From Bacillota bacterium (GTDB taxonomy: Bacteria > Bacillota > SHA-98 > UBA4971), in assembly GCA_030024085.1 (NCBI GenBank), contig JASEJE010000004.1, positions 62,001 through 126,000 on the forward strand: a stretch of 64,000 nt of DNA, in the 5' to 3' direction. Positions within the stretch are counted from its first letter, which is position 1; every line of letters starts with the position of its first letter. The notes beneath the pieces are model-generated. The model saw only the letters and a list, made by a program, of their open reading frames with translations. It was not told the DNA's origin and ran no database searches. The position numbers and the translations under genes were made by a program. Below, piece by piece: positions 1 to 64,000 of the stretch.

Positions 1-653
1 CCACGCCTCACGGCGGCGGGGGGCCGGGGTCCGGCCCGGTGGCCGTGAAGAAGGCGCTCGCCCCCTTCCTGCCCGTCCCGGTCGTCGAAAAAACGGACGG
101 GAAGTTCGTCCTCGACTACGCGAGACCCCAGTCCATCGGGAAGGTCAAGGCCTTCTACGGCAACTTCAACGTGATGGTGAAGGCCTACGCGTACATCAGG
201 GCGCTGGGCGCGAAGGGCTTGCGCCAGGCCAGCGAGAACGCCGTGCTCAACGCGAACTACCTCATGAGGAAGCTTGCGCCTTACTACCATCTGCCGTATG
301 ATCGACACTGCAAGCACGAGTTCGTCCTGTCAGGGGAATACCAGCTCGCGTCGGGGGTCCATACGGGAGACATAGCCAAGATGCTCCTGGACTATGGGTT
401 CCACGCGCCGACGGTGTACTTCCCCCTCATCGTGAAGGAAGCCATCATGGTGGAGCCCACCGAAACCGAATCAAGGGACACGCTGGACGCGTTCGTGGAC
501 GCAATGATAGGGATCGCGCAGCTTGCGGAGAAGGACCCGGAGGCGCTGCACACAGCGCCCCACAAGATGGTGGTCGGAAGGCTCGACGACGTCACCGCGG
601 CGCGCCGCCCGGTGCTGCGCTGGAGGCCGAACAAGCAGACGAATGCCGGTTGA
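1..653 (+). CDS. gcvPB: Glycine dehydrogenase (decarboxylating) subunit 2, 3' end
   Basis: C-terminal part of the second subunit of the split P-protein of the glycine cleavage system, which decarboxylates glycine with pyridoxal phosphate and passes aminomethyl to the lipoyl arm of GcvH. The reading frame is open at the left edge. Its first codons (from base 3) give [12 protein letters not shown], the conserved glycine-rich loop just after the PLP lysine, so that lysine lies a few residues outside the window. The ending ([20 protein letters not shown], then PTETES) is typical of GcvP. The next gene overlaps by 11 bases, which suggests one transcript with the lipoate genes. Confidence 0.93.
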
Positions 654-1548
654 AGAGACGAAACACGAGTCCGCGCCGCCCGGAGCGCTGCTCGACATGG
701 CATGGGATGTCCGGCGCTCGGCCTTCGGGGGCAGCATCGAGTGGGTGAACCCGGTGCGCACCGCCGTCCTGAGCGTCACCGGGAGCGCCTGCGCGCTCGG
801 ATGCGCCCACTGCGGCGGCCATTACCTCGAGCACATGCTTCCCATCGAGAGATGGCGCGAACTGGTCAGCGCGAAGGACGGCGCGGACCGGGTGTCGAGC
901 TGCCTGGTGAGCGGCGGGTGCGACATGCGCGGCAGGGTGCCTGTTGCGGCGCATATCGGCACGGTCAGGGAGCTTGCGTCCAGGTGGAGGCTCAACCTTC
1001 ACCTCGGCCTCGCTGACGAGTGCGAGGTGGCGGAGCTTGCGCCCCTCCGACCCGTGGTGTCGTTCGACCTCGTGGCGGATGACGCCACGATTCGCGAGGT
1101 ATATGGCCTGGATGCCTCGGCCGAGGACTTCATCTCGACCTACGCCATGCTCCGGCGCCACGTGCGGGTCGTGCCTCACATCTGCATCGGGCTGCGAGGC
1201 GGCGGGCCCTCGGGCGAGTTCGAGGCGCTTCGGGCGCTCGAGCGCCTGGGGGCCGAGGCAATCATATTCATCGTCTTCACGCCGACCCCGGGCACGCGCT
1301 ATGCATCCCGAATGCCGCCCGACCCCCGAGAGGCTGCGCGGATCATCGCGCGTGCGAGGATCATGTTTCCGACCACCCCCATCTACCTTGGATGCATGCG
1401 TCCCAGGGGCGCTTACCGCGACACCCTCGACACCCTCGCGATCCGGGCGGGCGTGAACAGGATAGTCGCCCCGTCCCTCCGGGCGAGAGAGGCAGCGGAG
1501 GCGCTGGGGCTTTCCGCAACGTGGCGAGAGGAGTGCTGCGCGTTTTGA
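643..1548 (+). CDS. Radical SAM protein, LipS1/LipS2-type lipoyl synthase subunit
   Basis: A 301-residue radical SAM enzyme with the 4Fe-4S motif CX3CX2C at Cys50, Cys54 and Cys57. The rest resembles the biotin-synthase-like COG1856 group, including a C-terminal LGCMRPRG segment and a terminal CC pair that could bind another cluster. The ATG at 643 overlaps the end of gcvPB and is chosen because upstream codons lie inside that gene. A second radical SAM gene and a LipM-like gene follow with overlapping ends. This trio next to a glycine cleavage gene is what is expected for the two-protein LipS1/LipS2 lipoyl synthase, which inserts two sulfurs into protein-bound octanoate. Which subunit this one is cannot be decided from sequence alone. 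Confidence 0.75.
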
Positions 1549-2567
1549 CGGAGATTGCTCGCGACCTGGCGTACCCCAGGACTATAAGGGTGTCAACCGG
1601 AACCGCTGCTGTGCTGGGGCTTCTTGCCGCCCGCCTCGACGATGCGCCGACCACGGCTTACCTTCTGACGGGCGGGCGGTGCGGCGCGAGCTGTGCCTTT
1701 TGCCCGCAGGCGCGCACGAGCGCCTCCCCAGACGACCTGCTGTCGCGCGTGAGCTGGCCGGAGTTCGAGACGGGGCGCGTCCTCGGGGCGCTCGCACGGC
1801 ATCCGGCCGGCCTGGGTCGCGTGTGCATCCAGGTCACGCGTACCGCCGAGGCCCGGGAGGCGCTCCGGCGGCTCATCCCCGCCCTCGAGGCCGTGCGGCG
1901 CGGCGGGCCCAGCCCAGGCGGCTCCCGCCCATTCGCGATATCCATCTCCCATCACCCGGCCTCGGTGGCCGAGGTGGAAGAGGTCCTGGCGCTGGGCGCC
2001 GACAGAATCGGAATCGCCCTGGACGCGGCCTCCCCTGAGGTCCACGCGAAAACCAGGTCCGGGTCGTGGGAGGCGACGATGTCCCTTCTGGAAGAGGCGG
2101 CGCGGCTCTTCCCGGGCAGGATCAGCACCCACCTCATCGTTGGCCTTGGGGAGACCGAGGAGGACCTTGCCGGGGTAATGCAGCGCCTCACGGATCACGG
2201 GATCACCATCGGCCTTTTCGCGTTTACCCCGGTCAGGGGGACGGCTATGGAACACGTCCCGCAGCCCCAGGTCGACGCTTACCGCCGGGTGCAGCTCGCC
2301 CGCTACATCATTGCCCTGGGGCTAGGAAACGCGGCCGAGTTCACTTTCGCCGGCGGGCTAATCGCGGGCTTCGGCATGGACCGGGCGAAGCTGCTCGAGA
2401 TAGCGCTAAGCGGAGCGCCGTTCCAAACGTCGGGCTGCCCCGGCTGCAACAGGCCGTACTACAATGAGCGCCCGGGTGGCACCATGTACAACTACCCCAG
2501 GCCCCTCACCCGCGATGAGGCAGAGAGGGCGATCTCGGAAGCGCGCGTGCTGGGGGATTGTCTGTGA
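1545..2567 (+). CDS. Radical SAM protein, second LipS1/LipS2-type subunit
   Basis: A 340-residue radical SAM protein with CX3CX2C at Cys46, Cys50 and Cys53. Near the C-terminus is a conserved GCPGCNRPYYNERPGG segment (Cys298 and Cys301), a candidate site for an auxiliary iron-sulfur cluster acting as sulfur donor; that role is inferred. The proposed TTG start at 1545 overlaps the previous stop and has GAGAGGAG about 11 bases upstream; GTG 1533 and GTG 1521 are alternatives. It sits between the first radical SAM gene and the octanoyltransferase gene with overlaps on both sides, so the three are almost certainly co-translated. A biotin synthase role is less likely, since no other biotin genes are present. 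Confidence 0.75.
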   Translation: MTEIARDLAYPRTIRVSTGTAAVLGLLAARLDDAPTTAYLLTGGRCGASCAFCPQARTSASPDDLLSRVSWPEFETGRVLGALARHPAGLGRVCIQVTRTAEAREALRRLIPALEAVRRGGPSPGGSRPFAISISHHPASVAEVEEVLALGADRIGIALDAASPEVHAKTRSGSWEATMSLLEEAARLFPGRISTHLIVGLGETEEDLAGVMQRLTDHGITIGLFAFTPVRGTAMEHVPQPQVDAYRRVQLARYIIALGLGNAAEFTFAGGLIAGFGMDRAKLLEIALSGAPFQTSGCPGCNRPYYNERPGGTMYNYPRPLTRDEAERAISEARVLGDCL

Positions 2568-3451
2568 TGGGGGATCGCAGGATGCAGTGGAGGCTCCTTC
2601 GCACAGGACGCAACGCTGGAGCGTGGAACATGGCCGTGGACGAGGCCGTGATGGTTCACGTGGCGAGGGGCCTTTCCCCGCCCACCTTCAGGCTTTTCGA
2701 GTGGGACCCGCCCGCCCTATCCCTGGGCCGCGTGCAATCATTCGAGCGGGACGTCGATGCGGAGGCGTGCGCGAGGCTGGGCGTCGATGTGGTGCGCAGG
2801 CCTACTGGAGGCAGGGCCGTGCTACACGACGTCGAAGTCACATATAGCCTGATCATGAGCGAGAAGGACCCTGTGCTGCCTGAAGGCCTCGGGGAGTCCT
2901 TCAGCCTTGCGACGCAGGGGATCATAAAGGGGCTACGGCTTCTCGGGGTGGAAGCGGAGATCCGGGGCCGCGACGAGCCCGAGAAGCCCGGCCGGGCTGC
3001 GGGCGGCGGCGCGGCCGACGCTGGCGGGGCCGTGCGGACGGGGGCGTGTTTCGACTCGCCGTCCTGGTATGAGGTGGTCGCGGGCGGCCGAAAGCTGGTC
3101 GGCAGCGCCCAGGCCAGGCTGATGGGCGTCTTTCTGCAGCACGGCTCCATCCTGATGCAACTTGACGCGGACAAGCTCTGCAGGCTCCTGAAGTTCAACT
3201 CCGACGAGGAGAGAGCGGCGGCGGTCCGTCATCTTCGCACCCATGCCACTTCCATCTCGGAGGTCCTGGGCCGCGATGCGGGCTTCGAGGAGGTCGAGGC
3301 CGCAGTCATCGCGGGGATGAGATCCCACATCGCCCCGATAGGTCTGGTGGAGGGAGATCTCACAGAGGACGAGATCGCCCTGGCGACGGCGCTTATTTCC
3401 CGGAAATACGGTTCGGCGTCATGGACGGTGCACCGCAGGGCGGACGGTTAG
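2567..3451 (+). CDS. lipM: Octanoyl-[carrier]:protein N-octanoyltransferase, LipM type
   Basis: A 294-residue member of the lipoate ligase/octanoyltransferase family (PF03099). It carries RRPTGGRAVLHD, then a cysteine in the ACFDSPSWYE context (Cys161) and GGRKLVGSAQAR with Lys176. The cysteine matches the acyl-binding residue of LipM, so octanoyl transfer to GcvH is more likely than ATP-dependent lipoate ligation, although a ligase cannot be excluded. Start alternatives are TTG 2558, GTG 2564 and ATG 2582; ATG 2567 overlaps the preceding stop. A Gly/Ala-rich insertion lies just before the catalytic cysteine. With the two radical SAM genes it would complete endogenous lipoyl assembly. Confidence 0.82.
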   Translation: MGDRRMQWRLLRTGRNAGAWNMAVDEAVMVHVARGLSPPTFRLFEWDPPALSLGRVQSFERDVDAEACARLGVDVVRRPTGGRAVLHDVEVTYSLIMSEKDPVLPEGLGESFSLATQGIIKGLRLLGVEAEIRGRDEPEKPGRAAGGGAADAGGAVRTGACFDSPSWYEVVAGGRKLVGSAQARLMGVFLQHGSILMQLDADKLCRLLKFNSDEERAAAVRHLRTHATSISEVLGRDAGFEEVEAAVIAGMRSHIAPIGLVEGDLTEDEIALATALISRKYGSASWTVHRRADG

Positions 3452-3553
3452 CGAACGTTCCCTTGGGGCGCCAGGCCCGCATGCGGTGGGCCATCGTGGC
3501 GTCCGGAGCTGGGGCCTGCCCTAAACAAAGCCTGTCATGGGAGGGTTTCAGGA

Positions 3554-4975
3554 GTGGCAACGCATGAAAGGCCAGAGGCCAGTGAGAGGGAGCGTCTGCG
3601 GCGCGACGCGCTCGGCATTCTGAGGCAAGCCCTCGTCGCCGTGGACCCGTATGCGGCGATGAAGGCCCACCTCCGCCGGGAAGGCGACATCCTCACCGTG
3701 GGCGGGCGCTCTTACGACCTTGGGCGTATCCAGCGCATCTTCGTGGTGGGCGCGGGGAAGGCGAGCGCGCGCATGGCACTCGCGGTGGAGGACATCCTGG
3801 GAAACCGCGTGACGGCAGGCCTCGTGAACGTCAAGTATGGCCATGCTGAGACCCTGAAAAAGGTCCGCATCAAGGAGGCGGGACACCCTGTGCCCGACGC
3901 CGCCGGCCTGGAGGGCGCACGAGAGATCCTCGACATCGTCAGCACAGCCGGCGAGAACGACCTCGTGCTCTGCCTCATCTCAGGCGGCGGCTCCAGCCTT
4001 CTGCCGCTTCCCGCCGCGGGCATCGAGCTTGCGGACAAGCAGAAGACCACACAGGTGCTCCTCGGATGCGGCGCCACGATCCACGAGATGAACGCCGTCA
4101 GGAAGCACATCTCCCTCCTGAAAGGCGGCGGGCTCGCCCGCGCCGCCGCTCCGGCGCACGTGGTGTCGCTCATTCTCTCTGACGTCATCGGGGACGACCT
4201 CGATGTCATAGCGTCGGGACCGACGGTCCCTGACCGGAGCACGTTCGCGTCAGCCCTTGACGTCCTCGAGAGATATGGCGTGGCGGGGCAGATCCCCGAT
4301 GGCGTCAGGCGCCGTCTCGAGGCAGGCGCTCGCCGCGAGGTGCCAGAGACCCCTAAACCGGGAGACCGTCTCTTTGAAAACGTGACCAATCTCATCGTCG
4401 CGAGCAATGCCATAGCGGTGGACGCTGCGGCGCGGGCTGCGGAGGGGCTGGGATACCATCCCCTCGTGCTGTCGTCGTCCATACAGGGGGAAGCGAGAGA
4501 GGTCGGGCGCGTGATGGCAGCGGTCGCACGCGAGATCTTGGCGAGCGGTCGGCCTGTGGCGAAGCCCGCGTGTGTGCTCGCGGGCGGTGAGACCACCGTG
4601 ACGCTCCGGGGGGGCGGGCTCGGTGGGCGGAATCAGGAGCTTGCCCTGGCGGCCGCCCTCGACATGGAGGGCCTGCCGGACGTGCTTGTGCTGGCTGCGG
4701 GCACCGACGGGACCGACGGTCCAACCGACGCCGCAGGCGCTTTCGCCTTCGGCGACACCGTTGCGCGGGCGCGCGAGGCAGGGATGTCTCCCCGCGCTCA
4801 TCTCGAGAACAATGACTCGTATCACTTCTTCAAGGCGCTGGGGGACCTCGTCGTAACCGGTCCCACGCGCACCAACGTGATGGACCTCCTGCTCATCCTG
4901 GCCGGACCTGCGCCCGGCATGGCGGACTACCCGGAGACCGTGGCAGACCCGCCGGCCGCAAGGGAACCGATGTAG
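3554..4975 (+). CDS. Glycerate 2-kinase, MOFRL family
   Basis: A 473-residue glycerate kinase of the GK-II/MOFRL type, which phosphorylates D-glycerate to 2-phosphoglycerate. Visible signatures in order are VGAGKASARMA, GHPVPDAAG, LISGGGSSLLPLP, LSDVIGDDLDVIASGPT, GGRNQELALAAAL, AGTDGTDGPTDAAGA and GDLVVTGPTRTNVMDL. GTG 3554 is used as the start because GGGAGG lies about 8 bases upstream. It is separated from the lipoate genes by 102 bases; a glycerate kinase fits downstream of glycine/serine metabolism but the link is inference. Confidence 0.92.
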   Translation: MATHERPEASERERLRRDALGILRQALVAVDPYAAMKAHLRREGDILTVGGRSYDLGRIQRIFVVGAGKASARMALAVEDILGNRVTAGLVNVKYGHAETLKKVRIKEAGHPVPDAAGLEGAREILDIVSTAGENDLVLCLISGGGSSLLPLPAAGIELADKQKTTQVLLGCGATIHEMNAVRKHISLLKGGGLARAAAPAHVVSLILSDVIGDDLDVIASGPTVPDRSTFASALDVLERYGVAGQIPDGVRRRLEAGARREVPETPKPGDRLFENVTNLIVASNAIAVDAAARAAEGLGYHPLVLSSSIQGEAREVGRVMAAVAREILASGRPVAKPACVLAGGETTVTLRGGGLGGRNQELALAAALDMEGLPDVLVLAAGTDGTDGPTDAAGAFAFGDTVARAREAGMSPRAHLENNDSYHFFKALGDLVVTGPTRTNVMDLLLILAGPAPGMADYPETVADPPAAREPM

Positions 4976-5049
4976 GCGCAAGCCGCCTGGGGACGACGGG
5001 GCAACAGACCGCGGGCCCAGGAACCGCCCATCCGTGCGTCCATCCCCTC

Positions 5050-5098
5050 TTAACCCTCGTGTTACAATCTTTAACACGCGCTTTATACTCACTTAAAC
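5050..5098 (+). promoter_or_regulatory. Pho-box-like array upstream of pstS
   Basis: Five TTAACA-like hexamers recur at about 11-base spacing: TTAACC at 5050, GTTACA at 5061, TTAACA at 5071, TTTATA at 5082 and TTAAAC at 5093. PhoP of Bacillus binds tandem TT(A/T)ACA-like hexamers on one helix face with this period. Placement over the pstS promoter fits activation by phosphate starvation. No regulator gene is in the window. Confidence 0.6.
5061..5089 (+). promoter_or_regulatory. Probable pstS promoter
   Basis: GTTACA (5061-5066), 17 bases, then TATACT (5084-5089). The -35 is weak (4 of 6), as expected of an activator-dependent promoter, and it coincides with one of the Pho-box-like hexamers. 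An inverted repeat GTGTTA/TAACAC (5059-5064, 5072-5077) also overlaps it. Confidence 0.5.
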
Positions 5099-5391
5099 AG
5101 GGTATGCCATAATGAGGGTGGCCGAAGGCAGCCGAACGCAACAGGAGCTTCCGCCTGCAGGAGAACGAACGGAGACTCATATGTAGAGCCGGGCAGGCGG
5201 TAGACGAAAGCGGCGGGCCACGCTCTACGCGATCTGCGCCCTGCAGGTGAGTTCCGAACGGCTCGTGCCCCGGTCCGCTGTCGTGGATGAAGGTTTCCGG
5301 CCCGGAACGGCGGGCGGAAGCTCCTGATGACATAGCCTGGCTGCAGTCGGATCACGGTTTTTCGAGAGATAAACAAGGAGGTTCACAGGGT

Positions 5392-6234
5392 ATGAAGTCC
5401 GCGATGAAGAGGGTTGCACTCGTCCTCTCGCTCACCCTGGTTCTGGGTCTTGGCGCAGGCCTCGTCCAGGCCAGTGAGCAGATCACGCTCCAGGGATCCA
5501 CGACGGTCCTTCCCATTGCCCAGAGGGCTGCAGAAGTTTTCATGGCGAAGAACCCTGAGGTGTCCATCTCCGTGCGGGGCGGCGGTTCCGGCAACGGTAT
5601 AGCCGCTCTCCTCGACAAGTCCGTCCAGATTGCGAACGCGTCCAGGTTCATCAAGTTTGACGAGGTCAAGAAGGCCGTTGCAAACGGAGTGTACCCGGTC
5701 CCCCACAGGATCGCCCTTGACGGAATAGCCGTCGTCGTCAACCCCAAGAATACCGTGGACAAGCTCACCGTTGCTCAGCTCAAGAAGATCTACACCGGCG
5801 AGGTCACCAACTGGAAAGAAGTCGGCGGACCCGACATGAAGATCGTGGTCATATCCCGCGACTCCAGCTCCGGCACGTATGAGGTGTTCGAGGAGCTCGT
5901 GCTCCAGGGCGCGAAGGTCGTCGCAAGCGCGCTCCTGCAGGCCTCCAACGGCGCCGTGTCCGATGTCGTGTCCAGGACCCCTGGTGCGGTAGGTTACGTC
6001 GGGCTTGGGTACCTCTCTGACAAGCTGAAGGCCGTCAAGATCGGCGCCACCGAGAAGGCTTACATCGAGCCGTCCCTGGCGACCGTGCAGGCGGGCCAGT
6101 ATCCGATAGCGAGGAACCTCTACATGTTCACCAACGGGTGGCCGACTGGCGATGCGGCAAGGTTCATAAACTTCATCCTGAGCGCCGTAGGCCAGAAGAT
6201 CGTCAAGGAAGAGGGTTTTGTCCCCCTCTGGTAG
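5392..6234 (+). CDS. pstS: Phosphate ABC transporter, periplasmic-type phosphate-binding protein
   Basis: A 280-residue PstS that captures phosphate outside the membrane for PstCA. A signal peptide with a long hydrophobic core ends near Ala27 (LVQA/SEQ). The mature part begins with ITLQGSTTVLP, followed by RGGGSGNGI and SRDSSSGTYE, all phosphate-contact regions of PstS, and the protein ends KEEGFVPLW. There is no lipobox cysteine, unlike most Gram-positive PstS, so how it is retained at the cell is unclear. The start follows AAGGAGG at 11 bases. A hairpin separates it from pstC, a usual way of keeping the binding protein more abundant than the permeases. Confidence 0.93.
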   Translation: MKSAMKRVALVLSLTLVLGLGAGLVQASEQITLQGSTTVLPIAQRAAEVFMAKNPEVSISVRGGGSGNGIAALLDKSVQIANASRFIKFDEVKKAVANGVYPVPHRIALDGIAVVVNPKNTVDKLTVAQLKKIYTGEVTNWKEVGGPDMKIVVISRDSSSGTYEVFEELVLQGAKVVASALLQASNGAVSDVVSRTPGAVGYVGLGYLSDKLKAVKIGATEKAYIEPSLATVQAGQYPIARNLYMFTNGWPTGDAARFINFILSAVGQKIVKEEGFVPLW

Positions 6235-6583
6235 GGTAGCGCACGATAGTCTGCCACGCACCAACCGTCAAGCCCGCACCTACAACCCGCTGGGCAGGGG
6301 CGAAGATGCCCCTGCCCTCTCCCCGTTGGAGGGGACGAGCGGAAATGGAGGGGCTTGCGCGGGCGGCCGAATTCCCGGGCGTCCCGCGCCGGTTTGGCCC
6401 TGTTTGGCTCCGTCCGGCCTTGTCTGGCGTCGCCGGTCGAGCGTCGCCCCGGCGCCTGCTGGAGGTGCAGGCGGGTGGTATGTGGAATGCAGGTGCGGGC
6501 GCGTCGGGCCGCATAGAGTCGAATAGCATCGCGTCGGGTCGGGTCGAGTCGAGTCAAATCGCGTCGCGCCGCGTGAGGGAGGG
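6235..6583. other. pstS-pstC intergenic region with low-complexity repeats
   Basis: About 350 bases without a supported gene. It contains the hairpin at 6292-6317 and, from about 6508 to 6573, a degenerate pentamer tract of GTCGA/GTCGG units running into the pstC ribosome binding site. Short frames on both strands here show repeat-type composition and no family similarity. Confidence 0.6.
6292..6317 (+). terminator. Stem-loop after pstS (attenuator or mRNA stabiliser)
   Basis: GGGCAGGGGC, a 6-base loop, then GCCCCTGCCC: a perfect 10-bp stem. No T-run follows, so it more likely stabilises pstS mRNA or causes partial termination than full termination. Confidence 0.55.
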
Positions 6584-7474
6584 ATGCGCTTGCGCCGCCG
6601 AATACGCGAGAACTTGATACACGCAGTGCTTGTTGCGGTAGCCTTTTCATCGCTGGTGTTCCTGGTTGGGATCGTGCTCGTCCTGTTCAGGGAGGGTATG
6701 CCCATATTCCAGAAGACCGGCCTTGCCCATTTCATCTTCGGCCGCGACTGGTACCCCACCTATGACCCGCCTTCGTTCGGCACGCTGCCTCTCATGGCCG
6801 GGTCGTTCCTCGTCACCGTGGGCGCCATGGCTATCGCGATACCCGTGGGTGTGGCCTCAGCTATCACCATTTCGCAGGTTTTGCCAGGACGCGCCCGCGG
6901 GATAGTCAAGCCTGTAGTCGAGCTCCTGGCTGGGGTACCGTCCGTAGTGTACGGGCTTTTCGGAATGCAGATAATGGCGCCTCTGATGATGAATGTCTTC
7001 AATCTTCCAACGGGCCTCACGGCGCTCACGGCTTCCATAATCCTCGGGATCATGGCCCTCCCGACCGTCGTCAGCATCGCGGAAGACGCTCTTTCCGCGG
7101 TCCCCGGGACCTACCGGGAGGCTTCGTACGCGCTCGGGGCCACCAGGTGGGAGACCATAAGCCGGGTCCTGGTCCCGGCAGCGTCGTCCGGTATTGTCAC
7201 CGCAGCCCTCCTCGGGATGGCCAGGGCCATCGGCGAGACCATGACCGTGCTCATGGTCGCGGGCGGGGCGGCCGTGGTGCCGACATCGTTCCTTCAACCT
7301 GTCCGGCCCATGACCGCCGCTATTGCGGCGGAGATGGGCGAGGCGCCTGTCGGGGGCAGCCACTATCACGCCCTCTTTGCCATCGCGATCGTGCTTTTCG
7401 TGGTGACTCTCGCGTTCAACATGGTGGCCGACAGCTTCACGAGGCGATTCCAGAGGAAGGTGGCTGGAGGATGA
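6584..7474 (+). CDS. pstC: Phosphate ABC transporter permease PstC
   Basis: A 296-residue inner-membrane permease with about six hydrophobic segments. It has the PstC-specific N-terminal region FREGMPIFQKTGLAHFIFG and the ABC-permease cytoplasmic loop YREASYALGATRWETISRV, where the ATPase docks. ATG 6584 has GAGG 5 bases upstream; TTG 6590 is an alternative start. The stop overlaps the pstA ATG, so the two are translationally coupled. Confidence 0.93.
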   Translation: MRLRRRIRENLIHAVLVAVAFSSLVFLVGIVLVLFREGMPIFQKTGLAHFIFGRDWYPTYDPPSFGTLPLMAGSFLVTVGAMAIAIPVGVASAITISQVLPGRARGIVKPVVELLAGVPSVVYGLFGMQIMAPLMMNVFNLPTGLTALTASIILGIMALPTVVSIAEDALSAVPGTYREASYALGATRWETISRVLVPAASSGIVTAALLGMARAIGETMTVLMVAGGAAVVPTSFLQPVRPMTAAIAAEMGEAPVGGSHYHALFAIAIVLFVVTLAFNMVADSFTRRFQRKVAGG

Positions 7475-8523
7475 TAAGAGGTGCGCAGGACCCGGCGATG
7501 ACGGAAGGGGCGATTTCGAGCAAGGCGGCCGGGGTCGCGTCAGCGGCAGTAGCGGCGGCAGCGGCGGCAGCGGCGAAAACTGCCGAGGCGGCAGACGCGC
7601 CTGGGGCGACGCAAGCGATGAAGGCGGCGGAGGCGGCGAAGGCGCTGGCCGCTGAGGCCGGCGGAAGGGTGCTCAGGCAAAAGCGCCAGCGTCGCCAGGC
7701 GGCGATGTTCGCGCTCATGATCGCGGCGCTCGTTATCGCGCTGGGCTTTCTCGCGCTCCTGGTGGGATTTGTCGCGGTACGCGGCATTGGCGTCATAAGC
7801 TGGGAGTTCATCACCCAGATGCCGCGGAACGCCATGACGGAGGGCGGCATACTCCCCGCGATCCTGGGGACATTCTATCTCGTCATCGGCGCCATGGTGA
7901 TGGCGACGCCGCTCGGCATCGGCTCGGCCATCTACCTCACCGAGTATGCGAGGCAGGGTCCGGTGGTGAGGGCCATCAGGATCGGCGTGAACAACCTGGC
8001 CGGAGTCCCGTCGGTGGTGTTCGGCCTGTTCGGCCTCGCCGTGTTCGTGAAGATGTTCGGGTTCAGAGTGTCCATCCTTTCGGGCGCCCTCACCCTGGGC
8101 ATCGTGGTGCTGCCGACTATCATCCGCGCCTCTGAGGAGGCGATCCTGGCGGTGCCGGTGTCATACCGCGAGGCGTCGCTCGCCCTCGGAGCCACGAGGT
8201 GGCAGACGGTGCGCTACGCCGTGCTGCCGTCGGCCATGCCGGGTATCCTGACAGGGTGCATCCTCGGGGTCGGAAGGGTGGCCGGCGAGACAGCCCCAAT
8301 CATGTTCACGGCGGCGACGTTTTTCACGGCACGGCTGCCCGGGTCCATATTCGAGGAAGTCCAGGCGCTGCCGTATCACATTTACGCCCTTGTCACCGAG
8401 GGAACGCACCCGGAGGCCCAGGTGCCGATAGCCTTTGGGACGGCGCTGGTGCTCCTGGCCCTCGTCCTCGGCGTGGACCTGGCCGCCATAGTCCTGAGAT
8501 CGCGATACGAGAAATCCCGATGA
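7471..8523 (+). CDS. pstA: Phosphate ABC transporter permease PstA with Ala-rich N-terminus
   Basis: A 350-residue permease partner of PstC. The core starts near residue 75 and includes FITQMPRNAMTEGGILPAI, NNLAGVPSVVFGLFGLAVF and the EAA-type loop YREASLALGATRWQT. The first 70 residues are an unusual Ala-rich stretch encoded by GCG/GCA/GCC repeats, followed by a basic KRQRRQ segment before the first membrane helix. This extension is absent from ordinary PstA. GTG/ATG coupling with pstC (ATGA) fixes the start at 7471. No pstB or phoU follows in the window, so the ATPase must be encoded elsewhere. Confidence 0.92.
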   Translation: MIRGAQDPAMTEGAISSKAAGVASAAVAAAAAAAAKTAEAADAPGATQAMKAAEAAKALAAEAGGRVLRQKRQRRQAAMFALMIAALVIALGFLALLVGFVAVRGIGVISWEFITQMPRNAMTEGGILPAILGTFYLVIGAMVMATPLGIGSAIYLTEYARQGPVVRAIRIGVNNLAGVPSVVFGLFGLAVFVKMFGFRVSILSGALTLGIVVLPTIIRASEEAILAVPVSYREASLALGATRWQTVRYAVLPSAMPGILTGCILGVGRVAGETAPIMFTAATFFTARLPGSIFEEVQALPYHIYALVTEGTHPEAQVPIAFGTALVLLALVLGVDLAAIVLRSRYEKSR

Positions 8524-8676
8524 CGTCCACGGTAACGATGAAGATGGTGACGGCGACGGCGGTGAACATGTGGACGTTGATGGCGATGAAGATGAGGGTG
8601 AGCATGAGGACGAGGACGAGCATGAGGATGAGGATGAGGATGTGGATGGGGCCACGGATGGGGGCGGGCAGGCGCG
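8524..8676. repeat. GAN-triplet low-complexity tract between pstA and arsC
   Basis: A tract rich in GATGAG, GACGAG and CATGAG units, roughly 8537-8655. Read one base out of the pstA frame it encodes an uninterrupted Asp/Glu/His-rich peptide joined to the last pstA codons. In the direct frame from the pstA stop it gives a Met/Arg/Thr-rich peptide with no family resemblance. Most simply a microsatellite. Confidence 0.6.
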
Positions 8677-9177
8677 ATGAGGAAGCATGGTGAGGACGGG
8701 TTGAGAAACGAAGACACGCTGAGAAAGAGGGTCCTCTTTCTGTGCACGGGCAACTCATGCCGCAGCCAGATGGCCGAGGGCTTCGTCCGCGCTCTGGGCG
8801 GCGAGAGCTGGGAGGCGCATAGCGCGGGGCTCGATCCCCAGGGCGTCAATCCCTACGCCATAAAGGTGATGTCTGAGATCGGCATCGACATATCTGGCGC
8901 AAAATCCAAGCCGATAGACCCCACGATTCTCGAACAGGTCGATCTCGTGGTGACTCTGTGTGGTAGCGCGGATGAGAAATGCCCCGCGGTTCCGGCGCGC
9001 GTAAAGCGGGAGCACTGGCCCCTCGAAGATCCAGCGCGGGCGGTCGGCTCAGCAGAAGAGGTCCTCCAGGTCTTCAGGCGCGTGCGCGATGAAATCCGGA
9101 CGCGTGTGGAGGCGCTGCTCGAACATGATCAGTGGGGGTGCGCAGATTCTCTCGACTTTGGGAGAGGTTGCCGGTGA
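8677..9177 (+). CDS. arsC: Arsenate reductase, thioredoxin-coupled, low-molecular-weight phosphatase fold
   Basis: A 166-residue ArsC of the Staphylococcus/Bacillus type that reduces arsenate to arsenite with thioredoxin. The P-loop CX5R is LCTGNSCRSQMAEG (Cys23 to Arg29), and the redox pair Cys95 and Cys102 lies in VTLCGSADEKCPAVP, followed by KREHWPLEDPA. All catalytic cysteines are present. TTG 8700, behind GGTGAGG, is an alternative start. The last 16 residues (DQWGCADSLDFGRGCR) and the stop lie in a copy of dispersed repeat R2, so the original C-terminus seems replaced. Next to pst genes it fits detoxifying arsenate that enters through phosphate uptake. Confidence 0.9.
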   Translation: MRKHGEDGLRNEDTLRKRVLFLCTGNSCRSQMAEGFVRALGGESWEAHSAGLDPQGVNPYAIKVMSEIGIDISGAKSKPIDPTILEQVDLVVTLCGSADEKCPAVPARVKREHWPLEDPARAVGSAEEVLQVFRRVRDEIRTRVEALLEHDQWGCADSLDFGRGCR

Positions 9178-9256
9178 CTCAAAGAAAGAGTGCAACACCG
9201 GCAACCTCGCACCCGTCGGAAAACCAGGAGGGATTAACGAACCCTCACTAATTCGC
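9126..9256 (-). repeat. Dispersed repeat R2, copy A
   Basis: Read on the minus strand this matches the copies at 32797 and 41897: a GTGAGGGTTCGTTA edge, CCTCCTGGTTTTCC, GGTTGCCGGTGTTGCACTC, then CACCGGCAACC and CTCTCCCAAAGTCGAGAG. It contains the inverted pair GGTTGCCGGTG/CACCGGCAACC. It overlaps the last codons of arsC. Confidence 0.75.
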
Positions 9257-9534
9257 CGCCTGGAACACGGTGTTCGCCGCAGTGAGTGAATGCGCGAATG
9301 AGTGAGTCCGTGAGTGAGTGAGTGAGTGAGTGAGTGAATGAGCGAGTGAGCGACCGAGCGGCGAGTGGCGTCGCGTCCGCCGCCATGCACTGCGCACGCT
9401 GGCGGCGACACTGCTCGAACGGGCATTCAGGCTTGAGGACTCCGCGCCATATAGCCCTCATGCGCATATTGCAGCAGGATATGGTTACTCTATGGTTAGC
9501 ATCAAGCCAATCTCAGCGCAGGGGGTGAAAGTGA
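9257..9534. repeat. GTGA tetranucleotide microsatellite and flanks
   Basis: A run of GAGT/GTGA units at about 9310-9350, with imperfect copies from 9281. The rest, up to the ribosome binding site GGGGGTGA before the next gene, shows no gene-like frame. Confidence 0.7.
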
Positions 9535-9870
9535 GTGGGCGACTGGCTGCGCCACATCGTAAGGTTTGTTGTGTCGGCTCTGGTGCTCATGTTCATCGGG
9601 CTCATAGTGCCTGGCTTCAGCACGCTGAGCTTCGTAAATGCCCTGATCGCAGCCGCGGTCATAACGGGCCTCGGATACATCATCGAGGCTGCCGTTGGAA
9701 GAAGCGTTTCTCCGTTCGGTCGCGGGGTTGTCGGGTTCCTGGTGTCCGCCGCGGTCATCTACGTTTCCCAGTACGTTGTCCCGGCGATGCGCGTCACGGT
9801 CCTTGGGGCCTTGATAGCTGCGTTCATCATCGGGCTCGTGGACACGTTCATCCCGACCACCTTGAGATAA
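9535..9870 (+). CDS. Phage holin family / YvlD-like four-helix membrane protein
   Basis: A 111-residue, very hydrophobic protein with four predicted membrane segments (about residues 8-27, 33-52, 62-82, 88-108). It begins MGDWLRHIVRFVVSALVLMF and contains VPGFSTLSFVNALIAAAVI, the pattern of the PF04020 family (YvlD and relatives). These proteins are linked to envelope stress but lack a clear biochemical role; the holin name is historical. GTG 9535 follows GGGGGTGA. No phage genes are nearby. Confidence 0.75.
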   Translation: MGDWLRHIVRFVVSALVLMFIGLIVPGFSTLSFVNALIAAAVITGLGYIIEAAVGRSVSPFGRGVVGFLVSAAVIYVSQYVVPAMRVTVLGALIAAFIIGLVDTFIPTTLR

Positions 9871-10259
9871 GCCAATTCGGAGCCGCCACATTCCGCGTCA
9901 CACAGTAGTTGCAGCCGGCAGCTTCGGCGCAACTTCCCCGCCCGCCAAGGACGGGGATTTTCGTTTGTGCAGTCCCGTGTCCGGGGACTGGGCTGCAGGT
10001 GCCGCGCCAACGGCGCCAACGCCGCCAACTGCGTCGGTGGCGCCAGCTGCGTCAACCGCGCCGGCTGCGCCGGCTACGCCGGACGCAGGGGGTGCAGCGG
10101 GCGCAGCGGATACAGCGGATACAGCGGATGGGCCGGCCATACCGGCCACAGCAGCCGCGCCGGCCATGCGGGTCGCGACAGCTGCAGTCGGGGGACGGGA
10201 GGATATCCGGGCACCGCTGACGAAACACCATAACAAGAAGAGACCAGGGGGGAACAGGT
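9871..10259. other. Low-complexity intergenic region before mscS
   Basis: After a terminator-like hairpin, bases 10000-10180 are short GC-rich repeats (GCCAACGGC, GGATACAGC and similar). In different frames these read as Ala/Pro/Thr-rich or Gly-X-X collagen-like peptides. No frame has a convincing start or homologue, so it is left as repetitive spacer. The mscS ribosome binding site AGGGGGGA is at its right end. Confidence 0.6.
9936..9965 (+). terminator. Possible Rho-independent terminator after the YvlD-like gene
   Basis: CCCCG (9936-9940) and CGGGG (9952-9956) can form a short stem with an 11-base loop, followed by ATTTTCGTTT. The stem is only 5 bp, so the call is tentative. Confidence 0.4.
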
Positions 10260-11153
10260 GTGGGGGGCGTGCTCGATACCATCGCCGCGACGTTTTCGGG
10301 CGATGTGCCGCTTGACAGGCTCATCGACCTGGCGCTTGGCGCCGGGGGCACCATCGTTCACATTTTCATCACGCTCGTGGTGGCCTTCCTTCTTGTAAAG
10401 GCCGGCAACGCGCTGATCGACAGGCTCATAGTACAGCGGGCCATCGAAGACCGCAGGTTCATGGACGACCGGAAGGCGAGGACCCTCCGCTCGCTTCTGA
10501 AGAGCCTGATGCGGTACGCCATATACGTATTCGCGGGCATCTCGATCCTCAGCGAACTCGGGGTGGATACCACGGGCCTCCTCGCCGGGGCAGGGCTTGC
10601 GGGCATAGCCATCGGCTTCGGCGCGCAGAATCTCGTCCGCGACGTAATCAACGGGTTTTTCATCCTCTTTGAGGACCAGTTCGCCGTGGGGGACTACGTC
10701 ACAGTCGGCGACGCGGAGGGGATCGTGGAATCCATAGGGCTTCGCACTACGAGCGTACGGGCTTTCAGCGGGGAACTCCACATCGTCCCCAACGGGCAGA
10801 TATCGAAGGTCACGAACCACATGGGCAGCGCGATGCGGGTCATGTTCAGCGTGACGGTGGACTACCGCACCGACATCGACCGGGCAATGGAGGTGCTCGC
10901 CCGCGACTTCGAGCGGGCGAAGCAGGAGATCCCTGACATCGTGGACGGCCCCACGGTGCTCGGCGTGAACGCCCTGGGGGAGTCCGGCGTCGACCTGCTC
11001 ATCATCGCCAAAGCCAAACCCATGGAGCAGTGGCACGTCGAGCGCGACCTCAAGAAGCGCATAAAAGAGGTCTTCGACCGCGAAGGCATCGTAATTCCAT
11101 ACCCGCACATGGAAGTCCTGCTGGGGAAGGCCGAGAAGCCGCCCGAGGCCTGA
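10260..11153 (+). CDS. mscS: Small-conductance mechanosensitive channel, MscS family
   Basis: A 297-residue MscS-type channel that opens on membrane tension to release solutes. An N-terminal helix (about 25-47) and two further helices lead to the pore-lining segment GLLAGAGLAGIAIGFGAQ and the family signature NGFFILFEDQFAVGDYVTVG. The cytoplasmic beta domain (FSGELHIVPNGQISKVTN) and C-terminal alpha/beta domain follow. Start GTG 10260 has AGGGGGGA upstream. In Bacilli an mscS gene often precedes DUF951 and ychF, as here. Confidence 0.93.
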   Translation: MGGVLDTIAATFSGDVPLDRLIDLALGAGGTIVHIFITLVVAFLLVKAGNALIDRLIVQRAIEDRRFMDDRKARTLRSLLKSLMRYAIYVFAGISILSELGVDTTGLLAGAGLAGIAIGFGAQNLVRDVINGFFILFEDQFAVGDYVTVGDAEGIVESIGLRTTSVRAFSGELHIVPNGQISKVTNHMGSAMRVMFSVTVDYRTDIDRAMEVLARDFERAKQEIPDIVDGPTVLGVNALGESGVDLLIIAKAKPMEQWHVERDLKKRIKEVFDREGIVIPYPHMEVLLGKAEKPPEA

Positions 11154-11385
11154 GTACTGACTCGCTGGTCTACGCCAGTTTGTCTGCGGGAGTGCGGTGG
11201 ACGTGCTTGCACTCACACCGATGACGCGCTGGTAAAGCGGGAATGTAGAAGTGCTGCCGACTCTCGGAGTGCAGGGGTTCCGGAGGACCGCGCGATGGGG
11301 CTTTCGACCCCCGAGGAGGGCGGACAATCGCGGCCCCGTAGCGTACGCAGCCTTGTGGGAGCGGATGAGGACGGACGGGGGAGGC
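11154..11385. other. mscS-DUF951 intergenic spacer
   Basis: About 230 bases. No gene, clear promoter or terminator was recognised. A frame opening at 11251 runs into the DUF951 gene but its upstream part has no family similarity. Confidence 0.5.
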
Positions 11386-11598
11386 ATGCGGTCCTTGAAG
11401 TTCTACCTTGGAGACGTGGTCCGGCTAAAGAAGCAGCATCCATGCGGTTCCTACGAATGGGAGGTCATGCGTGTGGGAGCGGACTTCCGCATAAAATGCG
11501 TGGGATGCGGGCGCGTGGTGATGCTGAGCCGGGCGAAGTTCGAGAAGATAGTCAAGGCGATAGTGTCACGGCCGGGAGGCGAAGGGGGCGAGGCGTGA
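11386..11598 (+). CDS. DUF951 protein (YyzM-like)
   Basis: A 70-residue protein covering DUF951: LKFYLGDVVRLKKQHPCGSY, EWEVMRVGADFRIKCVGCGR, then VVMLSRAKFEKIVK. The paired cysteines in KCVGCGR could bind metal. Family members sit next to ychF throughout Bacillota and are of unknown function. ATG 11386 matches the usual family start; ATG 11365 would add seven residues. The stop overlaps the ychF start, so the two are coupled. Confidence 0.85.
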   Translation: MRSLKFYLGDVVRLKKQHPCGSYEWEVMRVGADFRIKCVGCGRVVMLSRAKFEKIVKAIVSRPGGEGGEA

Positions 11599-12704
11599 TG
11601 GTCCGCATAGGCATAGTGGGGCTGCCCAACGCGGGTAAGTCAACGCTCTTCAACGCCCTGACCCGGGGGGCGGCGGAGGTGGCGAGCTACCCTTTCACCA
11701 CGATCGACCCTAACGTGGGGGTTGTCCCGGTGCCGGACTCGCGCCTGGACGCCATCGCCAGGATCACGAACCCCGAGAAAGTCACGCCGACGACTGTGGA
11801 GTTCGTCGATATCGCAGGCCTCGTGAGGGGAGCGAGTCGTGGAGAGGGCCTGGGGAACCGGTTTCTCGGACACATCCGCGAGGTGGATGCCGTCGTGCAC
11901 GTGGTGCGATGCTTCGAGGATCCCGATGTGCCGCACGTGGCAGGGGCGGTCGACCCCGTGAGCGATGTGGAGACCGTGGAGCTGGAACTCATCCTGGCCG
12001 ACATCGAGACCGTGGAGAGGCGTCAGGAGAAGGCGGCCAGGATGCAGAAAGGCGGCAACAAGAAGTATGAAGAAGAGGCTGCCCTGCTGGACAGCCTGAA
12101 GAAAGAACTCGAGCGCGGCGTTCCGGCGAGGCTCGCCCTCGAGTCCCCCGAGGCGATGGCGAGCGTCTCGGATCTCTTCCTCCTCACGATGAAACCAGTC
12201 ATCTATGTTGCCAACACCGGTGAGGATGATCCCCGGGACGGCGCCGGCCGGGTGCGGGCTCTCGCAGAGTGGGCCGCGGGCCGGGCCGACCACGCCCCAG
12301 TGGTTGCGGTATCGGCGAGAATCGAATCCGAGCTTCGCGAACTCGACCGGGATGAAGCAATGGAATACCTTCGCGAGCTCGGGATGGAGTCGTCGGGGCT
12401 CGACAGGGTCGTTCTCGCGGCGTATCGCGCCCTTGACCTCATAACGTTCTACACCACGAAAGGGCCTGAGACCAGGGCATGGACCCTCCGTCGGGGCGGG
12501 ACGGCCTACGACGCCGCAGGGCGAATCCACACTGACATCCAGCGGGGCTTCATCAGGGCGGAGGTGCTCTCCTGCGACGACCTGGTGGCGATGGGTTCTT
12601 TCGCGGAGGCCAGGGAAAAGGGGATCCTGAGGCTTGAAGGCCGCGACTACGTCGTCCGGGACGGCGACATCGTTCTCTTCCGCTTCAGTGAGCCGTCTCG
12701 CTGA
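11598..12704 (+). CDS. ychF: Redox-regulated ATPase YchF (Obg-like)
   Basis: A 368-residue Obg-family P-loop nucleotidase that binds ATP and associates with ribosomes. The G1 motif GLPNAGKST lies at residues 8-16, switch II is [10 protein letters not shown], and a coiled-coil insertion surrounds [16 protein letters not shown]. The C-terminal TGS domain includes [16 protein letters not shown] and ends [13 protein letters not shown] 11598 overlaps the DUF951 stop. Synteny with rpsF is conserved in Bacillota. Confidence 0.96.
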
Positions 12705-12748
12705 GTGCGGGTCCAGGACTCCCCGCCACGGATCACCCGTTTGTGTGA

Positions 12749-12777
12749 TTGCCCCTTGCGATTGCCGATGTTATAAT
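12749..12777 (+). promoter_or_regulatory. Promoter of the rpsF-ssb-rpsR operon
   Basis: TTGCCC (12749-12754), 17 bases, then a perfect TATAAT (12772-12777). The transcript would start about 80 bases before rpsF. Good sigma-A-type spacing just upstream of a ribosomal protein gene. Confidence 0.75.
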
Positions 12778-12865
12778 AGGGACGGCGATTGTCCAGGAAG
12801 CGCCAGAGCGTCATCCCTGCTCCACGCGGCGCGTGGAGCCATACGTCCAGAGGGAGGTGAACGAG

Positions 12866-13153
12866 ATGCGCGATTATGAGGCCATGTTCATCATCAAGCC
12901 TGACCTGGAGGAGGAAGCCGTCAACGCCACGGTTGCGAAGTTCCAGGACCTCGTGACAAACGGCGGTGGAACGGTGAACAAACTAGACAGGTGGGGCAAA
13001 CGGCGCCTCGCATACGAGATCGCGGGCTACACGGAGGGTCTGTACGTGGTAATGGATTTCTCCGCGGAGTCCGGCGCCGCTCGAGAGCTTGAACGGGTTT
13101 TCCGCATCACAGATGAGGTCATAAGACACCTCATCGTGCGAAAGGGCGATTAG
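12866..13153 (+). CDS. rpsF: 30S ribosomal protein S6
   Basis: A 95-residue S6, which binds 16S rRNA with S18 in the platform of the small subunit. It begins MRDYEAMFIIKPDLEEE and contains LDRWGKRRLAYEI and GLYVVMDF, all typical. A strong GGGAGGTGA site sets the ATG at 12866, excluding the longer in-frame extension from 12749. It heads the conserved rpsF-ssb-rpsR operon. Confidence 0.97.
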   Translation: MRDYEAMFIIKPDLEEEAVNATVAKFQDLVTNGGGTVNKLDRWGKRRLAYEIAGYTEGLYVVMDFSAESGAARELERVFRITDEVIRHLIVRKGD

Positions 13154-13160
13154 CGAAGAT

Positions 13161-13177
13161 CCCGGGCGCTACCCGGG
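13161..13177 (+). other. Hairpin between rpsF and ssb
   Basis: CCCGGG, a 5-base loop CGCTA, then CCCGGG. A small strong stem just before the ssb ribosome binding site. It may affect ssb translation; no T-run, so it is not a typical terminator. Confidence 0.4.
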
Positions 13178-13195
13178 GCAAGGTGGTGTGCGACG

Positions 13196-13600
13196 GTGAA
13201 CAAAGTCCTTCTCGTGGGCAGGCTGGCGCAGCAACCGGAGTTGCGGTACACTCAGAACGGGGTTGCCGTCGCCAGGTTCACGGTGGCCGTAAACCGCCCG
13301 TTCACCAATCAGCAAGGGGAGCGAGAAGCCGATTTCATAGACGTCGTGGTCTGGCGTGCCCAGGCGGAGAACTGCGCCAACTACCTCGCCAAGGGTAGGC
13401 TGGTCGGCGTTGAGGGGCGGCTTCAGATTCGGTCGTTCGAGACTAGCGAGGGCCAGAAACGGCGCGTCGCCGAGGTCGTCGCCGATAGGGTGGAGTTTCT
13501 CGACCGGGGCAAGGAAGGCGGTCCGGGCGGCGGCCAGGAGGCTCCCGGGCATGACCTGCCTGATGAGACAGGCGGCTCCGGTGATGGCGTGCCGTTCTGA
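13196..13600 (+). CDS. ssb: Single-stranded DNA-binding protein
   Basis: A 134-residue SSB with an N-terminal OB fold ([19 protein letters not shown], then [14 protein letters not shown] and ADFIDVVVW). It has a short Gly/Asp-rich linker and the acidic C-terminal tip GDGVPF, which recruits replication partners. The tip departs slightly from the usual DDDIPF. It protects single-stranded DNA at forks. Start GTG 13196. Located between rpsF and rpsR as in most Bacillota. Confidence 0.95.
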
Positions 13601-13758
13601 TTCCCACGTGCGCCCTGTGCGCCCTGTTCGAAGTGTGCACCGCCATGGGTTGAGTTCCTGCTTGCTGAGGGCCTGGAAAGCACACCTGTCTGGCGAGCCA
13701 GGCTGTGCATGCCGGTCGGGTAGCGCTGTGCGCGAGAAAAGCTTTAGGAGGGACGAAT

Positions 13759-13992
13759 GTGAGACGCGAAAAGGGGCGTAAGTCGCGCAAGCGCGTATGC
13801 AGCTTCTGCGTGGATAAGATAGACGCCGTGGACTACAAGGATGTGGCACGGCTGCGCAGGTTCGTCACGGAGAGAGGCAAGATCATTCCTCGCCGAATCT
13901 CGGGGAACTGCGCGAGGCACCAGCGTCAGGTTACTGCTGCCATCAAGAGAGCCCGTCTCGTGGCGCTCCTACCATTCAGTGCGGAGCAGTAG
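13759..13992 (+). CDS. rpsR: 30S ribosomal protein S18
   Basis: A 77-residue S18 of the cysteine-containing, presumably zinc-binding form: RVCSFCVDK with a CXXC pair and a further Cys in GNCARHQ. The core [20 protein letters not shown] matches the family. GTG 13759 follows TAGGAGGG at a good distance, and the longer frame from 13705 has no such site. A strong terminator follows. The C+ form suggests the cell may keep a zinc-free paralogue under Zur control elsewhere, which is inference. Confidence 0.96.
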
Positions 13993-14299
13993 CGGCGGAT
14001 TCATCCGCCATGCTTGAGTTGGGCGGGGTTGAAGGAGACTCCTGCTTTCTCGGTGGAGTGGATAGGAGGGGGGAAACCCCCTCCTGCTTTTGGGGTGGTC
14101 GGCTGCTGCGGACGACCGGCCGCTGCGGACGATCAGTTGTCCAGGAGATCCACTCTCCGTCGCGGAATCAACCGTCGCAGCTTCACTGCCAGTCGTGGCA
14201 GCAATTGTTTGGTTTCCCCGTGAAGGAGAACCGCGCAAAACTGGAGAATAGATGTGTGACCGCTGCGGATGCATCGAGCAGAGGGGGGCTGGAGAGCGT
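13993..14299. other. Intergenic region after rpsR
   Basis: Holds a small palindrome GGCGGATTCATCCGCC (13993-14008) and the terminator at 14064-14091. The remaining 200 bases show no gene; a short frame opening at 14252 joins the following gene and may be its true start. Confidence 0.55.
14064..14091 (+). terminator. Rho-independent terminator of the rpsF operon
   Basis: AGGAGGGGG, a GAAA tetraloop, CCCCCTCCT, then GCTTTT. A perfect 9-bp stem with a stable tetraloop and a short T-run. Confidence 0.8.
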
Positions 14300-14647
14300 A
14301 TGGGTGTTGTGGAAGGCGCCGGGGCAAAGGAACGAGAGACCATCTCTCGGGCGGATATCGCGCGCAATCTCAAGACCATCGAGTGGCTCAAGACTGAGCT
14401 CGTGGCCAGCATCTCGTCGCTCTTCAAGGCCATGCTCAAAACGAATGACGAGGCCTGTGCAGATGCCCTTGCAAACCTAGTCATTGGGTGTTACCTTCTT
14501 GGTAAGCGCCTTGGTCTGCCCCATCCCGCGCTCGATGCGAAGATCAAGGAGAAGATCAAGGCCAACATCGAGCAGAACCATGAGATCGAGACATGGTACG
14601 GAGATTTCTCTGCTCTGAAGAGGCACCTTTCCGAGAGGAAGATGTGA
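14300..14647 (+). CDS. MazG-like family protein
   Basis: A 115-residue protein resembling the clostridial MazG-like family (PF12643). The core is ARNLKTIEWLKTELVASISS, DALANLVIGCYLLGKRLGL and EQNHEIETWYGDFSAL. It is predicted all-helical, and the acidic residues of typical MazG pyrophosphatases are only partly recognisable, so activity is uncertain. ATG 14300 has GGAG 5 bases upstream; ATG 14252, which would add 16 residues beginning MCDRCGC, also has a plausible GGAG site. In related genomes a homologue lies between rpsR and the yybS-like gene. Confidence 0.75.
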   Translation: MGVVEGAGAKERETISRADIARNLKTIEWLKTELVASISSLFKAMLKTNDEACADALANLVIGCYLLGKRLGLPHPALDAKIKEKIKANIEQNHEIETWYGDFSALKRHLSERKM

Positions 14648-14651
14648 GGGC

Positions 14652-15608
14652 ATGCCCCGTTCCATGACCACCCGCACTCTGGTGGAAAGCGCCCTTCTCG
14701 TGGCGATAGCCACCGTGTTCTGCGTCCTCGATGCATACGTCCCGGTTTTCGCCCTCGTGTACCCGCTGCCCATCGTGGTTCTCGTGGTAAGACGCGGCGT
14801 CAAGGTGGGGGCGTGGGCTACCGTGGTGACCATAGCCGCCACGAGCGCGGTCGTGGGGCCTCTTCAGGGGCTGACGGTCTTCGCCAAGGTGGGCATAATC
14901 GGCATCACGCTGGCCTGGTGCATCAGAAAGCGGTTTCCTCCCCTGCGCACGCTGGTGGTGTCCAGCGTCGCGGTGGCGGTTTCGATGGTGTTCATATTCG
15001 GGCTCGGCGCCTGGCTCGGCGGATTCAGCCTCGCGAAGCTGGAAGAGACGCTTCGCGAGAGCATGAATTCAGCAACGGCGTTCTACCGAAGCCTCGGCAT
15101 GCCCGAGGCGCGGCTCGAACAGGCAGAGGCTGAGATGGCGGCGCTTATCGAGACTGCAAAGGTGATCTTGCCGGCGTCTCTCTTCATGGCGGTTGTAGGC
15201 GTGGCAGGGGTCAACTACCTTCTCGCAAGGCTCGTCCTGGGCAAGCTGGGATACAAGATGGAGGAGATGCCGCCTTTTGCCAGGTGGAGGGTTTCGTGGC
15301 CGTTCGGCTGGGGGTATATCGCCGGGCTGGTTCTCTCCGTGGTGGGCCAGGCGAAGGGAATCCAGATCCTCTGGAAGGCAGGAGCCAACGTGATGTCGCT
15401 CTTCGGCGCTGTGTTCCTCGTTCAGGGGATAGCGCTGTGCTGGTTCTTCATGGACAGATACCGTCTGAACGTTGCGGTCAGAGTGCTCCTGGGCGTGTTT
15501 GCTCTCCTGAACCCTACCGTCCTCCAGATAGTGTCCTGGGTTGGCCTGTTCGACGCGTGGTTCGACTTTCGCAAGCTTGCTATGGAAAGCGGGGGTAAGG
15601 GCACATGA
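14652..15608 (+). CDS. YybS-like DUF2232 membrane protein
   Basis: A 318-residue protein with about eight membrane segments: an N-terminal set ([38 protein letters not shown]), a central amphipathic helix region near residues 125-160, and a C-terminal set. It matches DUF2232, the YybS family found next to rplI in Bacillota. Function is unproven; the N-terminal half looks like an ECF-transporter S component. It overlaps rplI by four bases. The gdpP gene that usually sits between yybS and rplI is absent. Confidence 0.82.
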
Positions 15609-16072
15609 AGGTGATCCTGAAACAGGATGTCAAGGGGCTCGGACGCGAGGGTGACACCGTGAAAGTGGCCGACGGCTATGCCCGCAACTACCTCATTCCC
15701 AGGGGGCTTGCGATAGAGGCATCCGACCGGAACCTCAAGATCCTCCAGGCGGAGAAGGTCGCCATCGGGAAGAAGGCAGACAAAGAGCTTGCGCTTGCCC
15801 GAAAGCTCGCCGATGAGCTTGCGTCCGGCGGCATCACCATCCGGCGTAAGAGCGGCGAAGGCGGCCGTCTCTTCGGATCAGTTACGGGCAGGGACGTCGC
15901 AGACGCGATTAAAGAGGTTCTTGGCGTCGAGGTGGATAGAAGAAAGATAGAGCTCGGCGACCCCATCAAGGCGGTGGGGACTTACACGATCCCGATACGG
16001 CTCCATGCACAGGTGACCGCGAAGGTCGTGGTTGACGTGGAGCCACAGTCCGAGGGGGACCTGGGTGGATGA
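15605..16072 (+). CDS. rplI: 50S ribosomal protein L9
   Basis: A 155-residue L9. The N-terminal rRNA-binding domain reads [20 protein letters not shown] and [16 protein letters not shown]; the central long helix and C-terminal domain ([16 protein letters not shown]) follow. The ATG overlaps the previous stop and its own end overlaps the lonC start, so the three genes are coupled. Confidence 0.97.
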
Positions 16073-18147
16073 ATGGCATCATCGGAAGGATCTTCAAAGG
16101 GTTTGGCGCGCAACCGACGGTGTCGGGAGGCGCCGACGACGAGATCCAGCGGCAGGTCGCCGCGCTCATGGGCATCCTCGCCCATATCTATGGCGCTGAC
16201 AAGCTCGTTCTGAAGGCGGGCAAGCTGGATGCCCTGGAGCTCATGAAGTCGGAGTCGGTCCGCGACCGGGTGATCGCCCTCGAGCGGCTGGTGTTCGACG
16301 ACCCGACGATCGAGGACATCCCGCCGGACAAGGATATCTCCGGCGTGATAGGGGAAGTGGAAGACGAGGTCGCGGACATCCTGGCAAGGCGCGAAGTGGA
16401 GGGAAGGCTCGAAAAGCGCATCGCCGAGCGCATGCGCAAGAAACATGAGGAATACGTCCGCGAGGTGCGAATGCAGATCCTCAAAGAAGACGGCCCTGTC
16501 GACAATGCGCACACGCTGAAAAAGTACGCGGAACTCGAGAAGCTGGAAACGAGGAAGCTCGCGAGATCGGCCCTGGAGCTCCTGAGGCCTCGGCGTCTAT
16601 CCGAGGTGGTCGGGCAGGAGCGCGCCATCCAGGCCCTTCTCTCGAGGATCGCATCGCCCTTCCCGCAGCACGTGATATTGTACGGTCCTCCGGGCGTCGG
16701 CAAGACCACCGTGGCCAGGCTGGTCCTGGAGGAGGCAAAGAAGCTCAAGTTCACGCCCTTCGCGAAGAACGCGAAGTTCGTTGAGGTCGACGGCGCCACC
16801 CTGCGCTGGGATCCGCGCGAGGTCACAAATCCCCTGCTCGGGTCGGTGCATGACCCCATTTACCAGGGGGCAAGACGAGACCTGGCCGAGACGGGCGTGC
16901 CAGAGCCGAAGCTGGGGCTTGTCACCGAGGCCCACGGGGGCGTGTTGTTCATCGATGAGATAGGCGAGATGGACGCCATCCTCCTGAACAAGCTCTTGAA
17001 GGTGCTCGAGGACAAGCGGGTGCACTTCGATTCATCGTACTATGATCCATCAGACCCGCATGTCCCGAAGTACATCAGGAAGCTGTTCGAGGAAGGCGCC
17101 CCGGCCGATTTCGTGCTCATCGGCGCCACGACGCGCGATCCGTCGGCCATAAACCCGGCCGTGAGGTCGAGAGCGGGCGAGGTGTACTTCGAGCCGCTCA
17201 CGTGCGCTCATATCAAGCAGATCGTGGAGGACGCGGCCCGGCGAATGAAGGTCAAGCTGGAGCCGGAGGTCGCGGACATAATCAGCGACTATACCATCGA
17301 AGGGCGTAAGGCCACGGCGGTCCTGGCGGATGCCATGGGCCTCGCGATATATCGGGCGGGAGAGAAGCCGCGCAGGCTCACCGTTACGAAGGAACAGGTG
17401 CTGGAGGTCCTGCGCAGCGCCCGCATGTCGCCGTACGTGCTTGTGAAGGCGCAGGACCGTGCCGAGGTTGGGCACGTGTTCGGCCTGGGTGTGAGCGACT
17501 TCGTGGGGACCGTCATAGAAATGGAGGCCATAGCCTTCCCTGCCCGCGAGAGCGGAAAGGGCGCGATAAGGTTCAACGATACCGCGGGCAGCATGGCGAA
17601 GGACTCGGTGTTCAACGCAGCGTCGGTCTTCAGGAAGATCACCGGGAAAGACCTGGCAGACTACGACGTCCACGTGAACGTGGTCGGCGGGGGCTTGATA
17701 GATGGGCCGTCCGCAGGGAGCGCTATACTCATCGCCATCTTGAGCGCTGTGACCGGGACGCCTGTCAGGCAGGACGTGGCGATGACCGGCGAGATATCGA
17801 TCCAGGGCAGGGTCAAGGGCGTCGGCGGCGTGTTCGAGAAGATCTACGGGGCGCGGCAGGCCGGGATGAAGAAGGTCGTCGTGCCGGCGGAGAATGCCAA
17901 GGACGTGCCTCCTGAACTGCGTGGCATCGAAGTCGTGGCGGCGGAGCGCATCGAGGACGTCTTCGAGCACGTCTTCGAAACCGGATCCTCGGCGGGCTTC
18001 GGCCGGTTCAACTGGCGAGGCGGCGACGTACAGGATGCCGGCGAACGGTCCGACCGGGTGGCTGGCGAACGACCCGACCGAGCGGCGTTGACCGAAGAAG
18101 GCGCGCCTGCCGTTACCCTCAGACGCCCCGCGGCGCCGGCGGTGTAG
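16069..18147 (+). CDS. lonC: Lon-like ATP-dependent protease, LonC family
   Basis: A 692-residue LonC-type protease. It has a short non-canonical N-terminal domain with a coiled-coil region (about 90-170), then an AAA+ module with Walker [10 protein letters not shown] and Walker [14 protein letters not shown]. The C-terminal Lon protease domain has catalytic Ser548 in DGPSAGSAI and Lys591 in [13 protein letters not shown]. The last 45 residues are low-complexity. LonC enzymes have been described as degrading unfolded proteins with little ATP dependence; substrates here are unknown. It overlaps rplI by four bases, so it is made with ribosomal protein L9. Confidence 0.88.
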
Positions 18148-18722
18148 GCAAGGTAGGCAAGCCCGAGAGACCCTGTTTGCGCATGGTTGACCCCCTTCCC
18201 CCCTCGCCCAGTACTGTCCAGCGGCGGGCCTGGGGCCTGGGGCTATATTATCGCTGGAATTATGGCAATAATACCACTTGGGATGTCCAGAGCAGAGCGC
18301 CACCAGTTACCAGGCAGGGATCGTGCGGCGAGGCATGGTGGTAACTCCATGCGGCACCTGGGCGAGAGTGAAGAGACCGCCGCTGCGTTGCCAGAGATTG
18401 CCGGTGCTCTCCCCCGGGGCCGGTGCGCCGCAAGTGCCGGTCCCGAATTCATCGCCGACCTGGCATGGATCCGGTGAACCCACGGCTGAGTACGGCGCCA
18501 CAGGTTTGCGCGCTTCTCCTGACGGTGCTGGGGTTGCCGGTGCTTGCTAGGGCTGGGCGCCTGGAATTCGGCTAGCCATAAGCGCCAAATTCGAACGAGG
18601 CGCGTCGCAAGCGCGCCGTCCCCGGAGGGGTGCGCCCGGCAGCCCTCGCGAGGACCTGCGCGCTGAAAAGTAGTGCGAATCTGTGGCGACCTACCTAGCG
18701 TCCGCTTACGGGAGGGAAGCCT
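18148..18722. other. lonC-dnaB intergenic region
   Basis: 575 bases without a supported gene. The right half (18489-18701) is a copy of dispersed repeat R1. The left part holds a short A+T-richer stretch at 18242-18280 but no convincing paired promoter elements. GGGAGGG before dnaB is the ribosome binding site. Confidence 0.6.
18489..18701 (+). repeat. Dispersed repeat R1, copy 1
   Basis: Closely matches 28727-28939 over its whole length. Shared blocks are GCTGGGGTTGCCGGTGCTTG (with one difference), GGGCGCCTGGAAT, GCGCCAAATTCGAACG, GCGCCGTCCCCGGAGGG and GCTGAAAAGTAG, ending in CTACCTAG. No coding capacity. Confidence 0.8.
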
Positions 18723-20069
18723 GTGGAGACAGCAGTCAGCCCTGAGAGGGTTCCGCCCCAGAACACCGAGGCGGAACAGGCAACTATTGGCTCCATGCTT
18801 CTCGAAAAGGACGCCATTGTAAAGGCGCTCGACATCGTGCGTGCTGACGACTTTTACAGAGACGCCCACAGGGTCATTTTCGAGACCATCGTCGGCATGT
18901 ATGACAGGGGAGAGCCCATCGACCTCGTGACCCTGACCGAGGAGCTTCGCAGGCGCGGGGCGCTCGAGCGCGTCGGGGGCATACCCTACATAACCACGCT
19001 CGCAGGCGTGGTGCCCACAGCGGCGAACGTCGAATACTACGCCAGAATCGTCAAGGAGAAGTCGCTGTACCGCGCTCTCGTGAAGGCGGGGACGTCCATA
19101 GCCTCCCTCGGTTACGAAGGTGCCGAAGACGTGGAGGTAGCCCTAGACCACGCCGAGCAGCTGATTTTCTCCCTATCTCAGCAGCGTGCGAGCCAAGGCG
19201 TCGCGGACATCAAGGCCGTGCTCGTAGACACCTTCGAGCGTATAGAGAAGCTATACGAGAGCAAGGGCCGCGTCACAGGCGTGCCGACAGGGTTTACAGA
19301 CTTCGACGCGATGCTCACGGGGCTGCAGCCCTCGGATCTCATCATCATAGCGGCGAGACCGTCGATGGGCAAGACCAGCTTCGCCCTGAACATCGCGGCC
19401 TACGCCGCACTGAACGAGAAGATACCCGTCGTGATCTTCAGCCTGGAGATGTCCAGAGAGCAGCTTGCCATGCGCCTTCTTTCGGCTGAGGCCAAGGTGG
19501 ACGGGCAGAGGCTGCGCCGCGGGCAACTTGCCGACGAGGACTGGAAGCGCCTGTCGTATGGGCTCGGCCGCCTCAGCGAGGCACCCATCTTTATCGACGA
19601 CAGCCCTTCTCTGACGGCCCTCGACATCAGGGCGAAGGCCCGCCGTCTCAGGGCTGAACATGGCCTGGGCCTTGTGGTCATAGACTATCTGCAGCTCATC
19701 CAGGGGCGGGGACGCACCGAAAGCAGGCAGCAGGAGATCGCTGAGATCACGAGGTCTCTGAAGGCCCTCGCACGCGAGCTAAAGGTACCGGTGGTCGCCC
19801 TCGCACAACTCAGCCGGGCGGTGGAGACAGCGACCGAGCGCCGGCCGCTCTTAAGCCATCTCAAGGAAAGCGGTGAGATCGAGACCTCCGCTGACGTGGT
19901 GGCGTTCATCTACCGGGAGGACTACTACAATAAGAACTCGCAGAAGAAGAACATCGCTGAGATCATCATAGCGAAGCAGCGGAACGGCCCCACAGGGTCC
20001 GTCGAGCTCATGTGGCACAAAGAGTACACCCGCTTCGAGAACCTCGAACGCTTCCGAAAGGCCCAATAA
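18723..20069 (+). CDS. dnaB: Replicative DNA helicase
   Basis: A 448-residue DnaB-type hexameric helicase (DnaC in Bacillus). The N-terminal primase-interaction domain begins PPQNTEAEQATIGSMLLEKD; the RecA-like motor carries Walker A ARPSMGKTS (Lys217), then GLVVIDYLQLIQG and the arginine-containing RSLKALARELKVPVVALAQL. It ends with the conserved EIIIAKQRNGPTGSVEL. No intein is present. Start GTG 18723 with GGGAGGG upstream. It precedes purA as in Bacillus. Confidence 0.97.
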   Translation: METAVSPERVPPQNTEAEQATIGSMLLEKDAIVKALDIVRADDFYRDAHRVIFETIVGMYDRGEPIDLVTLTEELRRRGALERVGGIPYITTLAGVVPTAANVEYYARIVKEKSLYRALVKAGTSIASLGYEGAEDVEVALDHAEQLIFSLSQQRASQGVADIKAVLVDTFERIEKLYESKGRVTGVPTGFTDFDAMLTGLQPSDLIIIAARPSMGKTSFALNIAAYAALNEKIPVVIFSLEMSREQLAMRLLSAEAKVDGQRLRRGQLADEDWKRLSYGLGRLSEAPIFIDDSPSLTALDIRAKARRLRAEHGLGLVVIDYLQLIQGRGRTESRQQEIAEITRSLKALARELKVPVVALAQLSRAVETATERRPLLSHLKESGEIETSADVVAFIYREDYYNKNSQKKNIAEIIIAKQRNGPTGSVELMWHKEYTRFENLERFRKAQ

Positions 20070-20649
20070 GGCCACGTCACTAGCCTGTTCCGGATACGAC
20101 GGCTGGGGCGAGTGACTTTAGCTGCCGCGGGTGACCTTGCGGGTGTGGTCGGGGCGGCCAGGAGGCGGCCAGGAGGCGGCCGGGAGGCGGGCGAGGGGGG
20201 CACGGGGCAGAGGCGCGGGCGGCGGAGCGCGCGGGTGGGGCAGGCTGCGCGCGTTCACGGGCGGGGCGGGCCGCGCGAGACCGTGGGCCGATGGGCGACG
20301 AAGGCACGTGGGGTGCGCGGCTCGGTCGCTGGCAAGCCCGCGCTGCTGTGGCTTCGAGCGGCCTGGTAGGTACCAGCCGACGGCCGACAAAGGCCCGATA
20401 CAACACCCGACGACATAGCGTCCGATGACCGCACGACGCCCGCCGTGACGCCCGCCACATGACGCCCGACAAAAAGACGCCGCCCGCCGGCTTCTTCTTG
20501 ACACACTCCGTCCACTCTGATATCATACCGCGCGTGCAGGAGGGAAAACATAACAAGACAGGCAAGGCAAGAGAGTGCCTTGAAGCAGGCTCAGGCCCGA
20601 GGGGCCGTTCCTTCAAGTCCTTCAAGCGTGATCGAGGGAGGTGGGCTTT
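20070..20649. other. dnaB-purA intergenic region
   Basis: 580 bases. From 20150 to 20230 there are repeats of the GGAGGCGGCC type, and the G-rich strand reads through several long frames on both strands that have composition only. From 20395 GACGCCCGAC-like units recur four times. The purA promoter is at 20498-20526. No gene supported. Confidence 0.6.
20498..20526 (+). promoter_or_regulatory. purA promoter
   Basis: Perfect TTGACA (20498-20503), 17 bases, TATCAT (20521-20526). It leaves a leader of about 115 bases before purA. No PurBox pair was recognised. Confidence 0.8.
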
Positions 20650-21933
20650 GTGCCCGCAGTAGCGATCGTGGGAGCCCAGTGGGGTGACGAAGGCAAGGGG
20701 AAGATCACTGACCTCCTCGCCAGTCGCGCGCACGTGGTCGCGCGCTATTCGGGAGGCAACAACGCCGGCCATACGGTGCAGATCGGCGGCGAGGTCTTCA
20801 AGCTGAAGCTCATACCTTCGGGCATATTCTATCCCGGCAAGATCAATGTCATTGGCAACGGTGTGGTCGTCGACCCCGCTTTTCTGGTGGAAGAGATGGA
20901 TCACCTGCAGGGGAAAGGCGTCGACCTCCAGGGCCTTCGGGTCAGCGAGAAGGCGCACGTCATCATGCCATACCACATCCTCATCGAGAGACTCGAGGAA
21001 GAGGAGAAAGGCGCGGCGCGTATCGGCGCGACGGGCCGGGGGATAGGTCCTACTTACACTGACAAGGTGGCTCGGCTTGGCGTGAGGATCGCGGACCTTA
21101 TCGACCGCGACGCTTTGTCGGCGAGGCTCGATGTGGTCCTCCCCATCAAGAACAGGGTGATCGAGCGGGTATACGGCGCCAGGGGGTTCGCCAAGGACGA
21201 TCTCATGGACTGGGCCGCAAAGCACGCCGAACGTATCCGGCCTCACGTCACCGACGCTTCGGCGCTATTGAACGATGCCCTCGACAGCGGCAAGAACGTG
21301 CTCTTCGAGGGCGCCCAGGGCACCATGCTCGACGTGGATCACGGCACGTATCCGTTCGTGACATCGTCGTCACCCACCGCGGGTGGCATCGCGCCAGGCA
21401 CGGGGGTGGGCCCGAGGAAGATCACGAAGGTCATCGGGGTCACGAAGGCGTATACGAGCCGGGTGGGCGCCGGGCCCATGCCCACGGAGCTGAAGGACGA
21501 GACGGGCGACAGGATACGTGAGCGGGGCCAGGAGTACGGCACGGTCACAGGGCGTCCGAGGCGGTGCGGCTGGCTGGACGCCGTCATCGTGCGGCACGCC
21601 GTGCGGGTGAACGGTCTCGACGGCATCGCCGTCACCCACCTCGATACTCTTTCGGGCTTTCCGACGGTGCAGGTATGCGTGGCTTACCGGCATAAGGGGC
21701 GCACCCTGCGTGATTTTCCTGCCAACCAGGCCGTGTTTGCAGAGTGCGAGCCGGTCTACGAGGAGCTTCCAGGATGGCCCGAGGGATCGTGCGCAGTGGA
21801 GGCGTATGAGGACCTCCCGGCGAACGCCAGGGCGTACCTCGCCCGGATGGCCGAGCTTGTCGGCGCCCCGGTTTTGATAGTTTCCACGGGCAAGGAGAGG
21901 ACCCAGACGCTCGTCCTTGGTGAGGTATTCTGA
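20650..21933 (+). CDS. purA: Adenylosuccinate synthase
   Basis: A 427-residue PurA, which joins IMP and aspartate using GTP in AMP synthesis. The N-terminal GAQWGDEGKGKITD loop, NNAGHTV with the catalytic His, GIGPTYTDKVAR, EGAQGTMLDVDHGTYPFVTS and the C-terminal STGKERTQTLVL are all present. GTG 20650 is preferred to GTG 20641 because AGGGAGGTG lies 7-8 bases before it and covers the earlier codon. Confidence 0.97.
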   Translation: MPAVAIVGAQWGDEGKGKITDLLASRAHVVARYSGGNNAGHTVQIGGEVFKLKLIPSGIFYPGKINVIGNGVVVDPAFLVEEMDHLQGKGVDLQGLRVSEKAHVIMPYHILIERLEEEEKGAARIGATGRGIGPTYTDKVARLGVRIADLIDRDALSARLDVVLPIKNRVIERVYGARGFAKDDLMDWAAKHAERIRPHVTDASALLNDALDSGKNVLFEGAQGTMLDVDHGTYPFVTSSSPTAGGIAPGTGVGPRKITKVIGVTKAYTSRVGAGPMPTELKDETGDRIRERGQEYGTVTGRPRRCGWLDAVIVRHAVRVNGLDGIAVTHLDTLSGFPTVQVCVAYRHKGRTLRDFPANQAVFAECEPVYEELPGWPEGSCAVEAYEDLPANARAYLARMAELVGAPVLIVSTGKERTQTLVLGEVF

Positions 21934-21966
21934 TGGGTGAGTGTGACTTCGGCCTGGTGAGCCTGG

Positions 21967-22713
21967 ATGGGTAGGGAAATGGGTGGCGAAGGGCCAGATG
22001 CCGGCAGGTCGCTCGCAAGATTCGCGTCCGGGGCGAGGCTCGCACTTCCGGTCGTCGTGGGATATGTGCCCATCGGCCTTGCCTACGGGGTGATAGCACG
22101 CCACTCCGGGCTTTCGGTGGCCGAGGCGACGCTCATGTCGGTGCTGGTGTTCGCCGGGTCCGCCCAGTTCATCGCGTGCGGTATGGTGTCGTCCGGCGCG
22201 ACCGCGGTTGCGGTGGTGAGCACCACGCTGCTCGTGAATCTTCGCCACGTGCTCTTCAGCATGTCGCTCGTCCCGAGGCTACGGCATCTTTCGCGGCCTC
22301 TGCTGGCGCTCATCTCATTTGGGATAACGGACGAGACATACGGGGTTGCGGTGGGTAAACTTCCGGGAGATGAGCCTGCAGACTGGCGCGAGGTCGCCGG
22401 GCTGAACTTCGTGTCCTACGCAGCGTGGGTGGCAAGCTCGTTCGCCGGGGCGGCGCTTGGGGCGGCGGTTCAGGATGGGTCGAGGTTGGGGATCGACTTC
22501 GCGTTGCCCGCGATGTTCATCTGCCTTCTGCTGATGCAGGTGAACAGCCGCATGTCAGTACTGGTGGCCGTTGTGGCAGGCGGGTTGGCCGTTGCTGTGG
22601 CTGTGTCCCCCCTCGGTGCATGGAGCACAGTGGCGGCCACGGTTGTCGCGGCCGCGGTTGGGGCCGTCCTGGATCGCCGTGGCCCTGAGTCGTCCCGGCT
22701 GTCCCGGCTATAG
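21967..22713 (+). CDS. azlC: Branched-chain amino acid exporter, large subunit AzlC
   Basis: A 248-residue membrane protein of the AzlC family, which pairs with AzlD to export branched-chain amino acids and analogues. Family features include PVVVGYVPIGLAYGVIA, VFAGSAQFIA and LVNLRHVLFSMSL. Several hydrophobic segments are visible. ATG 21967 has GGTGAG 5 bases upstream. The last 50 codons are valine/alanine-rich. The partner gene follows after about 90 bases. Confidence 0.9.
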   Translation: MGREMGGEGPDAGRSLARFASGARLALPVVVGYVPIGLAYGVIARHSGLSVAEATLMSVLVFAGSAQFIACGMVSSGATAVAVVSTTLLVNLRHVLFSMSLVPRLRHLSRPLLALISFGITDETYGVAVGKLPGDEPADWREVAGLNFVSYAAWVASSFAGAALGAAVQDGSRLGIDFALPAMFICLLLMQVNSRMSVLVAVVAGGLAVAVAVSPLGAWSTVAATVVAAAVGAVLDRRGPESSRLSRL

Positions 22714-22767
22714 CACCTTCGGCGATCCCATTCGGAGGCGAGCAGGCCGTTGGCCAGGTAAAACCCG

Positions 22768-22823
22768 GCAACCCCAACATCGCCAGAAGAAGTGTCGCAG
22801 ACCTATGGCGTCATACTTAGTGA
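22768..22823 (-). repeat. Dispersed repeat R1, partial inverted copy
   Basis: On the minus strand this reads ACTAAGTATGACGCCATAGG, CTGCGACACTTCTTCTGGCG, ATGTTGGGGTTGCC, which aligns with the left 55 bases of the R1 copy at 28727 with about nine differences. The proposed azlD ATG lies inside it. Confidence 0.65.
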
Positions 22824-23203
22824 GCGAGGGACCTTACGGAAGGCTGGTGTGGCTCGTGCCGCAGGCTAAACCTGAGGTATTGGCGATCATAGCAGGCATG
22901 TTCGCCGTGACCTACTTCTCCCGCGCGGCGCCGCTCCTGGCACTGTCGCGCGTGCAGATGCCGCTATGGCTGAGGCGATGGCTATCACATGTGCCGGTGG
23001 CGGTGCTCGCAGCGCTCGCTGCCTCGAGCGTGCTCGTCAGCGACGGCAAGCTGGCGCTGCATGGCGGGAACGTCTATCTGATAGCGGCGGTGCCCACGCT
23101 CGTTGTGGCAGCGCGGACGAAGAGCCTGCTCCTCTCGGTTGTAGTGGGCATGTGCTGTGTGACTGCCCTGCGGGCTTTCGGCATCGGTGCTGGCGCGGGA
23201 TGA
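22805..23203 (+). CDS. azlD: Branched-chain amino acid exporter, small subunit AzlD
   Basis: A 132-residue membrane protein of the AzlD family with four hydrophobic segments. The recognisable core is KPEVLAIIAGMFAVTYFSRA, the AzlD start region, then LSHVPVAVLAALAASSVL and VYLIAAVPTLVVAARTKSLL. The start is uncertain. ATG 22805 lacks a good ribosome binding site and lies in a partial R1 repeat, while GTG 22847 behind GGAAGG gives a 118-residue protein closer to the usual length. The first 14 residues are therefore doubtful. Confidence 0.82.
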   Translation: MASYLVSEGPYGRLVWLVPQAKPEVLAIIAGMFAVTYFSRAAPLLALSRVQMPLWLRRWLSHVPVAVLAALAASSVLVSDGKLALHGGNVYLIAAVPTLVVAARTKSLLLSVVVGMCCVTALRAFGIGAGAG

Positions 23204-23290
23204 CGAGCCGGGACGGGGCCCCCTTGTACATGACGACCAGTCGACCCAGATGACGGCGTAGCAGAGACCAGCGGTCTTCTCAATCCGCGC

Positions 23291-24199
23291 CTAGCGGGCG
23301 AACCGATGGAGGCCGGCGTCGCGGGCCAGGCGCACCGCCTCCTCGTGCTCGCGCGTGGTTATCGGGCGGTCGAGGTGCGGATGCTCGCGGGCGCGGTACT
23401 CGGGCCGGTACTGGGCCATGATGTTGATGTATGTGTCGGGCGAGATCTCCTCGGCGATGAACCGGACGATCTCGGCCGTCCCGGCGAGCCCTCCGGGCAG
23501 CACCAGGTGCCGGACGAGAAGACCGCGCCATGCGATGCCGTCCTCGTCGATCTGGAGGTCCCCCACCTGGCGGTGCATCTCCTTCAGCGCCGCTTTCACG
23601 ACCCTGGGATAGTTCTTCGCGCGCGAGTAACGCAGGCCTGTTTCAGGGTCGGCGTATTTCACGTCGGGCATGTAGATGTCGATGACCCCGTCGAGCAGCT
23701 TGAGCGCGGCGAGCGACTCGTAACCACCGCAGTTGTAAACGAGCGGCAGTTCCAGACCGCGCTCGCAGGCGATGACGAGGGCGTCCAGGATGTGGGGCAT
23801 GTAGTGGGTGGGGGTCACGAAGTTGATGTTGTGGCAGCGCATGTCCTGGAGTTCGACCATTATGTCAGCAAGCTCCGGGAGCGAGACGGTGCGGCCCACC
23901 CGCATCTGGCTTATGTCCCAGTTCTGGCAGAAGACGCACCTGAGATTGCAGCCGGTGAAGAAGATCGTGCCCGAGCCATGGGTGCCTACAAGAGGATCCT
24001 CCTCGCCGAAGTGTGGGCCGTAGCTGGATATCTGCACCGTGTCGTCGGCCCTGCAGACGCCGCGCTCTCCGGCGAGCCTGTCAACGCCGCACTCGTGAGC
24101 GCAGAGGTCGCAGACTCGAAGTCTCGTCCAGGCGTGGTCCTTGCGCGCGGCAAGTCCGCCCTTCTCCCAGAGATCCCTATACATGCCTGTGTGTCTCAC
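23291..24199 (-). CDS. Radical SAM protein of the PflX/pyruvate formate-lyase-activase-like group (COG1313)
   Basis: A 302-residue radical SAM protein. The 4Fe-4S motif CX3CX2C lies at Cys84, Cys88 and Cys91 (FFTGCNLRCVFCQNWDIS). An N-terminal cysteine set RVCDLCAHECGVDRLAGERG, ending in Cys49, is typical of this group and may hold a second metal site. LVYNCGGYESL and IDIYMPDVKYAD follow. GTG 24199 is chosen because AGGAG lies 8 bases before it; ATG 24184 is possible. The substrate is unknown; no glycyl radical enzyme is nearby. It converges with azlD. Confidence 0.85.
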   Translation of the reverse strand: MRHTGMYRDLWEKGGLAARKDHAWTRLRVCDLCAHECGVDRLAGERGVCRADDTVQISSYGPHFGEEDPLVGTHGSGTIFFTGCNLRCVFCQNWDISQMRVGRTVSLPELADIMVELQDMRCHNINFVTPTHYMPHILDALVIACERGLELPLVYNCGGYESLAALKLLDGVIDIYMPDVKYADPETGLRYSRAKNYPRVVKAALKEMHRQVGDLQIDEDGIAWRGLLVRHLVLPGGLAGTAEIVRFIAEEISPDTYINIMAQYRPEYRAREHPHLDRPITTREHEEAVRLARDAGLHRFAR

Positions 24200-24320
24200 C
24201 GCGAATTCTCCTGACCGAACTCGCCTTTGCGGCTGGTTCTCATATAGATAACCGGCATTCGCATTTTCAATCCTTATGGCTCGAGGGGAAGTGGATGCGG
24301 GTGAACAGGACCTGCACCCA

Positions 24321-24616
24321 TCAGACAGAAGAGAGCAGCTTGCTCCAGGTGAGGCGGTCGGCAAGCTCAAGGCCTTGCGAATCAAGGGCTTCCCCCACGT
24401 TAGTAAGAAACTTGCGACGACCATCCTCTCTAAGGAATGCCAGTATAGTCGTCATGAAATCCACCGCGTCGAACAGCACGTAGATATTCTGTCCAGCGGA
24501 GAACTCCCGTCTTCGATGAAATTGGACACCAGACCTTCTGAGGCTTTGGAAAAGATTTCTTCCCATGCCCGCGACATAATGTCGCGGCAGCGCCCTTCGA
24601 ATTCGGCAGGACTCAT
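24321..24616 (-). pseudogene. Frameshifted small gene downstream of the D12 methylase
   Basis: A GGTGAG site precedes ATG 24616, which opens MSPAEFEGRCRDIMSRAWEE but stops at about 24452 after losing coding character. A second frame (from about 24500 to a stop at 24321) continues with GQNIYVLFDAVDFMTTILAF and LTNVGEALDSQGLELADRL. Joined, they give roughly 98 residues. This looks like one short gene broken by a single frameshift near 24500. No family recognised; a lost methylase partner is possible but unproven. Confidence 0.4.
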
Positions 24617-24670
24617 GATCTCACCCACACCTCGCGTGGTCGGGAGGAGACTCTGCGCAACCCCCGATAA

Positions 24671-25543
24671 TCAGTAGTTCATCCACAGAGCTTCTCTTCT
24701 CGGCTTCTTGACAGAATGACAGTTCTTAGTAGGGGCTTCGACACAGCGCCACCCGGCATAGATCTCATCCATCAGCGGGCAGCGGTATCCCGATACTGCG
24801 ACTTTGCCTCTTACGCTCCTGAGGACCGTCGCGAGATCCCGATGCTCATCCTCCGTCATCTCGAACCTGTACGCCTTCGCGTCGCCGCGCGACTCGTGGG
24901 GATAGGGCGGGTCACAGTAAAACAGAGTATCTACGTCGTCGTAGAGTGCGATGACCTCAATTGCCGGACGGTTTTCGATTTGCACGCGGAGAAGCCTCTC
25001 GGCGATCTCGGGCAGACCCTCGACGCTACCGAGCCACCTTGACACGACGCCGGACATTCCCGCGCGGCTCGTTCTCTTGCAGTTTGCCCAGCGGCCAAGG
25101 GAAGCCGTCTGTGCCAGACCTGTTCTGACCTGTCTTGCCCTGACGAAGAACCGTCTTGCTCTCTCCAGATCCGACAGGTTGTCTGGCGGCGCCTGGACCG
25201 CCAGGCGGAATTCTTCTCGCGAAAACGGCGTCAGCGCGATAGCCTTGACAAGCTCGTCGGTCTTGTCACGAAGCACGCGGAAGAAGTTGACGACCTCACC
25301 GTCAAGGTCGTTGTAGGTCTCGACCGGCGACGGCTCTCTGTTGAGAACGACGGCGGCCGATCCTCCGAACGGCTCGCAGTAGTGATGCGCAGCGGGAAGG
25401 AGCGGCAGCAGCCAGTTGAGGTGGTTGTATTTGCCACCGTACCAGCCGAAACAGATCTTGCGCCGCTTCCACGGTACCCTGATGACGCGCTCCGCGTCTC
25501 CGGTTTCGCCACTGAGCGGCAATCTGTGTACCACCGAATCCAC
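24671..25543 (-). CDS. DNA adenine methylase, D12 class
   Basis: A 290-residue N6-adenine DNA methyltransferase (PF02086). SAM-binding motifs are GWYGGKYNHLNWLLPLLP and YCEPFGGSAAVVLNREPSP, and the catalytic motif IV is FYCDPPYPHES. The in-frame GTG at 25543 follows AAAGGAGG by about 8 bases. No intact restriction enzyme is adjacent, only the frameshifted frame downstream, so it is an orphan or a remnant of a restriction-modification or mobile system. The target sequence is unknown. Confidence 0.87.
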   Translation of the reverse strand: MDSVVHRLPLSGETGDAERVIRVPWKRRKICFGWYGGKYNHLNWLLPLLPAAHHYCEPFGGSAAVVLNREPSPVETYNDLDGEVVNFFRVLRDKTDELVKAIALTPFSREEFRLAVQAPPDNLSDLERARRFFVRARQVRTGLAQTASLGRWANCKRTSRAGMSGVVSRWLGSVEGLPEIAERLLRVQIENRPAIEVIALYDDVDTLFYCDPPYPHESRGDAKAYRFEMTEDEHRDLATVLRSVRGKVAVSGYRCPLMDEIYAGWRCVEAPTKNCHSVKKPRREALWMNY

Positions 25544-26073
25544 ACGCTGCCCCTCCTTTGCCAATACCAACAAGTATTATGCCATGGCAGTGCTTTCCAG
25601 GATCATGTTTCACGCCTACCGACACACTCGCCCAGCTTTCGCGGACCGACGCTGGGTTGGGTCTCCCGCGTGCCAGACGTGCGCACCGAGCGTCCTCTCC
25701 TTCTACGACCGCGCAGCCCCGCCATAGCCCTGCCTCACTTCCATCATACATCCTCTCCCGACGTAGACGCAATCACCCGTTTGTGGGAATATGTGTTCGT
25801 ACGCTGTGGTCATTCGTGTCCCCATTCGGCTCAGGCGGCAATGCGTGCACCTCTTTGCAGCCGACGGGCACTCTCAGTCCGTTTTCCGCAGTAGAAACGT
25901 CTCCCCGTTGGCTGCGCTTCTATCGTGGGAAGTGGGATCAATAGATCTCGTTGCGCAGAGCAGGCTGGAAGCAGGAATCCGGCGGGTCGGGACAAATAAG
26001 TCTGATAGGGCGAATCGGGCGAACCTTGCAGCCTGGCCGCTCGGGACTGAATCGGGACGAGGAGGAATTCGAG
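25544..26073. other. Intergenic region between divergent methylase and C_GCAxxG_C_C genes
   Basis: About 530 bases. Overlapping frames on both strands have no start sites or recognisable families. No paired promoter elements stood out. A 19-base stretch at 25771 resembles 12731-12749 (ATCACCCGTTTGTG core); significance unknown. Confidence 0.5.
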
Positions 26074-26556
26074 ATGGCGCTTGGGAAAGCGGACGCAGAC
26101 GAACTTGCTGTGTCCTACTTCGATGGGGGGTTCAATTGCGCCGAAGCCACACTGAAGGCGGTGTGCCAGATTCTTGGGATGGAGCACGACCGCGTGCCCG
26201 CAATGGCTACGGCCTTCGGAGGCGGGATCGCGCGGCGAGGCTACACGTGCGGAGCCGTGAGCGCTGCGGCGCTCGCGGTCGGGCTGGCACTGGGGCGCAC
26301 GGATGCGTCCGACCCAAGGTCCCCATCCTACGATACGATGGGTCGTTTCCTGGACGAGTTCGTCCAGAGGTTCGGGACCGTCATGTGTAAGGAGATCTCC
26401 GGCGTTGATTTCCTCACCGAGGAAGGGCAGAGAGAGTATAAGGAGCATGCCCACACCGAGAAATGCTGTCCGGTCGTGCGGTTTGCGGCCCGCAGGACAT
26501 GTGAGCTCCTGGCCAGTGCCAGCCAGCGAGGTGCGGGCGGGGCTCAGAATGGTTAA
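26074..26556 (+). CDS. C_GCAxxG_C_C family protein
   Basis: A 160-residue protein of the C_GCAxxG_C_C family (PF09719), probable redox or metal-binding proteins of unknown reaction. The conserved positions appear as GGFNCAEATLKAV, GYTCGAVSAAALAVGLALGR, VMCKEISGVDF and HTEKCCPVVRFAA. ATG 26074 follows GAGGAGG. The first motif is CAE rather than the ideal form but spacing fits. The tail after residue 145 is low-complexity. Confidence 0.82.
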   Translation: MALGKADADELAVSYFDGGFNCAEATLKAVCQILGMEHDRVPAMATAFGGGIARRGYTCGAVSAAALAVGLALGRTDASDPRSPSYDTMGRFLDEFVQRFGTVMCKEISGVDFLTEEGQREYKEHAHTEKCCPVVRFAARRTCELLASASQRGAGGAQNG

Positions 26557-26569
26557 TGCGCATTGCACG

Positions 26570-26605
26570 GGGAATGCAGGGAATGCAGGGAATGCGGGGA
26601 ATGCG
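26570..26605 (+). repeat. Four tandem 9-bp units before tRNA-Gly
   Basis: Four copies of GGGAATGC(A/G) in direct tandem. On the tRNA strand they lie just after the mature 3' end. Confidence 0.8.
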
Positions 26606-26632
26606 GGGAGGACGGCTTTCGGGGCATACAAA

Positions 26633-26707
26633 TGGAGCGGATGACGGGATTCGAACCCGCGATCCTCGGCTTGGGAAGCCGATGCTCTACCACTGAGCCA
26701 CATCCGC
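26633..26707 (-). tRNA. tRNA-Gly (CCC)
   Basis: The minus strand reads GCGGATGTGGCTCAGTGGTA at the 5' end, an anticodon arm CGGCTTCCCAAGCCG with anticodon CCC, a T-arm GCGGGTTCGAATCCCGT, and acceptor CATCCGC followed by T and an encoded CCA. The cloverleaf is complete. Confidence 0.95.
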
Positions 26708-26846
26708 TCGTCAAACTCCGTATGCTATTGAAGGTCTCCGCCTGCCTCTAGTATATCCCCAACGCCGACCTGCGTCAACCACTACTCGGCATCCTAAGCC
26801 CAACGCCACTTTGCGGGCCACGGGCGGGTTGCAGGCGAATCTAAAA

Positions 26847-26923
26847 TGGTGGTCGCTGCTGGACTCGAACCAGCGACCTCTACGATGTGAGCGTAGCGCT
26901 CTAACCGACTGAGCTAAGCGACC
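26847..26923 (-). tRNA. tRNA-Val (CAC)
   Basis: The minus strand has acceptor GGTCGCT pairing with AGCGACC, D-arm AGCTCAGTCGGTTAGAGC, anticodon stem CTACG/CGTAG with loop CTCACAT (anticodon CAC), T-arm CTGGTTCGAGTCCAG and an encoded CCA. Confidence 0.95.
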
Positions 26924-27125
26924 ACTTCAAGTATTGAGCTGCCTCGTTTACCGGGGCACTGTTATTATACCCCAGGCCGGCTCGAAAGGCAAGAGGGGGT
27001 TCAGCGCGCCGTGCCTCACCCCGGCCCGCCACACCATGCCACACGATACCGCATGACGCCGCACTTGCCGCAGTGCGCGGAACCGCTCCCCGGAATAGCG
27101 AGCCAAAACACGCGTACAAAACAAA

Positions 27126-27201
27126 TGGCGCTCCCAGCGGAATTCGAATCCGCGTCGCCGCCTTGAAAGGGCGGTGTCCTAGGCCCCTAGACGATGGGAG
27201 C
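27126..27201 (-). tRNA. tRNA-Glu (TTC)
   Basis: The minus strand begins GCTCCCATCGTCTAGGGGCC, typical of tRNA-Glu. The anticodon stem CCGCC/GGCGG encloses CTTTCAA (anticodon TTC), and the T-arm CGGATTCGAATTCCG, acceptor TGGGAGC, G and an encoded CCA follow. It is the first tRNA of the three-gene cluster. Confidence 0.95.
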
Positions 27202-27235
27202 GCAACTTCTATCAGCCTTCCTACAGGCACTTCGT

Positions 27236-27265
27236 ATGCTATCACAAGAGGCGCGCCAGTGTCAA
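27236..27265 (-). promoter_or_regulatory. Promoter of the tRNA cluster
   Basis: On the minus strand TTGACA (27265-27260), 18 bases, TAGCAT (27241-27236). It ends about 35 bases before tRNA-Glu, a good distance for a stable RNA transcript. Confidence 0.7.
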
Positions 27266-27287
27266 GACCGGCGCGGCCGACTGTCGT

Positions 27288-27335
27288 CGGTCTGTGATAA
27301 TGTCACCCTGTAAGCGGTCTGAGAAAATGTCACCC
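27288..27335. repeat. Two 21-bp direct repeats, insertion-sequence-end-like
   Basis: CGGTCTGTGATAATGTCACC and CGGTCTGAGAAAATGTCACC, each followed by C, at 27288-27308 and 27315-27335. Most positions agree. The reverse form GGTGACATTTTCTCAGACCG resembles ends of several insertion sequences. No transposase is near, so it may be a remnant. Confidence 0.5.
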
Positions 27336-27411
27336 CCCCGGCAGTACACTCCGGATCCGCGAGGGCCCGGAGCACCTGCCCCAGCCCCGGGGCTGGGGCA
27401 GGTGGCAGAAT

Positions 27412-28464
27412 TCATGGGTGGCAGACACGGGCCTGCTGTGTGGTGGGATCATCCTGCATGTGAGGCCATCCCTTCGGCGACCGCGGTCGGGGCTTTGTGG
27501 TGGCATCCTGGGTGGTCACCAGGTATACGCCTCCCATGGCCAGCAGCCCCCCGAGGCCCTTCATCCACGATAGTGACTCCCCGAGGAGCACGGCGCCGCC
27601 GAGCACTCCGAAGAACGGCACCAGATTGAGGCAGCTTGTGACCACCGTGGACCCCAGCTGCTCGAGGGCAAACAGGTACAGGATGTAGCTCAGCGCAGAG
27701 CATATTGCACCGAGATAGAGGATGTTGAGCCATACCACCAGGCCCCACGTTGCGACGGGTAGCCCGTCGTGGAGCGCCGCCGGCACCAGGAACAGCGTGC
27801 CTGCCAGGGTCTGGTATGTGTTGAGTGTGAGGTTGTCGTAGTGGTCCAGGAGCGGCTTATTGATCATGGTGTATGCCACCCAGGCGCACGCCGACAGGAA
27901 CACCAGGACATTTCCCAGCATCGCCTTGCCCGACAGCGACGACACCAGGTCGGCCTGGGCAACTGCATAGACGCCAGCGCACGACATGGCGATGCCCGCC
28001 CACTGCAGGGCAGTAACCCTGCTGCGGAGGAGCACGACTACGGCAAGGGCGTTGATGACCGGCGCGGTTCCGGTGATGAGCGAGGCGGTGCTGGCCGAGG
28101 TGAGACGAAGGCCGCCGTTTTCAAGCATGAAGTAGACTGTCACGCCAAGGACGCCTCCGATCAGCACGCGGACGGCGCCGGACGCAGGCACGGTTGGGCG
28201 TGGGTTCTGGTTCTCTCGCCGGGATCGGCGCGCCTCGGCCCGCCGGGCGCCATGTCGTGCCGCATACAGGGCCAGAAAGATCGCGCTCGCCAGCACGTGT
28301 CTTGCGAACGCCACCTGGACGGGCGCGAGACCTCCTACAAGGAGGGACTTGGTGCTGATGAAGGATAGCCCCCACACCACGGTCGTGAACAGGATCGCCG
28401 CGAGCGCTGCAATTCGCCTCGCATCTCCGGTGTGCTGGGTTGGGACGGAACACATCTTCGGCAT
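27412..28464 (-). CDS. EamA/DMT-family transporter
   Basis: A 350-residue protein of the drug/metabolite transporter superfamily with ten predicted membrane segments in two EamA repeats. Markers are TTVVWGLSFISTKSLL and PVQVAFARHVLAS in the first half, and SALSYILYLFALEQLGST, then FFGVLGGAVLLGE in the second. It is probably an exporter of small metabolites; the substrate cannot be told. ATG 28464 (MPKMCSV) has AAAGGA about 10 bases upstream. The C-terminal 30 residues are low-complexity. Confidence 0.88.
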   Translation of the reverse strand: MPKMCSVPTQHTGDARRIAALAAILFTTVVWGLSFISTKSLLVGGLAPVQVAFARHVLASAIFLALYAARHGARRAEARRSRRENQNPRPTVPASGAVRVLIGGVLGVTVYFMLENGGLRLTSASTASLITGTAPVINALAVVVLLRSRVTALQWAGIAMSCAGVYAVAQADLVSSLSGKAMLGNVLVFLSACAWVAYTMINKPLLDHYDNLTLNTYQTLAGTLFLVPAALHDGLPVATWGLVVWLNILYLGAICSALSYILYLFALEQLGSTVVTSCLNLVPFFGVLGGAVLLGESLSWMKGLGGLLAMGGVYLVTTQDATTKPRPRSPKGWPHMQDDPTTQQARVCHP

Positions 28465-29312
28465 GGTTGACCGATCCTTTCGCCGTCGCATGTCGCGTAC
28501 CGTACCGTATCGTACGGTGCCTCGTCGCACGAGCCAGGCAAGGTGGCAACAGGATCCGCGATCCCGCAGAACTCACGGCCAGCGGAGACACCCGCGTTGC
28601 ACGTGGGCGCTATCACCTCACAGCCGAGGTTTATGATGATGATATCACGGCTAAGCCCGATGTGGAAGGGGTTTACGCAGGTCGCGGCGGGAAATGGCGG
28701 CATGGGGACGTGGGGAGCATAGGGACTAAGCATGGCGCCATGAGTTTGCGACACCTTTTCTGGCGGTGTTGGGGTTGCCGGTGCTTGCTAGGGCGGGGCG
28801 CCTGGAATCTGGCTAGCCTTAAGCGCCAAATTCGAACGCATCTCACCGCACGCGCCGTCCCCGGAGGGCAACACCGGCAACCCTGGACAGGACTCACCCG
28901 CTGAAAAGTAGCGCGAACTTGTGGCGATCTACCTAGATCCCTGGTTCCGTGGGTTGTGACGCGTGCGCGTAGCGATTGTGGCGCCGGCCGGTTACGCCTA
29001 CCTCCTCGGCCCACGCCGGCCAACGCGTGTCACCTTCCCCTAGTCCGTGAACGATGCGGTCTTGAGCACGTCGAGGACCTTCACCGGGTCGCCTGGTCCC
29101 CGCACAATTCGCCAATCGCCAGCTAATTGGACGGCGCACGATTCGCCAATTACCGGCTGGTTGGACGCCGGACAATTCGCCAATTGTTGGCTGATTGTCC
29201 GCTAGACAATTCGCCAATCGCTGGCTGATTCGCCGATGCACAATGTGAGAGTTACTGGCTGATTGTGCGCTGGAGAATTCGCCGATCGCTGCCTGATTGT
29301 CCTGTGGACAAT
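28465..29312. other. Repeat-filled intergenic region
   Basis: 848 bases without a supported gene. In order: a CGTACCGTACCGTATCGTAC palindrome-like tract at 28496-28518 before the DMT gene, an R1 copy (28727-28939), and a tandem array (29100-29335) that runs into the 3' end of the metal permease gene. A 128-residue minus-strand frame over the array is a product of the repeats. Confidence 0.65.
28727..28939 (+). repeat. Dispersed repeat R1, copy 2
   Basis: The most complete R1 copy: CTAAGCATGGCGCCATGAG, GTTTGCGACACC, GGTGTTGGGGTTGCCGGTGC, TTGCTAGGGCGGGGCGCCTGG, GCGCCAAATTCGAACGC, CGCGCCGTCCCCGGAGGGC, GCTGAAAAGTAGCGCGAAC and CTACCTAG. It contains the inverted pair GGGTTGCCGGTG/CACCGGCAACCC. Confidence 0.8.
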
Positions 29313-29335
29313 TCAGCAATTGCCTGCTGATTGTG
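29100..29335. repeat. Seven tandem 33-35-bp hairpin units
   Basis: Units follow the pattern GACAATTCGCCAAT, about 4 bases, TGGCTGATTGTC plus a few bases; copies diverge by several bases each. Each unit is an imperfect inverted repeat (ACAATTCGCCA against TGGCTGATTGT). The array overlaps the end of the znuB-like gene by about 20 bases. There are no unique spacers. Confidence 0.8.
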
Positions 29336-30161
29336 GTGGTGGTGGCGACAGGGGTTTATGGGGCCGGACGGCGCGCCACAGCGACGTCGCCGCGAAGGCG
29401 GCGCCGGAGACCATGACGATGGTCGCCCCGGGCGTGAGGTCAAATCCGTAGGAAAGCCACAGGCCCGCGAGGGTGAATGCGGCCCCAAGGACGCTCGAGA
29501 GCACCATCATCCTGCCGAGGTGCACTGTGAACTGTCGGCTGATGGCTGCAGGGACCGTCAGGAGGGCTATCGTCAGGATGAGGCCCACGACCCGCATTGC
29601 CATCACCGCCGTGAGGGCGATGAGGGAGAGGAGGACCAGGTACAGTCGTTCCACAGGCACTCCGAGCACGGAAGAGAACTCTTCGTCGAAGGAGATGGCA
29701 AGGAACTCCTTGTAAAGGACAACCACGAGCAGGATTATGACGGCATCGAGCACGCCCATCAGGGCGATGTCGCTGCCCGGGACCGCGAGTATGCTGCCGA
29801 AGAGATAGCTCATGAGGTCCGCCGAGTAGCCGGGCGTGATGTCGATCAGGATTATGCCGAGGGCCATTCCCATCGCCCACATGATGCCGATGGCGATGTC
29901 CACGCCCTGGCGCGCCCGCCTGCTCACGACGCCCATCGCCAGGGCGGCGGCGAGGCTGAACGACACGGCCCCGACGACCGGGCTCGTCCCCAGGAAGATC
30001 CCGAGGCCGATGCCGCCATATGCTGCGTGAGAGATGCCACCGGCCAGGAAGACGATCCTGTTCACCACCACGTAGGTGCCGATGATCCCGCACGCGACGC
30101 TGACCAGCACACCGGCGGCCAGCGCGTTTCGCATGAACTCGTACCGCAGCGCCTCCAGCAT
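29313..30161 (-). CDS. znuB: Metal ABC transporter permease (ZnuB/TroC family)
   Basis: A 282-residue ABC-3 family permease with about eight membrane helices. Features include YVVVNRIVFLAGGISHAAYG, the usual ISHAA/G motif, GVDIAIGIMWAMGMALGII and MRVVGLILTIALLTVPAAIS. ATG 30161 shares its A with the ATPase stop (TGATG), so the pair is coupled. The final 25 residues enter the tandem repeat array, so the tail may be altered. Zinc is the likely substrate given the Zur-like regulator, with manganese or iron as alternatives. Confidence 0.88.
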   Translation of the reverse strand: MLEALRYEFMRNALAAGVLVSVACGIIGTYVVVNRIVFLAGGISHAAYGGIGLGIFLGTSPVVGAVSFSLAAALAMGVVSRRARQGVDIAIGIMWAMGMALGIILIDITPGYSADLMSYLFGSILAVPGSDIALMGVLDAVIILLVVVLYKEFLAISFDEEFSSVLGVPVERLYLVLLSLIALTAVMAMRVVGLILTIALLTVPAAISRQFTVHLGRMMVLSSVLGAAFTLAGLWLSYGFDLTPGATIVMVSGAAFAATSLWRAVRPHKPLSPPPPQSAGNC

Positions 30162-30955
30162 CACTTCCGGACCTCCTCGTGCGTGTCCAGCACCCGGTGG
30201 GCAAGCCCGTGCGCGATGAGGTCCACAGGGCACTCATATGCCACCTGCAGCATGTCGCGGGTGATAGCCCTGGAATTGTGGTACACGAGCCTGCGGTTGA
30301 GGCAGGCGATGGACTTTACATAAGCCGAGATGACGCCGATGTCGTGCGACACCATCACGATGGTCACCGTCTCGTTCAGGGCGCGCAGCAGGTCGTAAAG
30401 CCCCGCCTCGATTTGGCTGTCGAGCGCGGCTGCGGGCTCGTCCAATAGAAGCACCTTCGGCTCAGCGGCGAGCGCCCTCGCTATGAGGACCCGCTGCCTC
30501 TGTCCCCAGGAGAGGCGCCCGATCTGCCTGTCCTTCAGATCGAGCATCTCCACGGCCTGGAGCGCCCCGGCGGCGACCGCCCGGTCCTCGTCCGTGTAGC
30601 GTCTGAGGCAGCCTGTATGCCCGAGCCGGCCCATGAGCACGACGTCCCACACGCTCACGGGGAAATCGCGGTCAAACGACGAATACTGCGGCACATACCC
30701 GATGAACCTGCGCCCCTTTTGGGGGCTTGTCCCCAGCACCGTCACCTTGCCGCGGCTGGGCCTCGCAAGCCCGAGGATGGTTTTGAGGAGCGTGGTCTTG
30801 CCGCCGCCGTTCGGGCCGATGACTCCGATGAAGTCGTATTCGCGAACGACGAGGCTGACGTCCTCCAGGACGGGGGCGCCGTCGTAGTGGACCCAGACGT
30901 CCTCGAGGCGGATCACTTCGTCGGCTGTGCCTGCATCGATGTGCGTCTTGTGCAT
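30161..30955 (-). CDS. znuC: Metal ABC transporter ATP-binding protein (ZnuC family)
   Basis: A 264-residue ATPase. Walker A is GPNGGGKTT at residues 47-55, the Q-loop follows in IGYVPQYSSFDRDFP, the signature is LSWGQRQRV (Trp in place of the second Gly of LSGGQ), and Walker B is VLLLDEPAAALD, then VSHD. The pattern FPVSVWDVVLMGR is typical of metal importers. ATG 30955 has GGTGAG 7 bases upstream; the longer frame from 31090 adds only low-complexity residues. Confidence 0.9.
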   Translation of the reverse strand: MHKTHIDAGTADEVIRLEDVWVHYDGAPVLEDVSLVVREYDFIGVIGPNGGGKTTLLKTILGLARPSRGKVTVLGTSPQKGRRFIGYVPQYSSFDRDFPVSVWDVVLMGRLGHTGCLRRYTDEDRAVAAGALQAVEMLDLKDRQIGRLSWGQRQRVLIARALAAEPKVLLLDEPAAALDSQIEAGLYDLLRALNETVTIVMVSHDIGVISAYVKSIACLNRRLVYHNSRAITRDMLQVAYECPVDLIAHGLAHRVLDTHEEVRK

Positions 30956-31219
30956 CCAGAGTCTCACCATCCCCATGCCGGGAGGCCGGCTGCTAAGCTG
31001 GCACCGGCTTGCCGGCGGGTCCTGGGCCTGGGCTGCGGTCCTGGGCTGCGGCCTTGGGCCCGGGCTGCGAACGAAGCACTCAACGAACAATCCCTCTCGC
31101 CCGGGCCGGTTGCACCCGTCCGAGCGTTTCTCTGCAAGAGCCTCACAGAAGGGACCCTGCGCCCTGACGGACCGACGCTACGATGCCCTGGCGCCACGTG
31201 TCCCGGCGCTAAAGCGCCG
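30956..31219. other. Spacer between znuA and znuC
   Basis: 264 bases with GGGCCTGGGCTGCGGTCCTG-type repeats at 31015-31075. No gene recognised. Confidence 0.5.
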
Positions 31220-32257
31220 CTACCGGCCGCCGATGGCCTCGACGAGGGTCCGCGCCACCGCTCGGAGGTTCGCCGCCCAGTCCCGCGCGAGCGGGTCGAC
31301 GGTTGCCACGCGAGCGCCGATCTGACGCGCGAGCACCTCGGCGGCCCTTGGGCTGATCTGTGGCTGTACGAAGATGACCTTTACGTGATTCGCCCTTGCC
31401 GCCTCCACGAGCGCCGCCAGCTCTTTCGCACTGGGCTCCTTGCCCTCGACCTCTATCGGCAGCTCCTCGAGGCCGTAGTCCCTGGCGAAGTAGCCCCAGG
31501 CAGGGTGGAGCACCATGAATCGCCCACCCCTGGCGGGCGCGAGGGTCTGGGTGAGTTCTGCGTCGAGAGCGTCCAGATCCCGGAGGAACGCCTCCTTGTT
31601 ACGCTCGTAAACATCGCGGTGGGCCGGGTCGACCTCCGCGAGGCCGCGGCAGATCTGCTCGGCCTGGATGCGGACGAGCCTTGGGGACAGCCAGACGTGC
31701 GGGTCCTCGTCGCCTGAAAGCTCGATTCCCGACGTGGAATCCACGACTAGCATGCTCCTGTTGGCCGCGGCGATGCGGGGCATCCACGCTTCCTCGAAAT
31801 CGACACGGATCCGCACATACATCTGCGCGCGGGCGAGGTCGCGCATCTGGCTCGCCGTAGGTTCGTACGTATGGGGGCTTGCGCCCGGCGGGACCATGAC
31901 TGACACCGCCACCCTGTCGCCGCCGATGCGCTCAACGAAATACGCCTGTGGCAGGATGCTCACGACGACCCTTAATCTGTCGGTGCTGGCGCCACTGCTG
32001 CTGCCGGAGGCTGCCTCACACCGCGACATTGTGGCGATGCCGTCAGGGCCTGAAGGCCCGAGGATCGACAGCAATGTGACGATGGCGACGATAAACGGGA
32101 CGACGACGCCGAGAGGGGCAGCAGTCGTCGGAACAATCGCCAGGAACCTGCTTCTCACGGGGCGTTGTCGCCTCTCCTGCACACGCGCGTGCGACCCGGA
32201 GCGCAGTCCGACTGGACGACGCACATGGATACGCGCTACTTCCGCTTGCTCTGACAT
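31220..32257 (-). CDS. znuA: Metal ABC transporter substrate-binding protein (ZnuA/TroA family)
   Basis: A 345-residue cluster A-I binding protein. Candidate metal ligands are His in PPGASPHTYEPT, His in DEDPHVWLSP, His in MVLHPAWGYF and Asp in VATVDPLARD. The His-rich loop of many zinc ZnuA proteins is missing. The N-terminus has an unusual basic stretch of about 50 residues before a hydrophobic segment (LGVVVPFIVAIVTLLSI), and no lipobox, so it is probably anchored by an uncleaved helix. ATG 32257 follows GGGGAGGTG and overlaps the regulator gene by 22 bases. Confidence 0.88.
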   Translation of the reverse strand: MSEQAEVARIHVRRPVGLRSGSHARVQERRQRPVRSRFLAIVPTTAAPLGVVVPFIVAIVTLLSILGPSGPDGIATMSRCEAASGSSSGASTDRLRVVVSILPQAYFVERIGGDRVAVSVMVPPGASPHTYEPTASQMRDLARAQMYVRIRVDFEEAWMPRIAAANRSMLVVDSTSGIELSGDEDPHVWLSPRLVRIQAEQICRGLAEVDPAHRDVYERNKEAFLRDLDALDAELTQTLAPARGGRFMVLHPAWGYFARDYGLEELPIEVEGKEPSAKELAALVEAARANHVKVIFVQPQISPRAAEVLARQIGARVATVDPLARDWAANLRAVARTLVEAIGGR

Positions 32258-32673
32258 TCTGGACACCTCCCCATAAGTTGCAGCCAGTGACCTTCGACCT
32301 CGAAACCTGTCTTCGAAGCTACAGAGTCGACCAGGGCTGTGAGGTCGCAGCCCTCGAACTCCACGGCCCTGCCACACCCGACGCAGATGAGATGGTGGCG
32401 GTGCCCGGGGGACGCCGGGGCGTAACTATGGCATCCGTCAGGGAGGTGCAGGCGCCTCAGGGCACCGATATCTGCGAGGATGTCGAGGGTGCGGTACACG
32501 GTGGTGAGACCGATCTCCGGGCATTCGGCTCTGGCGTCTTCGCATATCCGGGCTGCGTCGAGGCGGCCGTCGGTCGTGGCGAGAACGCGGAGCACTGCAC
32601 GTCGCTGCCGCGTCAGCTTGTAGCTATGAGCCTTCAGTTGCTGTTCGAGCCCTTCCAGGTCGATCACTCTCAT
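32236..32673 (-). CDS. zur: Fur-family metalloregulator, probably Zur
   Basis: A 145-residue Fur-family repressor. The winged-helix part has KLTRQRRAVLRVLATTDGRL and IGLTTVYRTLDILADIG. The regulatory metal region HRHHLICVGCGRAVEFEGC and a C-terminal CPEC supply the structural zinc cysteines. It is first in an operon with a ZnuABC-type transporter, the usual arrangement for Zur, though MntR/Fur-like roles in manganese or iron control cannot be excluded. A palindrome next to its promoter suggests autoregulation. Confidence 0.85.
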   Translation of the reverse strand: MRVIDLEGLEQQLKAHSYKLTRQRRAVLRVLATTDGRLDAARICEDARAECPEIGLTTVYRTLDILADIGALRRLHLPDGCHSYAPASPGHRHHLICVGCGRAVEFEGCDLTALVDSVASKTGFEVEGHWLQLMGRCPECQSKRK

Positions 32674-32682
32674 TGCGCCCCT

Positions 32683-32703
32683 AATTGAACATGGTTTTCA
32701 TTT
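32683..32703 (-). promoter_or_regulatory. Zur/Fur-type operator
   Basis: A 21-base imperfect palindrome, AATTGAACATGG followed by TTTTCATTT, with matching outer arms (AA.TGAA and its complement). It lies between the -10 box and the regulator ATG, where bound repressor would block transcription. Confidence 0.5.
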
Positions 32704-32706
32704 AGT

Positions 32707-32735
32707 ACTTTACGCCCATCCCGTGGACGTGTCAA
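32707..32735 (-). promoter_or_regulatory. Promoter of the zur-znuACB operon
   Basis: On the minus strand TTGACA (32735-32730), 17 bases, TAAAGT (32712-32707). The start would fall at or inside the palindrome. Confidence 0.7.
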
Positions 32736-32796
32736 GGGGAAGCGAGTCCCGAGATCCCAGGCTCACCGCCTCCGGGGGCTGGTAAGGCCCGAACTC

Positions 32797-32920
32797 GCTG
32801 AGTGAAGGTTCGTCAGTTCTTCCCCGTTTTCCAGCGGCTGCAGGGATCGCGGTGTTGCACTCGGGGACGGCGCCCCCAAGCGGGGTGCGGTGCTTCGCCA
32901 GAATCCGGCCCATCGGGCAA
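32797..32920 (+). repeat. Dispersed repeat R2, copy B
   Basis: Matches copy C: CTGAGTGAAGGTTCGTCAG, CCCCGTTTTCCAGC, GGTGTTGCACTCGGGGACGG, CCCCAAGCGGGG and TTCGCCAGAATCCGGCCC. Its edges are more worn than those of copy C. Confidence 0.75.
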
Positions 32921-32951
32921 GTACCCTGCCCCGAGCAGGGAAAAGGCGTCA

Positions 32952-33193
32952 TGTTTCGCATGAGCGAGGATGGTGTGCCGATAATTCACCTGTTGCATGT
33001 TGAAGGGCTTGCCCAGAAGTACGGCCTCAGATTCGACCCCATCCCCCTCCTAGAGCCAGGCGAAGGGAAGGTCTACTACAGGGAGCGCTTCCCGCGATGG
33101 TTTCCTCCCTTGATCCTGGCGGTCTACTCCGCAGGGCTGGTCGCCATCTCCAGGTGGCGCGGGACCCTCTTCCTCCGTAGCCAGGTGAGGTAA
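32952..33193 (+). pseudogene. Remnant of a PgsW-like poly-gamma-glutamate system gene (C-terminal part)
   Basis: An 80-residue frame from ATG 32952 reads VPIIHLLHVEGLAQKYGLRF then DPIPLLEPGEGKVYYRERFP, and ends in a hydrophobic segment PPLILAVYSAGLVAISRW. This resembles the C-terminus of PgsW-type proteins of poly-gamma-glutamate loci as I remember them. The N-terminal bulk is missing and an R2 repeat sits exactly where it should be, so the gene seems truncated. The family call is from memory of the motif. Confidence 0.45.
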
Positions 33194-33405
33194 TACATCA
33201 GCTAGCCGGAAGTTCCCGTGGTATCGAGGCCTAAATCTGTTGGGGCGCTTGGTTTCTTGAGCAGCGGGGGTTTTCAGCCTCGTGGCTACGGCAAAGGTAG
33301 GCCCAGGTGAGCGAAGATCCGGCGGTGCAGTTCGTCTTGCGACCGCCAAGATGACGGGCTTCTGACCATTGGTCGCTATACGCCATTCCCAAGTCCCCGA
33401 AACCA
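33194..33405. other. Spacer after the PgsW-like remnant
   Basis: Nothing recognised. It lies at the 3' end of the minus-strand sugar cluster; no clear terminator hairpin was seen. Confidence 0.4.
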
Positions 33406-34176
33406 TCATCGACAGAGGTAGCGGGGCTCCTTGCGGAGTTTTTCTACCAGGAACTCTATCATAGGTAAGGAGCTAATCAACCGCAGAGTTGAGGCTCCAA
33501 CCTTACCTATGCGCATAATACCCAGATGCAATAATTCCTCGTCTATACGTTCAAAACGCCTGGGGGTGCCCCAGTCATGCAGGTACAGACGTTCGACGCG
33601 TCGCTTCCCCTCATAATCAATGACAATGGTGTTCACCGGCTCCTTTTGCATGTGATACGGTACCTCAGCGAGCTCTTCTGCTGTATGAATCGTAGTATTG
33701 GAGGCCTGGCCGACACCGATCAAGAGAATGAAACCACCCTTTTGCGCCAGACGATAGTATGGCGATTGCGCTCCACACGGAGTGAGAGAACGCTCGTGCC
33801 CCTCGATCAAGGCAGCGGCAATCGCGCCTATGCCACAGACTGAATGCGTGGGATGCAGGCTCCTTCGAGCCCCCGGCCTTTTCATAAACTGCGTGGGAAT
33901 ACGCCCTGTCCAGCAGGGCGTATTCCTGACGTCGAAGACCGGCGGATTGTTTGGACCATCCTCGCGCCTTCCTGTGAGCGTGGGCACAAGTACCGTGCCC
34001 TCTGGACCGGTGGCGTCGAGCAAGGCGTCAATTACGGTGTCGGCGCCGCCAACCACGTACCCAAAGCTGCTGAGTGAGCTATGGACTAGTACGCTATCAC
34101 CCTCGCCGATACCAAGAGCCTTGAGGTTGGGCACGATCTCATCCTTGGTGACACCATGAATCGGGTTCACGGGCAT
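33406..34176 (-). CDS. AAC(3)-family N-acetyltransferase
   Basis: A 256-residue protein of the aminoglycoside 3-N-acetyltransferase/YokD fold. Signatures are SVLVHSSLSSFGYVVGGADT, the DVRNTPCWTGRIPTQFMKRP segment, RRSLHPTHSVCGIG and TPCGAQSPYYRLAQKGGFIL. ATG 34176 follows GGGGGGTG. It is last in the amino-sugar cluster, so an amino sugar or similar amine is a more likely substrate than an antibiotic. The usual acetyl-CoA-linked residues are present, but no resistance role should be assumed. Confidence 0.85.
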   Translation of the reverse strand: MPVNPIHGVTKDEIVPNLKALGIGEGDSVLVHSSLSSFGYVVGGADTVIDALLDATGPEGTVLVPTLTGRREDGPNNPPVFDVRNTPCWTGRIPTQFMKRPGARRSLHPTHSVCGIGAIAAALIEGHERSLTPCGAQSPYYRLAQKGGFILLIGVGQASNTTIHTAEELAEVPYHMQKEPVNTIVIDYEGKRRVERLYLHDWGTPRRFERIDEELLHLGIMRIGKVGASTLRLISSLPMIEFLVEKLRKEPRYLCR

Positions 34177-34263
34177 ACGCACCCCCCTCAGACATGCGCA
34201 GGTGACCCTGATCAAACATACACATCGTGTGAGAAATCCTTGGAGGGGCACGTGCCAATCATG

Positions 34264-35274
34264 TCATGCCTTGATGCTTCCCGTGGCGGTAAGGGTGGTC
34301 ACGATGCGCTCACACTCCGCTGTAGTGACCGGCAGTCCGGCGGATTGTGCTCCAATTTGCCATGCGCCGACTATGGCAGGAAATCTTGGTTTGTGAACCA
34401 CATCACCTCCCAGCGAATGAGCCAGGAGCGAACGGAATCTGTCCAAAAGGATTGACGAGCGGAAGACGCCACCACCGTAACTTACGCGGTGTCGATCTGC
34501 TCGCAGCCCCAGCTTGTTGAACACGGCCTGTGCCAGGTCCGCGAGGTGCTCGGCCGCACATTCGAGAATCGCCCGGGCCATAGTATCGCCAGCAGCGGCA
34601 GATTCATCTACCACCTGTCCCAGGCGTGCGACCTCCACCCTTCCCAGCCTGCCGCTGTAGAGTGCCCCGTGTACAGATCTTAGGTCAGGAACCCCGAACG
34701 CTTGCGGGATTCTTTCTTGCAACGTTGTCTTGGCCACAACCCCGTCATGAGAGCGAGTTGCAGCCGATAATGCCCTTATGCCGATCCAGTATCCGGATCC
34801 TTCGTCACCCATTAGATACCCCCATCCACCGGCCCAGCGCTCATCCCCTTCTTGGTTCCGTCCGTAGGCAACAGAACCTGTCCCGCTGATGACGATGACA
34901 CCCGGTTCTCCGCCGGTTGCCCCCTGCCAGCATGCCACCGAGTCGGGGACCACAACCACATGGTCAGCAGCTATGCAACCACGGATGATCTCTTGCATGC
35001 GTCTGGTGCCACCGCTCATGCCGAAGCCCGCGGCCAACAAGTGTACCCGGTCTGCATCCAGGCCTGCATCCATCAAAGCCGCGTCCAAAGCTGAAGTTAC
35101 AGCCCGGCGGCACCGCTCTGGCCCACCGGGTTCGCTGATGTGATCGGCAGGGCCGGCTACACCGCTGCCCAGCACGTCACCACCCGGGGTAGTCACAATG
35201 CAAGTTGTGCTGCTCTGCCCGCCATCCATTGCTATGACGACGGGGATCTCAGGGGCTATGCTCGCAGATTTCAT
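34264..35274 (-). CDS. BadF/BadG/BcrA-family sugar kinase, N-acetylhexosamine-kinase-like
   Basis: A 336-residue member of the actin-fold ATPase family that includes N-acetylglucosamine kinase. The phosphate-1 motif is AMDGGQSSTTCIVTT, the adenosine region VIVISGTGSVAYGRN is followed by GGWGYLMGDEGSGYWIG, which is diagnostic for these sugar kinases, and the C-terminal part has VSYGGGVFRSS. It most likely phosphorylates the sugar taken up by the cluster, giving the substrate for NanE. Specificity (ManNAc or GlcNAc) is inferred from the neighbour. Confidence 0.85.
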   Translation of the reverse strand: MKSASIAPEIPVVIAMDGGQSSTTCIVTTPGGDVLGSGVAGPADHISEPGGPERCRRAVTSALDAALMDAGLDADRVHLLAAGFGMSGGTRRMQEIIRGCIAADHVVVVPDSVACWQGATGGEPGVIVISGTGSVAYGRNQEGDERWAGGWGYLMGDEGSGYWIGIRALSAATRSHDGVVAKTTLQERIPQAFGVPDLRSVHGALYSGRLGRVEVARLGQVVDESAAAGDTMARAILECAAEHLADLAQAVFNKLGLRADRHRVSYGGGVFRSSILLDRFRSLLAHSLGGDVVHKPRFPAIVGAWQIGAQSAGLPVTTAECERIVTTLTATGSIKA

Positions 35275-35283
35275 TTCTTCAGT

Positions 35284-36012
35284 TCATCTCCCCCGGCACA
35301 GCAGCGCTCCGGGTGGTTCTGCACCCAATTCCGTCGCCGCAGGGACAAACTGGCGGATCCGCCATTCCAGATCTGTAAGAGCGGTTCCTACCACCACGGC
35401 GTAGGCGCCACGAGCCAGAGCCGCCCTGACGTGTTCAGGGGTGTGGAAACGCCCTTCGCCAACTACGGGACACGCGACGGTCGCAACCAGGCGACTGACC
35501 AGCTCCAAATCCGGTCCCTTGTTCCGAGCCTCCTCTGTATATGGAACATAGCCGGACATGGTCGTGGCCACCAGGTCAGCACCCAGGCGGGCGGCTTCTA
35601 TCCCTTCCTCCAGTGTAGCGATATCGACCATCACCGGCTTATTGAGAACGTCATGAATGTATTCGACCAGGCATTGGAGAGATTCATTGGCTGGCCGCGA
35701 CCGGTGGGTACCCTCTATGGCAATGATATCCGCTCCTGCAGCCGCAAGAGCTTTCGCCTCGGCCCGCGTAGGGGTGATGTAGGCTTCTGCTCCTTCGTAC
35801 CGCACTTTGTGGATCCCGATGACTGGGATGGTGACCCCGCGCTCCTTCATGGCAAGTACGTGCTCGGGCGAATTCGCCCGAATCCCAACCGCACCTGCCC
35901 GGTGCGCTGAAAGCGCGAAAGCCGCCATAATCCCTGCATCTAATAAGGGACTGCCTGGCCAGGCTTGACAGGATACGACCAGGCCGGAACGTAGAATATC
36001 TTTGACCGCCAA
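35284..36012 (-). CDS. nanE: N-acetylmannosamine-6-phosphate 2-epimerase
   Basis: A 242-residue TIM-barrel NanE, which converts ManNAc-6-P to GlcNAc-6-P. Signatures are GLVVSCQAWPGSPL, AVGIRANSPEHV, IPVIGIHK, GADIIAIEGTHRSRP, VMVDIATLEEGIEAARLGAD, then TTMSGYVPYTEE. TTG 36012 is chosen because GGGAGGG lies 7 bases before it; TTG 36030 overlaps the upstream stop. It places the cluster in amino-sugar catabolism. Confidence 0.9.
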   Translation of the reverse strand: MAVKDILRSGLVVSCQAWPGSPLLDAGIMAAFALSAHRAGAVGIRANSPEHVLAMKERGVTIPVIGIHKVRYEGAEAYITPTRAEAKALAAAGADIIAIEGTHRSRPANESLQCLVEYIHDVLNKPVMVDIATLEEGIEAARLGADLVATTMSGYVPYTEEARNKGPDLELVSRLVATVACPVVGEGRFHTPEHVRAALARGAYAVVVGTALTDLEWRIRQFVPAATELGAEPPGALLCRGR

Positions 36013-36026
36013 ACGCTTTCCCTCCC

Positions 36027-36683
36027 TCAATATCCGAGCCTCTGGTATCGTTGTATTTCCGCCTGGTATCTTTCCAATCCCCCAGGAACGTTGGCACTAG
36101 TGTAAATTGTGGGCATAAAGCCGTCGGCCTCCATCTTGGCAACCGCCTCGGCAACCACGGCCCACATCACGACGGCCGATATGACCCCCGACGACGGGCA
36201 AGCCCGGCGCCCCAGCCGTTCAAAGGTCAGCAGAGCATCGCCGGCCGCGCCACCGATATCGATCACAAGATCTGCAACGTCTCTCAGCAACCTGCCCGAC
36301 TCATGCTCCACAGGAGCGTGAGCCGCCTGTGCATTCGAGGTCAAAGCTATCACCAATACCCCTCGCTCGCCGGCCAGCAACACGGCCTCGATAACTTCCC
36401 TGGCCCTTCCGCTAACCGAGGCCACAAACAGCACATCCCCGCGGCGGACGAGAGCCGGATTGCGAACATCTTCGATCGTGACCAGGCGCAGCGCTGCGAG
36501 CCCTCCTGCACGGCTCACGAGCTCGGCCCCTAACAAATGTCCGTGATCCAGAAGATGCAGGCATCCGCCCTCTTCCAGGGTCCGTGCGGCATGCCGCGCT
36601 GCTTTTTGAATTGTCTGCCGCTGCTCCTCGCGGACTTCCTGGATTAGCTCAAGTATCGCGTCGAAATAGCGCTCCGATGACAT
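36027..36683 (-). CDS. SIS-domain phosphosugar-binding protein (COG4821-like)
   Basis: A 218-residue single-SIS-domain protein. Features are RYFDAILELIQEVREEQRQT, GGCLHLLDHGHLLGAELVSR, RGDVLFVASVSGRAREVIEA and VIALTSNAQAAHAPVEHESG. It is predicted to bind a phosphorylated sugar, as an isomerase or a sensor. It resembles the uncharacterised COG4821 group more than NagB or GmhA. ATG 36683 has GGGGG about 8 bases upstream. No NagA or NagB is in the window. Confidence 0.8.
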   Translation of the reverse strand: MSSERYFDAILELIQEVREEQRQTIQKAARHAARTLEEGGCLHLLDHGHLLGAELVSRAGGLAALRLVTIEDVRNPALVRRGDVLFVASVSGRAREVIEAVLLAGERGVLVIALTSNAQAAHAPVEHESGRLLRDVADLVIDIGGAAGDALLTFERLGRRACPSSGVISAVVMWAVVAEAVAKMEADGFMPTIYTSANVPGGLERYQAEIQRYQRLGY

Positions 36684-36685
36684 TC

Positions 36686-37480
36686 TCAAACCCCCGCTTC
36701 GCTAGAGACACTGTTCGCTTTTCCTACGAATATCTGGATGTGATTGTTGGCAAAGAAATCGCGGTATGACTGCGGTGGCTCCTTATCGGTAATGACCACG
36801 GACACCCTCGTTAGTGGTGCTACCTCGGCAAAACATATCGTGTCAAACTTGGAGTGATCCGCGACCAAGATAACTTGCTCCGCCGCCTTCACCATCACCC
36901 GGTGGACGCGGGCTTGCTCCAAGCGAGCGTCGGTCAGGCCGTGTTCTATGGAGATGCCCTTGGTCGATAAGAACGCCTTGTCCACGTGGTAGCAAGCGAG
37001 AGCATCCTCGGTCTCTCCGCCCAGGAAGGACATGCTCTCACCGTCCAGAACGCCGCCGCTGCTGATTACGTGGACATTGTGATGCGCCAGTTGTTCCACT
37101 GCCGCCCAGGAGTTTGTCACCACGGTGACATCCCGGAGTTCACCAAGGTGCATCATCAGGAACGAGATGGTACTGCTGTTATCGATCATGATCGTGTCAC
37201 CGGGCTGGATCAGCTTTGCCGCCATTCGACCCAGCATCTGCTTTTCGTCGCTCAGCATCGTCCGGCGAACTCTCACGGGAAGATCGTGGCCTCGCCCATA
37301 GCCCGGTGATATGGCCCCTCCGTGGGTGCGAACCAGCAGGCCCTCCCTCTCCAGCTTTGCCAGATCATTGCGGATCGTGGCCGCTGTGACGTTCAGCCGC
37401 TCTTTCAGTTCCAGCACAGTGATTGCACCGTGCTGTTTCACAAGAGCAAGGATGTCGCGGCGCCTCTGTTCTGGTAGCAT
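36686..37480 (-). CDS. DeoR-family transcriptional regulator
   Basis: A 264-residue DeoR-type repressor. The N-terminal helix-turn-helix reads RRDILALVKQHGAITVLELK and VTAATIRNDLAKLEREGLLV, then RTHGGA. The C-terminal sensor domain is of the phosphosugar-binding type (IMIDNSSTISFLMMHL, VILVADHSKFD). It probably represses the cluster until a sugar phosphate accumulates. ATG 37480 has AGAGG upstream. Confidence 0.92.
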   Translation of the reverse strand: MLPEQRRRDILALVKQHGAITVLELKERLNVTAATIRNDLAKLEREGLLVRTHGGAISPGYGRGHDLPVRVRRTMLSDEKQMLGRMAAKLIQPGDTIMIDNSSTISFLMMHLGELRDVTVVTNSWAAVEQLAHHNVHVISSGGVLDGESMSFLGGETEDALACYHVDKAFLSTKGISIEHGLTDARLEQARVHRVMVKAAEQVILVADHSKFDTICFAEVAPLTRVSVVITDKEPPQSYRDFFANNHIQIFVGKANSVSSEAGV

Positions 37481-37732
37481 CAGCCTCTTTCCTCCCGAAA
37501 TGGCATCCGTGGATTCATGCTGCCTTCCTTTCCTTTGTACGACCTCACACAGGCTTGTCAGTGCTGTGACCGGGACTCGCCACGAATGCTCGACGCTTTT
37601 CTCCGCTCATCTTCCCACAGAGTGTTTGCGTGACACCGGTCTGCAGGGAAGAGCATCCCCTGCCAGGCCAGCATGGACCGCCCCTCTGACGCTCTTGCGG
37701 CTGGGGGCGAAGACAGCGACAAGGCCCGCTCC
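37481..37732. other. Spacer between the secreted-hydrolase gene and the DeoR gene
   Basis: 252 bases. Contains a short hairpin GCAGGG/CCCTGC (37643-37648, 37658-37663). An internal promoter for the catabolic genes could lie here but no clear boxes were seen. Confidence 0.45.
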
Positions 37733-39763
37733 TCAGAACCACAGTGATTGGTCCACCGGGAAGCTGAGCACCCGAATGAGATGTCCTGCAGAGACAGGGA
37801 GCGTTTCCTTGTTACGCATCCCTTCACGCCTTGCAAATTCTTCGATGAGGCTTGCGGCAGCTTGATCGTTTCCCACCTGGTAAGCCGCCATAGCCCACCA
37901 GAGATACTGGCCATTGTCGGCGACGCCAGAAGGCATCGGCTTGCGTCGCTTCACGTAGAATCGATCATAGAGCATGTCGAAAATACCGCGATCCAACGAG
38001 TTATCCTTGTTTCCCGCTACAGCCAGAAAAAGGATGTTGGAAAGAGCATCGGGATACCAGGTATCCATCCTGGTGTGCTTCGTCCCATCACGGCTGATCG
38101 ACATCGCATAATAACCCTCGTCTGTCAACCAGAAGTCGTTCCGCAACCCGTCTATGGTCTTGTCGGCGAGGAAGGCAAAAAGGCTGGCATATGCGGTATC
38201 CTCCAGCGTTGAAGAAATGCTCCAACCTGCAGCAAGCCCTAGCCAGACTTCGGTGTTGTCCATCAGGTATTTCACCGGCCACCCGGGTTTCGCGAAGGTG
38301 AGGCCGTCCCGCCCGTATGTGAGGTCTATAGCCCCAAGTGCCTTGAGAACATAAGGATACATTTGGACGAGGAAATCGCGGTCCCCGGTTACCCGGTAAT
38401 ATCTCCACAGCGCGAGGATGAAGGTCGCTGCGTACGAATCCGTTGAATCATAGTCCCCCGTGGGCCTGTAGTTCGGGTAAGAGCCGGCATAGTCATATAC
38501 GGTACCGTCCGCGTTCATGTGGCTTACATACCACTCGAGCCAGCGTCGAGCCGGCGTGAGGAAATCGGGAGCTTGCGTAAGCTCATAGGCGCGTATCAGT
38601 CCCAGCGCGGCAAAGTTGGAAAAGTACGGGATGATGCGTCCCCTGTTTCCTCCGCCACCGAGAACTATGGCTCCATCAGGGTTCTGGAACTCTACGATGT
38701 GCCGGGCCATCCACGATATGTTTTCCAGCATGCTCGCATCAGGCGACTGGACCGCTTTGCCTGCTCCCTCGGCCCCTGCCGTGGCTCCTGCCGCTCCTGT
38801 CGTCGCTACAGGTCGTCTGGGCGCCGTTTTGCTTTCCCCGGTGATAAACGACCAGGTATAGTCGGCTGGCAGGCTGGTACCGTTTTCATCTAGGATCCCA
38901 CCCGGACCGCCCTTGACCACTACCGTGTACTTCGAATGCTGTACCAGCTCATGGTGAGGCGAGATCAAAATCGCTTGTTGACCGGTGGAGTAGTACAGCA
39001 GCGCAGGTACCTCGTGGCCTGTAGAATCTTGCACGCGTACGGTGGTCGAGTTGACGGTTGATGCATCAACGGGTTTGTTCAAGAAAACCCGCAAGACAGA
39101 CCGTATTGACACGCCGACCGCGAGGTCGCCCGGTTCCACCCATTCTACGTGGAATGGTTTTTTCACCCCGGTCACCACCTTGACATCGTCTATTATGAAT
39201 TCGGCATCGCCGCTGTCAGGCTCAATCGTGGGCTTTATCACGAATCGGTAAATCTCGGTGCCCTTGAGTTGCCGCGCTATGTCGGAGAGCAGGATGGAGA
39301 CATGCGTCCACTTCCCCTTCGGGACCCCGCTTGCGGAAACGGGGCCCCAGAAGAAACCGCTATGCTCTCGCGAAAAAACCTCCACCACGACAGCCTTGTA
39401 CTTGGCGCTCCCACCTGCATAGAACCAGAAGTCGAGCGCCGAGTCCTGCTCAGTAAAGTGGCAATTCTTGATGAAGGCGAGACCCACCTCCGGCTGACTG
39501 GGATTAGCCGATGCGCGCCCCATCAACGCTTGTTTCCCGCTGTGGACATTGCTGGTGGTAATGGACTTGTTGCCGTTCTTGCCGTTTGTCCACCAGTCCC
39601 AGGTATCGCCTGACTCGAAGTCGTCGTAAAAGATCACCTTCTCTGCCTGCGCCCCTTGGGCAATGGTCCAGGCTGGAGCCCATAGAAGGAGCGTGACCAG
39701 TGAAACACCCAGCGCCATGCGGTGCATGAATCTGAAGATCCTAGGAGTTCTAGCAATCCTCAC
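37733..39763 (-). CDS. Secreted multidomain protein: carbohydrate-binding-like domain, Big_5 domain, six-hairpin glycosidase-like domain
   Basis: A 676-residue secreted protein. It has a signal peptide (GVSLVTLLLWAPAWTIAQGA), then a beta-rich domain opening KVIFYDDFESGDTWDWW that resembles carbohydrate-binding modules (about 40-200). An Ig-like Big_5 domain (about 205-315, PADYTWSFITGES at its end) and an Ala/Gly linker follow. The helical C-terminal domain (about 345-676) has repeated aromatic-rich helices such as LEWYVSHMNADGTVYDYAGS, DSTDSYAATFILALWRYYR and NGQYLWWAMAAYQVG, like alpha/alpha six-barrel hydrolases or lyases. The enzyme class is not assignable. GTG 39763 follows AGGAGG. Confidence 0.75.
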   Translation of the reverse strand: MRIARTPRIFRFMHRMALGVSLVTLLLWAPAWTIAQGAQAEKVIFYDDFESGDTWDWWTNGKNGNKSITTSNVHSGKQALMGRASANPSQPEVGLAFIKNCHFTEQDSALDFWFYAGGSAKYKAVVVEVFSREHSGFFWGPVSASGVPKGKWTHVSILLSDIARQLKGTEIYRFVIKPTIEPDSGDAEFIIDDVKVVTGVKKPFHVEWVEPGDLAVGVSIRSVLRVFLNKPVDASTVNSTTVRVQDSTGHEVPALLYYSTGQQAILISPHHELVQHSKYTVVVKGGPGGILDENGTSLPADYTWSFITGESKTAPRRPVATTGAAGATAGAEGAGKAVQSPDASMLENISWMARHIVEFQNPDGAIVLGGGGNRGRIIPYFSNFAALGLIRAYELTQAPDFLTPARRWLEWYVSHMNADGTVYDYAGSYPNYRPTGDYDSTDSYAATFILALWRYYRVTGDRDFLVQMYPYVLKALGAIDLTYGRDGLTFAKPGWPVKYLMDNTEVWLGLAAGWSISSTLEDTAYASLFAFLADKTIDGLRNDFWLTDEGYYAMSISRDGTKHTRMDTWYPDALSNILFLAVAGNKDNSLDRGIFDMLYDRFYVKRRKPMPSGVADNGQYLWWAMAAYQVGNDQAAASLIEEFARREGMRNKETLPVSAGHLIRVLSFPVDQSLWF

Positions 39764-39879
39764 CCCTGAACCCTCCTGCTCAGCATGTTCCAACGAACCT
39801 CAAACCTGACCAACGCTTCTTTGTACCTTTCACCCGTCGTCACATCATTGCAGTTGAGGGCGACCCGACTTGTGCTCTC
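39764..39879. other. Short spacer upstream of the secreted-hydrolase gene
   Basis: 116 bases; only the ribosome binding site for the secreted protein is recognisable. Confidence 0.4.
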
Positions 39880-40713
39880 CTACGCTTTGATTGCACCGCT
39901 CGTAAGCCCTTCGATAAACGTCCGCATGCTGGCGAAAAAGAGTACCACCAGGGGAAGCGAGGTGAGCACGTAGGCAGCCATCACCTGTCCGGTTTCTGGC
40001 TGCCAGATGCTCGTGCGAAAATAGGCAATGCCGATGGGAATCGTCTGCAAATGCTCGCTGGTGATGGTCACCAAAGGCCAGATCAGGTCATTCCATTGCG
40101 CCAGAATGTTCAGGATGGCGACTGTGCTCAGGATGGGCATGGAAAGGGGAATGGCAATTCTGAAGCAACTCGTAAACTCGGACGCACCGTCCAGTCTGGC
40201 GGCCTCGAAGAGCTCCTCTGGAATTGACGCGAAGAAAGTACGCAAAAAGAGTATTGAGAAAACCTGGCCTCCGGCTACGTACGGCAGAATCAACACCCAC
40301 CTTGTGTCGAGCAAGCCCAGGCGTTTGACCAGGACAAACCGGGTGATCAGCGTGAGTGTGCCTGGGATCATCACGATCCCCAAGATTGCGTAGAAGAGCA
40401 CCTCCTTGAGAGGAAAGGCGAAGCGGGCAAAGACATACGCAGACATGGACGAAACCACGAGGATCAAAGTCGTAGCCACAGCGCATACGATGATGCTGTT
40501 CGCGATGTAGGGCGCAACCCTGGCCCATGCGAAGACATAGTTCTCCCAGTGGAATGGCCGCACCAACTGCCAGAAGTATAACTCAAACTGGCTTTGTGTC
40601 TTCAAAGAAGTGATGAACATGAAGATGAAAGGGTAAAATGTGAGGACCACAATGGTCCATAACAGGACGTGCTTTGCAAGTTCGACTCGGGAGTTTCCCA
40701 CCTTCGCGCCCAC
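39880..40713 (-). CDS. Sugar ABC transporter permease (MalG-like)
   Basis: A 277-residue binding-protein-dependent permease with six membrane helices. The family start FYPFIFMFITSLKTQSQFEL and the EAA loop EAARLDGASEFTSCFRIAIP are clear, ending FIEGLTSGAIKA as in MalG-type CUT1 permeases. GTG 40713 follows GGGGGGAG; the longer frame from 40797 would overlap the preceding gene. It forms the pore with the next gene. No ATPase is in the cluster, so a shared MsmX-type ATPase encoded elsewhere is likely. Confidence 0.92.
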   Translation of the reverse strand: MGAKVGNSRVELAKHVLLWTIVVLTFYPFIFMFITSLKTQSQFELYFWQLVRPFHWENYVFAWARVAPYIANSIIVCAVATTLILVVSSMSAYVFARFAFPLKEVLFYAILGIVMIPGTLTLITRFVLVKRLGLLDTRWVLILPYVAGGQVFSILFLRTFFASIPEELFEAARLDGASEFTSCFRIAIPLSMPILSTVAILNILAQWNDLIWPLVTITSEHLQTIPIGIAYFRTSIWQPETGQVMAAYVLTSLPLVVLFFASMRTFIEGLTSGAIKA

Positions 40714-40793
40714 GATTGCTCCCCCCACGGGAACATACTCGCATGCCCAACCGAAACGAACCCTTCGGGCCGACGACAGACCGCTCTTGAAAG

Positions 40794-41708
40794 TCAACTT
40801 TTGGCCTGATACTCTATGCCCGACTTCAAATACTTCATGTTGGCGTACGTGAGTCCCATTATAGTCACGAACATGCAGACTCCAATAGCCGAGGCGTACC
40901 CCATCCTCCCGTATTTGAAAGCGTTATCGTACAGAACAAGCCCCGGCACCATCGTAGCAAACCCAGGGCCGCCCTTTGTCAGTATCAATTGCACGCCAAA
41001 GCCTTGAATTCCGCCGATAAACCCCATTATGACGTTGAGCTTTACCTGGCCCATGATAAGGGGAAGGTCTACCTTGAAGAAACGGATGATCCCATGTGCC
41101 CCATCGAGTTTGCAGCAATCCAGGACCTCCTGCGGGATATTCTGCAACCCGGCCAGGTAAATCAACACGCCTATACCGCCTACCCACGGAAACCCCATAA
41201 ACATCAGAGCATATAAGGCGACTTTGGGATCACCAAGCCATTCCCTCGCCAAAGATCCGAGGCCTACTGCCCGGAGCAGCTGGTTTGCAAGCCCGTATGT
41301 CGGCTCGTAGATGTATCCCCATAGGAGCATTCCCACAATGCCAGGGATAAGGGCGGGGAGCACAAGGAGGACCCTGTATATATACTTCCACCGTATGCTC
41401 CTCAGACTAAAGAGAACTTCCGCGACGAATATCGGCATGACCAGCCCCACGCCCAACCCGAAGGCCATCAGCTTCAACATGTTAGCAACGGAAGTACGAA
41501 GCACCCAATCGTCGAAAAGGATCTCCCTATAGTTTGCTAGCCCTATGAAGCGGTTCACATAAAACCCGTCCCAGTCGAAGAACGAGTGGTAAACGGCGGA
41601 AACGGCAGGATAGTATTCAAACAGCAAAAGCAGCACGAACGTGGGCGCAAGAAAGAGATAGACGAACTTCTTCCGCTCGATTTCTCTCCGAACCGTCCTG
41701 CGCTTCAC
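40794..41708 (-). CDS. Sugar ABC transporter permease (MalF/UgpA-like)
   Basis: A 304-residue CUT1 permease with six helices. Key regions are FLAPTFVLLLLFEYYPAVSA, YHSFFDWDGF and the cytoplasmic loop LDCCKLDGAHGIIRFFKVDL, where cysteines replace the usual EAA residues. GTG start at 41708 with GAGGGGAG upstream. It pairs with the MalG-like permease 80 bases downstream and with the binding protein upstream, from which it is separated by an R2 element. Confidence 0.92.
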   Translation of the reverse strand: MKRRTVRREIERKKFVYLFLAPTFVLLLLFEYYPAVSAVYHSFFDWDGFYVNRFIGLANYREILFDDWVLRTSVANMLKLMAFGLGVGLVMPIFVAEVLFSLRSIRWKYIYRVLLVLPALIPGIVGMLLWGYIYEPTYGLANQLLRAVGLGSLAREWLGDPKVALYALMFMGFPWVGGIGVLIYLAGLQNIPQEVLDCCKLDGAHGIIRFFKVDLPLIMGQVKLNVIMGFIGGIQGFGVQLILTKGGPGFATMVPGLVLYDNAFKYGRMGYASAIGVCMFVTIMGLTYANMKYLKSGIEYQAKS

Positions 41709-42226
41709 TGCCGCTCCCCTCGCTTGCAGTTTCTGCGTCGCTCCGCAGGCTCCCCAGTCGCACCTTGCTCCGGCAAGTACTATACCGACCGAGGGCGCCC
41801 ACAGCGTCCGTCAGTACATCTGGCCGCAGCCTCCCGGCACAGGCCGGACCAGGCTAGATTTCGAAAGCCCCAGATACATTCACTAATGCGCCAGGAGCTA
41901 AGTGAGGATTCGTTAGTTCCTCCCAGTTTGCCAACATCCGGTGGGTTGCCGGTGTTGCACTCGGGGACACCCCCCAAGCGGGGCCCGCTTCGCCAAAATC
42001 CGGCCCGCAGGCGAGTGGCCGGATTTTCACACCCCTCGCGCAATCACCGGCAACCCCTCCCAAAAGTCGGGAGCATTTCTGCACGAGACTGTTGATATCC
42101 TCCACTTTATGGCAACGCAGCTCGGTGGAATCCCGGGGAACGGTCGCCGTTTGCGGCCAAACTGGCAGCTACTGGGGAAAATCAACAGTCTCCTGCACCC
42201 TCACTTAGCCGGAGACTACCTAGGAC
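41709..42226. other. Element-bearing gap between binding-protein and permease genes
   Basis: 518 bases between two genes of one operon. Most of it (41897-42209) is the R2 copy C; the rest has no gene. In related clusters these genes are usually adjacent, so the gap looks like an insertion. Confidence 0.6.
41897..42209 (+). repeat. Dispersed repeat R2, copy C, MITE-like
   Basis: A 313-bp unit bounded by an exact 11-bp inverted repeat GCTAAGTGAGG (41897-41907) and CCTCACTTAGC (42199-42209). Inside are GGTTGCCGGTGTTGCACTCG, CCCCCAAGCGGGGC, CACCGGCAACCCCTCCC, and a second inverted pair GCACGAGACTGTTGAT (42081-42096) with ATCAACAGTCTCCTGC (42181-42196), 15 of 16 matching. No open frame for a transposase. 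Confidence 0.75.
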
Positions 42227-43609
42227 TTATTTGCTCGGTGCACCCCAGTTGTTCTGCGATGTCCAATTGTTCTCGCGGGCAAGCTGCTCTGCCGCTCTCT
42301 TCATCTCGCGGCCTAAAGTCTGCACAAACTTATCCATAGTAAGACCGCCCGAGAGAAGAAGTTGCAGATTCTTGAACTTCATGTCGCCAAATGGGCCCGT
42401 GAGCGAGAGCTGGATTCTGGGATTTGCCTCGGGCGCCACGAACGCCTTAACCTTTGGGTTGTCCGGCTCGACACCCTTGATGATCGGGGGCATATTGTAC
42501 GCCTTCTCCAGGACCGTGGCGTTCTCCGGCGACGTCATGAACTGAAGGAAGTCAATCGCCAGGTCCAAATTGCCCCTCTTCACAGTAGCTGCCGGGATAC
42601 TCCAGGTTATACCGGCCTCCCCCGGTCTGCAAGTCGAGCCTGTGGCATACGGCGAGGTTTCCCGTGTAATGTCGGGGAACACGAAGATGCCGTAGTCGAA
42701 GCCCCGATCTTTGTTCTCTTCGATCGACTGGAGGGCCCAACTCCCAGCCATAAAGAACGCTGCCTTCCCCGTCATCCAGAGACGGCTGTGATCCGTCGCG
42801 CCCACCGCTCCTGCCTGCCAATACTCAGACCATTTCTTCAAGAACTCATACGGTGCCCGGAATTGTGGATCATCAACTTTGATCAGGTCAAGCTGGATTG
42901 CCCTTACAAGCTCGTTCAAATCAACCTGCCCGTTGGGCTGCAAGACGTCGAGCTTCGGCACCCAGGTCTGCCACATCGTGCCCTCTATATAGCCGACGCT
43001 CCAGACCTCTGGACCACCTGTAAACGTTGCAGCCTGCGGAATATAGTCGGCCGCTTTCAGCTTCTCCGCCACCTGGAACCATTCTGCCCACGTTTTTGGT
43101 GGTGCGAGACCCAGCTTCTTGAACACGTCCTTGTTATAGAAGAACGCAAACGATGACCAGTTCACGGGAATGCCAATGAGTTTCCTCGTGACAGGATCTC
43201 TGCTTACAAAGCTGTCCAGTGACCCCGGCTCGAACATATCTTTCCATATGTTGCCTGTGTATGGATTCACCTTACTAATATACTCATCCAGGGACACAAT
43301 GAGCCCCTTTCGAAAGTCCTCAGCTGCCCAGTTATTCTGCATGATATCAGGGGGATCCCCGCCTGCAAGCTGGGTCAGGTGCCAGGTATGGTACTCTGTA
43401 CTGGGAATGGTCATATATTTGACGGCTACGTCGGGATGGGATTTCTGATAACGCTCTATAACTATATCCAACTGCTTGTTGTAGACGTCCAGCATGTAGT
43501 GGGCAATGGTAATTTGCCTCTTGGCAAACGCTGCTCCGTCCAGAGGTAGGGCAAGCAGGACCAGCACTAGAACCATCACGCCGGCAAAAACACACCAGCG
43601 CCGTTTCAT
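42227..43609 (-). CDS. Extracellular sugar-binding protein of an ABC transporter (family 1)
   Basis: A 460-residue solute-binding protein for carbohydrate uptake. The signal peptide is strongly hydrophobic (VFAGVMVLVLVLLALPL) and has no lipobox cysteine before the mature part, although Cys6 lies earlier. Family marks include ITIAHYMLDVYNKQLDIVI, GGDPPDIMQNNWAAEDFRKG, VNWSSFAFFYNKDVFKKLGL and FFMAGSWALQSI. ATG 43609 with GGAGGG upstream. Aromatic-rich sites fit an oligosaccharide ligand; identity unknown. Confidence 0.92.
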   Translation of the reverse strand: MKRRWCVFAGVMVLVLVLLALPLDGAAFAKRQITIAHYMLDVYNKQLDIVIERYQKSHPDVAVKYMTIPSTEYHTWHLTQLAGGDPPDIMQNNWAAEDFRKGLIVSLDEYISKVNPYTGNIWKDMFEPGSLDSFVSRDPVTRKLIGIPVNWSSFAFFYNKDVFKKLGLAPPKTWAEWFQVAEKLKAADYIPQAATFTGGPEVWSVGYIEGTMWQTWVPKLDVLQPNGQVDLNELVRAIQLDLIKVDDPQFRAPYEFLKKWSEYWQAGAVGATDHSRLWMTGKAAFFMAGSWALQSIEENKDRGFDYGIFVFPDITRETSPYATGSTCRPGEAGITWSIPAATVKRGNLDLAIDFLQFMTSPENATVLEKAYNMPPIIKGVEPDNPKVKAFVAPEANPRIQLSLTGPFGDMKFKNLQLLLSGGLTMDKFVQTLGREMKRAAEQLARENNWTSQNNWGAPSK

Positions 43610-43816
43610 CTTGAACCCTCCTCATTCCTTTTTTGTGACTGCCCGCACCGGAAGCACCGCTCTCCAGAATTCGAAAAACCAACCACTACTGCCCTTCACC
43701 GGTGTCTCTTGGCGTAACCAACCTTGCCCCAAGAGTCGCTCTGATCTGACAAACCTCCTGTTTGCCCCAGCTACCACCCCCTCCAGTCAGAATAGTCGGC
43801 CCCAACCCGTCGACCG

Positions 43817-44782
43817 TCATGCTTCAGGTACAGCCCCGTACTGGCATCCTTTAGCTCTCAAGAACTCCTCATAGCGCCGGTATAAGTTGCGGGCTGCTGG
43901 CCACACGGAGTTCGGGCTGAGGAAATGGGAGAACTCGAACGTAATCACCTTGCTAACGTACGGTTGCACGACGTCTAGCTTGTAAACCAGCTTCCGCCAG
44001 TCGATGGGAGGGAACTTGATGGGCATGTCGCGGTCGAATGTCTCCAGGTTCGACCACAGCTCGATCTTGTGCCTTTTCGCGATCTCAGCAGTCGCCCGGA
44101 CGAACTCTTCAAGTCTCAACAATTCAGAGCTCCCATCCTGGAACGCACAATAGTCCACAAGGCCCTCCAGGCGGCTGAAGATCTCCGACCACTGACGGAC
44201 GTGTTCTTCGACCGTACGTGGAAAGGCTCTCTCCCCAAAGGCGACTACGTGCATTGGGTCCAGGCGGCCATGGAAATAGGGCGAGATCAGGATGGGAAGA
44301 CCTGAGAGATTTCGGATCTCTTCAGCCAGGCTTGCGTGGATATCAATGATCCTGCAGCTAGTATCACCCGTCTCGTGGGGCAAGTACCAGCCGGCAAACG
44401 CAGGCAATGAACCGTACCTATCAAGCGCCTCACGGACAAACTCTCTGTTGATGTCCACTTCCATCTGCCAGTCGTTACGGTACCAGAACCGGTTGGAATC
44501 ATAGAGCCCCAGGAATAGACGCATACCGTTCTGTGCTGCAAGCTCCAGGAAGAGGGCGACCATATCCTGGTAGACCGGCAGAGTAGGCACGAACCTCGAC
44601 ACTGCCTTCGAAGGGCAAGCGAGCTTTTCGCCCAGCCCGGAACGGATGACAATGACCGTGTCGATTCCGGCCCGTTTCAAGGTTTCAAACTCCGTTGCCC
44701 ACTCCTTTTTGCCCCAATTCGAAGAGGGGATATCATAGGTGATCTCATCCAGGAATGTTCCGGTGATCGCTTTGTAAACCAA
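43817..44782 (-). CDS. DUF4434 protein, TIM-barrel glycoside-hydrolase-like
   Basis: A 321-residue protein without signal peptide. It begins KAITGTFLDEITYDIPSSNW and has WATEFETLKRAGIDTVIVIR, FLGLYDSNRFWYRNDW, FAGWYLPHETGDTS and PILISPYFHGRLDP. This is the DUF4434 pattern, distantly like glycoside hydrolase TIM barrels; the Glu in YLPHET is a candidate catalytic acid. TTG 44782 follows AGGAGGGG. It is the first gene of the minus-strand cluster and may cleave imported oligosaccharides in the cytoplasm. Biochemical function is not established to my knowledge. Confidence 0.75.
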   Translation of the reverse strand: MVYKAITGTFLDEITYDIPSSNWGKKEWATEFETLKRAGIDTVIVIRSGLGEKLACPSKAVSRFVPTLPVYQDMVALFLELAAQNGMRLFLGLYDSNRFWYRNDWQMEVDINREFVREALDRYGSLPAFAGWYLPHETGDTSCRIIDIHASLAEEIRNLSGLPILISPYFHGRLDPMHVVAFGERAFPRTVEEHVRQWSEIFSRLEGLVDYCAFQDGSSELLRLEEFVRATAEIAKRHKIELWSNLETFDRDMPIKFPPIDWRKLVYKLDVVQPYVSKVITFEFSHFLSPNSVWPAARNLYRRYEEFLRAKGCQYGAVPEA

Positions 44783-45473
44783 GGCAACCCCTCCTGTTTG
44801 GAAATCGGGTCATGCTTGTCGTTGCAAAGTCGGGTGAACCAGCCTCCGACTCGCGTGGACTCTTGTCCCCCACGACTCTTTTTCCGCTGGCGGAATCACC
44901 CTGACGTGCGGGATGAATACGGGCTACGATTTCTTAGCGTTCATATGTGTTATTCTGCGTCTCATTGCGTTTTCCTTCTTTTCCTCAACTATTCCTTAGC
45001 CCATTCTCCGCGTCAGGACCGCGGCCAAATTGAGCAATGGCCTGGTAAAGGGCCAATTGCCGGGGTCCTCAAACTGTTTTGCGGCACGTGATCGTTGCGT
45101 TCTTTAGCTGGGACGACGTTTCTCCTACGGAAAATGGGCCTGGCATAGACTCCGCAGGTAGAACATGCCACACACCAACCATTCATAGCGCTTGGCCCAC
45201 TTGGTCCAGTGGGTTCACAGGCGATTACAAGATAATGTTTATTCCAAACGCCATGTGCAGAACGCACGCTCAGCAAGAAAAAAGGATGTTCGCGCAGATG
45301 TGGAATACTACACTGACAACCATAGATGCAGGCGCGTGAACGGCGGAATACCACCTTTATGCTCACAGTCTGGGATTCTTCGTCCAGGCGTTGAGATACC
45401 ACGCTGAGGACTGTGCAACGTCGTTTATTCCATCGGTTCACGCAGATTCAATGTCCACAGGAGGCTCTGGTCC
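44783..45473. other. Divergent intergenic region before the sugar cluster and the second methylase
   Basis: About 690 bases, visibly A+T-richer near 44930-45000. It must hold the promoter of the minus-strand cluster but no clean -35/-10 pair was found. Frames such as 45013-45441 on the minus strand have no recognisable family. AGGAGG at 45457-45462 serves the methylase. Confidence 0.5.
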
Positions 45474-46331
45474 ATGGGTGTCGACCTGCAACTCTTTGAA
45501 GCGCCCATAGCTAATAACGATAAAGACAAGGGTCCAGCAAAACCCTTTGTAAAGTGGGCTGGCGGTAAAGGGCAGCTGGTGGAGGACCTCGCGGCCCACT
45601 TGCCAGAGAAGTATTCCGCTTACCATGAGCCTTTCGTGGGCGGAGGTGCGCTGTTCTTCCGCCTCGCTCCGGCCACAGCATTCCTGTTGGACCTCAATGA
45701 AGAGCTCATTAACGCATATCTTGTCGTCAAGAACGACTGCGACGCGCTGATACGTAGTCTCCGGAAGCACAAGAATGAGCGGGCGTACTACTATGAGATG
45801 CGAGCCCTTGATCCAGATACCCTGGACCCAGTCGAGAGGGCTTCGAGGCTTATATATCTTAACAAGACATGCTACAACGGGCTTTATCGCGTGAACAGGC
45901 AAGGCAAGTTCAATGTGCCCTATGGTCGTTACAAGAATCCAGTCTATGCCGACGAGCCGCAACTGCGGCTTGCCAGCAAGGTCCTTGCAAACGCAGATAT
46001 CAAGCTTGCCGACTTTGAAATCGTCCTCGAGCAAGCAAAGCCCGGTGACTTCGTGTATTTTGATCCGCCATACCAGCCAATAAGTACGACAGCTAACTTC
46101 ACCAGCTACACGCGAGATGCGTTTGACGAGTCTCAGCAGAAGCGTCTTGCCGCTGTGTTTCGTGAGCTTGATAGAAGAGGGTGCTACTTGATGCTCAGCA
46201 ACTCTGATTCGCCTCTGGTACGCGAGCTATACAGGCAGTTCAGAATCGAGACAGTGATGGCCAAGCGGTACATCAACTGCAAAGGCGAGAGACGAGGTGC
46301 TATTCCTGAAGCTTTGGTGCTGAACTATTGA
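45474..46331 (+). CDS. dam: DNA adenine methylase, Dam/DpnII type
   Basis: A 285-residue D12-class N6-adenine methyltransferase. Motifs are KPFVKWAGGKGQL (residues 23-35), HEPFVGGGALFFRL, YNGLYRVNRQGKFNVPYGRY (close to the target-recognition part of GATC enzymes) and FDPPYQPIS with Asp197. GATC specificity is therefore likely but not proven. ATG 45474 follows AGGAGG. No restriction gene is adjacent, so it is an orphan; the flanking DNA is decayed, which fits a mobile-element or phage origin. Confidence 0.9.
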   Translation: MGVDLQLFEAPIANNDKDKGPAKPFVKWAGGKGQLVEDLAAHLPEKYSAYHEPFVGGGALFFRLAPATAFLLDLNEELINAYLVVKNDCDALIRSLRKHKNERAYYYEMRALDPDTLDPVERASRLIYLNKTCYNGLYRVNRQGKFNVPYGRYKNPVYADEPQLRLASKVLANADIKLADFEIVLEQAKPGDFVYFDPPYQPISTTANFTSYTRDAFDESQQKRLAAVFRELDRRGCYLMLSNSDSPLVRELYRQFRIETVMAKRYINCKGERRGAIPEALVLNY

Positions 46332-47025
46332 GAACGGGGGCACTCGATCATTGTCTTCTCGGGCCGAGGATGGTCAACTGACCTCTCAAGACATGCCGTG
46401 TTGTATAACCGAGTAATCAAGCAGGGCTGGCTCAAGAATCGCGATGCCGGCGGTCTCGCAGGGGTAGCATCCTCCCGATTGCCGGGTTTTCTTGTCGCCA
46501 CGGCGCGGGCGCAGGGGGGGCTCCCTGCATCCTTTCAATCGTCCAGGTCCCACATGAGGAGACCCGCAGGTGCTTTCGGCAGAAAACACGTCGTTTTCCG
46601 CGGAAAGAGATAGCCTTCGCGCGCTTTCTTCAGGATTTCACTTGCAGGGATCGCTCGGGGGAATACGGCGACCTGCATCCTGCCGGACGCTATTGCGGCA
46701 AGCTCCGCCGGGCCGTTGTCGGTGTATGCGACCTCGCATGCGACGTCCGGGACGGCCTTCCTGTGTGAACGGCCTCGTGTCGATGATGTCGAAGGCCGGG
46801 AGTACCCTCTCCACGAGGTCGGCCTCCGAGCTTTCCGGCCATCCAGCGATGACCCTGTGCGTCGGGAGCGCCACCACTCTTTGAGCAGCTCCCCGAACTC
46901 GGGGCCACGATGGTTGATTATCGGAGCCGCCCCGGCGAGCGCGCAGGGTATTCGCCTCCAACGTCGAATCCGTAGGCAAGAGCTGTCTGCACCGTCGATC
47001 CATGCCCGAGCGAGGAGGTGTGCAA
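46332..47025. other. Degenerate region between dam and yerC
   Basis: About 690 bases with interrupted frames on the minus strand. Fragments such as NGPAELAAIASGRMQVAVFP (about 46650-46730) and the aminotransferase-like piece listed below look protein-derived but lie in different frames. No intact gene. Confidence 0.5.
46865..46965 (-). pseudogene. Fragment of a class V aminotransferase-like gene
   Basis: A minus-strand stretch reads CALAGAAPIINHRGPEFGEL followed by LKEWW. The PIINHRGPEF block is the N-terminal signature of alanine-glyoxylate/serine-pyruvate aminotransferases. The frame breaks on both sides and no PLP lysine region is present nearby. Confidence 0.4.
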
Positions 47026-47349
47026 GTGCCGTCTAGCGAGAAACTCGTGGATGACCGGGTAACTCTCCTCTTCAAAGGCATCCTCTCTCTTCGCACTGTT
47101 GACGAGTGCTACAGGTTCTTTGAGGACCTGTGCACAGTCGGGGAGATCAAAGCCCTCGCGGAAAGGTTCCGGGTGGCGCAGATGCTCGATGACGGGTTCA
47201 CCTACGCGGAGATAGCCGAGGAAACAGGCGCGAGCACGGCCACGATCAGCCGAGTAAAGAGGTTTCTTCACTACGGAGCAGATGGCTATCGCCTGATTCT
47301 TGACAGGATGAGGCGAGAAGGAGTCCTGCCACCCAAATCTAATGCTTGA
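47026..47349 (+). CDS. yerC: YerC/YecD-type TrpR-like DNA-binding protein
   Basis: A 107-residue protein of the YerC/YecD family with a TrpR-like helix-turn-helix: FFEDLCTVGEIKALAERFRV, then GFTYAEIAEETGASTATISR and VKRFLHYG. GTG 47026 has AGGAGGTG 5 bases upstream and is preferred to ATG 47002. Family members lie before histidine operons in clostridia, so control of his genes is a reasonable inference. It is followed by a promoter and a palindrome before hisZ. Confidence 0.88.
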   Translation: MPSSEKLVDDRVTLLFKGILSLRTVDECYRFFEDLCTVGEIKALAERFRVAQMLDDGFTYAEIAEETGASTATISRVKRFLHYGADGYRLILDRMRREGVLPPKSNA

Positions 47350-47375
47350 CAGGTCGGGAATTGGGAGAGTAACAT
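47346..47375 (+). promoter_or_regulatory. Histidine operon promoter
   Basis: Perfect TTGACA (47346-47351, overlapping the yerC stop), 18 bases, TAACAT (47370-47375, 4 of 6). It leaves a leader of about 70 bases. Confidence 0.55.
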
Positions 47376-47377
47376 AG

Positions 47378-47411
47378 GGTAAATTTGCGGTTTTGTGCTT
47401 TACCATGGTAA
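47378..47411 (+). promoter_or_regulatory. Palindromic operator candidate before hisZ
   Basis: TTACCATGGTAA (47400-47411) is a perfect 12-bp palindrome. GGTAAA at 47378 and TTTACC at 47399 add a wider inverted repeat. Placed just downstream of the promoter, it could be bound by the adjacent YerC protein. No T-box specifier structure was recognised in this short leader. Confidence 0.5.
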
Positions 47412-47455
47412 CGTAATGAAGCACACAAAGGGACTTGTGTAAAGGGACTGGTGTC

Positions 47456-48469
47456 ATGAAGTATCTGGCGGAAGGAACATGCTATCTATTCCCGCCCGAA
47501 TCGCAGAAAAGGAGAGATCTGGAGACAAGGCTGGCCAACTTGTTGTCATCTGAGGGCTACCAGGAGGTAGTGCTACCCATAGTTCAAGCGTATGATTTCG
47601 ATGCGCCCCGGCCTCTGCGAAAGATGACGGACGCAGCCTACAAGTTCGTTGATTACCGCGGGCAAGTCATGGTACTGCGGCCCGACATGACCGAGGTGGT
47701 GGCCAACCTTGCTTGTCGGGAGCTCAAGGATATTCCTCGACCTCTCCGCCTGTTTTACTCGGGCAGCGTCTTCAGAACCCGACGCCCGCGTTGGGCGGGA
47801 ATGCTCGAATCTTACCAGATCGGCGCGGAGATGGTCGGAGTATCCGCACCCGAGGGTGACGTGGAGATGCTTTCCCTCGCTGCCGAGTGCCTGAAGACTG
47901 CCGGGGTCTTGGGATTTCGAATGCGTCTGGGACATATCGGAGTGATGGAATCGGTGATGGACTTCGCCGGGATGAGCGAGGAGCAAAAAGCCGACCTCAG
48001 ATCCGCTCTGGCGTCGAGAGATCTGGTCCAAGTTGAGCGATTGATAGGAAACCTTGGCATCCCGCGAGTCTGCAGGCAGTTTCTGGAGAAAATCCTCGAG
48101 TTCCCGGACGGCGAGGACATCCTCGAGGCCGCGAGGCATCTGGCCTCTTGCGATAAGTCTCAGCAAACAGCCCGGGCCTTATCGGAACTCGAGGAGATCA
48201 TCAGCGGGGCCTCCGCCCGCGGGATCGGGGACTTCATCCAGCTCGACATGGGTTTGATGAGGGACCTGGAGTACTACACGGGAACAGTCTTCGAGGTATA
48301 TACGCCTGGTTGCGGGGGACCGATATCGGGAGGTGGAAGGTACGACGGCCTCCTCAAGATCCTCGGACGCCCCGAGGGTGCCGTGGGATTTGCCCTGGAC
48401 ATGCAGCAAATACTCAATACACTGAGCAAAGGCAATGGTAACGCTGGTCTGTACATCGGAGAGTTGTAG
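47456..48469 (+). CDS. hisZ: ATP phosphoribosyltransferase regulatory subunit
   Basis: A 337-residue class II aminoacyl-tRNA-synthetase-like protein without synthetase activity; it activates the short HisG. Motifs include AAYKFVDYRGQVMVLRPDMT, RLFYSGSVFRTRRPRWAGML, ESYQIGAEMVG and GPISGGGRYDGLLKILGR. ATG 47456 is used. The adjacent gene is a short HisG lacking a regulatory domain, which requires HisZ. Confidence 0.93.
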   Translation: MKYLAEGTCYLFPPESQKRRDLETRLANLLSSEGYQEVVLPIVQAYDFDAPRPLRKMTDAAYKFVDYRGQVMVLRPDMTEVVANLACRELKDIPRPLRLFYSGSVFRTRRPRWAGMLESYQIGAEMVGVSAPEGDVEMLSLAAECLKTAGVLGFRMRLGHIGVMESVMDFAGMSEEQKADLRSALASRDLVQVERLIGNLGIPRVCRQFLEKILEFPDGEDILEAARHLASCDKSQQTARALSELEEIISGASARGIGDFIQLDMGLMRDLEYYTGTVFEVYTPGCGGPISGGGRYDGLLKILGRPEGAVGFALDMQQILNTLSKGNGNAGLYIGEL

Positions 48470-48470
48470 T

Positions 48471-49157
48471 ATGAAGGATGAATTGCTCACGATCGCGGTC
48501 CCCAAGGGACGGCTGTTGCATGACTCTCTCGAAGTTTTGGGTCTCGCCGGATTCCCCTGTGATATGGATGAAGATGCCCGAAATCTCACATATGAGACAC
48601 CGCACGCAAGATTCATCCTGGCCCGGCCGGGAGACGTGCCGACCTACGTAAGTTACGGCGCTGCGGACGTCGGCATTGTGGGCAAGGATGTCCTCATGGA
48701 AGAGGGTCGAGACGTATACGAGGTCCTCGACCTCGGGTTTGGGTTTTGCCGTTTCGTGGTTGCCGCCCCAAGAGCCTTCGCCGCAGAGGCCCGTCTCGCC
48801 GTGTCCGCGCCCGGCCGCGTTCACGGCAGGATCAGGGTTGCAACTAAGTTCCCTCGGTTCGCGGAGGCGCTTTTCAAAGACAGGGGGATTCATGCGGAGA
48901 TAATACCGCTCCGGGGTGCGACCGAGCTGGCTCCCCAGGCTGGCCTGGCGGCTATCGTGGTCGATATCGTCTCCACGGGGCGGACGCTCCGGGAAAACGA
49001 CCTCGTCGTCATATCCGAAATTGGGGCTTCGACGGCCCGACTGATCGCCAACCGCGCGAGCTTCGGGCTCAAGTCGAAGCAAATCAGAACCCTTGTCGAG
49101 GCTCTGAGGCGCGTGGTCACGACACAGGCCGCCAAGGAGGAAGTGATGCCTGGATGA
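48471..49157 (+). CDS. hisG: ATP phosphoribosyltransferase, short form
   Basis: A 228-residue HisG_S, first enzyme of histidine synthesis (ATP plus PRPP). It has TIAVPKGRLLHDSLEVL, ADVGIVGKDVL, RVATKFPRFAEALF and AAIVVDIVSTGRTLRENDL (the PRPP loop). It lacks the C-terminal ACT-like regulatory domain of long HisG, hence HisZ. ATG 48471 has GGAGAG upstream; the end overlaps the next gene by four bases. Confidence 0.95.
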   Translation: MKDELLTIAVPKGRLLHDSLEVLGLAGFPCDMDEDARNLTYETPHARFILARPGDVPTYVSYGAADVGIVGKDVLMEEGRDVYEVLDLGFGFCRFVVAAPRAFAAEARLAVSAPGRVHGRIRVATKFPRFAEALFKDRGIHAEIIPLRGATELAPQAGLAAIVVDIVSTGRTLRENDLVVISEIGASTARLIANRASFGLKSKQIRTLVEALRRVVTTQAAKEEVMPG

Positions 49158-51430
49158 TTCCGACATTGTCCGTTGAGGACTTGCTTGCGAGGAGACACTG
49201 CGGTCTCGACCTCCACATATCAGCGGCCCGGCGCATCGTGAACGAAGTCCGCGAGCGAGGCGACGGGGCCCTCGTCCAGCTGACGCGGGAATTGGACCAT
49301 GTTGCGCTCGATCCAGGGCAACTTCGCGTCACACCCGAGGCAGTCCAACAGGCGTATGCGGCGGTCGATACCGAGTTCGTGGAAGCCGTCCGCCATGCGA
49401 AGAGAAACGTGTGGGCCTTCCACGAAACGCAGGTTCCCCGCCCCTCGATCGCCGTTCTGGACGGCTACGCAGTCGGCCGGGCATCGACGCCGATAGAAAG
49501 GGCAGGCTTATACGTGCCGGGGGGCACTGCAGCGTACCCTTCGACCGTTGTCATGACCGCGGTCCCCGCCAAGGTGGCCGGGGTGAGCGAAGTGATCATG
49601 TGCACCCCGCCGGGCCCGAGCGGCGAGGTCAACCCGTTCACTCTGGTGGCCGCAGACGTGTGCGGTGTGGACAAGGTCTTCAGGGTTGGCGGGGCCCAAG
49701 CCATCGCGGCCATGGCTTATGGCACCGAGACGATTCCCGCTGTGGACATGATAGTGGGACCCGGAAATTCCTTTGTGACCGCCGCGAAAAAGCTGGTATT
49801 CGGGGACGTGGGGATCGACATGCTTGCGGGCCCGAGCGAGATCCTGATAATAGCCGACGAGTCCGCCGTCCCGGAGTTTGTCGCAGCGGACCTTCTTTCC
49901 CAGGCCGAGCACGATGTGCTCGCCTCGGCCGTGCTCCTCACCACCTCAGCCGATCTTGCGGAGGAGGTGGTCGAAGAAATCGAAAGGCAACTCTCGCTGC
50001 TTCCTAGGAGAGACATCATCGCACGCTCGCTGCGCGGCAGCGGCGCCATCGTGCTCGTTCAATCCCTCGATCAGGCGGTGGACGTTGCGAATGCGTACGC
50101 TCCGGAACACATCGAGATCATGACCCGCCGCCCGCTCGACATAGGCAAGAGGATCAAGAATGCCGGGGCTGTCTTTCTGGGGACCTACAGCCCCGAACCC
50201 GTGGGCGATTACATAGCGGGCCCCAACCACGTGCTACCGACCCAGGGCTCGGCAAGGTACCGGGGAAGCCTTGGTGTGCAGGACTTCCTGAAATCCATAA
50301 ATGTGATACAGTACGATGAGTCCGCGCTCAGGGAAGTGGCCGAGCACGCCATCGTGCTTGCCAGGACCGAGGGACTCATGGCACACGCGAACTCCATCGA
50401 AGTGAGGCTTGCCCACCTCTCCGGGTCCAAGGAGACAGCCGGAGGGCAGCGACGCGAGAACCCTCTAGTAAAGCTGGACCGCAACGAGAACCCGTGGGAG
50501 CTTCCGGACAGCGTCAGACAGGACATAATCGAATCCCTGGCCCGACTGCCTTTCAACCGGTATCCCTCGCCCGATGCTGACGAACTGCGCTCTCAGCTCG
50601 CACAATTCCTTGGTGTGAGAGAGGACATGGTCGTCGTCGGCGCAGGATCCGATGAGCTCATTCAAATAGTGATGCTAGCCTTTAGGGAAAGGGCGAGAAG
50701 GGTCGTCACGGCTCGCCCGACGTTTTGCATGTACCGCCGCATCGCGGACGTGGTCGGAATTCCCGTGAAGGAAATTCCCTTGCGAGAAGAATTCTCTCTT
50801 GACGCGGAGGCTGTGTCGGAGGAACTATTGCGGGAAGACACCCTCGCCTTTCTGTGCAACCCGAACAACCCTACAGGCAGTGTCTATACGAGGGAACTTG
50901 CGCGCATGATCCAGACCGCGAGGGGAATCGTGGTCGTTGACGAGGCGTACCACGAGTTCTGCGGTGAAACGTTCTTGCACGACGTCTCGGGGCACGTGCT
51001 GATCCTTCGCACGCTATCCAAGGCGTTCGGCCTCGCCGGGCTCCGCGTAGGCTACGCCGTGGCGCACCCATCCGTCTCGAAACAGTTGAGCCGGGCGAAA
51101 CTTCCGTTCAACTGCAGCGCGGTCTCGATCCTGGTGGCGCAGAAAGTTCTGGAGCACCATGACGACGTGCGTAGGGTGGTCGACATGATCACCAGGGAGA
51201 GGGACAGGCTATACCAGCGACTGACCGGTCTTGGGGTGAAGGCATGTCCGTCGCATGCAAACTTCATCCTCTTCCGGCCGCCGAGGCCCGCCAAGGAAAC
51301 GCATGGCGCACTGCTGGACATGGGCATCGCGGTGCGCAGGTTCGACGGGCTGCCGGAGTATTTGAGAGTTACCGTCGGACGCCCTGAAGAGAACGATGCC
51401 TTTATAGAAGCCATGGCCAGGTTGATCTGA
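49154..51430 (+). CDS. hisDC: Fused histidinol dehydrogenase and histidinol-phosphate aminotransferase
   Basis: One uninterrupted 758-residue protein. Residues 1 to about 425 are HisD, with [26 protein letters not shown] (zinc Gln/His), YAPEHIE (catalytic Glu-His), [20 protein letters not shown] and a C-terminal His in LMAHANS. A linker of about 15 residues ([13 protein letters not shown]) leads into HisC, which starts at [13 protein letters not shown] and has [22 protein letters not shown] and the PLP lysine Lys623 in [16 protein letters not shown]. The normal N-terminal arm of HisC is missing. Both sets of catalytic residues are intact, so it should catalyse two non-consecutive steps. It overlaps hisG by four bases. 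Confidence 0.93.
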
Positions 51431-51490
51431 CTTCGCCGCGAAGCGAACGTCAGGATAAGGCATGAGGTACGAGGCAGGGGGGCCATATCG

Positions 51491-52078
51491 GTGAGCAGGA
51501 TCGCCCAGGTGAGCCGCAAGACTATCGAAACAGACATCAGCCTCACGTTGAACCTGGACGGCAAGGGTGAGGCTTCCGTCGCGACGGGGTGCGGGTTTTT
51601 GGACCACATGCTTACACTGGCCAGCTCGCACGGGGGCTTCGACCTTTCGCTGACCGCCCGGGGGGACACGGATGTGGACTTCCACCATCTCGTGGAAGAC
51701 ACCGGCATCTGCATGGGGCAGGCCCTGGACCAGGCTTTGGGCGACCGGGCAGGGATCAGAAGATTCGCAGACGCAATGCTGCCGATGGATGAAGCTCTGA
51801 TAAGCGCTGCACTGGACGTCAGTGGCCGAAGCTGCCTGGCATTCAACATTCCCCTTCTCAGGGATAAGATAGGAGGCCTCGACACCGAGGTGATCGAGGA
51901 GTTCTTTGCGGCATTTGTCAGGCATGCCAGAGTTACCCTTCATATCAACTTGGTGTACGGCCGAAATACCCACCACATCCTTGAAGCCGCATTCAAGGCA
52001 TTTGGAAAGGTCCTTGGGGACGCCGTTTCTCTGGACCCACGAAGATCTGCAATCCCATCGACCAAAGGGATCCTTTGA
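51491..52078 (+). CDS. hisB: Imidazoleglycerol-phosphate dehydratase
   Basis: A 195-residue HisB of the stand-alone type. Metal ligands lie in FLDHMLTLASSHGGFDLSL and DVDFHHLVEDTGICMGQAL in the first repeat and FVRHARVTLHINLVYGRNTH and HHILEAAFKAFGKVL in the second. GTG 51491 starts it. It has no fused phosphatase domain, so histidinol-phosphate phosphatase must come from another locus. Confidence 0.95.
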   Translation: MSRIAQVSRKTIETDISLTLNLDGKGEASVATGCGFLDHMLTLASSHGGFDLSLTARGDTDVDFHHLVEDTGICMGQALDQALGDRAGIRRFADAMLPMDEALISAALDVSGRSCLAFNIPLLRDKIGGLDTEVIEEFFAAFVRHARVTLHINLVYGRNTHHILEAAFKAFGKVLGDAVSLDPRRSAIPSTKGIL

Positions 52079-52097
52079 TGATACGGGGAGACTCGCC

Positions 52098-52745
52098 ATG
52101 ATAGCCATTCTCGACTACGGGATAGGGAATCTCATGAGCGTCCATAAGGCGCTTCAGAAGCTCGGCTACTCATCAGAGGTCACAAGAGAGCCCGGGCTGA
52201 TCATGCGAGCAGACGCCCTCATACTGCCTGGGGTGGGAGCCTTTGGGGAGGCCATGGATTTCCTCGAACGCAGCGGCCTCGTCATGACGGTCAAGGAGTT
52301 CCTGGAGGGCAACCGGCCGGTGCTGGGCATCTGCCTCGGCATGCAGATGCTGTTCGAGAAAAGCGAGGAGGCTCCCTGGGCAAGGGGGCTCTCCGTGCTG
52401 CCCGGCGTTGTGAAGAGGCTCCGCTTCGCGCCGGGGCCGGGCTCTCCGGCAGGCAGGCCGCCCAAAGTACCGCACATGGGTTGGAACCGGGTGAAGAGCA
52501 GGGCCAGGAACATGCTCCTGGATTCCATTCCCGATGAATCCTATTTCTACTTTGCGCATTCGTATTACGCCGCGCCCGAAGATCCCAGTGTCGTGGCAGG
52601 CGAGACGTTCTATGGTGCAGACACAGGAGTTGTCATGCCTTCGGTGGTCGCAAGAGGTCTTGTGTTCGGCGTGCAATTCCATCCAGAGAAGAGCGGCGAC
52701 GTCGGGCTCGCCCTGCTGCGCAACTTCGGTCGCATGGCTGTGTAG
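52098..52745 (+). CDS. hisH: Imidazole glycerol phosphate synthase, glutaminase subunit
   Basis: A 215-residue class I glutamine amidotransferase that feeds ammonia to HisF. It has MIAILDYGIGNLMSVHKAL, LPGVGAFGEAM, the nucleophile in GICLGMQMLFEKSEE, and the His/Glu pair in GVQFHPEKSGDVG. A short Gly/Pro/Ala-rich insertion (FAPGPGSPAGRPP) lies near the middle. ATG 52098 follows GGGGAG. Confidence 0.95.
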   Translation: MIAILDYGIGNLMSVHKALQKLGYSSEVTREPGLIMRADALILPGVGAFGEAMDFLERSGLVMTVKEFLEGNRPVLGICLGMQMLFEKSEEAPWARGLSVLPGVVKRLRFAPGPGSPAGRPPKVPHMGWNRVKSRARNMLLDSIPDESYFYFAHSYYAAPEDPSVVAGETFYGADTGVVMPSVVARGLVFGVQFHPEKSGDVGLALLRNFGRMAV

Positions 52746-52755
52746 GAGTTCAGAT

Positions 52756-53520
52756 ATGGTCCCGACGGCACGGCCCCCTGAGGTCATACCCGCCATCGAT
52801 ATCAGGGGCGGCAGGTGTGTTCGCCTCTTTCAGGGGAACTACAGCAAAGAGACTGTATTCTCGGACGATCCGGTCGGCGTCGCGTCCTCCTGGGCGTCTC
52901 TGGGGGCGACGACCATCCACGTAGTGGACCTTGACGGCGCAGCCTGTGGGAGACCTGTCAACCTGCCCCTTGTGAGGAGGATTTGCTCCGCAGCCGGCGT
53001 GCAGGTGGAGCTGGGAGGGGGCCTGCGGACCCTCGAAGACGTCAGCGCGGCCCTGGATTGCGGCGTGTCGCGCGCCATCATTGGGACGGTCGCGCTGCGC
53101 GATCCGGACCTCGCCGAGCGGCTTGTTGATAGGTTTGGCGACGCAATCGCGGCCGCCGTGGACGTGAGAGATGGAAGGATTTCAATTGCCGGATGGACGG
53201 AAGATACGGCGAGAGCGACGGGGGAATTCGCCCGCGCGCTCAAGCTTCTCGGAATATCCAGGGCCATAGTCACTGACATCTCTCGCGACGGCACCATGAC
53301 AGCACCTAACCTCGAACCGGCGCTGGAGGTAGCCGCTCTCGGCCTTATGGTGACAGTGTCAGGGGGAATCGCCCGCATCGAGCACGTCGCGGAGATCGCC
53401 CGCCGCGCGAGGAACACACCGGGTATAACAGGCATGATCATCGGGCGGGCGCTGTATAGTGGGGATCTCTCTTTCCCGGAGGCGGTTCGCGTGGCCCGCG
53501 ACGCGTGGGACGAGGCGTGA
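52756..53520 (+). CDS. hisA: ProFAR isomerase (1-(5-phosphoribosyl)-5-[(5-phosphoribosylamino)methylideneamino]imidazole-4-carboxamide isomerase)
   Basis: A 254-residue beta/alpha barrel. Catalytic Asp residues occur in [19 protein letters not shown] and [16 protein letters not shown]; phosphate loops are [12 protein letters not shown] and [13 protein letters not shown], ending [17 protein letters not shown] 52756 follows TAGGAG by 7 bases. Part of the contiguous his operon. Confidence 0.95.
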
Positions 53521-53536
53521 GCGGAAGGTGGAATCC

Positions 53537-54292
53537 ATGCTGGCCAAGAGGATCATAGCATGCCTTGACGTCCAGGACGGGCGCGTGGTCAAGGGAGTGC
53601 ATTTCAGACAACTAAGGGACGTCGGCTCGCCTGTAGAGTTTGCCGAGTACTACAACAAGGAATCCGTAGACGAACTGGTTTTCCTGGACATCTCCGCGTC
53701 TTGGAGAGGCCGCCGCACCATGATCGAGGTTGCAAAGGCCGTCGCATCTCGGGTTTTCATACCTTTCACCGTCGGCGGAGGGATCCGCTGCCCGGAGGAC
53801 ATCAGCGCCTTGCTACGTGCGGGCGCGGACAAGGTCTCCGTCAACACAGCGGCGGTGCGCGATCCGGGGCTCATATCCGAGGGCGCACGCAGGTTCGGGA
53901 GCCAGTGCATCGTCGTAGCCATAGACGCAAGGCAGACCGGGAACCACTGGGAAGTGTACACGCACGGGGGGCGCACTCCGACCGGCCTGGATGCCCGGGA
54001 CTGGGCCATCAAAGCCGTGGGCCTGGGCGCGGGAGAAGTGCTCCTCACCAGCATGGACGCGGACGGCGTGAAAGGGGGATTCGACGTAGCCCTTACGCGA
54101 GAAATTGCGGAGGCCGTGGACGTGCCGGTGATCGCCTCGGGCGGCGCCGGCACCCTGAACGATTTCTACGAGATTCTTGCCAGCGGCCTCGCGGATGCGG
54201 CCCTTGCCGCGTCTGTCTTCCACTACGGCACCTTGAGCATCAGGCAGGTGAAAGAATACCTGAAAGACAAGGGAGTGCCTGTGCGGCTTTAG
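53537..54292 (+). CDS. hisF: Imidazole glycerol phosphate synthase, cyclase subunit
   Basis: A 251-residue HisF. Catalytic Asp11 is in [20 protein letters not shown] and the second Asp in [35 protein letters not shown] and [15 protein letters not shown] form the phosphate sites. ATG 53537 has GGAAGGTGG upstream. Pairs with HisH. Confidence 0.96.
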
Positions 54293-54377
54293 CGCGGCAA
54301 CACTGCAGCCTACTCGAGATGCCTCCTGACTGCGACAAGAGCGCCCGGAATCCTGGAGAAGGTGGGAGGAGATCACG

Positions 54378-55163
54378 TTGAGCCCGGCACCGGATACGAA
54401 CGGCGAATACAGGAAACTCGGGACAAATGCAGCGCGGACACCGGATCTCAACTTTTCCCCCGAGGGCCTTATCCCCGCGATAGTGCAGGACGAATCCAGC
54501 GGCCAGGTCCTCATGCTCGCGTATATGAATAGGGAGTCATTGAAGAGAACTCTCGAGACCGGGAGGACCTGGTTCTGGAGCCGGAGCCGGAAGGCCCTGT
54601 GGCTCAAGGGCGAAACATCCGGCCACTGCCAGGTCGTGAAAGGGATATACGTGGACTGCGATAAAGACGCACTCCTCATTAAGGTGGACCAGACAGGGGT
54701 AGCGTGTCACGAGGGGCGTTTCTCGTGCTTCTACAGGGAGATTGGAGATAGCGGCGAAATCGTCGATGTGGGAGGCGCCACGACCTGTCCTGCCACTGCT
54801 GCAATCCTGGACGAGGTCTACCGTGTGGTGATGCAGAGGAAAGAAAACCCTTCCTGTGACTCCTACGTCTCCCGGTTGATGCAGTCCGGCCTCGACCGGA
54901 TCCTGAAGAAGGTGGGAGAGGAAGCCGGGGAGTTTATCATCGCCTCGAAGAATGAGGTGCATCAGGACACTGTTGCCGAGTTGGCCGACTTGTGGTTTCA
55001 TTCCTTGGTCGCCCTGGCCTATTTAGGGATACCGGTTTCCCGCCTCTATGAGGAATTGGCCAGGCGGCGAAAAGGAACGGACACGCCCAAAGATAATCGG
55101 AGCGAAGACATCTATGTGCGAGACCAACCCGCGCGGCGGACAAAGGGCCAGCAAAATGACTGA
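54378..55163 (+). CDS. hisIE: Bifunctional phosphoribosyl-AMP cyclohydrolase / phosphoribosyl-ATP pyrophosphatase
   Basis: A 261-residue HisI-HisE fusion. The cyclohydrolase half has [40 protein letters not shown], the zinc/magnesium region [20 protein letters not shown]. The pyrophosphatase half has [20 protein letters not shown] and [18 protein letters not shown] 54378 follows GGGAGG by 8 bases. The first 25 residues and the last 25 are not conserved. Last gene of the his operon. Confidence 0.95.
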
Positions 55164-55570
55164 GTGGAAGGCGCTACCTGTTGATGGCGTCGAGGTTCTC
55201 GTCAACTCCAGGGTAGATCAGGGTCCGGGGCGGCCCGCTCTCAGGGGCGCCTTCCGGCTTCCGGCGGGCTCCGAGAAGCCTTGCCAGCTTCTTAAGCACT
55301 CTTCCGAGGTGTTGCAACCTGCTCATCAATGCCCCAGAACCTCCGCGAATTAGTATTCCACTCCGGCGGAAGCGTAATTACCGGGACTTCTCGGGCGGGT
55401 TCGGGTCTGCGGAGGCCTCAGGCGGCCCCGGCGGCGGCCCCGGCGGCGGCGCCGGCGGTGGTGGTGGCGCTGGTGCTGGCCGGCCGGCACGCCCAGGGAG
55501 GCTACGCCCTTGAGTCAGCCGACATGGTTGGCGTTGGGCGGGCGGGGGGCAGCCGGCGCGCCCAGGGAGG
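55164..55570. other. Low-complexity region after hisIE
   Basis: About 400 bases. GGCGGCCCCGGCGGC-type repeats occupy 55420-55480, and a 21-bp direct repeat (CCGGC[A/G]CGCCCAGGGAGGCTAC) occurs near 55485 and 55554. No gene and no convincing terminator hairpin with T-run. Confidence 0.55.
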
Positions 55571-55981
55571 CTACCCAACAAGCTGGAACCCCAGCGTGGT
55601 GAAGTCACGGTCATAGGCCCATACCAGGAGCCCAAGCTCCCGGGCGATGACTGCGCTGGTACAGTCGGTGAAGGATAGCTCGTGGTCGGAGTACCTCAGA
55701 AAGATGTTCCAGGCCTCGCCCTCGATTCGCTCGGACACCCACGCAACGCGTAGTCCGTGCGCTGCCTGCGCCTCGGTCAGGGTCTCATGAAAGGCCACAG
55801 CGGCCTTGTGGCTCACATGGTAACGGAGCCACGTGACGGTTTCGTCGATAACATAGTTGGACGTGACAACGAGCGCGTGCTCCGCCAGGAACCTCGAGAG
55901 CGCGCTTCGTGCCTTCGTGTGGTTGACGTCCGACTCGACGAGAAGCGCGATCCATGCACCTGTGTCAGCAAAGACCTTCAC
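55571..55981 (-). CDS. vapC: PIN-domain toxin, VapC family
   Basis: A 136-residue PIN-domain ribonuclease. The acidic residues lie in VKVFADTGAWIALLVESDVN, SNYVIDETVTWLRY, LSFTDCTSAVIARELG and VWAYDRDFTTLGF. GTG 55981 follows GGAGGGGC and overlaps the upstream antitoxin stop (GTGA). The pair is a type II toxin-antitoxin module; the RNA target is unknown. Confidence 0.87.
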   Translation of the reverse strand: MKVFADTGAWIALLVESDVNHTKARSALSRFLAEHALVVTSNYVIDETVTWLRYHVSHKAAVAFHETLTEAQAAHGLRVAWVSERIEGEAWNIFLRYSDHELSFTDCTSAVIARELGLLVWAYDRDFTTLGFQLVG

Positions 55982-56343
55982 CGCCGAGCCCCTCCTTCCG
56001 GCAGATGCGCGGAATCCGGTGAGGGGGCGCAGTTGGTATCGCACTCTTTCTGCACGCCAGGCTTGCCGGCCCTATGGCGGGTTCGGGGCGCAGAGTAAAG
56101 GTCCCTGTCGTGCCGCTCGCTTCCGTCCGCGATGGCGCTCTGGCACTCCATTTCCAGTAGCCTTGCCAAGGGATGGGCTGTCGCCCTGCCCTTCTCGCGC
56201 TGCTTGACGAGATACTCGCCGAGGGCCTCGCGGATGATGGACGACTCGGATCTGCCTGTCGCCAGAGCCAGGCTGGACAGCTCCTCGTCCTGGTCCGCAT
56301 CGAGGTACACCTGCTTGCGTCGTCGGTCGGCTCGCGAATCCAT
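55978..56343 (-). CDS. vapB: Ribbon-helix-helix antitoxin, VapB-like
   Basis: A 121-residue protein with an N-terminal ribbon-helix-helix (RRKQVYLDADQDEELSSLAL, TGRSESSIIREALGEYL) for DNA binding and a C-terminal tail that would wrap the toxin. The tail after residue 75 is unusually long and Pro/Arg-rich. It is coupled to vapC by a 4-base overlap and transcribed from the promoter at 56423. Confidence 0.82.
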   Translation of the reverse strand: MDSRADRRRKQVYLDADQDEELSSLALATGRSESSIIREALGEYLVKQREKGRATAHPLARLLEMECQSAIADGSERHDRDLYSAPRTRHRAGKPGVQKECDTNCAPSPDSAHLPEGGARR

Positions 56344-56393
56344 CCAACCACCCCCATGTTAATGTGCGATGTTTCTTCTTGTCTCCATCAACA

Positions 56394-56423
56394 AGTATAA
56401 TGGCCCACGTCACCCGGTGTCAA
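56394..56423 (-). promoter_or_regulatory. vapBC promoter
   Basis: On the minus strand TTGACA (56423-56418), 18 bases, TATACT (56399-56394). It lies about 50 bases before vapB. Confidence 0.75.
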
Positions 56424-56445
56424 GCCAAAATGACACCATAAACCT

Positions 56446-56471
56446 ATAACATCATGGCGCTATGGTGTTAT
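56446..56471. promoter_or_regulatory. Inverted repeat upstream of vapBC
   Basis: ATAACATCAT, GGCGCT, ATGGTGTTAT: 10-bp arms with one mismatch. ACACCATA at 56432-56439 also pairs with TATGGTGT. It sits just upstream of the promoter; operator or repeat-element end are both possible. Confidence 0.45.
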
Positions 56472-56797
56472 GTATGGCGCAATATGCGCAACGAAAGGAC
56501 CCTGCGAAACGGAGACTCGCTAGTTCCTCACCGCTCCCCGGCGCCTGTGGGGCTAGCGGCGTCGTCTCTCAATCCTTCTGAATCCTCACTACGTAGCACG
56601 CGCACCGTAGCCGCCGCGCATTGCCGGCGAAGACCCCTGTCGGCAACGAGAAATCGGCGGCGCACGCTCACGCCTGCTCCCACACCAGGCGTTCTGTGCT
56701 ATACTTGTGTCTGAGCGCGCCCGGCAGGCCTCGTCTCCTGTGCCGGGCCTGCGCAGGACATGGCATTGGGCGCTGCGCGCGAAGGGACGGGCACTGC

Positions 56798-57703
56798 ATG
56801 AAATTCGGGCGTCGTACGTATCATACGGAAGTCCAGGGCGCGGCTCGCACCTGCGCGATTTGCGACCGTCGGGCCGAAAGCCCTTCAGATCCCCCGCCAC
56901 GGCAGATGGGTGCCGGAGGCATCGCTGGCGGACACATCGTCGGCGGCAGCGGTGCGGCTGGCAAGGCCGTCGGCGGCGAGCGAATTACCAGAGAGCACGG
57001 CGGTACCGAGCACGCCAGTGGCGGCCGCGTTACCAACGACGCTATCGGCAGTAAGGGCGCCGATAGTAAGGGCGTTGGTAGCGGCGGAGTGGCTGGTGCC
57101 AGCACTCGCGGCGAGCGTGCCAGTAGCGGGAGAGTCGACAGCAGCGCCATCGAAGCCCTCTGCATGGGAATCCTCCGTCGGTACGAGCTGCCCGACGGCG
57201 TCATCGATCACTCCGTCAAGGTCGCCGAGGTGGCGAGTTTCATCGCCAGGCGGCTCATCGAGCGTGGGGAGGGTGTCAACCTGGAGCATGTCGTGGCGGG
57301 AGCGCTCCTCCACGATGTGGGTAAATCCGCCCGCCACGTGCGGCGCGGCGCGCGCAACCATGCGGAGGCGTCAGCCGAGATCGTGCGGGCCGAAGACCTG
57401 CCGGAGCTCGCGGGGATAGTCGCCAGGCACATACTGGACTCCATCATCAGCGTGGAGGACTACCCCCGGAACTGGGAGGAGAAGGTCGTCTTCTACGCGG
57501 ACAAGATCGTCACGCGCAGGCTGGTCACGGTGGAGGAGCGGTTTTCGGACCTGCACGAGAGGCGTGCGGACATTACTGATCTCCTTACAGCCTCGCTCCC
57601 CCCGACGAAGGCGCTGGAGGCTGAGATCCTCGCTGCCGCCGGGCTGACGTGGGAGGGTCTTGCGGCCCATTTCGCGGGCAAATGGGTGGGCGGCCGGTGG
57701 TAA
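56798..57703 (+). CDS. HD-domain phosphohydrolase with low-complexity N-terminus
   Basis: A 301-residue protein whose C-terminal 190 residues form an HD domain: DGVIDHSVKVAEVASFIARR, AGALLHDVGKSARHV, NHAEASAEIV and ARHILDSIISVEDYP, with the metal-binding His-Asp pair in LLHDVGK. VFYADKIVTRRLVTVEERFS is as in uncharacterised HD proteins of the HDIG type. The first 110 residues are Gly/Ser/Ala-rich repeats with a CXXC (TCAICD). The start is uncertain: ATG 56798 has AAGGGACGGG upstream, but the real protein could begin further in. Confidence 0.75.
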   Translation: MKFGRRTYHTEVQGAARTCAICDRRAESPSDPPPRQMGAGGIAGGHIVGGSGAAGKAVGGERITREHGGTEHASGGRVTNDAIGSKGADSKGVGSGGVAGASTRGERASSGRVDSSAIEALCMGILRRYELPDGVIDHSVKVAEVASFIARRLIERGEGVNLEHVVAGALLHDVGKSARHVRRGARNHAEASAEIVRAEDLPELAGIVARHILDSIISVEDYPRNWEEKVVFYADKIVTRRLVTVEERFSDLHERRADITDLLTASLPPTKALEAEILAAAGLTWEGLAAHFAGKWVGGRW

Positions 57704-58050
57704 GCTTCCCCAATCGTGGTATAATGCCCTTAGGAGCGTGCTTGTGGGTTACTCGTTCCTGATAATACGGACGTTTGCTGCTGGCACCTCGGGAGGGCGG
57801 GCCCAGCCTACATGTTCCGGGGCAGGAGTTGCAGACGTGTCCCGTGCGTGTGCGTCATCAGCCCATCAGCACAAGGTGGACGGTGCTCGGGCCGGCACGC
57901 TGCTGAACCAGGAGCACGCGGCGGTTACGGGTCAGCGTTCGCGGGTCGCAGGTCATGAGTGAGCGGACACGGGCGCGTAGGCGAGCAAGGCGGGCAGGTA
58001 GGCGAGGGCGACGTGTATGCTGGCGGGGGAAGGAGCCGACTGCGTCAGGG
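57704..58050. other. Spacer before the MntA/HepT pair
   Basis: Contains the extended -10 promoter at 57717-57725. The G+C-rich rest has an Arg-rich frame from 57955 that joins the mntA frame but has no ribosome binding site of its own. Confidence 0.5.
57717..57725 (+). promoter_or_regulatory. Extended -10 promoter before the MntA/HepT pair
   Basis: TGGTATAAT, a TGn extended -10 with a perfect TATAAT at 57720-57725. No good -35 at the right distance, which extended -10 promoters tolerate. Confidence 0.5.
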
Positions 58051-58641
58051 ATGAACGAACAATCAGGGCTCTTACAGCGATGCGGACTCGAGGTGCTTAG
58101 GGGAATATGCGAGAGAAACGGGGTGGGCCTCTGCTATCTGTTCGGGTCGCAGGCTCAAAACGCCCACCGCATGTTGCTGGGTGAGCGAGTCCATATCGAA
58201 GACCCACTTACAGACATCGACGTGGGCGTGGTGCTGCTGCACTTCGACCGGTTGCAGCGCGCCGGCGAGCTTCACCTTGTGCACTCCAGGCTTTACGGCG
58301 CAATGGTTGACCTCTTCGTCCCGTACGAGCCCGATGTCGTCCTGCTTCAGGAGAACCATTCCGTGTTCCAGTTGGAAGCCATCAGAGGCATATGCGTGTT
58401 CGAGGCGTCGGCCAGCTTTCGTAGCGACTACGAAGAGATGGTCCTGAGGAAGGGCGCCGATTTCCGCTACGTACTAGAAACCTACCTGCGTGAGAGGACC
58501 GCCGACCTTGGGGCGCGCCAAGGGACCCCGGCCACGATGGAAAACGAACGAAGGCGCTGGTTGACCTGTTCAGCCGCGTCGAGGAGCAGAAAGATCTCAA
58601 GGTCCCGACGGAAGGAAAGCAGGGGCAGGGTGAGAGCATGA
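58051..58641 (+). CDS. mntA: MntA-like minimal nucleotidyltransferase antitoxin, with insertion
   Basis: A 196-residue minimal nucleotidyltransferase. The active-site motif is LFGSQAQ (Gly32, Ser33) and DIDVGVVLL (Asp55, Asp57). The gap between the GS and DXD parts is 21 residues instead of the usual 10 or so, because of an inserted HRMLLGERVHIEDPL segment. Known MntA enzymes add AMP to a tyrosine of HepT. The C-terminal 35 residues are Arg/Ser-rich and end just inside the hepT start. ATG 58051 has CAGGG upstream. Confidence 0.8.
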   Translation: MNEQSGLLQRCGLEVLRGICERNGVGLCYLFGSQAQNAHRMLLGERVHIEDPLTDIDVGVVLLHFDRLQRAGELHLVHSRLYGAMVDLFVPYEPDVVLLQENHSVFQLEAIRGICVFEASASFRSDYEEMVLRKGADFRYVLETYLRERTADLGARQGTPATMENERRRWLTCSAASRSRKISRSRRKESRGRVRA

Positions 58642-59084
58642 TCGACAGCACGAGGGTGATGGAAAAGCTGGACCTGCTGGGTGGCTATGTCGCGCGCCTC
58701 AGGGTCATCAGCTCGCTGTCCCGGGAGGAGTTTCTCGGCGACCCCGACAAGCCAGCCGCCGCTGAGAGCTATCTTCGGCGGTCCCTCGAGGCGGTCTTCG
58801 ATATCGGGCGCCACATCCTTGCGAAAACGGGCGGGGTGAGCCTCGCGGGAGAATACAAATCAATAGCGCGCGGCCTCGGCGACCGGGGCGTGATCAGCAA
58901 GTCGCTGTCTGGTGTCCTCGTGCAGATGGCGGGGTATCGAAACAGGTTGGTGCATCTGTATCACCAGGTGTCAGACGAGGAGCTGTATACCATCATGCAG
59001 GGCGGCCTTCCCGACCTGGAGCGGTTCGTCCGCGAGATCGCGGCTTTCGTACAGCGTTCAACAGATACGTGTACCCTCACTTAG
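58638..59084 (+). CDS. hepT: HepT-like HEPN ribonuclease toxin (DUF86)
   Basis: A 148-residue four-helix HEPN protein. The catalytic RX4HXY motif is RNRLVHLY (Arg101, His106, Tyr108), the tyrosine being the expected modification site. AAESYLRRSLEAVFDIGRHI is the usual core helix. It overlaps mntA by four bases. The last codons and the stop (ACCCTCACTTAGCC) match the terminal repeat of R2, so the C-terminus may have been trimmed. Confidence 0.85.
   Translation: MIDSTRVMEKLDLLGGYVARLRVISSLSREEFLGDPDKPAAAESYLRRSLEAVFDIGRHILAKTGGVSLAGEYKSIARGLGDRGVISKSLSGVLVQMAGYRNRLVHLYHQVSDEELYTIMQGGLPDLERFVREIAAFVQRSTDTCTLT
59069..59083. repeat. R2 terminal-repeat-like edge at the hepT stop
   Basis: ACCCTCACTTAGCC, containing the full 11-bp R2 end CCTCACTTAGC. 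Only this edge is present; no R2 body was recognised next to it. Confidence 0.45.
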
Positions 59085-59101
59085 CCTGTAGCAGGGCAGC
59101 A

Positions 59102-59881
59102 CTAATAGTGGCCGAGGAGGCCGCGCGTTTTCGCTGCCCTCTCGGAGGCTGAGAAGATCGCGAGGCCCACGGCGAGGTATGCGGCTCCCACGGCGAGGGC
59201 GGTCAGCACATCCGCCGCTGGCAGCTCCCACATGCGTTTCCCTTCAGCCATAACTCTGTAGATTAGGTGGTTTCCCATCGAGAGCGGCAGGAACTTGGCC
59301 CACGGTATGCGCCACGGGATGACGAGGCACCCGACGAAAGCGAACTGGACGATCTGAAAGAAGGCCTGTATCCTCTTGAACACGAGCGCGAGCCCGCCCA
59401 GGGCGAACCCCACGCCGTACGCCCCAAGGAGCGTCACGATGATGAGCGGCGCGATGCTCGCGACGTCGAGGTTGAGCCACCGGCCGGTGGTGGCCATCAT
59501 GGCGAAGAGGAACACGACGGCTACTGCCACGTTTGTGAGGAAGTCCACCACGACTTGAAATGCACACATCCACTTGAAGCCTATCGGAGAGAGATAGAGC
59601 TGCTCGAGGGTGCCCATCTGAGCTTCGCTGATGAGTTGCCACGAAAGACCTGAGTATCCGAAGACGGCGAGCGCCCATGTGAAGAAACCCACGATGGTGC
59701 CCTCGAACGTCCCGTCGAGGGCGCGCGACGGCGATGCGGCAGCGAACGCTTTCATGCCGAAGAACGCAAGACAGAAAACCATGTAGATGGATATGAGCGT
59801 GGACACCGTGTTGAACATGTATCGTCCCATCATGATAAAGGTGCGGCGGGTGATCGCCACGAGGGCGCTTACGAGTTGCAC
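59102..59881 (-). CDS. ABC-2 type transporter permease
   Basis: A 259-residue membrane protein with six hydrophobic segments. The ABC-2 pattern includes FGYSGLSWQLISEAQMGTLE and QLYLSPIGFKWMCAFQVVVD, then FVGCLVIPWRIPWAKFLPLS. GTG 59881 follows GAGAGGG and overlaps the ATPase gene by 13 bases. With the ATPase it forms an exporter, for a drug, lipid or polysaccharide; substrate unknown. Confidence 0.87.
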   Translation of the reverse strand: MQLVSALVAITRRTFIMMGRYMFNTVSTLISIYMVFCLAFFGMKAFAAASPSRALDGTFEGTIVGFFTWALAVFGYSGLSWQLISEAQMGTLEQLYLSPIGFKWMCAFQVVVDFLTNVAVAVVFLFAMMATTGRWLNLDVASIAPLIIVTLLGAYGVGFALGGLALVFKRIQAFFQIVQFAFVGCLVIPWRIPWAKFLPLSMGNHLIYRVMAEGKRMWELPAADVLTALAVGAAYLAVGLAIFSASERAAKTRGLLGHY

Positions 59882-60855
59882 TGATTCACCCTCTCCTTTC
59901 GGACGATCTCGAGGAACACCTTCTCGAGGTCCGGCTCTTCCTGCGAGATCTCTTCAATCCTCGCGCCTGCGTCCCGCAGGAGATCCATCAGCACGTAGAT
60001 GTCGTCCGGTCCCGGGAGCCGCAGCCGCATATGGGTCATGTAGGGCGTGCTCTGCACCTCTAGCCCGGGGAAGTGCGCCGCGAGGGCGGCCTGGAGCCCC
60101 TCGGGGAGCGGACCGCGCAGCACCAGGCGATAGGCCCTGGTCCTGAAGAGTGCCATGAGGTGTTCGATGGAATCGTCGGCCACCACGCGGCCTGCGGACA
60201 TTATGATGACGCGCTGACACACGTCCTGGACCACGTCCATGTTGTGGCTGCTCAGGACGACGGTGCGCATCTCCTCCCTGGCAAGGTCCTTCAGGGTCTC
60301 GCGGAGCTCGTATGAAGTCTCCACGTCCAGGCCGAGCGTGGGCTCGTCGAGGAAGACGATGGGCGTGAGCTCTGCGAGCGCGCAGACCACCGCGGTCTTC
60401 TGCTTCATTCCCTGCGAGAGCCTGCGGACTTCCACGTCGCGCTTGTCGGCGAGGCCGAACCGCTCGACGAGGTGTTCGAAGTAGCGGCGGTGTTCCCGTT
60501 GCGGCAATCCATGGATGCCGGTGAAGAACTCGATGTTCTCCCAGACGGTCATCCTCCAGTAAAGGTTGCGGCTTCCCTCGAGGACCGCGCTTACCTGGCT
60601 GAGGATGCCGGGGTAGTGCGAGGCGACCTCGCGCCCGAAGATGGCGACCTGGCCTGATGTGGGGCGGATGAGGCCGAGGATGCACTTGATGGTCGTGGTC
60701 TTTCCGGCGCCGTTGGGGCCGAGGAGGCCTACCACCTCTCCGGGCGCCACCCGAAAGCTGATGCCGTCCACCGCCCGGACCTCACACGCGCCCCGGTCGC
60801 GGAACACCTTCTTGAGCTGGTGGACTTCGAGGGCGACTCCGTCCTGATGTTTCAC
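59869..60855 (-). CDS. ABC transporter ATP-binding protein (ABC-2 exporter)
   Basis: A 328-residue ATPase of the CcmA/DrrA-like type. Walker A is GLLGPNGAGKTTT, the Q-loop lies near SAVLEGSRNLYWRMTVWENI, the signature is LSQGMKQKTAVVCAL, and Walker B is PIVFLDEPTLGLD, then LSSHNMD. A C-terminal 90-residue domain ends PDLEKVFLEIV. GTG 60855 follows GGGAGGTGG; the upstream Ser/Lys-rich frame is excluded. Confidence 0.92.
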   Translation of the reverse strand: MKHQDGVALEVHQLKKVFRDRGACEVRAVDGISFRVAPGEVVGLLGPNGAGKTTTIKCILGLIRPTSGQVAIFGREVASHYPGILSQVSAVLEGSRNLYWRMTVWENIEFFTGIHGLPQREHRRYFEHLVERFGLADKRDVEVRRLSQGMKQKTAVVCALAELTPIVFLDEPTLGLDVETSYELRETLKDLAREEMRTVVLSSHNMDVVQDVCQRVIIMSAGRVVADDSIEHLMALFRTRAYRLVLRGPLPEGLQAALAAHFPGLEVQSTPYMTHMRLRLPGPDDIYVLMDLLRDAGARIEEISQEEPDLEKVFLEIVRKERVNQCNS

Positions 60856-61891
60856 GACACCACCTCCCGTCCCGAGCTGACCGGAGTATTCATCGTTCTT
60901 GCGCGATTTCCTCCCTGAGCCGGAGGATTTCGTGCTGTGGCGCCCGCTCTTCAGGTTCAGACTCGTTGAGGCGATTTGAGAGCCTGACACTGGACTACGA
61001 CATCCAGCCCGCCCACCAATTCCCTGCCCAGCTATGGCCTGTGCTTGCAGGATCTGGTGCCCCTCTCGGCTAAATGAAATGCGGCAGCCAGTTTCCAGGT
61101 CTGGGCGCTCTCCAGGTCTGGGCGCTCGCGGCGCTCGCCGCGGGTTGCAGGCTTCTCGGGCTGTAGACTTCGCGGGTTGGAGACCTCACGGGTTGCAGCG
61201 TTCCGCGAGCGCATTTCTGGGAGGACGGCCGCTGCCTTCGCTACCGCCTGTGTTACCTGCGGCTGTCCCCGTGCGACCGCCCTCGCCGCACGACGCCGGC
61301 GCGACGCCGGGACGGGCGCACCCGTTAACCGCTGACGGGCGATCGGCGACCGACGACCGATGAACAGCGACTCGCGAACTGCACACGTGTAACGGCAGGC
61401 CTCCGACTGCAAGCGGAGGAAACCGACGGAGATGCCGTGGCACGCGAAATCCCCTGCTAGAAGCCTGCTCCAAAACGAGCCACGCCGCTCGTATCGGCCA
61501 ATCCTCATGCCGCTAGGCTGGGGAGCTAGACCCATGACAGCGTCATTGCCAGCTCCAAGCGCGCTTTTGGAGCACTCTTCTAGAAGCTAGCTCCAAAACC
61601 GACTTCTTGCCGAAGACGTGCATCCTCAAATCGCGTCTAGCAGGCACGATGAGGAACTGCCCGTCGCCTGGAGGGCGTTTTGGAGCATTCTTCTAGTACT
61701 GCTCTGTTACGTAGGCAGCCGCGATCCAATTCGGTGGCCGCCGGCGCGGCCGACCCGTCCTGTAGTCGGCGTTCGAAGGGCGATAGGCGGTCTCTACAGC
61801 GGTTGAATTGCCGCGTGCTACCCATCTGGCAGAGTAGTACTAGAGCGGCTTGTCAAGAGCAGCTTGTCAAAGGAGTAGAAGGAGGAGGACC
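60856..61891. other. Long intergenic region before the subtilase gene
   Basis: About 1 kb. It has CCAGGTCTGGGCGCTC duplicated at 61096-61127, GCGGGTTGCAGGC/CACGGGTTGCAGC-type repeats at 61140-61200, then three GTTTTGGAGC-type repeats (61457-61720). Frames on both strands lack starts and families. The subtilase ribosome binding site GGAGGAGG is at the right end. Confidence 0.55.
61457..61700. repeat. TTTTGGAGC short repeats
   Basis: CTAGAAGCCTGCTCCAAAAC at 61457, TTTTGGAGCACTCTTCTAGA followed by AGCTAGCTCCAAAA at 61565 (an inverted repeat in itself), and TTTTGGAGCATTCTTCTAGT at 61679. The shared core is TTTTGGAGCA(C/T)TCTTCTAG. Confidence 0.65.
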
Positions 61892-63919
61892 ATGAACAAG
61901 GCAGCACCTTTTTCGCTCGCACGCACCAGTGGCGGCACCGCCACCACCACCGCCACCGGCACCAGCACACGCACGTACACACGCGCATGCGCACGCACCT
62001 GCACGTTCGCACTCGTGTTCGCAGCAGCACTCAGGCTCGCACTCGGAGTTACGCTGGCCGCTGTGCTCGTGCTTGCTCTCACAGGGTGTTCTCCTGACAG
62101 CTTCGGCGCGCCTCCGCCGCCCCCGCCGCCGTCGGATCCCGGCGGCGGAGGTGGCGGCACGCAGCCGCCGCCCGCCGAGCCGCCGCGCGTGTACGGGCGC
62201 GTGCTCGGCCACGTCGTCATGGAGAACGCCTACGCCGGGCGCGCGGCCTCTACCTCCGCGGCGCCCGGTGTGGTGGTGCAGGGCGCGGTCCGCACGAGAC
62301 CCCTCGCCACCCCTGGTGGTCCCTCTTACTCGCAGTCGGAGTTTCTCGCAAGCTTCCGCCGTGGCGCCTCTGCCGACCAGATCCGCGCCGCCGCCGAGCG
62401 GCACGGCTATAGCGTGAAGCGCGTGATCGAGGGCACGGGCATATACGTTATCGCCGTCCCGCGTGGCACCGACCCAGCCGAGGCCGCCGAGGGGTTCAAG
62501 GAGGACCCCCTCGTGGCTCACGCGCAGCCCAACTACACCGCCCGCGTCGGCGCGGCGCCGGCAACAGGGTTGGTAGCTCCGGCAGGCTCGGCGGCCTCGG
62601 CCGCTCAGGCCGAGCCGGTCGCGCAGATCGCCCAGGCCTCGGCGCCCGGGACCGCCCGGATCGAACGCCGCGTCCCGAACGACCCGTACTACCCACGCCA
62701 GTGGGGGCCCGAAGCCATGAGCCTTCCGTACGCCTGGGGCTTCACCACCGGTAGCTCGTCAGTGACCGTGGCGGTCATAGATACCGGCGTCCAGACCGAC
62801 CACCCGGACCTCGCCGGCCACATCACCGCAGGCTACGACTTTTACAACCGCACCACCTACGTGCGGGACATCAACGGCCACGGCACCCACGTCGCCGGGA
62901 TCATCGGCGCCGTGACCAACAACGCCGTCGGGATGGCGGGGATCAACTGGAACGTCCGGATCATGCCCCTGAAAGCCACCGACGACTCCGGCTCCGGCTA
63001 CCTCGATCTCTCGATGATCATCGAGGCCCTGCGGTACGCCGCTGACCACGCTGCCGACGTGGTGAACATGAGCTTTCAGATCGGGGACGCGTCCACAGGC
63101 GAGGACCCCTTCATGGATCAGGCCATCGAATACGCGTATAATAAGGGCGTGACGATGGTTGCCGCGGCGGGCAACGACGGGGAGCCGTGGATCGCTTACC
63201 CCGCCCGCGACCCTAGGGTCATCGCGGTGGGCGCCGTCAGCCCTGACCTCGCCCTTGCCGACTGGAGCAACTACGGGAGCGGCATTGACGTGGTCGCCCC
63301 GGGTGTCGACATCCTGAGCACCTGGCCGACCAACTCGTTTGCCAACGCCTCGGGGACGTCGATGGCCACGCCGCATGTCGCCGGGCTCGCGGCGCTCATG
63401 ATAGCCTCGGGTGTCAGGGGCCCGGCGAGCGTGGCGAAGGCGCTTCACGAGACGGCTATGGACCTCGGGTCCCCTGGGCAGGACAGCGAGTATGGATGGG
63501 GCCTCGTCAACGCCCACGCCGCTGTGACCGGCTCGTCCATAACAACGATGAAGGTCTTTGCGGGCGAGGACGACGGGACCACGCTCACATACCACAGCGC
63601 CATGGCAAGCCCCGCCCCTGGCGGCCTATATGAGGTGCGAGAGGTTGAGGCTGGCTCCTGGTACATCTATGGCTGGATCGACGTCAACCACAACGGCACC
63701 ATCGACGACGGCGACTACTATGGGCGCACGTCGGGCAGGGTCACCTCGAACGGGGACACCGTCACCGGGGTGGACCTGCGCGTGCGGATCAATGCCGGGT
63801 CTGCGCCCTCGGCGGGGCCGGCGGGCTCCGCAGGCTCGCAAGGGCCCGCAGGGTCAGCCGGGTCGGGTGCTACGCGTCCCGTGCGACTTACCGTGAGAGG
63901 CTCTGCGAAAGGAAGGTGA
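61892..63919 (+). CDS. Subtilisin-like serine protease, lipoprotein
   Basis: A 675-residue S8 peptidase. The catalytic triad is Asp297 (VAVIDTGVQTDHPDL), His330 (NGHGTHVAGIIG) and Ser490 (ASGTSMATPHVAGLAALM). A prodomain (about 130-230, SYSQSEFLASFRRGASADQI and IYVIAVPRGTDPAEA) precedes it. The N-terminus is odd: a Thr/Arg/Ala-rich stretch of about 45 residues before the hydrophobic helix and lipobox LALTGC (Cys66), then poly-Pro and poly-Gly. After the catalytic domain a beta domain (about 545-640) ends in a collagen-like GPAGSAGSQGPAGSAGSG tail. ATG 61892 follows GGAGGAGG. It is probably anchored outside the cell membrane. Confidence 0.9.
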   Translation: MNKAAPFSLARTSGGTATTTATGTSTRTYTRACARTCTFALVFAAALRLALGVTLAAVLVLALTGCSPDSFGAPPPPPPPSDPGGGGGGTQPPPAEPPRVYGRVLGHVVMENAYAGRAASTSAAPGVVVQGAVRTRPLATPGGPSYSQSEFLASFRRGASADQIRAAAERHGYSVKRVIEGTGIYVIAVPRGTDPAEAAEGFKEDPLVAHAQPNYTARVGAAPATGLVAPAGSAASAAQAEPVAQIAQASAPGTARIERRVPNDPYYPRQWGPEAMSLPYAWGFTTGSSSVTVAVIDTGVQTDHPDLAGHITAGYDFYNRTTYVRDINGHGTHVAGIIGAVTNNAVGMAGINWNVRIMPLKATDDSGSGYLDLSMIIEALRYAADHAADVVNMSFQIGDASTGEDPFMDQAIEYAYNKGVTMVAAAGNDGEPWIAYPARDPRVIAVGAVSPDLALADWSNYGSGIDVVAPGVDILSTWPTNSFANASGTSMATPHVAGLAALMIASGVRGPASVAKALHETAMDLGSPGQDSEYGWGLVNAHAAVTGSSITTMKVFAGEDDGTTLTYHSAMASPAPGGLYEVREVEAGSWYIYGWIDVNHNGTIDDGDYYGRTSGRVTSNGDTVTGVDLRVRINAGSAPSAGPAGSAGSQGPAGSAGSGATRPVRLTVRGSAKGR

Positions 63920-63924
63920 GCCCC

Positions 63925-64000
63925 ATGCTGCTGATACTGCGAAGGCTTCGGACGGCGACAAGGCAATGCACCGGGGGCGGGCACATCGAAAGCGCACGCG
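63925..64000 (+). CDS. Start of an unidentified gene, cut by the window edge
   Basis: GGAAGGTGAG lies about 5 bases before ATG 63925, 5 bases after the subtilase stop. The 25 visible residues (MLLILRRLRTATRQCTGGGH and on) are not recognisable. The spacing suggests co-translation with the protease. Confidence 0.4.
   Translation, partial: MLLILRRLRTATRQCTGGGHIESAR

Follow-up and report, generated by a model that had tools for sequence, protein, structure and literature searches.

Organization of the gene cluster

The window analyzed here is a 64,000-nucleotide stretch of DNA (G000:C44:62001-126000) from a 3.11-Mb, 96%-complete Firmicutes genome. Using gene calls and family profile searches, we found ten collinear genes on its minus strand, running from position 44782 down to 33406; the profile searches bore out the gene positions and families given in a first-pass annotation of the sequence. 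The family assignments were strong for all ten genes, except in the C-terminal region of the secreted protein.

The first operon gene (43817..44782) encodes a DUF4434 protein (Pfam PF14488, 197 bits against a cut-off of 30), for which a signal peptide was not evident. Its best PDB match was 4H41, a 'putative alpha-L-fucosidase' (2e-70), to which it is clearly homologous over the full length, the window copy being distinguished by its linkage to NanE. The protein is probably a cytosolic glycosidase-like TIM barrel; a literature search found no paper naming DUF4434 and no characterized activity. The next three genes encode a solute-binding protein (SBP; 42227..43609; SBP_bac_1, 116 bits) and two MalFG-like permeases (BPD_transp_1), one UgpA-like (40794..41708) and the other UgpE-like (39880..40797), and together specify a CUT1 importer. 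No substrate-specific model matched the SBP. The cluster contains no ATPase gene; UgpC-type candidates are encoded on contigs C16 (489.5 bits), C2 and C1, so that the lack of an ATPase gene beside the importer genes is unremarkable.

The secreted protein (37733..39793) consists of a signal peptide, a beta-sandwich, a Big_5 Ig-like domain (56 bits) and a C-terminal helical region. This last region gave weak Pfam matches to 6-hairpin glycosidases and a weak match to MmpH (7QSJ), and a low-confidence structure model (pLDDT 38) placed helices at residues 351-656; the modeled region is likely an (alpha/alpha)6-barrel glycosidase. The neighbors of homologs of the secreted protein's domains showed no common theme.

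Downstream lie genes for a DeoR-family repressor (36686..37480; DeoRC, 165 bits, and HTH_DeoR), which is AgaR-like with a score of 188.6 bits, below the AgaR cut-off of 260; a COG4821/UPF0309 SIS protein of a short subfamily (36027..36689; PRK02947, 175.7 bits against a cut-off of 135); NanE, the N-acetylmannosamine-6-phosphate 2-epimerase (35284..36030; NanE, 162 bits; PRK01130, 253.6 against 189); and a BadF-type N-acetylhexosamine kinase (34264..35274; BcrAD_BadFG, 135 bits), whose best PDB match was the MurNAc/GlcNAc kinase 8ZO3 (5e-32). This NanE is the only one in the genome and, when aligned with 4UTT, retains the GIHK, DI and EGR motifs with the active-site Lys, Asp and Glu. The cluster ends with a loosely attached gene (33406..34176) for an AAC(3)-like acetyltransferase (Antibiotic_NAT, 198 bits; hereafter AAC), the start of which is better placed at the ATG at 34176, preceded by the ribosome-binding site GAGGGGGG, than at the listed GTG at 34251.

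Overlaps of 4 bp join the two permease genes, the DeoR and SIS genes and the SIS and NanE genes, and only 9 bp separate NanE from the kinase; the metabolic core is therefore tightly coupled. Wider gaps occur between the DUF4434 and SBP genes (207 bp), the SBP and permease genes (518 bp), the secreted protein and DeoR genes (252 bp) and the kinase and AAC genes (87 bp). No Rfam element was found in the cluster, and no convincing shared palindrome that could serve as an operator was found upstream of the DUF4434, SBP and DeoR genes. The SBP-permease spacer (41709..42226) is largely occupied by two dispersed MITE-like repeats, an outer element of ~210 bp with the ends CTAAGTGAGG...CCTCACTTAG and, nested within it, an inner element of ~110 bp with the ends GAGACTGTTGAT...ATCAACAGTCTC and GTGCAG flanks. 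These repeats have 49 matches in the genome, and the corresponding gap in a congener measures only 38 bp.

The conserved core and the two end genes

This congeneric genome, G180, keeps the order from the SBP gene through the two permease, secreted protein, DeoR, SIS and NanE genes to the kinase gene intact, at 77-91% identity, and by this sequence comparison the conserved core consists of these eight genes. The DUF4434 and AAC genes, which form the two ends of the cluster, are not intact within the G180 operon. At the 5' end, upstream of the SBP gene (L032, upstream of 8977), G180 has only an N-terminal stub, the first ~18 DUF4434 codons (LAHKTITGAFLDEIAYDI; window, VYKAITGTFLDEITYDI), fused to the spacer preceding the SBP gene at the position of the window gene. 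The DUF4434 gene was therefore once there and has since been lost; the remnant is a gene-loss scar. At the 3' end, the 360 bp between the G180 kinase gene and the contig end contain no AAC gene. The G180 AAC (88% identity) is encoded on a different contig, where AP_endonuc_2 and Gfo/Idh genes adjoin it; no close copy of this AP_endonuc_2 gene is present in the genome of the window.

The first-pass annotation had proposed that the acetyltransferase adds a step to a pathway without nag genes. Under this proposal, the cell would import and phosphorylate mannosamine or another free amino sugar, and AAC would N-acetylate it before or after phosphorylation, yielding ManNAc-6-P for NanE. The catalytic TxxHxAE motif is intact, and AAC follows the kinase gene by 87 bp, a gap in which no inverted repeat was found. 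Moreover, of 398 genomes sampled in the phylum, 10 encode close AAC homologs (at least 44% identity), and nine of these also encode NanE (P = 8e-9, counted by genomes); counted by families, 9 of 16 AAC families occur with NanE, compared with 22 of about 100-140 (P given as 7e-5 to 1e-3, hypergeometric, and as 0.002-0.008). The close AAC homologs and window-like NanE are distributed over nearly the same set of genomes, and within the genus both genes are present in G000 (the window's genome) and G180 and neither in G049, G088, G123 and G366. AAC homologs also adjoin CUT1 operons, in the orders CUT1-AAC-LacI-AP_endonuc_2-Gfo/Idh (G302), SIS-AAC-CUT1-GH66-GH15 (G068) and CUT1-amidohydrolase-AAC (G001 and G278), the amidohydrolase being NagA-like.

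However, AAC lies outside the congener's operon, on a different contig, and was found near NanE in none of the other 39 neighborhoods compared, and the proposed acetylation step is weakened because of this; in family f9, moreover, the AAC gene stands between those for CheX and a polysaccharide deacetylase. Free mannosamine is also a rare natural substrate. We consider this acetylation scheme unlikely but conceivable, in view of the co-occurrence of AAC with window-like NanE and the position of AAC homologs beside CUT1 operons; an acetylation step in a pathway without nag genes, as first proposed, fails, given that nagA and nagB are encoded in the genome (see below).

Alternatively, AAC might be unrelated to the function of the operon, for example as an amine or aminoglycoside acetyltransferase that lies downstream by chance. 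Its lack of conservation with the operon, its membership in the Antibiotic_NAT family and the 87-bp gap are consistent with this explanation, which is quite possible, if somewhat doubtful. AAC shares the sequence family and the His/Glu catalytic motif with AAC(3), YokD and FrbF, but it scored far below the cut-off of the AAC(3) resistance models (139.8 against 270 bits), and its homologs occur in sugar-uptake contexts. YokD, BA2930 and FrbF, which have the AAC fold, exhibited no activity on aminoglycosides (PMC8956665). The repeated CUT1 contexts and the co-occurrence with NanE also argue against a chance association. AAC reads as an accessory enzyme of amino-sugar metabolism rather than a fixed part of the operon, to which its link is recent or incidental.

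NanE neighborhoods and the COG4821 SIS protein

NanE was found in 43 of the 398 phylum genomes, and we compared 40 distinct neighborhoods, including that of the window, within a radius of 6 kb. A BadF kinase was encoded within 6 kb of NanE in 15 of the 40 neighborhoods and a COG4821 protein in nine, directly adjoining NanE in eight (the window, L032, L033, L034, L035, L086, L098 and L101). Many of the other NanE neighborhoods contained ROK kinases, and a NanA-like protein was found near NanE at only 4 of the 40 loci. These are counts in a sample; with the genomes treated as unrelated, such numbers would be very unlikely under random adjacency in genomes of thousands of genes. The two closest other DUF4434 proteins are likewise encoded near NanE, at 5.1 kb in G171 (82% identity) and at 1.2 kb in G040 (43% identity), in the order DUF4434-ROK-NanE in the latter; the distance in the window is 7.8 kb. 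A neighborhood search for DUF4434, COG4821, NanE and AAC(3), which the first-pass annotation had suggested as a check, yielded no second instance of the exact set, although the COG4821-NanE and DUF4434-NanE pairs do recur.

Because the SIS and DUF4434 proteins recur near NanE, both are testable. The repeated position of COG4821 beside NanE makes ManNAc-6-P and its relatives concrete candidate substrates, and the partnership points to ManNAc-6-P, GlcNAc-6-P or derivatives for the SIS protein. The link between DUF4434 and NanE suggests ManNAc-containing glycans as the DUF4434 target.

The closest match of the SIS protein, by both sequence and fold, was NagS (PDB 9EOL), followed by 3CVJ; a literature search for COG4821 found no papers. 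NagS, described in 2025, is the GlcNAc-6-P dehydratase of Streptomyces (SCO4393; PDB 9EOL), in which H53, R64, E94 and D179 are required and S91 and N228 contribute (PMC12680351). In an alignment of 49 sequences, the SIS family comprised three kinds: a NagS-like kind with S/T91, E94 and N228 in most members; a second kind with V91, D94 and H228, encoded at several loci together with BadF kinases and DUF6259 proteins; and a short kind (window, G180, G190 and G068), in which H53, R64, S119, S121, D179 and N228 are retained but the segment carrying S91 and E94 is deleted. Of the required residues of NagS, the window protein lacks only E94. Its shortened segment carries an invariant Glu, E73 in the window numbering, which, judging from the alignment, might stand in for the lost residue. 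A scan of the genome contigs with the short subfamily yielded no more than two loci, each of which was in the set beforehand.

These observations bear on the possibility that the SIS protein is a NagS-type dehydratase, converting GlcNAc-6-P or ManNAc-6-P to 6P-chromogen I. The two proteins share the COG4821/UPF0309 SIS family, the fold and most active-site residues, including the equivalents of H53, R64, S119, S121, D179 and N228, and NagS is the best match of the SIS protein in both sequence and structure. In contrast to NagS, the window protein, at ~30% identity, belongs to a short subfamily and is encoded in a catabolic operon with NanE. Since it has lost S91 and the essential E94 together with the segment around them, as have the G180, G190 and G068 copies, the SIS protein is not a NagS, and NagS homologs at 26-36% identity outside Streptomycetaceae were inactive or had negligible activity on GlcNAc-6-P (PMC12680351). 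A NagS-type reaction is therefore very improbable. The structure model of the SIS protein (pLDDT 60) supports a NagS/GmhA fold only. The protein was also rejected as a MurQ; no MurQ model matched it, and a true MurQ is encoded on contig C2.

The second kind of SIS protein (V91/D94/H228) belongs to another recurrent cluster type, with a CUT1 importer, a BadF kinase and a DUF6259 protein (L036, L037, L039, L041 and L042), and the genome of the window has this type as well, on contig C65. A large cluster at L033 (G190:C1, 2081-15180) encodes a NagS-like COG4821 protein that has E94 and a second, short one, together with two BadF kinases, NanE, DUF4838, GHL10, DeoR and CUT1 proteins.

A proposed route for amino-sugar salvage

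The first-pass annotation had also noted that NanA, NagA and NagB were absent. Since nagA (326 bits against a cut-off of 226) and likewise nagB are encoded on contig C2, this holds for NagA and NagB in the window only, and ManNAc-6-P therefore has a normal exit. NanA, by contrast, was found nowhere in the genome; the single DHDPS-family protein is DapA (359.6 bits), with a score of 131 against a cut-off of 382 for the nanA model. Such genome-level absences are results of family searches and, as the genome is 96% complete, are not absolute.

The lack of NanA bears on whether the cluster degrades sialic acid by the nan pathway. It resembles nan (sialic acid/ManNAc) clusters in NanE, an N-acetylhexosamine kinase, an ABC sugar importer and entry at GlcNAc-6-P, and the presence of NanE and a kinase would fit such a function. 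In contrast to those clusters, the kinase beside NanE is of the BadF type and not the ROK type of the nan pathway, DUF4434 and COG4821 proteins are present, the regulator belongs to the DeoR family, NagA and NagB are encoded on another contig and NanA is missing. As NanA is absent genome-wide and NanA-like proteins were rare near NanE in the phylum, the operon does not serve sialic acid catabolism, within the limits set by a genome that is 96% complete; we regard this function as exceedingly improbable. Uptake and breakdown of a ManNAc-type sugar, as originally suggested, is the best reading of a cluster with NanE, a kinase and a CUT1 importer in a genome without NanA.

It is thus reasonably probable, from the gene content, that the operon scavenges a glycan containing ManNAc, or a closely related amino sugar, and feeds the GlcNAc pathway. 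Wall teichoic acid linkage units or secondary cell-wall polymers would be natural sources of such glycans. In the following scheme, which starts from the gene families, the conserved core and the recurrent neighbors, we infer all substrates and reaction directions. The secreted protein would trim the polymer outside the cell, and the oligosaccharides would enter through the CUT1 importer, driven by a UgpC/MsmX-type ATPase that is shared and encoded elsewhere, to be cut in the cytosol by the DUF4434 protein. The BadF kinase would then form ManNAc-6-P, NanE would turn this into GlcNAc-6-P, and NagA and NagB, encoded elsewhere, would convert it further to fructose-6-P. Repression of the operon would fall to the DeoR protein, and the short COG4821 protein may handle or sense a sugar 6-phosphate of the pathway, in a role other than that of the NagS dehydratase. 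ManNAc is suggested as the sugar by NanE, which acts in both directions.

The operon is probably a coherent amino-sugar salvage system of a known general kind, and is unusual in two uncharacterized, recurrent parts, the SIS and DUF4434 proteins. More tentatively, and with considerable doubt, the short COG4821 protein could be a novel enzyme whose substrate is ManNAc-6-P or one of its substituted derivatives, with a chemistry unlike that of NagS and MurQ, and DUF4434 could be a family of ManNAc-releasing glycosidases; together with NanE, they would then constitute an undescribed, sialic acid-independent pathway for ManNAc glycans.

The operon also has its kinase type and end products in common with the MurNAc/GlcNAc recycling cluster on contig C2, although its SIS protein is not MurQ and the recycling cluster lacks NanE. 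That cluster (L114, G000:C2, 9812-16549) encodes NagB, NagA, a BadF kinase, MurQ, a second BadF kinase and a GHL10 protein.
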